Shown one piece after another: positions 1 to 22,218 of a DNA stretch of 22,218 nucleotides (the first letter of the stretch is position 1; each line of letters starts with the position of its first letter). The translations under genes were made by a program, and so were the position numbers. The stretch spans positions 1 through 22,218 of the IMG/VR virus record IMGVR_UViG_3300023215_000567. One strand, given 5' to 3'. Source of the DNA: a virus. The notes under the pieces are model-generated. The model was not told where the DNA came from. It saw only the letters and a program-made list of their open reading frames with translations, and did not search any database.

Positions 1-324
1 AGCAGCTAATTGACCGCTTGCATTTACTGTTAATTCTGCTTGGTCTGCATAGTTACCAATAGCAGCTAGTGCTTGGTATTCTTGCTCAGGCTCTAAACGG
101 TATTGAATACCTGTTTCATCTGCCGCATACGCTGTTTCAATATCACGCTCTAAAAAGCGCGGGTTAGATAAAAGCAATAAACGACCTAGGCCATCAGCAG
201 CAGTTACAACTTTACCGCTTGCAGCTTTGGTTACGAAAGTACCAGGTAAGTATGCACCGGTAACTTGTAGATTAAGTGTTTCAGGTTCGCGCTCTACAGG
301 GCCACGATAAATCACATTAGCCAT
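1..324 (-). CDS. Probable capsid decoration or head structural protein (3' end beyond window)
   Basis: The gene reads leftward off the window edge; 108 codons are visible, starting MANVIYRGPVEREPETLNL. Its ATG overlaps the stop of the DUF2213 gene by one base (TAATG), so the two are translationally coupled. The visible part is rich in beta-prone, Gly/Ala/Thr-rich segments (VTGAYLPGTFVTKAASGKVV, then AADGLGRLLLLSNPRF), with no signal peptide or membrane segment. Small proteins of this kind commonly sit directly after the prohead protease/scaffold gene and before the major capsid gene, and act as head decoration or cement proteins. The functional name is inferred from position and general sequence character; no catalytic motif is visible. 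The C-terminus and true length are unknown. Confidence 0.6.
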   Translation of the reverse strand, partial: MANVIYRGPVEREPETLNLQVTGAYLPGTFVTKAASGKVVTAADGLGRLLLLSNPRFLERDIETAYAADETGIQYRLEPEQEYQALAAIGNYADQAELTVNASGQLAA

Positions 325-1475
325 TATTTATCACCTTCTAAGCCAGCGTTTAAATCAACAGAGTCAAAACCATCATCAATCTTAGCGTTGGTTTGAGCTG
401 TGCGTTTTTGTGGTGCACCGTAACCGCTTGCAACATACTCAGTAGAGTTAGCAGCTAAGAATGATTTAGCAGCATCTAAGCCCATAGCTTTTGCAGCGTC
501 TTTGTTGATGCCCATTTTAAGCGCTTCAACTTGATCAGCGATAGAGTCGAGCTCCTGCTCAGCGTTTGCAGTTAGTTTAGATTCAAGCGTATTTACTTTA
601 GCTACAAGGTCTTTAGCCCAAGCTGGTGTTTCTTCGCTGTTAGTTTGTGGTTCTTGTGCAGGCTCTTTTGGGGCTTGCAATTCATTGTAGGCTAACAACA
701 AAGCATCTTCATCAAGGCCGTTCACCTTAATGCCTGCCGCTTTTAGTTTGGCCTCGATTAAATTACGCATAGCGCGTTCTCCGTCTTGGTTGATTAAATC
801 AGTGTTATTGTAACTGTTTTGGTTATCGTTAGCAAAAAGCGCCTTTAGCTTGTTTGCTACTTTGTCAATGAAGTTGTCGCTTGGCTCGTCTTTGTCTGCT
901 AATGGCTTTTCAATATCATCAATATTAATTACTGATACGTCCTCGCCATTAAAGCGCATAACGGTTGAATCACCACCAGCTGGTTTTTCTGATTCGTGCA
1001 ACATGGCAAGGTGGTCAAAGTTCATGTTTCTAGCTACCATATCGTAGCCATCACCACTTTCATTATTAGCTTCAAAGGTTAAGCCCGTAGATAATCCTAT
1101 CGGCAATCCCTTATCTAATCTATTGGCAAAATACTCACCCTCTTCTGTAGAGCGAAGTTTTTTCTCATCAATAGAAGAGTCAGAGTACCAAATGCCATCT
1201 TTGCTGTAAGTTTTATTAACCTTGCCGCCAGAGTAAAAGTCTATGCCTTCTGGAGAGAATATAGATACATTTCTACCTTCACCGTCAGCAGGGTGTGTTA
1301 ATGATATTGGCTTACCAATCATTGTAGGCATGCCTTTAGAGTTCTCATCCTCTGGATATAAAACCCTATTCATTTTAGCCCCGTTGACAGTGATTGGCAT
1401 GCCCTTAATTAAGTACTTACCATTCTCTTTAGCAACGGAGGCTTTATTTGTATTTGTCAGCAGTATTACGCGCAT
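324..1475 (-). CDS. DUF2213 protein, probable prohead protease with scaffold-like C-terminus
   Basis: 383 residues. The N-terminal 170 residues match the DUF2213 pattern: KGMPITVNGAKMNRVLYPED near the start, TMIGKPISLTHPADGEGRNV, then GLSTGLTFEANN around 127-137 and NMNFDHLAMLHE around 150-161. DUF2213 proteins lie between the portal and capsid genes of many siphophages and are thought to be head maturation proteases; His155 and Ser129 are candidate catalytic residues (inference). Residues 230-340 are Glu/Ala/Lys/Leu-rich and likely coiled coil, as expected of an internal scaffold domain. The ATG directly follows the T tract of a terminator. GAGG in the 3' arm of that hairpin is spaced 7 bases from it and can serve as ribosome binding site. 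An internal Met26 is a less favoured alternative start. Confidence 0.85.
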   Translation of the reverse strand: MRVILLTNTNKASVAKENGKYLIKGMPITVNGAKMNRVLYPEDENSKGMPTMIGKPISLTHPADGEGRNVSIFSPEGIDFYSGGKVNKTYSKDGIWYSDSSIDEKKLRSTEEGEYFANRLDKGLPIGLSTGLTFEANNESGDGYDMVARNMNFDHLAMLHESEKPAGGDSTVMRFNGEDVSVINIDDIEKPLADKDEPSDNFIDKVANKLKALFANDNQNSYNNTDLINQDGERAMRNLIEAKLKAAGIKVNGLDEDALLLAYNELQAPKEPAQEPQTNSEETPAWAKDLVAKVNTLESKLTANAEQELDSIADQVEALKMGINKDAAKAMGLDAAKSFLAANSTEYVASGYGAPQKRTAQTNAKIDDGFDSVDLNAGLEGDK

Positions 1476-1503
1476 AAAAAAGCCTCGTGATTAACATGAG
1501 GCT
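1476..1503 (-). terminator. Rho-independent terminator abutting the DUF2213 start codon
   Basis: Read on the minus strand, AGCCTCATG, loop TTAAT, CACGAGGCT form a nine-pair stem (one G-T pair), followed at once by a T tract and then the ATG. It would stop transcripts arriving from the small-gene block above 1540. The 3' arm carries GAGG, the likely Shine-Dalgarno sequence of the next gene, so the intact hairpin would also hide that site. A closely similar structure precedes the portal gene at 21240-21269. Confidence 0.8.
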
Positions 1504-1504
1504 A

Positions 1505-1519
1505 ATTGTATCATTTATT
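1505..1519 (-). promoter_or_regulatory. Putative late promoter, copy 1 (AATAAATGATACAAT)
   Basis: The 15-mer AATAAATGATACAAT on the minus strand is identical to the one at 21225-21239 on the plus strand. It contains TGATACAAT, a good extended -10 element (TG-N-TACAAT). No convincing -35 is visible, so it may need an activator. A start site 6-8 bases downstream would fall within the 5' arm of the adjoining terminator, so transcripts begun here would lack the full hairpin and escape termination. The repetition is seen directly; the promoter function is inferred. Confidence 0.5.
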
Positions 1520-1539
1520 TTATTTGTGTGTTAGCTGAG

Positions 1540-1731
1540 CTAGATTTTGTTTAGTTGTCTAATATGAACTATCCTTGGGTCATTTTTGCATGCAATTCTC
1601 TTTACCTTTAAAATAACATTATTAACACTAACATCATCTTCTACAGTGATAGAGCCATCAACAAACCTCTCCTTGCGAGCACCGTCAGTCATGGTACTAA
1701 CGACCGCACCAGAATAAAAATAAGTAACCAT
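1540..1731 (-). CDS. Small hypothetical protein (63 aa)
   Basis: The protein begins MVTYFYSGAVVSTMTDGARK and ends in a basic stretch. An upstream in-frame ATG at 1743 exists, but GGAGGT ends about six bases before the ATG at 1731, which decides the start. It lies one base after the stop of the preceding 47-residue gene. The predicted fold is mainly beta: alternating hydrophobic residues at SITVEDDVSVNNVILKVKRI suggest a small beta domain. I do not recognise the family. It is the last gene of the small-gene block before the terminator at 1476-1503. Confidence 0.65.
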   Translation of the reverse strand: MVTYFYSGAVVSTMTDGARKERFVDGSITVEDDVSVNNVILKVKRIACKNDPRIVHIRQLNKI

Positions 1732-1732
1732 A

Positions 1733-1876
1733 CTAACCTCCATTACCTTTTAAAGCTTTTTCATAATTAGCTATCTCTTTCTCAATCATAGCCACTTTCA
1801 ACTCATTGCCAAGTTTAGCATGCGCAATAACTTTAGCTTTAAGTGTTTCTATTTGCTGTTTGTAAAATTCGTTCAT
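1733..1876 (-). CDS. Small coiled-coil-like protein (47 aa)
   Basis: It encodes MNEFYKQQIETLKAKVIAHA and so on, ending KALKGNGG and a TAG stop. It is almost entirely helical, charged and lysine-rich, with no cysteines or membrane segment. Its ATG overlaps the stop of the upstream 71-residue gene as ATGA, and GGAGGG lies just before it. The gene's own last codons supply the GGAGG ribosome binding site of the next gene, a tight coupling that supports it being real. Function unknown. Confidence 0.6.
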   Translation of the reverse strand: MNEFYKQQIETLKAKVIAHAKLGNELKVAMIEKEIANYEKALKGNGG

Positions 1877-2088
1877 TTACCCTCCACCAATTCAATAATC
1901 ATCTTTATGTCTGATAGTGAGCGATCCATATTCACAATGTCCACCTGCACCCATTCACGCAAACCTTTAGAGTAAAAATAATTATACATACCACCGTATT
2001 TAGCATAATCACCTTCGTCATCGATGTGTGTAGCACCCTCTGGAGCATTATCAATTATCGCCTTCAACTCTTCTAATGACTCACTCAT
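1873..2088 (-). CDS. Small 'APEGATH'-type phage protein (71 aa)
   Basis: The start MSESLEELKAIIDNAPEGAT is preferred because GAGGGG lies about ten bases upstream; a longer in-frame extension to 2184 has no ribosome binding site and would overlap most of the preceding gene. The layout is an N-terminal helix, the APEGATH motif, an aromatic middle (YNYFYSKGLREWVQ) and a C-terminal SLSDIKMIIELVEG helix. Small proteins with this layout are common in tailed phages and have no established function. A related layout is seen at 7809-8069 and in the N-terminus of the 3668-4681 product, so this seems to be a local paralogous family. It overlaps its neighbours on both sides. Confidence 0.7.
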   Translation of the reverse strand: MSESLEELKAIIDNAPEGATHIDDEGDYAKYGGMYNYFYSKGLREWVQVDIVNMDRSLSDIKMIIELVEGK

Positions 2089-2263
2089 AACTATTAAACC
2101 CCTCTTTAGGTATTTCGCACCAACCTGTGACGCGGTTAATTGGATATAGACCACTATAAAAGCGGTCATTCTTGTATATTGCAACTATGTAGCCGTGATG
2201 ATTGCCTTCGTTGTCATTATAGCTGCATAGTAATGGTTTGTTAGTTGGTATCACTTTTTGCAT
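2081..2263 (-). CDS. Small hypothetical protein (60 aa)
   Basis: The product starts MQKVIPTNKPLLCSYNDNEG and is rich in aromatic residues (GYIVAIYKNDRFYSGLYPIN, then GWCEIP). This suggests a small beta-barrel-like or substrate-binding fold, but I do not recognise a family. It overlaps the end of the DUF3310 gene by 13 bases and the next gene by 8, typical of translationally coupled phage genes. No strong Shine-Dalgarno sequence is seen, so the start relies on coupling. Confidence 0.6.
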   Translation of the reverse strand: MQKVIPTNKPLLCSYNDNEGNHHGYIVAIYKNDRFYSGLYPINRVTGWCEIPKEGFNSYE

Positions 2264-3093
2264 AGATGCTTATGCTCATCGTACAGCTCAACATACTTAT
2301 CACTTTTAGCAATCTCTTGCTCTAGCTCATCCTTGTTGCCAGCTCTAAGTCTATACTTAATACGATTACCTAAGCAATAACCTTTAAACTGCTCACGAGT
2401 CATTGAGCTGGCTATAATTTCGATAACCTCGACACCATCAAAGAATTGATAGTGTGATGGTTTATTTACTACATCTTCACTTTCAAGCTGCTCTTTAACT
2501 TTATCGATTGCGCTTTTAAATGACTCACTACCGATATCATAAGGCTGAAAGTTACCCATCTTCTCCTCACTTCTGCTAATCACCCCAAAACCAAATCGGT
2601 CAATAAAATCATCTTCAATATGCTGCCTATTATACGCTTTCTTCAACTCGCCTATTGCCATTATTTGTGAGTAGGTTAGTTTGCGTTTTTTACCAACATG
2701 CCATTCAGCGGCTTGGTTTAGCTCGCTCGACCATATCAATATATTATCGTCATCTAAATCACTGTACTCAAAACATGAATCAAACCCAAAATCAGCCCCG
2801 CAAAGTTTAAACACTTCAACCACATCATTATACTTCTGCTCAGTATCAAGCTCTGAGGCTTCGATGTAATCACCTTGCTTTATGGTGTTTAGTTGGAAGT
2901 CTTTTGCATGGTTGGTTATGCCGTAAAATGAATACAACCTGTCTCCGCCAAAGTTTTGCAGTTGGTATCTTTTGTCGCCATCTGTAGAGTTAGCAAGCCA
3001 CTGCTCACCATCCGCAAAGCACACTGCACCTTCTTGCCATTCAATAGCAGGGTTAACATTACCAACACCGCCAATTATATAATTCGTACTCAT
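2251..3093 (-). CDS. DUF3310-domain protein with a novel N-terminal region (280 aa)
   Basis: The last 70 residues match DUF3310 (SaV1-like): VNKPSHYQFFDGVEVIEII, then a Gly-Asn-x-x-Lys-Tyr motif in LGNRIKYRLRAGNKDELEQE, and a closing helix AKSDKYVELYDEHKH. DUF3310 proteins are widespread in phages and often annotated as nucleotide-kinase-like without proof. The first 200 residues are unusual for this domain, which often stands alone: they contain an aromatic, acidic segment and a YSQIMAIGELKKAYN helix. The ATG at 3093 is chosen over a GTG three bases upstream because AGGAG then has a 7-base spacing; it overlaps the upstream stop as TGATG. The gene belongs to the 1540-3553 leftward block. Confidence 0.8.
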   Translation of the reverse strand: MSTNYIIGGVGNVNPAIEWQEGAVCFADGEQWLANSTDGDKRYQLQNFGGDRLYSFYGITNHAKDFQLNTIKQGDYIEASELDTEQKYNDVVEVFKLCGADFGFDSCFEYSDLDDDNILIWSSELNQAAEWHVGKKRKLTYSQIMAIGELKKAYNRQHIEDDFIDRFGFGVISRSEEKMGNFQPYDIGSESFKSAIDKVKEQLESEDVVNKPSHYQFFDGVEVIEIIASSMTREQFKGYCLGNRIKYRLRAGNKDELEQEIAKSDKYVELYDEHKHLCKK

Positions 3094-3416
3094 CACTCTA
3101 CTCCTATATTAAAATCATCTGCCATTTCAGATAGCAAACCGCATATTTCATTTTGCACAATTGCCATTACGTTATCACGACAATCAAAACATTCCTCACC
3201 GCTTAACCAAGATATTATTTCACCTTTCATGCTATCCAGCCCCATAATATCTTCCATAACATTATCAAGCGAGATAAAAGCCTCCTTGCTCTTTGGCGTA
3301 CTACGGTCATATTGTACTTGATGGTTTAAAACCAACTCAGCCGCACCGTGAATCCAATCCACTCGATCAATATTTGTTGCAGCTTCTGCCGCTTCTGTTG
3401 CTGTTATTGTTTGCAT
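3093..3416 (-). CDS. Hypothetical acidic protein (107 aa)
   Basis: It starts MQTITATEAAEAATNIDRVD and is acidic and mostly helical. It has a Cys pair (ECFDC) near residues 77-81 and a C-terminal EICGLLSEMADDFNIG, but not enough ligands for a clear zinc site. It overlaps both neighbours by single bases (TAATG upstream, TGATG downstream), so it is clearly part of the operon. I do not recognise the family. Confidence 0.7.
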   Translation of the reverse strand: MQTITATEAAEAATNIDRVDWIHGAAELVLNHQVQYDRSTPKSKEAFISLDNVMEDIMGLDSMKGEIISWLSGEECFDCRDNVMAIVQNEICGLLSEMADDFNIGVE

Positions 3417-3553
3417 TATTCTACCAACTCCTCATCAGGGTCATTCTTTTCACTACACTCAATGTGAGCATCGCAACCATTTCTCAGATTTACAACTTCA
3501 TCACTTGGGGTTACCTCCCCTCCGCAAAAATAACATTCACTATATAAAATCAT
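3416..3553 (-). CDS. Small zinc-finger-like protein (45 aa), first gene of leftward block
   Basis: The gene encodes MILYSECYFCGGEVTPSDEV and ends DPDEELVE. Cys-x2-Cys near residues 7-10 and His-x3-Cys near residues 29-33 form a plausible single treble-clef or zinc-finger site. It is the first gene of the leftward block ending at 1540, just downstream of a minus-strand promoter candidate at 3586-3615, and its stop overlaps the next ATG. Such tiny zinc proteins are common in phage early regions; the function is unknown. Confidence 0.65.
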   Translation of the reverse strand: MILYSECYFCGGEVTPSDEVVNLRNGCDAHIECSEKNDPDEELVE

Positions 3554-3585
3554 TTTTAAACCCCTAAATTATTAAACTTCCAGCT

Positions 3586-3615
3586 AACTATAATATTAAA
3601 ATCAATTATTGACAA
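3586..3615 (-). promoter_or_regulatory. Promoter candidate for the 1540-3553 block
   Basis: On the minus strand TTGTCA (3610-3615) is followed after 18 bases by TATAGT (3586-3591). An alternative -10, TATTAT, lies three bases nearer. The -35 overlaps the -35 of the divergent plus-strand promoter, so RNA polymerase could probably occupy only one at a time. Confidence 0.5.
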
Positions 3616-3636
3616 GTGTTATTTTTAGTTTATTAT
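3609..3636 (+). promoter_or_regulatory. Promoter candidate for the 3668-4681 gene
   Basis: A perfect TTGACA (3609-3614), 16 bases, and TATTAT (3631-3636) form a strong sigma-70-type promoter about 30 bases before the coding start. It is divergent from, and overlaps, the leftward promoter on the other strand. Confidence 0.6.
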
Positions 3637-3667
3637 TTGGGATGTAAATTAATTAATGGAGAGTTAC

Positions 3668-4681
3668 ATGAATAAGCAAAAAGCAATACAGATAATAAAA
3701 GATGCGCCTGATGATTGGGAATATTTCGCCACATCAAATGAAAGGTTTTATACAAAGGCTTCTGATAGATGGTTCTTTCATTCCGGTAGTAGGTGGTTAG
3801 AGTGTGAGAAATTAACACCACTATACTCATCACGAGCAAGCATGATAACCAAATCAGAAATACTTAAAATAGCAGAAGGTGAAGAGATGAAATATCCGTA
3901 TATAGGTGGAATAGACAGCGACTGTAAAACACTATTTTTAGATGAGTGTTACGGAATAGCGATGGAGCATAATCAATTGGATATTACTGGGATTCCTGAG
4001 CACGCTTGGAGTGAGAGACAGTTCAAAAACATAACCCACGAATACCTACAAAACACCTATGGCGAAGTGGTGTCTCCTGAGCATGCTGAGTTTATTGTTG
4101 AGCTTGCTGAGTTGCATGGGTTTGTAATTGGGTGCTCATCATCTAACCCGATGGTTTTTGAGTTTTCTGGTGACTCAATAAATACTTATTCAATAGAGCC
4201 AGAGTTATTCGCTTACAATGATGAATCAAAACAAATAACAATCCCGCTACCACCTAAAGCCGACCCACTAAAAAACGCCGGTGACAATCTTATTTTGGGT
4301 TGCGAGCAAGACTTTAAAAAAGCCAGAGCTGTAGCTAGTGATTTGCGCAAAGATATGCGCTGTAGTGATGAGTTACCTTCTAAAGCTGATGAGTGGCCGC
4401 AGGTTGGCTCAACTGTCAGATGGTGCAATGGGACATACGGAGGCGAAGTAAAAGCCTTAGATGGTGGCTTTGCGTGGGTTAAAAGTAATCTAGGTGATCA
4501 TTACGTTACCGAGTATATAGAAAAGCTGCAAAAACCAAAAACGCCAGATGAAGAGTTGCGTGATGATATTGAGTTAATCATAAAAGAATCCCTTGATGAG
4601 GATTACTCTCCTAGCGCAAATGCTGAGCATATAAGAGATGAAATACTAAGCAGATACAACATAACCAAAAAGCCGCAATAG
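3668..4681 (+). CDS. Multi-segment hypothetical phage protein (337 aa)
   Basis: The start MNKQKAIQIIKDAPDDWEYF at 3668 is chosen because GGAGAG lies at 3658-3663; the ATG at 3656 precedes that site. The first 75 residues repeat the layout of the small APEGATH-type proteins (II-x-DAP, aromatic middle with two Trp, closing ITKSEILKIAEG helix). The centre is rich in Glu, Leu and His (EHAEFIVELAELHGFVIG), and the C-terminus has a small beta segment (VGSTVRWCNGTYGGEV) then TPDEELRDDIELIIKES. Proteins of this patchwork type occur in tailed phages with unknown function. It is the only plus-strand gene among leftward genes and has its own promoter. A terminator serving the opposite strand overlaps its last codons. 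Confidence 0.75.
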   Translation: MNKQKAIQIIKDAPDDWEYFATSNERFYTKASDRWFFHSGSRWLECEKLTPLYSSRASMITKSEILKIAEGEEMKYPYIGGIDSDCKTLFLDECYGIAMEHNQLDITGIPEHAWSERQFKNITHEYLQNTYGEVVSPEHAEFIVELAELHGFVIGCSSSNPMVFEFSGDSINTYSIEPELFAYNDESKQITIPLPPKADPLKNAGDNLILGCEQDFKKARAVASDLRKDMRCSDELPSKADEWPQVGSTVRWCNGTYGGEVKALDGGFAWVKSNLGDHYVTEYIEKLQKPKTPDEELRDDIELIIKESLDEDYSPSANAEHIRDEILSRYNITKKPQ

Positions 4682-4686
4682 CGGCT
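4666..4686 (-). terminator. Rho-independent terminator for the terminase transcript
   Basis: On the minus strand AGCCGC, loop TATT, GCGGCT is followed by TTTTT. It lies about 100 bases past the terminase stop and overlaps the final codons and stop of the plus-strand gene ending at 4681. The T tract is on the minus strand only, so it acts on the leftward terminase operon. Confidence 0.75.
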
Positions 4687-4698
4687 AAGGATTTAATT

Positions 4699-4794
4699 AT
4701 GAATAAGTACGTTAGAAAAACACTTTAGGTTTTAGGTATCTTACTTTTAACTATTGTATGCATGGGCTTTATGCTTGCGCTAAGTACGCTATAA
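4699..4794 (+). pseudogene. Tiny membrane-protein frame interrupted by an in-frame amber codon
   Basis: AAGGA, seven bases, then ATG open a frame reading MNKYVRKTL, a TAG codon at 4726-4728, then VLGILLLTIVCMGFMLALST and one more Leu before TAA. Read through, this is a 31-residue protein with a basic N-terminus and one membrane helix. As written, only nine residues are made. It follows the 3668-4681 gene closely and ends overlapping the terminase stop on the other strand. It could be a decayed gene, a read-through gene or chance hydrophobic sequence. Confidence 0.4.
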
Positions 4795-6222
4795 CCACGC
4801 ATCGTAAGGATTGCTGTCTCGTGTGGTAAATGCCATTATCACAGCCTCAAGCACATTGGGGCTGCTTACTCCACGCTTCTTCATCTTGTCTTTAGGCTCA
4901 ACACGTAACTTACCATTTAAATACTCGCGCCTAGGTTGGCTAGCTTCACCTTTAATCTTACTCAAAACTTTCTCTGGTATTTTATCGCTATCAAAGCTAA
5001 TTAACTTATCTGCATCGTATGGCTTGCCGTTTCTAGCCTTCCATGCGTTGTAACAGCGGTCGCGTAAATTCCAATAGTCTTGCGCTTTGATGTTAGTAAA
5101 CATATCCTTGTTTGTGCGGTCTATGCCATGTTCAGCATTGATTGTCTCTACTCGATAACCCTCTTGGTAAAAATCATCAGGGTTAGCGACTGAGCCAGAT
5201 GCGTAATAAGCCGTTATTGCAGGTGGCTTTTTACTGCTTAATTCCATGCGTTCTACTTCATTGCGTAATTCACCCTTAGCGCCAGCACCTACGCCGATAG
5301 CATCAAATATAATCTCTTCTACGCCGTAGCTAATTGAATCATGCCACACGTGATTAGCAGCGCTATTTGGGTCTGTATCTTTCCACTCTTCAAGACCCTC
5401 AACAATCCAGCCGTGAACATATGCAACTGCGTTATAATCTGCGCCCTCATCGGCTACATCGAATCCAGCAACCTTACCGCCGCTTGGTTTAATACCTAGC
5501 TCTTTATGCAAATCGATAGTAGCAGCAAACCATTTAGGCGGGATGATAGCTAAATCAGAGTTTGCAACCGGTTCGCCTAGGTAAACGTGGGCGTGTAGGT
5601 CTGGGTCATTCTCTTTCATAAGCTCAAGATCATCTTGAAGTTCGGGTGGGAATCTTGGGTTATCAGTGTAATTTATTTTCTTAGTGATGCAGTATCGTTT
5701 GCCATTTTTGTAGTCAGGGTAGTACCTCTCGGTAACAAACATTTTATAGGTAGCATCAAGCGGGCTTTCAGGGTTGAATGAAACGAATATTTCGCTACCT
5801 TCTTTTCGTAAGGTCGGGATGAGGAACTTCCATGATTCGGCGCTAACGTTTGCCGCTTCTTCTACCCAAGCACAATCAAAGTTAGAATAGCCCTTTAGTT
5901 TTTGCTGGTTGCGCATCAAGCCCTCAAACTTAAAAACGCCGCCAGAGGTTAAACACTGTATTTCAGTCCGAAGTATATTGAAGTGTTCGCCTAGGTCGCG
6001 CCTGTGTATTTCTTCTATAATTTCCTGCATTACAGAATCTTCTATAGACTTTTGTATTTCCCGCAAGCAAACAACACGCCAGCCATTATATAGGCAGTTG
6101 GTAACCAGCAAGGTAACGAAGAATCTTGTTTTCCCGCTACCTCGACCGCCATATGCTACTTTAAAACGAGCGCTTTGCAGGTACTCTTTAAAGCATGGGA
6201 ACACTTCTATATTTTCACTCAT
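4789..6222 (-). CDS. terL: Terminase large subunit
   Basis: 477 residues, normal for the family. It packages concatemeric DNA into proheads using ATP and cuts it. The ATPase domain has a Walker A loop GGRGSGKT (25-32), Walker B in CAWVEEA (117-123) and a coupling motif near VSFNPES (147-153). The C-terminal RNase-H-like nuclease has Asp255 in GFDVADEG, Asp307 in IIFDAIGVG and Glu459 in SPNVLEAVI, as in Terminase_3-type (P22/SPP1-like) enzymes. The start overlaps the HNH gene stop as ATGA and shows no strong ribosome binding site, so coupling is likely. It follows the small terminase and HNH genes on the same strand and is closed by a terminator at 4666-4686. Confidence 0.95.
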   Translation of the reverse strand: MSENIEVFPCFKEYLQSARFKVAYGGRGSGKTRFFVTLLVTNCLYNGWRVVCLREIQKSIEDSVMQEIIEEIHRRDLGEHFNILRTEIQCLTSGGVFKFEGLMRNQQKLKGYSNFDCAWVEEAANVSAESWKFLIPTLRKEGSEIFVSFNPESPLDATYKMFVTERYYPDYKNGKRYCITKKINYTDNPRFPPELQDDLELMKENDPDLHAHVYLGEPVANSDLAIIPPKWFAATIDLHKELGIKPSGGKVAGFDVADEGADYNAVAYVHGWIVEGLEEWKDTDPNSAANHVWHDSISYGVEEIIFDAIGVGAGAKGELRNEVERMELSSKKPPAITAYYASGSVANPDDFYQEGYRVETINAEHGIDRTNKDMFTNIKAQDYWNLRDRCYNAWKARNGKPYDADKLISFDSDKIPEKVLSKIKGEASQPRREYLNGKLRVEPKDKMKKRGVSSPNVLEAVIMAFTTRDSNPYDAWL

Positions 6223-6806
6223 GGCATATCAACCCAATACCTATTTAGCTTTCTTATGTTATCCGCCTTATTTAGTAACTGTAAATTGTGCCAGCAATGC
6301 AATCCACAAACTAAATCACTTTTAAGTGGAACTACATGATCAACCTCAAACCCAAACTCTCTTGCTTTTTCAAAAACTATTTTTATCTTTTCCCTTTCAA
6401 ACCAGTCTGGTATGGCCCTTTTTTGCCTAGCTATTCTTTCGTGCCTTTTTGCTAGATAGTAATCCCTATCTCTCTCCCTTCTTGCCTTCTCTGTTATTTT
6501 CAGTCTATCCCTGTGTTTATCCCTGTAATTAATACCGTACTGTCTAATCTTATCTTTATTTATTTTTTGCCACTCTGCTACATACCTCTTTTTATCAGCA
6601 GCCTTTTCTCTGTAGTTTCTTTTCATCGCCTCAAGCCTAGCTTGCCTATTATCCTTGTAGTCCTTTGATTTTGCTATTAGAGCACAATCCCAACAATTCT
6701 TGTTAGATACAAGTCTCTTTGATACATGACCATGCTTGCAGGGTTTTCCTGTAAAGTAGTGCTTCAAACCTTTAGACTTAGCTTCCGCTCTAGATATGAC
6801 GTTCAT
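6219..6806 (-). CDS. HNH endonuclease between the terminase subunits
   Basis: 195 residues. The N-terminus has a probable zinc site (Cys23, His25/His27, Cys38, Cys41 in GKPCKHGHVS and NCWDC). A long, very basic helical linker follows (about 45-140). The C-terminus is an HNH nuclease: VDHVVPLKS (Asp156, His157), GLHCWHNLQLL (His173, Asn174) and NKADNIRKLNRYW (Asn183). GAGG with a 7-base spacing supports the start, and the end overlaps the large terminase ATG. HNH proteins next to terminases assist DNA cleavage in some cos phages, but free-standing HNH proteins are also homing endonucleases; sequence alone does not decide. Confidence 0.88.
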   Translation of the reverse strand: MNVISRAEAKSKGLKHYFTGKPCKHGHVSKRLVSNKNCWDCALIAKSKDYKDNRQARLEAMKRNYREKAADKKRYVAEWQKINKDKIRQYGINYRDKHRDRLKITEKARRERDRDYYLAKRHERIARQKRAIPDWFEREKIKIVFEKAREFGFEVDHVVPLKSDLVCGLHCWHNLQLLNKADNIRKLNRYWVDMP

Positions 6807-6846
6807 GATTTAACCTCGTTAGCAGTTAATTCGTTACTTAAATTTA

Positions 6847-6900
6847 TTGTGCCAAGCTGGGTAACGAGTCCAACCTTTCAGCCGCTAAACCTAGGCACAA
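6847..6900. other. Nested inverted repeat between small terminase and HNH genes
   Basis: TTGTGCC (6847-6853) and GGCACAA (6894-6900) are perfectly complementary. Inside them GCTG pairs with CAGC and GGT with ACC, giving a multi-helix fold of about 54 bases. There is no adjacent T tract, so it is not a standard terminator, and I see no tRNA layout. Its place right after small terminase fits a packaging (cos/pac) recognition site or an mRNA processing element; both are inference. Confidence 0.4.
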
Positions 6901-6910
6901 ACAAATTATA

Positions 6911-7303
6911 TCACTTATCAACGACCGTGTAAGTAGGTGCGCTAAGCTTTTGCCCGCCGCTTGTGATGTCGGTTTCTGTTTTGTCTTTCCAGCCAAAGTT
7001 TTTAAGTGCAAATATCGCACCCGTCGGACTGTTGTCACCGGCTAGTCTTTTCTCGTAATTCCACTCAACAAAAGTCTTAGCTCTTTTTACGGAGTCAGAA
7101 AACCCGTCATATTTCAGGTACTCATCAATAGACTGTCTTGAGCTAAAACCAAGGTAAAGAGCCAAGCCAGTCCATGTAACAGGCTCTTTATTTTCCTTGC
7201 AGTATTCTTGGTATTCTTCTACCTTTGCGTCAAACTCTTGCGGTGTATTATAAAGCCTAGGCCTACCACCTTTGTTGACTTCGGTGGTTAAATCATCCGC
7301 CAT
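6911..7303 (-). CDS. terS: Terminase small subunit (gp3-like DNA packaging protein)
   Basis: 130 residues. It recognises phage DNA for packaging and loads the large subunit. The N-terminus has the basic GGRPR turn (12-16), then a helical region with WTGLALYLGFSSRQSIDEYL (44-63) as helix-turn-helix, and ends with the family hallmark FALKNFGWKDK near 98-108. These are features of the gp3-package type small terminases. AGGTGA four bases before the ATG supports the start, and an extended -10 element lies 36 bases upstream. It leads the small terminase, HNH, large terminase set. Confidence 0.88.
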   Translation of the reverse strand: MADDLTTEVNKGGRPRLYNTPQEFDAKVEEYQEYCKENKEPVTWTGLALYLGFSSRQSIDEYLKYDGFSDSVKRAKTFVEWNYEKRLAGDNSPTGAIFALKNFGWKDKTETDITSGGQKLSAPTYTVVDK

Positions 7304-7338
7304 AAAATCACCTATAAAATAATTAAATCAATAACCGA

Positions 7339-7347
7339 ATTATACCA
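7339..7347 (-). promoter_or_regulatory. Extended -10 promoter before the small terminase
   Basis: On the minus strand TGGTATAAT is a perfect -10 (TATAAT) with the TG extension, in the 71-base gap before the small terminase. The -35 is poor, which extended -10 promoters tolerate. It would start a packaging transcript independent of the genes to the right. Confidence 0.5.
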
Positions 7348-7374
7348 CAGTTAATTATTGCAGGTTGTTTTTAC

Positions 7375-7572
7375 TTATCTTCTTGGCCACTTTGTTTTGC
7401 CGCCCTTACCTCGACTGCCACCGCGCCACTTGTTTTCCTGCTTTGGTTTTGAGTAATTAAAAACCCTTGGCATTTGACCTTCTGTTAGAGGCTCACATTG
7501 AATTAGCTCAATATCACCCTCGTTAGATACCCAACTTACTTTCACATCTCTACCAATTACCACTAAACTCAC
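7375..7572 (-). CDS. Small basic protein (65 aa)
   Basis: The start is a GTG overlapping the previous stop (GTGA), with GAGG six bases upstream. The N-terminus (MSLVVIGRDVKVSWVSNEGD) looks like a small beta domain. The C-terminal 25 residues are a flexible basic tail (KWRGGSRGKGGKTKWPRR) suited to nucleic-acid binding. Family not recognised. It is separated from the small terminase by a gap holding a promoter candidate. Confidence 0.6.
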   Translation of the reverse strand: MSLVVIGRDVKVSWVSNEGDIELIQCEPLTEGQMPRVFNYSKPKQENKWRGGSRGKGGKTKWPRR

Positions 7573-7748
7573 CTCATCACCTCGCTCATCACCCTTTCAA
7601 CTTCACTAGCTGCCAATTCTTCAATATCAACCGCCTTAGACAGACTGGTAAATATACCTGTCATTTCCGAATGGTCGTATAACTCATCAACCACATCAAT
7701 CACCATATGGCTAATAGGTACGGTTGTAAATTGGTTTGGGTATGTCAT
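7569..7748 (-). CDS. Small acidic protein (59 aa)
   Basis: It encodes MTYPNQFTTVPISHMVIDVV and so on, ending VERVMSEVMR. AGGAG with a 6-base spacing precedes the ATG, a strong ribosome binding site. It is mostly helical and acidic, with no cysteines or membrane segment. Its TGA overlaps the GTG start of the next gene. Function unknown. Confidence 0.6.
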   Translation of the reverse strand: MTYPNQFTTVPISHMVIDVVDELYDHSEMTGIFTSLSKAVDIEELAASEVERVMSEVMR

Positions 7749-7808
7749 TTCAAGCTCCTAAATCGTGATTTATATCTGAAACCTTAACGCCGTGATTAAA
7801 GTTTAAAC

Positions 7809-8069
7809 CTAGCTTTTATTTTCTCTAAGACCCTGAGCAGCTTCCATTAGCCCAATAATTTCCTCTATATCTGAAAGCACTCGTAATTTATTCATTACTA
7901 CTGAAACAGGCTGCTGGTAATTAAAGTAATAAGTAATTCCATGAATAGTATATTTAGTGTGTTCAGACCTAACGTTAAGTCTATGGTCTAAATACTGACC
8001 GTCACAATAAAACATGTCATCATCTTGCTTTCCCGCAATTATAGCCTTTAATTCATCTAAAGTTTCCAT
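7809..8069 (-). CDS. Small phage protein related in layout to the 71-aa APEGATH protein (86 aa)
   Basis: It starts METLDELKAIIAGKQDDDMF and has an aromatic centre (TIHGITYYFNYQQP) and a closing helix VLSDIEEIIGLMEAA. The opening LDELKAII and closing LSDI-x2-II patterns match the product of 1873-2088, though the APEGATH stretch is lost. GGGGAGGA lies nine bases before the ATG, which overlaps the previous stop (TAATG). Function unknown; likely a diverged paralogue. Confidence 0.65.
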   Translation of the reverse strand: METLDELKAIIAGKQDDDMFYCDGQYLDHRLNVRSEHTKYTIHGITYYFNYQQPVSVVMNKLRVLSDIEEIIGLMEAAQGLRENKS

Positions 8070-8263
8070 TATTTCAAATCCTCCCCAGTTACACCTAGAG
8101 CTTTAGCTATTGCTATGGCGTCTTGCTTGTTTAGCATTAACCATTTATCAAAAACATCAATCGTGACAGTTGATCTTAAATTCAGCTTAGCTTTTGGATT
8201 CGCTATTGAATCACTAAACTCATGCTTGGTTATGTCGAAAGGTTTTAATGTTCTTTTAATCAT
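8069..8263 (-). CDS. Small hypothetical protein (64 aa)
   Basis: It starts MIKRTLKPFDITKHEFSDSI and ends in a helix (LNKQDAIAIAKALGVTGEDL) that resembles a helix-turn-helix half or a small protein-binding motif. GAGG is nine bases before the start. It overlaps the preceding gene by eight bases and its stop overlaps the next ATG. Function unknown. Confidence 0.65.
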   Translation of the reverse strand: MIKRTLKPFDITKHEFSDSIANPKAKLNLRSTVTIDVFDKWLMLNKQDAIAIAKALGVTGEDLK

Positions 8264-8993
8264 TAATATTTACCTCAAAATTGTCTAGTAGCGCCTTTGT
8301 TCTCTCGGATATAAAACCCATTGAAAAAGCCTTGATGGACTCAGACTTTACTAAGTCCTCCTTTGCTTCTTTGTAAGCGATAAATGCATCTTTTTCGGTT
8401 TTAAATACACCGAGATTCCTAGCCTTCCCGCTAAAGCTAATTATTGCTGTGTATGGATTCTTCGTGCTTGATGAGTGAAAAACACCTATAGGCATATCCC
8501 CCCTCTTTGATTTTTGCTTATTCAAAATCCTGTTTATATCACTTGGAATTAAAATACATGTCCTTTCTGAGTACTCAAAACCACCCAACAGGTCTTTATC
8601 AACATTGTAGCAACAAGAACCTGATAGCTTATTCTCATCATACCAAATTGCGAAATTTTGGTAGTTAAGCCATGAATCACAAACCTTAATTCCAGCGCCG
8701 CCATATATTCCATATGTCGCAGATGATTCGCAATAGCATCTCTTTATAATTCCCTTCCAAGTATTGTATGATTCACAGCTAGTACGGAATAACCCCTCAC
8801 CAACAAACCCAACACCATAAACAGACGGTCTGAATTTATTTTTAACCTTTCCACTCCTGACTTTGTAAGGGTCTCTTTCATAGGTATTGTTGCTATTATC
8901 GCCACTAAAAGAGACTAAAACTTTCTTCCCTGATATTACTTTCTCAACAGTTACCGTACCACCATTTGCGCATTCATATTCTTCGTAAATCAT
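8256..8993 (-). CDS. AP2/HNH-like homing-endonuclease-family protein
   Basis: 245 residues. The middle has the conserved phage module with YNTWKGIIKRCYCES (76-90), GIYGGAGIKVCDSWLN (95-110) and QNFAIWYDEN, then VDKDLL and CILIPSDINRILNKQ in the place where AP2-HNH proteins carry their nuclease core. The end (IGVFHSSSTKNPYTAIISFS, then NLGVFKTEKDAFIAYKEA) is an AP2-type DNA-binding domain: beta strands and a helix. The catalytic His/Asn set is not clear, so it may be a degenerate nuclease acting only as a DNA-binding protein. AAGG lies six bases before the ATG. Such genes are typical mobile insertions in phage genomes. Confidence 0.75.
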   Translation of the reverse strand: MIYEEYECANGGTVTVEKVISGKKVLVSFSGDNSNNTYERDPYKVRSGKVKNKFRPSVYGVGFVGEGLFRTSCESYNTWKGIIKRCYCESSATYGIYGGAGIKVCDSWLNYQNFAIWYDENKLSGSCCYNVDKDLLGGFEYSERTCILIPSDINRILNKQKSKRGDMPIGVFHSSSTKNPYTAIISFSGKARNLGVFKTEKDAFIAYKEAKEDLVKSESIKAFSMGFISERTKALLDNFEVNIND

Positions 8994-9017
8994 AACAAAC
9001 CTTGTTTATAAGTAGTG

Positions 9018-9101
9018 TTATGTAATAATAGCAACTAAATGGCGCAATGTAAATAACCAATCAGGCGCTAATTTCAATTCTTCTTCCGTTAAATCTCTCA
9101 T
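9018..9101 (-). CDS. Very small protein (27 aa), possible APEGATH-family remnant
   Basis: MRDLTEEELKLAPDWLFTLR, then HLVAIIT and TAA. The ATG overlaps the stop of the upstream gene as ATGA, which supports translation by coupling; no clear ribosome binding site is present. The ELKLAPDW opening resembles the first helix and Ala-Pro turn of the APEGATH-type small proteins in this window, so it may be a truncated relative. Confidence 0.4.
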   Translation of the reverse strand: MRDLTEEELKLAPDWLFTLRHLVAIIT

Positions 9102-9298
9102 AACATTTGCGCCCCATAAAAACCTAAGCCAAAAGCTACCACATAAATTAAATACCACCAGCGCGAGCATGTAACCTCAACCTTCGAGGGAATACCATAT
9201 TGCTTTGCATACCCCCAGGCTAAGTTTTTATTTTTATCCTTAATGCGTATTGATCTTGGTTTACTACCAGATACGAAAGTTACTTTGTATAAATTCAT
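9098..9298 (-). CDS. Small C-terminally anchored membrane protein (66 aa)
   Basis: It starts MNLYKVTFVSGSKPRSIRIK, has a basic cytoplasmic half and ends with one membrane helix (WWYLIYVVAFGLGFYGAQML). The ATG at 9298 is chosen over the GTG just upstream because GAGG then has a 7-base spacing; it overlaps the upstream stop as TGATG. It is one of three consecutive genes for envelope-directed small proteins. Function unknown. Confidence 0.65.
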   Translation of the reverse strand: MNLYKVTFVSGSKPRSIRIKDKNKNLAWGYAKQYGIPSKVEVTCSRWWYLIYVVAFGLGFYGAQML

Positions 9299-9477
9299 CA
9301 CTTAACCTCGCAAAATAAATCAGTAAATAATACGTACTCGATATATGTTTGTGTTTCGCAGCTAGTGTAACCAGAGTTAACCGCCATAGATTGCACGAAT
9401 GAAGCCATTAAGCTCAATAAGCACCACAAAGCCAGTAAAACAAGAAAACCTTTAGTGAATTCGATTAACTTTTTCAT
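9298..9477 (-). CDS. Small membrane or exported protein (59 aa)
   Basis: It starts MKKLIEFTKGFLVLLALWCL, with a basic start and a hydrophobic helix to about residue 30, then a polar tail with two cysteines (SCETQTY, LFCEVK) that would face the periplasm. The Met at 9477 is chosen over an upstream in-frame ATG at 9504 because the latter lies inside the preceding gene and AGAG directly precedes 9477. Function unknown; superinfection exclusion or lysis control would fit such proteins but nothing proves it. Confidence 0.6.
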   Translation of the reverse strand: MKKLIEFTKGFLVLLALWCLLSLMASFVQSMAVNSGYTSCETQTYIEYVLFTDLFCEVK

Positions 9478-9479
9478 CT

Positions 9480-9779
9480 CTATTTTCCCATCGAATCCAT
9501 ACATACAGAAAATACCATGCGCTTAACGTTTGCCACATCGCCGTGCAAATCGCTAGTCATTGGTACGGCATAAGCAAGATTAATCAGCGCTTCATTTTCA
9601 ACCGTCAAAACACCGGCTTTTTTAATTGCTTTAAGTATTTCTTCTTTCTTGTGACCTTCTGAGCGCATAACCAAAGTATCGCCACCAAGGTCACTGTACT
9701 TTTTGCAGTATTCGTAAGTGTCCGCATAAGCAGACGTTGAACCGATTGTTAAGATTGTAGATAGTAGTAATTTTTTCAT
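9480..9779 (-). CDS. Exported small protein with signal peptide (99 aa)
   Basis: The N-terminus MKKLLLSTILTIGSTSAYAD is a textbook Sec signal peptide with likely cleavage after AYA (residue 19). The mature part is about 80 residues, begins DTYEYCKKYSDLGG and has a second Cys near the end (FSVCMDSMGK), so one disulphide in the periplasm is possible. AGAGAG with a 5-base spacing decides this start over the ATG at 9806. It is the first gene of the leftward transcript from the strong promoter at 9820-9848, so it is probably expressed early. Family not recognised. Confidence 0.75.
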   Translation of the reverse strand: MKKLLLSTILTIGSTSAYADTYEYCKKYSDLGGDTLVMRSEGHKKEEILKAIKKAGVLTVENEALINLAYAVPMTSDLHGDVANVKRMVFSVCMDSMGK

Positions 9780-9819
9780 TTTGACTCTCTTTGCTGTTAA
9801 CTTCATTTAAGTTGCGTTA

Positions 9820-9848
9820 AATATAATGCAGTTTTATTTTGTTGTAAA
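9820..9848 (-). promoter_or_regulatory. Strong leftward promoter from the control region
   Basis: On the minus strand TTTACA (9843-9848), exactly 17 bases, TATATT (9820-9825): both boxes match consensus at five of six positions. It lies about 40 bases before the exported-protein gene and about 50 bases from the edge of the left repeat array. Confidence 0.65.
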
Positions 9849-9897
9849 GGGTTAAATGCGATATTTTCGTTTTATTTTAAATTTATCGGTATTTGTG

Positions 9898-9955
9898 GGT
9901 ATGTTTTTACCCGTTCTGGTATGTTTTGGTATGAAATTGGTATGTTTTTGGTATG
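9898..9955 (+). repeat. Left array: five GGTATG repeats at helical spacing
   Basis: GGTATG starts at 9898, 9918, 9928, 9939 and 9950, with steps of 20, 10, 11 and 11 bases, mostly followed by TTTT. The sites therefore fall on one face of the helix, with one position skipped. A weaker GGTAT lies at 9888. The array mirrors the one at 10195-10253. Confidence 0.8.
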
Positions 9956-10194
9956 TATAAGTATATATATATATAGTATAAGTGTATGTATTTATTATTA
10001 TTATTATTATTATTATCTATCTGTGGGTATATTTTCCCATGTATTTACCATTTTTAATATTTCACATACCAATATCTGTTTTTATACCTGGCAGGTTTAT
10101 TTTTTATTTACCTATGTGCGTACGGGGCGAAAACGGCGTTTTTATACCCATTTTCATAAATAACCATATAAAACATACTGTTGCGAGCTTTTTA

Positions 10195-10253
10195 CATACC
10201 CATTTGCATACCACGGGCATACCAGCACATACCCATTGACGGCCAAATATACC
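10195..10253 (-). repeat. Right array: five CATACC/TATACC repeats, mirror of the left array
   Basis: CATACC starts at 10195, 10207, 10218 and 10228, and TATACC at 10248: steps of 12, 11, 10 and 20, the reverse of the left array. Pairing outermost with outermost and so on gives midpoints of 10075 to 10075.5 for all five pairs. The orientation is inverted relative to the left array. Confidence 0.8.
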
Positions 10254-10377
10254 CAAAACACCCTTCTTTAATCTGTTTTACCTATCAAGTATCGCTTATT
10301 AATCGGTATATTCAATTGTTATTATTAATTAATATGTGTCACCATGTACCACACAATAAATAAATAAGGTTAAACTT

Positions 10378-10602
10378 ATGGAAATCACAACAACCAGACT
10401 ATCTAACGCAAAAGTTAAGTTTAGCGACACTATGCACGCTAATGTTGACTTAGCATCTAGCAAATCGAACATGGACAAAAGCAAGGTTATACGCTCAGCT
10501 ATGCTGCTTGGCCTTGAAGAGCTTTATAGAATAAGTGATGAAAAAGGCAATTCAGAGTTAACAGCAGTTATTGCAAAGCTTGATAAATTAGCAAGGGGTT
10601 AA
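10378..10602 (+). CDS. Ribbon-helix-helix DNA-binding protein (74 aa)
   Basis: The sequence AKVKFSDTM forms the likely DNA-contacting strand, followed by helix A (HANVDLASSKSN) and helix B (KSKVIRSAMLLGLEELYRI), the pattern of CopG/Arc-type repressors. A short C-terminal helix follows. Such proteins bind as dimers, often cooperatively on repeats spaced about one helical turn, which is what lies 125-480 bases upstream; autoregulation or a role in replication or partition is a good inference. AAGG is eight bases before the ATG. It is the first gene of the rightward replication block. Confidence 0.7.
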   Translation: MEITTTRLSNAKVKFSDTMHANVDLASSKSNMDKSKVIRSAMLLGLEELYRISDEKGNSELTAVIAKLDKLARG

Positions 10603-10606
10603 GCGA

Positions 10607-12133
10607 ATGGCTCAAGATATAAATATGGAAAACATAGCTAACTTTGAGCATTTTAAAAATGGTCCTGAATCTGGCGCAATGACCCACAAGGAATACTGGC
10701 CAGAGCCTATACTTTCAGAAGATGACCGCCTCTACTCTACTATGCACTTAATTGATCACAGTAGAAACGATGCGCTAACAAGATTATCTGTAGAAGTGGC
10801 TGGCCAGGTTCAATTTCCAGAGTCTAGCGTTTTCTTGCATGGCCTTGGTTGTGTTGCTGCTGCAATGTGCAAAAGCTTTTACGTTGACTACTTTGGTGAG
10901 CTATCAACAAACTTATACATTGCCACAGCTCAACCGCCTTCAACCGGTAAAACAGGTGTGAGTAATTATTTTACATCGCCAATGCTTGCAGCTACAGAGG
11001 AATTAAACGCTGGCAATATGAAGCGCAGACGCGATATTTTACAAGATATTGAGGATGCAGAGAAAGAGCTTAAAAACAGCAATGGCCGCGAGGAAAAAAT
11101 GGATTTACGCGACACACTGGCAGAGCTTGAAGAAAAACTTTCAAAGTACCCGGTGTACCAGATGTATTTTACCGATGCTACGCCAGAGGCAATTTGTAAT
11201 GAGGCATCAAAGCAAGCTGGTATGTTTAATATTATCTCAGATGAAGCACAATCAATATTAACCAGTATCGGCCTTGCTTATGGCGACGGTAAAAAAGCAC
11301 CAAATAACGAGCCAATTCTGAAAGGCTGGGATAATGGTTATGTAAGTATGGTTCGTATCACTCGCTCTATGCCATCAATACACATTAGAGGCGGTATTGC
11401 AGTGCTAGCACAGTACGAAACAGTAAAGGCAATACTATCTATGTCTGACAGAGAAAACGGCCTTACAGAGCGTTTTTTGTTTGGTTATGAATCTCACATG
11501 CTTGGTTCACGTGACCATACAAACTTTAAACCAGTTAGCGGTGAGGCAAAGACTAATTTTTCTGAGGTTATGCGCAATATAGTGTTATCAGAAAAGACGG
11601 TTTTAAATATTACCGATGATTCAAAGAAGTTTATCTTGCAAAAGAAAAACGAGTTTGAACCTTTAATGGCTGACGGTGGCAAATACTCAAGCAATTTAAT
11701 GCGCGGCTTTTTAGGTAAGATGGATAAGCAAGTATTAAAAATTGCTGCTAGCTTACACGCCATTGATAACTTTCAAGAGTCTGTTAATAATCTAACAATT
11801 AACTATGATTGTGTATTGCGAGCATATAGCATCTATTGCGAGTTATTAAAGACATTCACAAGAACTGCTGATAGTGAAGGTTTTGGCGGTGATGAGTCTC
11901 AAATAAAGCATGTTGCTAAAACACTTTCAGGATATGTTAGCAAAGGGCGTATCGAGGTTAAATCAAGAACGCTTATAGACTCCATTAAAAAGGGCAAGGC
12001 GTTTAAGAGTCAAACCAAGGTTACTGCTCACTTTAACGACAAACTGATGCCCGAACTACAAAAAAGAAATATTTGCTGGTTTAGTGATAATAATGACGGA
12101 TTTATCAGAATAAACCCTAAAATGGCTGAGTAA
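10607..12133 (+). CDS. DUF3987 P-loop protein, probable phage replicative helicase-like ATPase
   Basis: 508 residues, typical for DUF3987. A Walker A loop lies in AQPPSTGKTGVS (108-119), a charged coiled coil covers about 125-175, and MFNIISDEAQSIL (about 206-218) is the Walker B-like strand. MSDRENGLTERFLFGYE in the middle and a C-terminal winged-helix-like segment ending FIRINPKMAE complete it. DUF3987 proteins occur in phage and plasmid replication modules and are thought to act as helicases or primase partners. AGGGG is eight bases before the ATG. The primase gene follows after two bases, supporting a joint role in fork initiation. Confidence 0.8.
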   Translation: MAQDINMENIANFEHFKNGPESGAMTHKEYWPEPILSEDDRLYSTMHLIDHSRNDALTRLSVEVAGQVQFPESSVFLHGLGCVAAAMCKSFYVDYFGELSTNLYIATAQPPSTGKTGVSNYFTSPMLAATEELNAGNMKRRRDILQDIEDAEKELKNSNGREEKMDLRDTLAELEEKLSKYPVYQMYFTDATPEAICNEASKQAGMFNIISDEAQSILTSIGLAYGDGKKAPNNEPILKGWDNGYVSMVRITRSMPSIHIRGGIAVLAQYETVKAILSMSDRENGLTERFLFGYESHMLGSRDHTNFKPVSGEAKTNFSEVMRNIVLSEKTVLNITDDSKKFILQKKNEFEPLMADGGKYSSNLMRGFLGKMDKQVLKIAASLHAIDNFQESVNNLTINYDCVLRAYSIYCELLKTFTRTADSEGFGGDESQIKHVAKTLSGYVSKGRIEVKSRTLIDSIKKGKAFKSQTKVTAHFNDKLMPELQKRNICWFSDNNDGFIRINPKMAE

Positions 12134-12135
12134 TT

Positions 12136-12963
12136 ATGATTAACATTGATGAATTAAAAGCAAGGGTAAATATTGTCGATATCATCGAGAATTTTGTACC
12201 ACTAAGAAATGCTGGCAAGGATTACCAAGCTTGCTGCCCTTTTCACAATGAAAGAACGCCTAGCTTTACCGTTATCGAAAATGATCAGTATTATCACTGC
12301 TTTGGTTGTGGCGCTAACGGTGACGTTATCGACTTCCTAAAAGATATAAACGGATGGGATTTTAAACAGGCTGCAAAGTATTTAGGCGCTGATATAAAAG
12401 ATACTGAAATGGTAACTGGTCAGCCCGTTAAAGCTAGGCCAGCAAGGGCTAGACTTGGATTTGATTGTACGCCATTTGATGCGAGTGAGATAACAGCATT
12501 TTTAAAAACGTGCGAATGCAAAACACACCAGGGTGAACAAATATTCTTTAAAGGATCAAGCCAGATAGCTATTGTTACTGACATAAACGCAAACCCGGTA
12601 AGCTTGATGCAGATTATCGGCCAAGGATTTAAACCTAAGCCATACAAGAAGTCTTTTTTATACGGTAGCTGTGCAATATTTGGCGAGTTAAATGGCGATG
12701 TTTATTTGTGCGAAAACTGGTATGAAGCAAACAAACTTAACCGGGTAGAAGGAAAAAACACAGTTTGTTATTTTGATCCGCATAACCTTTATTTCATGCA
12801 AGACGAATTAAAGCGAAAACAGGGTGTAAAAATAATTGTAGTAGCTGAAACAGAAGAAAGTCTATACCAAGCAGATAAGTTTAATTTACTTGATTGCTAT
12901 ATGGGCGGAATAAAAGTTGATTTAGATTTAATTTACGAGGGTAAAGAATTATGTACGAATTAA
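12136..12963 (+). CDS. CHC2 zinc-finger DNA primase, with an atypical TOPRIM-like region
   Basis: 275 residues. The N-terminus is a clear CHC2 primase zinc finger: Cys34-x2-His37 (ACCPFH) and Cys55-x2-Cys58 (HCFGCG), with GDVIDFLKDINGWDF after it. A following region has VYLCENWYEANKL (189-201) and KIIVVAETEES (232-242) where TOPRIM folds place the catalytic Glu and the Asp-x-Asp pair; here the pair reads Glu-Thr-Glu, so the catalytic core is atypical or degenerate. It would make RNA primers, perhaps with the DUF3987 partner. It starts two bases after that gene and overlaps the helicase by 13 bases. Confidence 0.85.
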   Translation: MINIDELKARVNIVDIIENFVPLRNAGKDYQACCPFHNERTPSFTVIENDQYYHCFGCGANGDVIDFLKDINGWDFKQAAKYLGADIKDTEMVTGQPVKARPARARLGFDCTPFDASEITAFLKTCECKTHQGEQIFFKGSSQIAIVTDINANPVSLMQIIGQGFKPKPYKKSFLYGSCAIFGELNGDVYLCENWYEANKLNRVEGKNTVCYFDPHNLYFMQDELKRKQGVKIIVVAETEESLYQADKFNLLDCYMGGIKVDLDLIYEGKELCTN

Positions 12964-14756
12964 GAGATTACCAACAGAAAGTACATGACAGTACATTGCA
13001 GCATATGCGCGATACTTACAAAACTGGGAATTTTGACCCAGCTTACGCAAGCGTCACAGTTGGCGGTGGTAAAACGGTATTAATAGCTTTTCTTGTTCAG
13101 CAGATAATTAGCAGGCCGGGTAATAGTGTTTTGGTATTGGCAAGGCAAGGCGAATTGGTGGATCAAAACGCTTTAGATGCAAGGGCTATAGGTATTAAGC
13201 TTTCAATATTTAGCGCTAGTTTAAATCAAAAATCGACATACTACCCGGTAATATTTGGAACAGAGGGTACAGTTGGTAGAGCTTTAGATAAGGAGTTTAA
13301 AGACAGGGCTTTTACAGCAATATTAATTGATGAGTGTCATCATGTTAACTGGCAATCTTGTATATCTGACTCTGAGGAGGATAAATCTCAATACGGCAAT
13401 ATAATTAAGCACTTTCAATCTAATGCCGAGCGCTTAGGTGACAAGCCACCGTTAATAATTGGTTACACTGGCTCACCTTATCGTGGTAGCGAGTCTATAT
13501 ACGGCAAGTTTTGGCGAAAGCAGCTATCTGACGTTTCAACCTACGAGTTAATTAATAAAGGGTTTTTAGTCCCGCCTGTATTTGGTTTTGGTGATGATGA
13601 TCATCATTATGAGGCGCTTGATAAGTACCAAATAAAGGGTGGTGAAGGCGCCCAGGATTTTACTGCTAAAGAGCTGGCTGCAATGGGGCGTGATATTTGT
13701 AAAGAGCAGACAAAAACCCAAAAAATAATACAAGAGGTAATGGCCAGAACTGAAAACCGTGATGGTGGCGTTATGATTACATGCGCTAGCAAAAAGCATT
13801 GCGAACAAGTTGCGGAGTGCTTGCCGGAAGGTAGCTGGGGGATAATAACAGACTCGACCAGCACCAAAAAGAGAATGGAAATACTTAATGATATTAAATC
13901 AAACAACATCAAATACATAATACAAATAGGCTGTTTGTCGACAGGTTTTAACGCACCTACACTTTCAACCAGTGTAATATTGCGAAAAATTGGTAGTTTA
14001 ACGCTATTAATACAATTGATTGGCCGAGTGCTTAGAATATTAAAGCCAGAGCATGAAGAAATGGGTATAGTTAAAAAAGATGCGTTGGTGCTTGATTATA
14101 GCGACTCAATTGAAGCTATAGGTAACTTATATGACGACCCAATAGTTCAGCAAGCAATGGAGCAAAAAGGCACTAAGGGAGAAGGTACACCGCAAGAATG
14201 CCCGTTATGCTCAACAATGAATAGTGAGTTTGCAGTGCGCTGTATTGGCCAAGCACAAACTAGCGATGACGGACGTTGCGAGCATTACTTTATGTTTAAC
14301 GAGTGCGGCAATTGTGGCGCACATAACGCACCAAGCGCTAAAACGTGTCGCACTTGCGATGCTGTGATGATTGACCCTAACGCAAACTTAAAAAATAAAG
14401 CGTACACCGATGCGGACTATAAAAAAGTGCTTAGCATGTCATTAACGCAAACTCAAAAAGAAGGTATATGGGTGTGTTATGAATTAGATTCCACTTACAT
14501 GCAAAACGGTATTGAATTTCCTGAGATAGCAAAAGAATACTTTAACCCGTTTTCAACTAAACAGTGGGAGCGTGCAACCTGGCGTAAATTTGTTATTGAG
14601 CATGTAGAGTCAGAAACGTGGCAGCGCGGAATAATGGCAGCTAAAAACTTTGCCCAGTTAAAACAGAATGAAATGGTATTAAAGGCCCCGACATTCATAA
14701 CGCACAGAAAGAACGACAAAGGCTTTAGCATAATAAACCGCAAAAAGTTTGATTAA
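12951..14756 (+). CDS. Superfamily 2 DEAD/H-type DNA helicase with C-terminal zinc ribbons
   Basis: 601 residues. Motif Q-like LRDYQQKVHDS at the start, Walker A VGGGKTVLIAF (37-47), DECH box in LIDECHHVNW (125-134), TGSPYRGS (motif III), CLSTGFNAPTLS and QLIGRVLRILKP (motifs V and VI). This is the RecG/UvrB/Ssl2-like type of phage helicase. After it come two zinc ribbons, CPLC...C about 415-430 and CGNC...CRTC about 450-467, then a roughly 110-residue domain rich in Trp and Lys. It probably unwinds or remodels forks and recombination intermediates. GAGGG nine bases before the ATG lies inside the primase gene. Confidence 0.9.
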   Translation: MYELRDYQQKVHDSTLQHMRDTYKTGNFDPAYASVTVGGGKTVLIAFLVQQIISRPGNSVLVLARQGELVDQNALDARAIGIKLSIFSASLNQKSTYYPVIFGTEGTVGRALDKEFKDRAFTAILIDECHHVNWQSCISDSEEDKSQYGNIIKHFQSNAERLGDKPPLIIGYTGSPYRGSESIYGKFWRKQLSDVSTYELINKGFLVPPVFGFGDDDHHYEALDKYQIKGGEGAQDFTAKELAAMGRDICKEQTKTQKIIQEVMARTENRDGGVMITCASKKHCEQVAECLPEGSWGIITDSTSTKKRMEILNDIKSNNIKYIIQIGCLSTGFNAPTLSTSVILRKIGSLTLLIQLIGRVLRILKPEHEEMGIVKKDALVLDYSDSIEAIGNLYDDPIVQQAMEQKGTKGEGTPQECPLCSTMNSEFAVRCIGQAQTSDDGRCEHYFMFNECGNCGAHNAPSAKTCRTCDAVMIDPNANLKNKAYTDADYKKVLSMSLTQTQKEGIWVCYELDSTYMQNGIEFPEIAKEYFNPFSTKQWERATWRKFVIEHVESETWQRGIMAAKNFAQLKQNEMVLKAPTFITHRKNDKGFSIINRKKFD

Positions 14757-14780
14757 ACTTAAAATAACACAAATTAATTA

Positions 14781-14809
14781 TTGACCAAGGAAGGTTTAAC
14801 GGTTAGAGT
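14781..14809 (+). promoter_or_regulatory. Promoter candidate for the recombination genes
   Basis: TTGACC (14781-14786), 17 bases, TAGAGT (14804-14809). It lies in the 81-base gap between the helicase and the exonuclease, about 30 bases before the latter. The -35 hexamer is the same as that of the candidate at 17391-17419. Confidence 0.45.
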
Positions 14810-14837
14810 TAACTTAACTTTTAAAGAGGGTATAAAA

Positions 14838-15692
14838 ATGAAACTAGGATTATTTACCGACATGCACCAAGATGAATATCGCGCAGTAGATGCACTGGCC
14901 AACAGTAGTGCAACTATATTTGAGCGTAACCCGTCTGATTATATTTGGTCAAAAACAGCGCCTACAAATTACTCAAAGGTGCAAACTAAAGACTTTGGAA
15001 CTGCATTACATGCTGCATTGCTTGAGCCTGAAACGTATGATGATTTAATCTTTGTTAGTAGCGTTAAAGGCCGTCAAACCAAATCGTTTGAGCAAGAGGT
15101 TATAGACAACCCTGACAACATCGTACTGACAGCAGAAGAAGCCGAAAAGGTTAAATTAATGGTTGGCAGTGTTAACGCTCACCCTACTGCAAAGATTTTA
15201 TTAGAGTCGCAAGGGCAAGCAGAGTGCAGTGTATTTGCAGAAGATAAAGAGCGCTGCGTAAACCTTAAATGCCGACCAGATAAAAACGCAGTTGAATCAA
15301 TTGGTGCGTGTATTGACGTTAAAAGCACAGCAAACCTTGATGATTGGCGCAGCGATAAAGAGTGGATTAACCCGCTTTATAAATTTGACTATGGCCATCA
15401 AGCGGCATTTTACATGCACACATTAAGCTTGCATTACGGCTTTGAAGTTACACGATTTATATTTATTGCAGTATCAACATCGGTTAGCCTTGGCCGTTAC
15501 CCGGTTGGCGTATTTGAAGTGACAAAAGACCAGTTAATTGCCTGGGGTTTTTGGCAGCGTATGACAGCAAACATTGAGCGTTACAAAAACTGCCTTGATA
15601 ATAACGATTGGCTGCACAGTGAAACATTTAATTTCTACTCAGATGATGATTATTCAGATGATGTTGAAGTTACATTTGATGGGGAAGAGTGA
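14838..15692 (+). CDS. RecE-like exonuclease (PD-(D/E)XK, DUF3799 type)
   Basis: 284 residues. GAGGG with a 7-base spacing fixes the start at MKLGLFTDM. Motifs: DFGTALHAALLEP (52-64, His58), QAECSVF (Glu129), CRPDK (Asp148), IDVKST (Asp160, Lys162) and YGHQAAFYM (185-193). These are the core of exodeoxyribonuclease VIII-like enzymes, which resect double-stranded ends 5' to 3' to give tails for annealing. It heads the exonuclease, unknown, SSB set, the usual phage recombination module, and its stop overlaps the next ATG (TGATG). Confidence 0.88.
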   Translation: MKLGLFTDMHQDEYRAVDALANSSATIFERNPSDYIWSKTAPTNYSKVQTKDFGTALHAALLEPETYDDLIFVSSVKGRQTKSFEQEVIDNPDNIVLTAEEAEKVKLMVGSVNAHPTAKILLESQGQAECSVFAEDKERCVNLKCRPDKNAVESIGACIDVKSTANLDDWRSDKEWINPLYKFDYGHQAAFYMHTLSLHYGFEVTRFIFIAVSTSVSLGRYPVGVFEVTKDQLIAWGFWQRMTANIERYKNCLDNNDWLHSETFNFYSDDDYSDDVEVTFDGEE

Positions 15693-16096
15693 TGATTGAC
15701 GTATCGCATACAGTTAAAACAAAATCAGACCAATTAAACGCAGATGATTTAATCGGTGGTGATTTAATGATTCAGGTCGAAGGTGTAAACGTCACCAACG
15801 ACCCTCAACAACCGGTGCATGTGTTTTACTATGGCTGCGAAGGTAAACCATTCAAACCATGCCTGACAGTGCGCAAGATACTTGTTGCATTGTGGGGTAA
15901 AGATGCAAGCCAGTGGGCTAATAAGTGGATGAATTTATATGTTGATCCGACTGTTAGCTTTGGCAAGCAAAAAAACATAGGTGGCATACGAGTTAATGCT
16001 ATGTCACATATAAAAACAGCAGCAACCTTGACGCTGTCAGTTAGACGCGGCGCAAAGCAAGAATTTAGAATACAACCAATCAATTTAGAAGGATAA
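15692..16096 (+). CDS. Conserved phage protein of unknown function next to RecE (134 aa)
   Basis: The start at 15692 follows GGGGAAGAG and overlaps the exonuclease stop. Recognisable conserved parts are LNADDLIGGDLMIQVEGVNV (21-40 region), FKPCLTVRKILVALWGKD, a Trp-rich segment WANKWMNLYVDPTVSFGK and GGIRVNAMSHI, then a beta-rich end LTLSVRRGAKQEFRIQP. I recognise this as a widespread family beside RecE-like nucleases and SSB in siphophages, without known function. In this position lambda-like modules carry the annealing protein, but it has no similarity I can see to RecT or Beta and is much shorter. Confidence 0.75.
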   Translation: MIDVSHTVKTKSDQLNADDLIGGDLMIQVEGVNVTNDPQQPVHVFYYGCEGKPFKPCLTVRKILVALWGKDASQWANKWMNLYVDPTVSFGKQKNIGGIRVNAMSHIKTAATLTLSVRRGAKQEFRIQPINLEG

Positions 16097-16100
16097 GAAA

Positions 16101-16664
16101 ATGAATACAGCAAATTTTGCGGGCAACGTTGGGCAAGACCCGCGCATGAATACGGTAAACACAGCAAACGGTCAAAAGTCAGTTTTAAACTTTAGCCTAG
16201 CAGTGCAAAAGCGCACCAAAGACCAACAGGGTAATTATGAAACACTATGGGTTGATTGCGCTATTTGGGGTGATAGGGCCGACAAATTAAGCCAGTACAT
16301 CACAAAGGGAACTAAATTAGCTGTTAGCGGTTCAGTTGATGTTGACAGTTATGAAGGTAATAACGGTTTTGTGCCAAAGTTAACTTTAATGGTTAATGAG
16401 CTAACATTGCAAGGTGGTGGTCAGCAAGGGCAATCACAAGGCCAATCACAAGCACCACAACAAAACCAAGCGCCTCAAGGCGGTTACGCTCCACAGCAGA
16501 ATGCACCAGCACAGCAAAACAATGGTTATCAAAACAATCAGCAGCAAGGTGGATTCCAACAAGCGCAGCAACAGGCGCAACAGCAAAACCAAGCGCCACA
16601 AGGTGGATATGCACCGCAAGGCGGGTTTAACCCTAATCAAGCTACAGACGACATACCGTTTTAA
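16101..16664 (+). CDS. ssb: Single-stranded DNA-binding protein
   Basis: 187 residues. The OB fold covers about 1-105: MNTANFAGNVGQDPRMN, FSLAVQKR, WVDCAIWGDRADKLSQYITK, GTKLAVSGSVDV. The linker (about 106-180) is a Gln/Gly/Pro-rich low-complexity tail with the unit QQNQAPQGGYAPQ twice. The end DDIPF is the acidic hydrophobic tip that docks partner proteins. It coats single strands made by the RecE-like enzyme and the replication fork. AAGGA precedes the ATG. Confidence 0.95.
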   Translation: MNTANFAGNVGQDPRMNTVNTANGQKSVLNFSLAVQKRTKDQQGNYETLWVDCAIWGDRADKLSQYITKGTKLAVSGSVDVDSYEGNNGFVPKLTLMVNELTLQGGGQQGQSQGQSQAPQQNQAPQGGYAPQQNAPAQQNNGYQNNQQQGGFQQAQQQAQQQNQAPQGGYAPQGGFNPNQATDDIPF

Positions 16665-16679
16665 CCATTAACCATTAAC

Positions 16680-16693
16680 GCGCCTTCGGGCGC
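16680..16693. other. cUUCGg hairpin after ssb
   Basis: GCGCC, TTCG, GGCGC: a perfect five-pair stem with the extra-stable UUCG tetraloop, 16 bases after the ssb stop. No T tract follows, so it is more likely an mRNA 3' stabiliser or processing block than a terminator. Just before it TTAACCATTAACCATTAAC is a short tandem repeat. Confidence 0.5.
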
Positions 16694-16705
16694 AATAGGT
16701 GATTT

Positions 16706-17113
16706 ATGAAATTCAATGATGAAATCCCCGTTTTTGGTGATACTTCTTTCCGTGGTGACTGCTCGCTTGAAGCTAACGACCAAAAGTTATTTGTTAGCTA
16801 CTTGCGAACAAAATATCCTAAAACATACGGCGCAATTGTTGTGCACAATAGGAACGAGGGTAAGCGCAGCTTTCAGCAGGCAGCACGTTTTAAGGCCGAT
16901 GGAATGACAAAGGGAGCTAGCGATATAATGATACCCGCTAACCCTCCATTTATTTGCGAAATGAAGCGTAAAGACCACACGAAAAGCCAATGGAAAGACG
17001 GTCAGCAGGATTACCTTACAGCATGCAAGGAGCTTGGTGCGTTTTCTTGTTTAGCGCTTGGCGCAGATGGAGCAATAGAGGCGTTTGATTATTACTTAGC
17101 AAAACACAAATAA
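16706..17113 (+). CDS. VRR-type PD-(D/E)XK nuclease
   Basis: 135 residues. Motif: KGASDIMIP (Asp73), FICEMKRKDHTKS (Glu85, Lys87) and WKDGQQDYL (Gln100), which is the VRR_NUC active site, with an upstream basic region NRNEGKRSFQQAARFK. Such small phage nucleases are thought to resolve branched DNA or process recombination intermediates. AGGTGA precedes the ATG. It follows the exonuclease/SSB set and probably works with it. Confidence 0.8.
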   Translation: MKFNDEIPVFGDTSFRGDCSLEANDQKLFVSYLRTKYPKTYGAIVVHNRNEGKRSFQQAARFKADGMTKGASDIMIPANPPFICEMKRKDHTKSQWKDGQQDYLTACKELGAFSCLALGADGAIEAFDYYLAKHK

Positions 17114-17116
17114 CCC

Positions 17117-17134
17117 AAGCCGTTTAACTGCGGC
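17117..17134 (+). repeat. Hairpin repeat copy 1 before the zinc-ribbon gene
   Basis: AAGCCGTTTAACTGCGGC is nearly identical to AAGCCGCTTAACTGCGG at 17329-17345. It forms a short stem (GCCG with CGGC) right after the nuclease stop, and has no T tract. The two copies bracket one small gene. Confidence 0.6.
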
Positions 17135-17159
17135 ATTAATTAATACACGGTGATATAAA

Positions 17160-17339
17160 ATGAGTATATTTAGTGAGCTAGCAGGTCAGCATATAAAATG
17201 CGAAATATGCGGAGGTGAAACTATAGCGCTTTATGGTTGTGGATGGGATAATGATTTAATCTACTGTCGCGATAACGAGTGCGGAGCAGAGTATAAGTTC
17301 CCAACAACCACAACGCCAGATGAAAACGAAGCCGCTTAA
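17160..17339 (+). CDS. Small zinc-ribbon protein (59 aa)
   Basis: It begins MSIFSELAGQHIKCEICGGE. Cys14-x2-Cys17 and Cys36-x4-Cys41 (YCRDNEC) make a zinc ribbon; the tail is acidic and Thr-rich. GGTGAT precedes the ATG. The stop lies in the loop of the following terminator, and a hairpin copy lies before the gene, so it is a self-contained unit. Function unknown. Confidence 0.65.
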   Translation: MSIFSELAGQHIKCEICGGETIALYGCGWDNDLIYCRDNECGAEYKFPTTTTPDENEAA

Positions 17340-17351
17340 CTGCGGTTTTTT
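17330..17351 (+). terminator. Rho-independent terminator at the end of the replication block
   Basis: AGCCGC, loop TTAACT, GCGGTT then more T: a six-pair stem (one G-T) with six consecutive T. It overlaps the last codons and stop of the zinc-ribbon gene. The rightward replication transcript probably ends here. Confidence 0.8.
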
Positions 17352-17390
17352 CTTACCTAAAATTAATTTAATTTATTTTTAATAAACCTA

Positions 17391-17419
17391 TTGACCATTG
17401 CGCGGTATTCGCTTATTAT
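17391..17419 (+). promoter_or_regulatory. Promoter candidate for the 17466-21213 block
   Basis: TTGACC (17391-17396), 17 bases, TATTAT (17414-17419), just after the terminator and an AT-rich tract. It is well placed to restart transcription about 40 bases before the next coding start. Confidence 0.6.
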
Positions 17420-17465
17420 AACCCCACTGAAACGCAATAACGCGAACTTAATTGGAGGGTTAAAG

Positions 17466-17696
17466 ATGGCTACTTACAAAGCAACGGTTACGATTTACAG
17501 TGATTCTGATGACAGAGTTTCAACAGGCTTAACGCTTGAGCAATCGCTACTAAAAGTTCAGCGCAATATCTACGGTTATGACCACGATGAAAATCACGTG
17601 ACAGACTCAATCATTGCATTTGCATTATCAGAGCGTGGTGTAACTTTCTTTTGTGCTGACGATACAGCTCAAGTAAATATAAAAATGGAGGCGTAA
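17466..17696 (+). CDS. Small hypothetical protein (76 aa)
   Basis: It starts MATYKATVTIYSDSDDRVST after a strong GGAGGG with a 6-base spacing; a longer upstream frame has no ribosome binding site. It is predicted beta-alpha-beta (TVTIYS, then LTLEQSLLKVQRNIYG, then FALSERGVTFFCADD). First gene after the promoter at 17391. Family not recognised. Confidence 0.7.
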   Translation: MATYKATVTIYSDSDDRVSTGLTLEQSLLKVQRNIYGYDHDENHVTDSIIAFALSERGVTFFCADDTAQVNIKMEA

Positions 17697-17698
17697 AA

Positions 17699-17944
17699 AT
17701 GAAACTACCAGCTACAATAAGCATCAAATACATAGGTGAATCAGACTTACCTATTATGTCTGTTGATTCGCTTCACGTAATTACATCAGATAGTGATTTA
17801 AATGTCATTGCCGATTACGTTAGCTTATTTTCATCTAGCGATTGGGTCGCTAGTGATATTTACAATGCGGTTGAGCAGTGCCAGAAATACCAAGTTTTTA
17901 ATGTTAAAAATGAAAGTGAATGGCTTTCATTCTCGGTTGTTTAA
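17699..17944 (+). CDS. Small hypothetical protein (81 aa)
   Basis: It starts MKLPATISIKYIGESDLPIM, with GGAGG seven bases upstream, and starts two bases after the previous stop. Acidic and mixed alpha-beta; its beginning, TISIKYIGESD, echoes TVTIYSDSDD of the preceding protein, so the two may be distant relatives. Function unknown. Confidence 0.65.
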   Translation: MKLPATISIKYIGESDLPIMSVDSLHVITSDSDLNVIADYVSLFSSSDWVASDIYNAVEQCQKYQVFNVKNESEWLSFSVV

Positions 17945-18115
17945 ATGACCCCCTCAAAACAAGCAAAGCAGGCAGGGCTTGATAGCCTTGCTGAGCTATC
18001 AGAAATAAGCCATGTACCGGTTAGGACTTTGCAGGACTGGTTTAATAATTACCCGCAGCGTTTTAATTTTGTATGCATGGGCGCAGCGTTAATTAAGGAA
18101 ATGACTAATGGATAA
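17945..18115 (+). CDS. Small helix-turn-helix protein (56 aa)
   Basis: It encodes MTPSKQAKQAGLDSLAELSE and so on. SLAELSEISHVPVRTLQDWF is a clear helix-turn-helix (14-33) followed by a short wing region (NNYPQRFNFVCMGA). Proteins of this design are frequent small phage regulators with unproven targets. The ATG directly abuts the previous stop with no clear ribosome binding site, so it is likely coupled; it overlaps the next gene by eight bases. Confidence 0.7.
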   Translation: MTPSKQAKQAGLDSLAELSEISHVPVRTLQDWFNNYPQRFNFVCMGAALIKEMTNG

Positions 18116-18329
18116 ATTCACGCACAGTAAAACGTTAAACACGCATGGATTACCAGCAACAAGCACTATTCATGAAATATTTACTAAGCACTGCGTACAA
18201 GACGATTACAGCGTAGGTATTGCAGTTAGTCCGAGCGGTAAAGTTTGCGACTATGGCAAGCACGACAATATGCCAGATAAATTAAAAGCGCAGTGGGCTT
18301 TTTGTGTGGAGTTGGAAAATGAGAACTAA
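18108..18329 (+). CDS. Small hypothetical protein (73 aa)
   Basis: It starts MDKFTHSKTLNTHGLPATST, with AAGGA eight bases upstream inside the preceding gene. The middle (DYSVGIAVSPSGKVCDYGKH) looks like a beta hairpin. It overlaps both neighbours. Function unknown. Confidence 0.65.
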   Translation: MDKFTHSKTLNTHGLPATSTIHEIFTKHCVQDDYSVGIAVSPSGKVCDYGKHDNMPDKLKAQWAFCVELENEN

Positions 18330-18477
18330 ACTATTCACGAAGCACGAAGATGACGCTTTAATATTTGGCTATGAGCGAAATCACTGCCGCAAAGAAATGG
18401 CCGAAATACTAGGTAAAACTCGCAGACAGTTAACGCGAAGACTTGAAAAATTAAAAGAGGCGGGCGTTATATATTGA
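18319..18477 (+). CDS. Small helix-turn-helix regulator (52 aa)
   Basis: It encodes MRTKLFTKHEDDALIFGYER, then CRKEMAEILGKTRRQLTRRL, then EKLKEAGVIY. The CRKEMAEILGKTRRQLTRRLE part is a helix-turn-helix of the kind found in phage transcription regulators and homeodomain-like (SANT/Myb-like) small proteins. GGAG seven bases upstream; it overlaps the previous gene by 11 bases. Confidence 0.65.
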   Translation: MRTKLFTKHEDDALIFGYERNHCRKEMAEILGKTRRQLTRRLEKLKEAGVIY

Positions 18478-18641
18478 AAAACCCTAAAACACGAAACAGC
18501 TACTCAAGCGTTGTTAATCGCATAATGCAAGAGCCTGAGCTGCGACTTAAAAACAAGCTAGAGCGTCAAGGTTTAGATTGGCGTGAAATTGACAAACAAA
18601 TAAACGAATTAGTAAGGAATAGAAATGAGCAACGAAATTAA
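18474..18641 (+). CDS. Small basic protein with probable TTG start (55 aa)
   Basis: The frame opens at TTG (18474), overlapping the previous stop, and reads KNPKTRNSYSSVVNRIMQE, then a helical basic end with RQGLDWREIDKQINELVRN. It overlaps the next gene by 17 bases. No ATG gives a good alternative: the first internal Met is residue 18. A TTG start within an ATATTGA overlap is plausible by coupling. Function unknown. Confidence 0.45.
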   Translation: MKNPKTRNSYSSVVNRIMQEPELRLKNKLERQGLDWREIDKQINELVRNRNEQRN

Positions 18642-19083
18642 AACGATAGTTAAATGGTTTTCAGATGCAAAGCCTAATCCTACGATTGAGGATTTGTGTG
18701 TGCAAATTGGCTGCGGTTATGAGGAAACGGCAGAGAGAGCTATCGAGCTGACTGATAGCGTATTGCACACCGAACTTTTAAGGGTTGCTGATGAGTACAA
18801 AGCAAAGAATATCCATTACCTTGATGGCATTGATACAATGAGTGAGGCCACAAAAGTAGCTCTACTTGATTCACAATGCGATGAGATAGTGACGCGAATA
18901 GGTGAGTCTTACATGATGGGCTTTGACATTATCGGCGCACTAAATGAGGTTATCGCATCTAACGACTCAAAGCGTATGCCAGATGGCAGTTTTCCGCTAG
19001 ATGAAAACGGAAAAATCACAAAAGAAAGTCCGAATTTCTTTAGCCCTGACTTATCAAAATTTACAGGTGGCAACAATGAATAA
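18625..19083 (+). CDS. MazG-like / PRA-PH-type NTP pyrophosphohydrolase-family protein
   Basis: 152 residues. The central and C-terminal part carries the phage MazG-like signature: ALLDSQCDEIVTRIGESYMM (about 79-98), GFDIIGALNEVIASNDSKRM, then DENGKITKESPNFFSPDLSK. These proteins hydrolyse (d)NTPs or related nucleotides (family knowledge). Acidic residues of the helical metal site are present (Asp82, Asp85, Glu86). The N-terminal 60 residues are a helical addition. AAGGA precedes the ATG. Confidence 0.7.
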   Translation: MSNEIKTIVKWFSDAKPNPTIEDLCVQIGCGYEETAERAIELTDSVLHTELLRVADEYKAKNIHYLDGIDTMSEATKVALLDSQCDEIVTRIGESYMMGFDIIGALNEVIASNDSKRMPDGSFPLDENGKITKESPNFFSPDLSKFTGGNNE

Positions 19084-19228
19084 CTACAAAAAATACTTGC
19101 GCTTAATGAATTTAAACAAGAAAAATCCATTGCCAGAAGTTACTTTAAAAGCGATGTGGGATAACTGGCACTGTAATGATGAAGATGAAAAGCATCCGCC
19201 TTATTACTTTGGTATCAATCAAAGTTAG
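19076..19228 (+). CDS. First half of a possibly amber-split small protein (50 aa)
   Basis: It starts MNNYKKYLRLMNLNKKNPLP and ends HPPYYFGINQS at a TAG (19226-19228). AGGTGG is close before the ATG, and it overlaps the MazG-like gene by eight bases. The frame continues without another stop past the TAG into the next coding region (RERQLAVMRELG...) to 19414. Together they would be a 113-codon protein, so this may be a 5' fragment or a read-through gene. Confidence 0.6.
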   Translation: MNNYKKYLRLMNLNKKNPLPEVTLKAMWDNWHCNDEDEKHPPYYFGINQS

Positions 19229-19249
19229 CGCGAAAGGCAGTTAGCAGTT

Positions 19250-19414
19250 ATGCGCGAGCTAGGCATTGAGGAAGTAATTAAATTTACACGTGGCGGTGAT
19301 TCACGATTAAAACCAGTTAAATTTACAGATAGCACAAAGCATTTATTTGCAACGTGTCAAAACTTAATAGCGCGTAAAGCGCATTTTAATGAGTATAGCG
19401 GGGTGTCAGTATGA
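19250..19414 (+). CDS. Second half of a possibly amber-split small protein (54 aa from ATG)
   Basis: It starts MRELGIEEVIKFTRGGDSRL and continues KPVKFTDSTKHLFATCQNLI, ending at TGA overlapping the next ATG. It is in the same frame as the preceding gene, separated only by TAG and seven sense codons (RERQLAV). The start has a weak, distant AAAGG, so independent initiation is doubtful; continuity with the upstream frame is more natural. Function unknown. Confidence 0.5.
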   Translation: MRELGIEEVIKFTRGGDSRLKPVKFTDSTKHLFATCQNLIARKAHFNEYSGVSV

Positions 19415-19602
19415 GCATAAATCAAGATTTAATAAATAAATGCCAGTCTGATTTAGATGATCTTGGTAGCCTAATGAAATGCCAAGCTACAGAGTTATTA
19501 AGCAACTACAAATCACTAATAGAGCAAAATGCAGAGTTACACAAAGAGCTTGCAAAGTTAAAAGGTGATCGGGTATTTGTTGTTAATGGAGGTGAAGAAT
19601 GA
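19411..19602 (+). CDS. Small coiled-coil protein (63 aa)
   Basis: It starts MSINQDLINKCQSDLDDLGS. Residues about 25-50 form an amphipathic coiled coil (LSNYKSLIEQNAELHKELAK). The ATG overlaps the previous stop and the TGA overlaps the methyltransferase ATG. Its last codons contain the GGAGG used by the methyltransferase. Function unknown. Confidence 0.65.
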   Translation: MSINQDLINKCQSDLDDLGSLMKCQATELLSNYKSLIEQNAELHKELAKLKGDRVFVVNGGEE

Positions 19603-20330
19603 TTAATTTAATGCAAGGCGACTGTTTAGAGCGAATGAAAGAAATACCCGATGATTCGGTAGATGCAATCATCTGCGACCCGCCTTACCAGACAACTGCG
19701 TGTAAGTGGGATTCTATTATCCCATTAGAGCCAATGTGGGAACAGTTGAAGCGTATTATTAAACCCAATGGTGCAATAGTGATGACAGCTAGCCAGCCTT
19801 TTACCACAACGCTTATTGCAAGTAATATGAAGATGTTTCGGTATAATCTAGTGTGGGAAAAGAGCCGTTCAAGCTCACCGATGTTAGCTAAAAAACAGCC
19901 TATGAGATTTCACGAGGATATTTGTGTTTTTTATAATAAGCAACCAACTTACAATCCTATTATGACGCAAGGAGAAAAGAATCACGGCACGAAAGCTGGA
20001 AGAGCTATTATTAATATTCACGGAGGGAAGGAGAGTATTTTTAAAGCTAACACGAGCAACATGAAATACCCTAGAAGCGTCATCAAGATTAAATCAACAG
20101 ATAGCACAAGAAACTTACACCCGACACAAAAACCAGTAGCACTAATGGAATACCTAATCAAGACATACACTAACGAAAATGAAACGGTGCTCGACTTTGC
20201 TTGCGGGTCAGGCAGTACGGCTATTGCGTGTATTAACACCAACCGCAAGGGGATAATGATTGAAAAGGATGAAGGCTATTTCAATATAGCTAAAGAGAGA
20301 ATTAATAACACAAACGACTTGGCGATGTGA
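19599..20330 (+). CDS. DNA adenine/cytosine-N4 methyltransferase (beta class)
   Basis: 243 residues. The catalytic motif IICDPPYQ (DPPY at 27-30) lies before the AdoMet-binding FACGSGST (200-207), the beta-class order; RNLHPTQKP (171-179) is the usual conserved motif between them. It transfers methyl groups to adenine N6 or cytosine N4; the target is not deducible. No restriction enzyme gene is adjacent, so it is likely an orphan that shields phage DNA. GGAGG with a 6-base spacing precedes the ATG; the stop overlaps the next ATG. Confidence 0.9.
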   Translation: MINLMQGDCLERMKEIPDDSVDAIICDPPYQTTACKWDSIIPLEPMWEQLKRIIKPNGAIVMTASQPFTTTLIASNMKMFRYNLVWEKSRSSSPMLAKKQPMRFHEDICVFYNKQPTYNPIMTQGEKNHGTKAGRAIINIHGGKESIFKANTSNMKYPRSVIKIKSTDSTRNLHPTQKPVALMEYLIKTYTNENETVLDFACGSGSTAIACINTNRKGIMIEKDEGYFNIAKERINNTNDLAM

Positions 20331-20455
20331 TGCGTAAGGTCATGTACCTGTGTTTTCGGTGTGGTGGTCACTACCATGCCGAAAGCTTTACCAATCACAA
20401 AGCAGGATTAACTAATTGGTGCAATAAGTGTAAGAAAAAAGGAGGGTGGCAGTAA
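20330..20455 (+). CDS. Small zinc-binding protein (41 aa)
   Basis: It reads MRKVMYLCFRCGGHYHAESF, then NWCNKCKKKGGWQ. Cys8-x2-Cys11 and Cys31-x2-Cys34 form a zinc ribbon. The ATG overlaps the methyltransferase stop (TGATG), and the stop overlaps the next gene's ATG (TAATG). Third tiny zinc protein in this window. Function unknown. Confidence 0.6.
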   Translation: MRKVMYLCFRCGGHYHAESFTNHKAGLTNWCNKCKKKGGWQ

Positions 20456-21213
20456 TGGCATTTAGAAAAGATTTAATGATACCTAAGACGGTTGAAGAAT
20501 TAATAAAAGACCGTGATGAGATTATTCTAACATTGACACACATGGATAAACTCAAACAGCAAGCCGAGGAGCAATGTAAAAGCGTTGGCACTTACATATT
20601 CCCTGTACATCAATTTAGGGGTTATTACGGCATAGAGGTGCTAAAAAAAGACGTTGACAGACGTATGTGGCGACAAACCATAGAGCTAACTGGATTTAAT
20701 AAGTACATGGACAAGATAGCGCGTGATGAGTTTTCCAATTCATTAGAAAAAGATCCACCAGCGTTCACTATAGACAACGTTAGAAGCACACTAATAAGCA
20801 GCTATAACCAAGCCGAGGAATTTATGAATCGTGGTGTTGTAGAATTATTTAGGCGGCTTGGCGCGCAATATAAAACCAATGATGCGTTCAAGATTGGCAA
20901 GAAAATAATATTACGCAACTGGTTTACAGTGTTTTGCGGTGACCTGTCAGTTAACTACAACCAAGAACCAGAAATGAATGACCTTGATCGTGTTGTTCGC
21001 ACGCTTGACGGTGTGGAATTTAAAGAGCATTTATTCAGTCAGTCAATGCGCAAGATGATTAAGTGCAAAGAATGCGAGGACGAGTATTTTAAAATAAAGG
21101 CATTTAAAAATGGCAACGCTCATCTATGGCTAAAGCGTGATGATATAACCGACAAAATAAACGATATAATTGCGGCTTGGTATGGTGATGGCAAGATAGC
21201 GTCAACCAAATAG
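20455..21213 (+). CDS. DUF4942 family protein (252 aa)
   Basis: The ATG at 20455 is chosen because GGAGGG lies eight bases before it; a GTG nine bases upstream would sit on that site. Family features: an N-terminal helical region ELIKDRDEIILTLTHMDKLK, MWRQTIELTGFNKYMDKIAR, FMNRGVVELFRRLGAQYKTN and FKIGKKIILRNWF in the middle. DUF4942 proteins occur in phages and mobile elements, sometimes fused to or next to methyltransferases as here; their role is not known. The C-terminus has a Lys/Cys segment MIKCKECEDEYFKIKAFKNG. Last gene before the late cassette. Confidence 0.8.
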   Translation: MAFRKDLMIPKTVEELIKDRDEIILTLTHMDKLKQQAEEQCKSVGTYIFPVHQFRGYYGIEVLKKDVDRRMWRQTIELTGFNKYMDKIARDEFSNSLEKDPPAFTIDNVRSTLISSYNQAEEFMNRGVVELFRRLGAQYKTNDAFKIGKKIILRNWFTVFCGDLSVNYNQEPEMNDLDRVVRTLDGVEFKEHLFSQSMRKMIKCKECEDEYFKIKAFKNGNAHLWLKRDDITDKINDIIAAWYGDGKIASTK

Positions 21214-21224
21214 CCCACCAACCC

Positions 21225-21239
21225 AATAAATGATACAAT
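21225..21239 (+). promoter_or_regulatory. Putative late promoter, copy 2 (AATAAATGATACAAT)
   Basis: Identical over 15 bases to 1505-1519 on the other strand, with the extended -10 TGATACAAT and no clear -35. It sits 30 bases before the portal ATG (29 in the other copy). The predicted start site falls within the 5' arm of the adjoining terminator. Confidence 0.5.
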
Positions 21240-21269
21240 AAAGCCATACTATTAACGTGTGGCTTTTTT
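21240..21269 (+). terminator. Rho-independent terminator abutting the portal start codon
   Basis: AAAGCCATAC, loop TATTAAC, GTGTGGCTTT followed by more T, then the portal ATG. One T-G pair in a ten-pair stem. It closes the 17466-21213 transcript. The end GGCTTTTTTATG is identical to that before DUF2213. Confidence 0.8.
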
Positions 21270-22218
21270 ATGTCTAAAAATTATTTAAACAAAACCTTTG
21301 CGGCAAATATGGCACAGCCAAAAAGCCACCGAAGGAATATGAATCACTTATTCTCTGCGCCTGTAAATTTTGGCGATACAAACCGAGATGACTCTAAATC
21401 GTATGGCTATCCTGATTATATTACTTTCGAGCATATGTATAACGCATATAATCGAGGTGGTTTTTTCAAAGCTATTGTTGATATTCGCCCTGAGCGTTGC
21501 TTTTCAGAAACTCCGTGCGTAATTGATGGTGATGACGAAGATACAGAGCAAAATACAGCATTCGAGATTGCATTCAGAGAGTTTAATAAGAAGTTTAACT
21601 TTTGGAATGTAATGCGCGAGGCGTTTAAATATTCTCGTGTTGGCAATTACGCCACAATTGTTCCTATATTTTCAGAGCGTGAAAAAAACCCAGACCTGCA
21701 AGAGCCAATAAAGCGCGCAGCGGGTATCCTGGCATTAAATCCTTTTTATTACCCTCAATGTAAAGGCGCATCTGATTACGTAAGCGATTACTTTGATAAG
21801 GATTGGAATAAGCCTAAATACTACGAGCTTAATCCGTCCGCACTGCAAGATATGCAAACAACTAACGCTGAGCAGCGTAACCTACACCGCTCGCGTGTAT
21901 TCGTTGTAACTAATGCAGTAGGCGCACAGATTGAAGGTACACCCGCTTTAGAAGCTGCATTTAATGCTTTATTTGACGCAAACAAAATACGTGGCGCATC
22001 ATCCGAGGGCTATCGTAAAAACGCACAGCAGCGCGGTATTATTAGCGCTAAGAATGATAAAGCTGCGGCAGCAATGGGCAACCCTAAAGCTATGGATGCA
22101 CTAGACGAAAAGATTGATGATTGGATTAATAACTATCGAATATTAGCAAAAGAGCTGGGAGATAAAACACTAGAAAAACGCCTAACAAGCCAGCTTGTTG
22201 ATAAAGAAAAAGATCCCT
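21270..22218 (+). CDS. Phage portal protein, DUF1073-type (3' end beyond window)
   Basis: 316 codons are visible, without a stop. It starts MSKNYLNKTFAANMAQPKSH. Features of the DUF1073/Acb1-linked portal family: YITFEHMYNAYNRGGFFKAI with DIRPERCF (entry domain), WNVMREAFKYSRVGNYATIV, ILALNPFYYPQCKG, KPKYYELNPS, NLHRSRVFVV and EGTPALEAAFNALFDANKIR. The portal is the dodecameric DNA channel at the head vertex and docks terminase. Its ATG directly follows a terminator T tract, and the only possible ribosome binding site is a weak GTGG. It is on the opposite strand to the terminase and DUF2213 genes. Confidence 0.8.
   Translation, partial: MSKNYLNKTFAANMAQPKSHRRNMNHLFSAPVNFGDTNRDDSKSYGYPDYITFEHMYNAYNRGGFFKAIVDIRPERCFSETPCVIDGDDEDTEQNTAFEIAFREFNKKFNFWNVMREAFKYSRVGNYATIVPIFSEREKNPDLQEPIKRAAGILALNPFYYPQCKGASDYVSDYFDKDWNKPKYYELNPSALQDMQTTNAEQRNLHRSRVFVVTNAVGAQIEGTPALEAAFNALFDANKIRGASSEGYRKNAQQRGIISAKNDKAAAAMGNPKAMDALDEKIDDWINNYRILAKELGDKTLEKRLTSQLVDKEKDP

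Follow-up and report, generated by a model that had tools for sequence, protein, structure and literature searches.

The window, a 22,218-base IMG/VR virus record akin to Pseudoalteromonas phages vB_PspS-H40/1, XCL1123 and H103, carries before two of its genes a short cassette that joins an extended -10 box, a hairpin abutting that box, a U6 run and an ATG. This cassette is real, conserved and recurrent. We propose, with a probability of roughly 60%, that it is a fused terminator-promoter-start element at which read-through RNA from upstream would be stopped or masked and promoter-born RNA would escape. The features of the two copies are as follows, with the strand in brackets.

1505-1513 (-): extended -10 box TGATACAAT on the DUF2213 side, inside the 15-mer at 1505-1519; TGnTAnAAT is kept in relatives
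1529-1534 (-): weak -35-like hexamer CTAACA with an 18-base spacer; 9/12 matches including the box, could be chance
1481-1503 (-): terminator-like hairpin AGCCTCATGTTAATCACGAGGCT, -9.6 kcal/mol, with covariation among relatives
1497-1498 (-): predicted transcription start, 7-8 bases past the box within the 5′ arm, from general spacing rules
1483-1486 (-): GAGG in the 3′ arm, a candidate Shine-Dalgarno 7 bases 5′ of the ATG, read from the sequence
1476-1481 (-): T6 run adjoining the ATG, read from the sequence
324-1475 (-): DUF2213-like coat-associated gene, 383 aa, PHROG 760, from the ORF and profile matches
21211-21216 (+): TAGCCC at -35 distance with a spacer of 17 bases; the TAG serves the upstream DUF4942 gene as stop codon
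21231-21239 (+): extended -10 box TGATACAAT on the portal side, inside the 15-mer at 21225-21239
21240-21266 (+): terminator-like hairpin AAAGCCATACTATTAACGTGTGGCTTT, whose stretch folds 4.9 sd better than shuffles
21246 (+): predicted transcription start (A), 7 bases past the box within the 5′ arm
21264-21269 (+): T6 run adjoining the ATG, read from the sequence
21270-22217 (+): portal protein gene, truncated where the window stops; Pfam Phage_portal_3, PHROG 146 portal

A reading of the sequence and a motif search of the window found both copies where a first-pass annotation had placed them. The 15-mer AATAAATGATACAAT occurs without mismatch exactly twice, at 1519-1505 (-) and 21225-21239 (+), as does the 12-mer GGCTTTTTTATG, at 1484-1473 (-) and 21261-21272 (+), and the distance from TACAAT to the ATG is 29 and 30 bases, as annotated. 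A motif search for a third copy in the 22,218-base record returned none. On the minus strand AATAAATGATACAAT is followed by the hairpin AGCCTCATGTTAATCACGAGGCT, which contains one A-C mismatch, by T6 and by the ATG at 1475; on the plus strand it is followed by AAAGCCATACTATTAACGTGTGGCTTT, a T run and the ATG at 21270. Each ATG opens a long ORF, the first of 383 aa and the second of 316 aa up to the point where the window stops. The first protein, labelled DUF2213, scores 17.7 against a Pfam cut-off of 22 bits but matches PHROG 760 and has a relative (L277) that passes with 26.5; the H40/1 relative is annotated as a coat protein containing DUF2213. The GAGG said to be masked by the hairpin is present only at the DUF2213-side copy; the portal copy has GTGTGG instead. 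A further stretch, AATAAACGATATAAT at 21156-21170 (+), differs from the 15-mer at 2 positions and lies 69 bases 5′ of the portal copy, in the DUF4942 gene; it is a possible second box.

Taken singly, the pieces of the cassette are unremarkable, and it is their combination that is beyond chance. A generic scanner called only the portal hairpin terminator-like and only the DUF2213-side box promoter-like, and neither of its lists was clearly above shuffles. The portal stretch folded 4.9 sd better than shuffles and the DUF2213-side stretch just 1.25 sd better, and no Rfam family reached its gathering score in the window. The window, however, holds one instance of a repeated 15-mer followed by a repeated 12-mer, and none of 30 Markov sequences has any. 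A chance repeat is ruled out by this test together with conservation at both loci, the portal relatives and the scrambled-control scans described below.

The -10 box abuts the 5′ arm of the hairpin, and a start at normal distance would lie inside that arm. At promoters of the host type, transcription starts 6-9 bases past the -10 box; because the arm begins 0-3 bases past the box, the start is predicted to fall within it. In the mechanism that we envisage, a polymerase arriving from the upstream gene would transcribe the entire inverted repeat, the hairpin and U6 would form and the RNA would be released; in any RNA that escaped termination, the ribosome-binding region would stay held in the stem. 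From the extended -10 box, host RNA polymerase would start 7-8 bases on, inside the 5′ arm and past the GCC clamp. The promoter-born RNA would then have an incomplete 5′ arm, the hairpin could not re-form and the U run would be passed, and the G-rich former 3′ arm would be more open at ribosome-binding distance, with translation from the ATG adjoining the U run. The 45-base element would in this way insulate the head-gene operon from upstream transcription and supply a short leader of its own. We infer the start site, termination, ribosome binding and timing; as to the last of these, gene content suggests that the cassette genes are late and the upstream genes early.

The layout of the cassette, its conservation and its covariation are established by sequence comparison. 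H40/1, XCL1123 and H103 each have the cassette at both loci, the portal box of H103 being TGTTAAAAT. Of the 16 portal loci that we collected in IMG/VR, one (L033) starts within the gene, and the upstream DNA of the other 15 can be read. TGnTAnAAT, the GCCATAC hairpin and a T run reaching the ATG are present in all 15, one of which (L029) is the H103 sequence; the variants among them are L037, with GTC for GGC and hence a stem mismatch, and L041, with five T. Three DUF2213 loci were found: L043 has the cassette, L044 begins inside the gene and L042 is partial, having lost the 5′ arm and retained TGCTACAAT, AAGGGGC, TTTT and ATG. Because L042 keeps both box and start with the 5′ arm gone, these two appear to act as a unit without the hairpin. 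The first-pass annotation would have been undermined by a lack of further copies and of conservation; instead, both loci are conserved in relatives and the cassette recurs in unrelated phages. In the three annotated relatives (H40/1, XCL1123 and H103) the upstream gene is co-directional in 6 of 6 cases, indicating that there is read-through available to block. Upstream reading-frame lengths gave no clean split of co-directional from divergent genes, and the strand count uses the annotated phages alone.

We also considered a third cassette in the H40/1, XCL1123 and H103 group, at L004 37571 (+), L005 42904 (-) and L006 17471 (-), and rejected it: the site lies in an ORF conserved in all three and is without a good -10 box. 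It consists of a terminator-like hairpin and T6 inside the ORF of a putative membrane protein, and its stem is kept in the three phages as its bases vary.

To scan the whole IMG/VR collection, we used the pattern TGnTATAAT, 0-2 bases, GCC, 5-25 bases, GGCTTTTTTATG. The exact layout was found in 29 stretches, which include mutual relatives, compared to 1 when the -10 hexamer was scrambled to TAATAT and 2 when the ATG was replaced by GTA, indicating that the box/hairpin and U6/ATG junctions are both specific. Consistent with a fixed junction at the box, no base separated the box from the 5′ arm in 22 of 56 hairpins from the 106 distinct TATAAT matches listed, and in 2 of 47 from the 96 TAATAT control matches listed; the fair contrast is between these two sets only, since the TACAAT set is enriched by selection of loci. 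Of 21 distinct TGnTATAAT elements, 18 lead into an ORF that is 60 or more codons long. We classified 22 downstream proteins, picked to span different genes: 10 were head, packaging or connector proteins, 7 belonged to PHROG 760, 2 were HNH endonucleases and 3 had no known function. Thus, 17 of these 22 are head/packaging proteins or members of PHROG 760 (the DUF2213-like coat gene). Salmonella phage 9NA has the cassette at a head morphogenesis gene and its E. coli relatives have it too, and variants with altered arms are present in SP069 (with TTTTCT), PJ16 (with five T), AVIO78A and Bas82. No named phage was matched when L130, L272 and L020 were compared in a similar way.

We modelled folding for a set of 36 distinct elements. 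When the RNA was begun at the predicted +7 start, the mean fold weakened from -11.2 to -0.4 kcal/mol and the G-C pairs fell from 4.3 to 0.6. The claim that promoter-born RNA loses the hairpin is thereby borne out in the model, in which a start 7 bases past the box removes most of the G-C base. Three of the 36 hairpins were weak (L097 and L272 at about -3.5 kcal/mol, L119 at -8.3). The accompanying claim, that this RNA leaves GAGG free, survived in part. For the five bases before CUUUUUUAUG, the modelled mean unpaired probability rose from 0.03 in read-through RNA to 0.38 in promoter-born RNA, and the five-base ribosome-site region of the window DUF2213 copy went from 0.20 to 0.47. However, the rise is only partial, and portal copies L026 and L029 stayed at 0.01 in promoter-born RNA. 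In the modelled promoter-born fold of L026, the ribosome-site region pairs with the early coding region. The window portal element is letter-identical to that of L026 and the codons past its ATG differ; its short fragment from +7 is predicted to fold at just -2.0 kcal/mol. Portal copies are without a good Shine-Dalgarno. Collectively, the proposal has better support for the role of the terminator than for that of the ribosome site, and its Shine-Dalgarno part is weak on the portal side.

Copies in which masking is little relieved in the model, and the poor Shine-Dalgarno GTGTGG of the portal copy, fit a simpler account in which back-to-back packing saves space, the hairpin merely ends upstream RNA and its overlap with the ribosome site has no translational role; the separate terminator-then-promoter sites that phage RB49 also has point the same way. 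We regard this account as unlikely, since packing has no need for a box abutting the arm and an ATG abutting the U run together, and the ATG adjoins T6 in the 29 stretches as against the 2 obtained with the ATG scrambled.

The fused cassette, read as a promoter as well as a terminator, raises the question of its -35 region. TTGACA at 4 or more of 6 positions was found in 9 of 33 upstream clusters, compared to 4.4 expected (p 0.02), and most copies are without a full -35 consensus. TAGCCC, or a sequence one change from it, lies exactly 17 bases 5′ of the -10 hexamer in 8 of the 33 clusters, against a shuffled expectation with a mean of 0.12 and a largest value of 3 in 2000 trials; the eight are not all independent, because four are portal relatives. 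The carriers are the window (21211-21216), L026, L032, L034, L038, L092, L275, L025 and L149, and the TAGCCC often belongs to the stop of the upstream gene. It could be either a -35 variant or an activator site.

The absence of a TTGACA-like -35 from most copies would also suit a regulated terminator, with little or no use of the -10 box and with late genes reached by read-through from upstream, helped by a phage antiterminator. Lambda Q-type control likewise has its terminator placed before late genes, which counts for this explanation. It is nevertheless very unlikely: the box is under as much constraint as the hairpin, the count dropping from 29 stretches to 1 when the box is scrambled, and L042 retains the box with its hairpin gone.

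A fused cassette of the kind that we propose would act as RNA, and the arms bear on this. We aligned 19 elements from different loci, 18 of them distinct, with MAFFT, leaving out portal copies and fitting to no structure; the eight-pair stem was paired in 93.8% of 144 cells, and 4 pairs changed on both sides, in 12 such cells. The paired percentage of the stem, the 12 double-change cells and the covariation score were each reached by none of 500 shuffles; 4 double-changed pairs were reached in 29 of the 500 and the number of pair types in 20. When the pairings of the stem were slid, the paired share dropped to 32-62%. Many of the retained pairs are U-G. Because such pairs hold an RNA hairpin and break a DNA palindrome, the covariation with G-U pairs argues for action as RNA. 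A DNA-level site that resembles a terminator, whether a recombination module or the operator of some phage regulator, would agree with the retention of much of the loop in portal copies and with identical elements between unlike flanks, but is more remote still, as the arm sequences vary among phages with pairing retained and many G-U pairs, and fixed positions of T6 and ATG would not be required by an operator or a plain repeat.

Those flanks suggest that the cassette may also be a module junction, on the evidence of two suggestive pairs. In L012 and L021, 40 of 40 bases of the element are identical and the flanks on either side are unrelated; XCL1123 and L050 resemble each other as far as the end of the element and differ beyond it. 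Flank identities are noisy, random pairs reaching 0.62, and only extreme pairs were used, each checked by eye.

Parts of this logic are known from phage T4. According to the portions of PMC2988022 and PMC3014915 available, read-through RNA of e, soc, 49, I-TevI, segB and others folds into a hairpin that conceals the ribosome site, and in the e/I-TevI type a late promoter within the hairpin yields an RNA that is without the 5′ arm and is translated. On that partial account the T4 type and the cassette share a hairpin over the ribosome site in read-through RNA, for the cassette predicted across our 36 elements (mean unpaired probability 0.03). In the cassette the box abuts the arm, and RNA begun at the usual distance would likewise be without the complete 5′ arm. 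Both occur on HNH/homing endonucleases and on late genes, those of the cassette being presumably late. They differ in that, by the same portions, the T4 late promoter is read with the phage's own sigma factor and the cassette has a host-type extended -10; in our elements the box is TGnTAnAAT and not the T4-type late promoter TATAAATA, and the H40/1 annotation names no sigma factor. Nor do the available portions of PMC2988022 and PMC3014915 describe the T4 hairpin as a terminator with a U run adjoining the start codon. The principle of the cassette is thus already known, since T4 hairpins with an internal late promoter use the same logic, and by this analogy the proposed mechanism is plausible and precedented. 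What is new is the fusion: the 5′ arm would be the region of the transcript start, the 3′ arm the region of the ribosome site and the U run the spacer. This fused form recurs at head genes of many phages.

Promoter-early stem-loops (PeSLs) of T4-like phages have a sigma70-like, early promoter. PeSLs are named in PMC4503421, where, in the part available, they are claimed as a site of module exchange and a reference title speaks of composite promoter-terminator motifs. The cassette qualifies as an element of the same description, both being short composite promoter-terminators, sigma70-like and conserved. At 3 or more RB49 sites in the first 50 kb, however, the PeSL-type order has the hairpin and U run 5′ of TTGACA..TATAAT, and the cassette differs from these in having its hairpin 3′ of the -10 box, across the predicted transcript start. 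RB49 has the cassette order at modB (L372, ~9420-9454, -), with TTGACA, a TATTAT box, the hairpin GCCTCC..GGAGGC, T6 and ATG. Since modB is a non-head gene, the layout is not tied to head genes.

A third comparison is with the SAS/ESAS elements of cluster K mycobacteriophages, a conserved 13-mer with 11-19 copies per genome (PMC3203893, in the part available). Like the cassette, these are short, conserved and tied in position to start codons, and roughly half of them have an inverted repeat immediately upstream; neither a terminator U run nor a -10 box is described in the available part of PMC3203893. The 13-mer GGGATAGGAGCCC is absent before both window ATGs, where the sequence differs. A search for terminator-promoter overlap found no description in the literature covered, which was incomplete and does not imply absence, and by term search the main text of the H40/1 genome paper contains neither 'promoter' nor 'terminator' (PMC5288847).

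More tentatively, the copies may represent a widespread unnamed class of ~45-base cassettes, in which one inverted repeat would be terminator, transcript start region and ribosome-site mask; unrelated tailed phages would open head-gene operons with it without a regulator, and it would double as a module junction for gene exchange. If so, phages that use host polymerase could separate upstream from head-gene expression by a single cis element, with no regulator. In that case, operon and transcript starts in uncultured phages could also be located by a simple sequence rule, and the cassette would offer an insulated promoter part that is ready to use.

We also scanned cellular genomes with the pattern. 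Of 197 genomes from the order to which Pseudoalteromonas haloplanktis belongs, 5 contained it without the TG requirement, with 0 for a reversed-pattern control among the matches listed, and it is therefore no general feature of the host. The TATAAT form without the TG requirement matched 82 stretches in GTDB species genomes; because 30 of the 82 lead into an ORF that is 60 or more codons long, these cellular matches are a mix. Among them, TATAAT, a hairpin, T6 and ATG stand in the same order at five Gammaproteobacteria genes labelled truA-like (L296, L331, L333, L336 and L363), a label checked with Pfam on two. The TATAAT form also precedes related genes in 4 planctomycete contigs (L291, L318, L340 and L355), and the one product of the four that was tested gave a borderline Ceramidase_alk match.

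Finally, the two HNH endonuclease genes with the cassette are L011 3470-4180 (-) and L280 1753-2268 (+), an association that recalls the hairpin control of T4 homing endonucleases. The window itself has a 195-aa ORF at 6219-6806 (-), between the small and large terminase genes, whose PHROG matches are of unknown function and whose C-terminal part we take, from its motif, to be HNH-like.

What the first reader, a model, noticed from the sequence alone, without database searches (positions are those of the whole stretch)
9888..10253. Mirror-image arrays of five helically phased GGTATG repeats around an AT-rich core
Left array GGTATG at 9898, 9918, 9928, 9939, 9950; right array CATACC/TATACC at 10195, 10207, 10218, 10228, 10248. 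The step series (20, 10, 11, 11 against 12, 11, 10, 20) are mirror images, and all five pairs share a midpoint at 10075 to 10075.5. A roughly 240-base, AT-rich core with AT and TTA runs lies between. The next gene encodes a ribbon-helix-helix protein, a family that binds such phased sites. Two sets of five 11-base iterons also recall the plasmid R1 parC centromere, though there the sets are not inverted and no ParM-like ATPase is seen here. An origin, a partition site and a divergent operator are all possible. The spacing and symmetry are seen directly; function is inferred.
Basis: partly seen in the sequence, partly recalled or inferred. Interest (0 to 1): 0.8.

Follow-up and report, generated by a model that had tools for sequence, protein, structure and literature searches.

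The report
Mirror-image phage replication origin (predicted)
Two mirror-image sets of short repeats facing each other across the most easily melted stretch of a marine phage genome are very probably where the phage starts copying its DNA, and the same layout with other repeat sequences recurs beside the same helicase gene in many related phages whose origin had never been found.

Summary
The GGTATG/CATACC units lie exactly where stated, with mirrored steps and a common midpoint at 10075-10075.5. The signal exceeds all 60 shuffles and all 115 control segments.

Relatives decide the reading. Three phages with 85-87% identical helicases keep the arrays. More distant phages with the same helicase family (DUF3987, phrog_2373) keep the layout (outer array, about 55-66 bp, inner sites, weak core, mirrored) but use other iteron sequences. 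The region holds the weakest 100-bp duplex in 12 of 12 loci tested. Phage H40/1 shares the window's left arm up to 9849, has a different replication gene, and lacks the arrays. The arrays therefore travel with the replication module.

I read it as a two-sided iteron origin (about 0.78), at which two hexamers of the neighbouring helicase (predicted MCM-like fold) load in opposite directions. The 74-residue protein is ribbon-helix-helix-like but unconfirmed, and may not be the iteron reader: elsewhere the same iteron accompanies small genes of different folds. Nothing was tested at the bench. Papers on related T1-like phages report no known origin.

The parts
9774..9849 (-). Promoter region of the leftward operon, conserved in phage H40/1 without the arrays; homology to H40/1 ends at 9849, about 40 bp before the first iteron
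   Evidence: 96% identity over 77 bp to H40/1; TTTACA-17-TATATT on the minus strand, 10 of 12 matches, though promoter-like sites in the region are no more frequent than in shuffles
9888..9955 (+). Left outer iteron array: GGTAT at 9888, 9898, 9918, 9928, 9939, 9950; the skipped position holds an inverted half-site (GGGTATGTTTTTACCC, 9897-9912)
   Evidence: conserved in L002, L003, L008
9962..10061 (.). Least stable 100 bp of the window (candidate unwinding element), with an AT run (9962-9974) and a TTA tract (about 9992-10016)
   Evidence: nearest-neighbour profile, z 4.8, first in the window
10025..10031 (+). Inner left iteron GGGTATA
   Evidence: inner left site also in L002, L003, L008, 66 bp inside the outer array (76 bp here)
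10065..10088 (-). Two further iterons in the core, CATACC (10065) and TATACC (10083), not aligned with copies in the three relatives
10143..10149 (-). Inner right iteron TATACCC, 52 bp inside the right array
   Evidence: conserved in L002, L003, L008
10195..10253 (-). Right outer iteron array: CATACC at 10195, 10207, 10218, 10228 and TATACC at 10248
   Evidence: conserved in L002, L003 and, with degenerate units, L008
10333..10354 (+). Conserved block TATGTGTCACCATGTACCACAC between the right array and the small gene; candidate promoter or operator of the replication operon
   Evidence: alignment of four relatives; function inferred
10378..10602 (+). 74-residue ribbon-helix-helix-like protein (possible adaptor or autoregulator)
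   Evidence: residue pattern; N-terminal SNAKVKF invariant among four homologues that are 37-42% identical to it overall; family and fold searches inconclusive
10607..12133 (+). DUF3987 / phrog_2373 helicase, predicted MCM-like AAA+ with C-terminal winged helix
   Evidence: PF13148 E 1.9e-39; phrog_2373 E 1.3e-123; AlphaFold2 pLDDT 86.4; Foldseek and VIA-align top rows all MCM, best Z 17.7
12136..12963 (+). DnaG-type primase with CHC2 zinc finger
   Evidence: PF01807 E 4.9e-34
12951..14756 (+). Second helicase (superfamily 2, ResIII/Helicase_C)
   Evidence: phrog_16

Best explanation
It is the replication origin of this phage: two oppositely oriented arrays of 6-bp iterons with helical spacing, plus inner sites, flanking an AT-rich unwinding element directly upstream of the replication operon (small DNA-binding gene, MCM-like helicase, primase, second helicase). 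Proposed mechanism: an initiator binds each array on one face of the helix as a polar complex; the two complexes face each other, melt the core and place two helicase hexamers in opposite orientation, so replication starts in both directions. The layout, its conservation, the weak core and the linkage to the replication module are shown here. Origin function, melting, double loading and which protein reads the iterons are inferred.
For: Arrays and midpoint confirmed and above shuffles and in-genome controls. Conserved in three relatives with 85-87% identical helicase. The same layout with other iterons upstream of the same helicase family in many phages: for example L057 steps 18,11,55,8 | 8,55,11,9,9 and L020 11,9,11,56,8 | 8,56,10,10,10; mirror matching beats translation in 12 of 23 loci, ties in 11 and is never worse. 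The blind score tops every control segment in 14 of 28 loci. The region holds the weakest 100-bp duplex in 12 of 12 loci. Phage H40/1 keeps the left arm and leftward promoter, has a primase/polymerase instead of this module, and has no GGTATG arrays. Cumulative GC skew has its minimum at the array in the window and in two complete relatives, though confounded with gene orientation. Precedent: E. coli PICI origins always have two iteron sets flanking an AT-rich region, and one such rep-ori region supported plasmid maintenance (PMC6092414); SaPI Rep helicases read iterons with a C-terminal domain and appear to bind as two hexamers (PMC7581432).
Against: No replication, binding or melting data. 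In half of the 28 loci the blind array score is not the best in the locus, and no arrays were evident in several T1-like relatives (L042, L044, L052). GC skew is uninformative apart from coding direction. The inner-site spacing in the window (76 and 52 bp) is not itself symmetric. Iteron sequence does not clearly track either the small protein or any helicase segment.
Confidence: 0.78

Rival explanations
1. Divergent operator: the ribbon-helix-helix-like protein is a repressor that binds both arrays and controls the leftward and rightward operons, possibly by looping.
For: The region lies between divergent genes; small phage DNA-binding genes are often autoregulators; the equivalent gene is often Cro/YdaS-like (PF15943).
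Against: The leftward promoter region is 96% conserved in H40/1 without the arrays. The right array ends about 120 bp before the small gene, and another conserved block (10333-10354) sits where a promoter or operator would be expected. The layout and weakest-duplex core persist when the small gene is replaced by an unrelated fold.
Confidence: 0.13
2. The region is an origin and the small ribbon-helix-helix-like protein is the iteron-binding initiator that loads the helicase (the first reader's binder, inside the origin reading; included in the 0.78 of the main explanation).
For: The segment that would be the DNA-contacting strand (SNAKVKF) is invariant in the four proteins sharing the GGTAT iteron although they are only 37-42% identical to the window's overall; XCL1123 has a different strand (LLNVKV) and a different iteron, GGGCA.
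Against: Decoupling elsewhere: GTGGGG iterons are shared by phages with an AP2-like or an unrelated small protein and near-identical helicases. GTAAG iterons occur with an unclassified fold, YdaS-type HTH and Arc-like RHH genes. The conserved strand could instead read the block at 10333-10354.
Confidence: 0.3
3. Centromere-like partition site (R1 parC type).
For: Two sets of five helically phased repeats and a neighbouring RHH-like gene.
Against: Inverted rather than direct sets; the next genes encode helicase and primase; no ParM or ParA annotated in two complete relatives.
Confidence: 0.03
4. Packaging or recombination site (pac or recombination enhancer).
For: The leftward operon carries the terminase genes.
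Against: The large terminase lies 3.7 kb and the candidate small terminase 2.6 kb away; H40/1 with homologous terminases (81-92% DNA identity) lacks the arrays.
Confidence: 0.03

Closest known systems
PICI / SaPI replication origins (Rep helicase + ori)
   Same: [quoted passage not shown] C-terminal DNA-binding domain on the helicase (PMC6092414, PMC7581432)
   Different: Here the array is upstream of a small DNA-binding gene and a DUF3987 helicase of a lytic-type phage; the MCM-like fold and fixed mirrored spacing with inner sites were not described in the passages I read
Phage SPP1 oriL/oriR with gp38, gp39, gp40
   Same: Phage origin of iterons plus AT-rich unwinding element with its own initiator genes (PMC6316719)
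   Different: SPP1 uses direct repeats, a separate helicase loader and a DnaB-family helicase; here the sets are inverted and the helicase is not DnaB-like in predicted fold
Lambda ori (O iterons)
   Same: Iterons beside an AT-rich region, host polymerase
   Different: Lambda iterons lie inside a replication gene as one set of four; here intergenic and two-sided
MCM double-hexamer origins of eukaryotes and archaea (from general knowledge)
   Same: Inverted initiator sites around an unwinding region and MCM-fold helicases facing each other
   Different: No ORC/Cdc6 here; resemblance of helicase by predicted fold only
Plasmid R1 parC/ParR (from general knowledge)
   Same: Two groups of five repeats of about 11 bp and an RHH-type partner
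   Different: Direct not inverted, needs ParM, partition not replication

Membership tests
[quoted passage not shown]
Two-sided iteron origin (PICI/SaPI type) | Lies beside an initiator-helicase gene | tested here: met
   DUF3987 helicase 10607-12133; in SaPIs the ori is downstream of rep, here it is upstream
Two-sided iteron origin (PICI/SaPI type) | Helicase C-terminal domain binds the iterons | not testable with these tools
   Secondary structure of residues 429-503 of the model is consistent with a winged helix; covariation scan inconclusive
Two-sided iteron origin (PICI/SaPI type) | Drives autonomous replication | not testable with these tools
   no bench data
Ribbon-helix-helix protein (74 aa product) | Match to an RHH profile or solved RHH fold | tested here: inconclusive
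   No Pfam, PHROG or NCBIfam family; model with helices 17-30 and 34-44 after an extended segment; only weak fold rows, among them single-chain Arc at Z 2.1
MCM-like AAA+ helicase (DUF3987 product) | MCM fold of the ATPase domain | tested here: met
   Top 50 VIA-align rows are all MCM or MCM-containing complexes, Z 15.6-17.7 over residues 51-420; Foldseek best E 4.2e-5; predicted structure only
MCM-like AAA+ helicase (DUF3987 product) | Sequence match to solved MCMs | tested here: not met
   Profile search of PDB sequences found no MCM chain at E up to 1, so the relation is at fold level only
Plasmid R1-type parC centromere | Repeat sets in direct orientation | tested here: not met
Plasmid R1-type parC centromere | Partner ATPase (ParM or ParA) | tested here: inconclusive
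   None annotated in complete TW1 and XCL1123; the window record is a fragment
Lambda-type ori | Iterons inside the initiator gene | tested here: not met
   Array 9888-10253 lies between genes

The most novel reading that the evidence does not exclude
A large, unrecognised class of phage origins in which an MCM-fold helicase is loaded as two opposed hexamers by mirror-image iteron arrays with fixed spacing (outer array, about 55-66 bp, inner pair 8 bp apart, core), while the iteron sequence and the neighbouring small DNA-binding protein (RHH, YdaS-type HTH, AP2, unknown fold) are swapped independently.
Probability: 0.35. Interest if true: 0.8.

Novelty: new variant of a known kind. Interest (0 to 1): 0.62.

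Why it matters
Papers on related T1-like phages state that no origin, iterons or origin-binding protein could be found (TLS, PMC11447400; SU57, PMC7718038; AAS23, PMC8004638). A conserved architecture that can be recognised by its symmetry rather than its sequence gives candidate origins for many phages at once, including E. coli laboratory phages Bas78 and Bas79, and makes initiation in this group directly testable. If the MCM-like helicase is loaded as two opposed hexamers, it would be a compact phage counterpart of double-hexamer loading.

Tried and rejected
Search for further relatives of the small protein found only the same three phages; close helicase relatives are limited to those three in IMG/VR, and one scan of bacterial genomes found none. 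GC skew: the minimum sits at the array in three genomes, but third-position skew is weak and mixed and genes diverge there, so it was set aside. Consensus promoter scan: no more sites than in shuffles, no terminator. Fold search with the single-chain small-protein model: nothing significant, as may be expected for an obligate dimer. PDB profile hits of the small protein to Rop are chance-level per domain. Covariation of helicase segments with iteron type: best nominal p 0.004 among more than 100 windows tested, not significant; the winged-helix region reached 0.026. A first mirror detector with exact 6-mers was too sensitive to AT-rich words and was replaced. The SaPIbov1 origin paper is not held. 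The Vi II-E1 record marks its small gene as a pseudogene, but L025, which has the same record length as Vi II-E1 (45,051 bp), has an intact 90-residue frame, so I did not use that as evidence.

Full report
The window is a 22,218-bp IMG/VR phage record, classed linear and so possibly a fragment. Left of the finding lie minus-strand packaging genes and small genes; right of it lies a plus-strand replication operon: a 74-residue protein, a DUF3987/phrog_2373 helicase, a CHC2 primase, a superfamily 2 helicase, a RecE-type exonuclease and SSB.

Observation. Against dinucleotide shuffles and 115 other segments of the same window, the inverted arrays are unique. Additions: a unit at 9888, an inverted half-site in the skipped position (9897-9912), inner copies at 10026 and 10143, and two core copies at 10065 and 10083. 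The least stable 100 bp of the window is 9962-10061.

Close relatives. Three IMG/VR phages encode helicases 85-87% identical to this one. All have the GGTAT or GGGTAT arrays in the same place. L002 and L003 repeat the step series; L008 has lost the left 20-bp step. The distance between arrays varies between about 221 and 249 bp, so the arms are conserved as units rather than at a fixed distance.

Distant relatives. Over a thousand phage records have a helicase of this family. Reading the region upstream in 79 fetched loci and several named phages shows the same layout with other iterons: TGTAAG (TW1, L010, L015, L023), AGTAA (L020), GTAAG (L057, L078, L072), GGGTAA (L011), AAAAGG (L029, L031, L077), TAGGAAA (L030), TTAGGG (L032), CGGTAA (L050), GGGC (XCL1123) and GTGGGG (E. 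coli and Salmonella phages). A recurring plan is an outer array with 10-11 bp steps, often one step of about 20 at the outer end, then 55-66 bp, then an inner pair 8 bp apart, then the core, then the mirror image. L057 and L020 show it almost perfectly. A blind score places the region first in 14 of 28 loci; in the rest the iterons are visible by eye or by motif but do not beat all controls. The motifs were chosen by hand, so that table is descriptive. The weakest-duplex test was not fitted to the arrays and put the region first in 12 of 12 loci.

Natural experiment. Pseudoalteromonas phage H40/1 shares the left arm of the window (large terminase 81%, candidate small terminase 92% DNA identity), including 96% identity over window 9774-9849, the leftward promoter region. 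There the homology stops, about 40 bp before the first iteron. H40/1 has a primase/polymerase in place of this operon and no GGTAT or ATACC arrays. So the arrays belong to the replication module, not to the leftward genes.

The proteins. The helicase model (pLDDT 86.4) resembles MCM ATPases: all 50 listed VIA-align rows are MCM or MCM-containing complexes (Z 15.6-17.7), Foldseek best E 4.2e-5. There is no sequence match to solved MCMs. The predicted order of elements in residues 429-503 is that of a winged helix; this part was not searched by itself. DUF3987 was earlier predicted to be a helicase of the AAA+ superfamily (PMC5862659). The small protein fits a ribbon-helix-helix pattern but no library confirms it. 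In other phages its place is taken by YdaS/Cro-type HTH (PF15943), AP2-like (PF00847), Arc-like or unclassified small proteins.

Which protein reads the iterons. If the small protein read them, iteron and small-protein fold should change together. They do not: E. coli-type phages with near-identical helicases and cores keep GTGGGG iterons whether the small gene is AP2-like (L021, L025) or the unclassified fold (L022, L024); GTAAG iterons occur with at least three folds. This favours a constant component, most simply the helicase, as in SaPI Rep and Cch2 (PMC7581432). But in the window's own group the putative DNA-contacting strand of the small protein is invariant while the rest diverges, so it remains a candidate. 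A covariation scan was inconclusive.

Mechanism proposed. Initiator bound along one helix face on each arm; arms polar and facing; melting of 9962-10143; one helicase hexamer from each side; primase and host polymerase follow. The anatomy and its conservation are shown; binding, melting, loading and bidirectionality are inferred.

Known systems. Closest is the PICI/SaPI origin: in E. [quoted passage not shown] SPP1 has direct repeats plus an unwinding element and a DnaB-type helicase (PMC6316719). For related T1-like phages, the TLS authors found no such repeats, the SU57 authors found no oriC-like origin, and the AAS23 authors suggested a yet-unrecognised helicase loader or origin-binding protein. 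The Vi II-E1 record annotates its two repeats without a function. I found no paper that describes this layout, within an open-access library only.

Verdict: a real, conserved, two-sided iteron origin is the best reading (0.78): a new variant of a known kind, of good interest because it makes initiation in a common phage group testable.

Noticed in passing
window 10333-10354: A block (TATGTGTCACCATGTACCACAC) is conserved in all four relatives between the right array and the small gene; it may be the operon's promoter or the small protein's own operator.
   Followed up: partly
L021:2640-3110 and L024:2690-3145: Closely related phages have exchanged the small gene upstream of the helicase (AP2-like for an unclassified fold) while the core and iteron type stayed the same.
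   Followed up: yes
L091 (Pseudoalteromonas phage vB_PspS-H40/1) 4050-5030: A natural replacement of the whole replication module by a primase/polymerase gene beside a conserved left arm; its own intergenic region also has a TTA tract and GGTAAA-like repeats that may be its origin.
   Followed up: partly
L092 (Salmonella phage Vi II-E1) 2597-2621 and 2828-2852: The depositors annotated two copies of a repeat, GTGGGGCAACCAACCTGCCCCACGA, at the two arms of the homologous region without assigning a function.
   Followed up: no
window 9962-10016 and the cores of L004, L005, L010, L011, L020, L031: The cores carry short tandem tracts with a different unit in each phage (TTA, GTAA, ACA, AATGT, AGTATT, CTAT), which might serve unwinding.
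   Followed up: no
L004:5337-5400, L010:2803-2850, L015:2770-2805, L030:2930-2965: A short inverted repeat CCCTT...AAGGG recurs just inside the left arm in several phages.
   Followed up: no
window 19599-20330 and 20446-21213: A DNA methyltransferase-like gene followed by a DUF4942 gene on the plus strand; only the DUF4942 match was checked.
   Followed up: no
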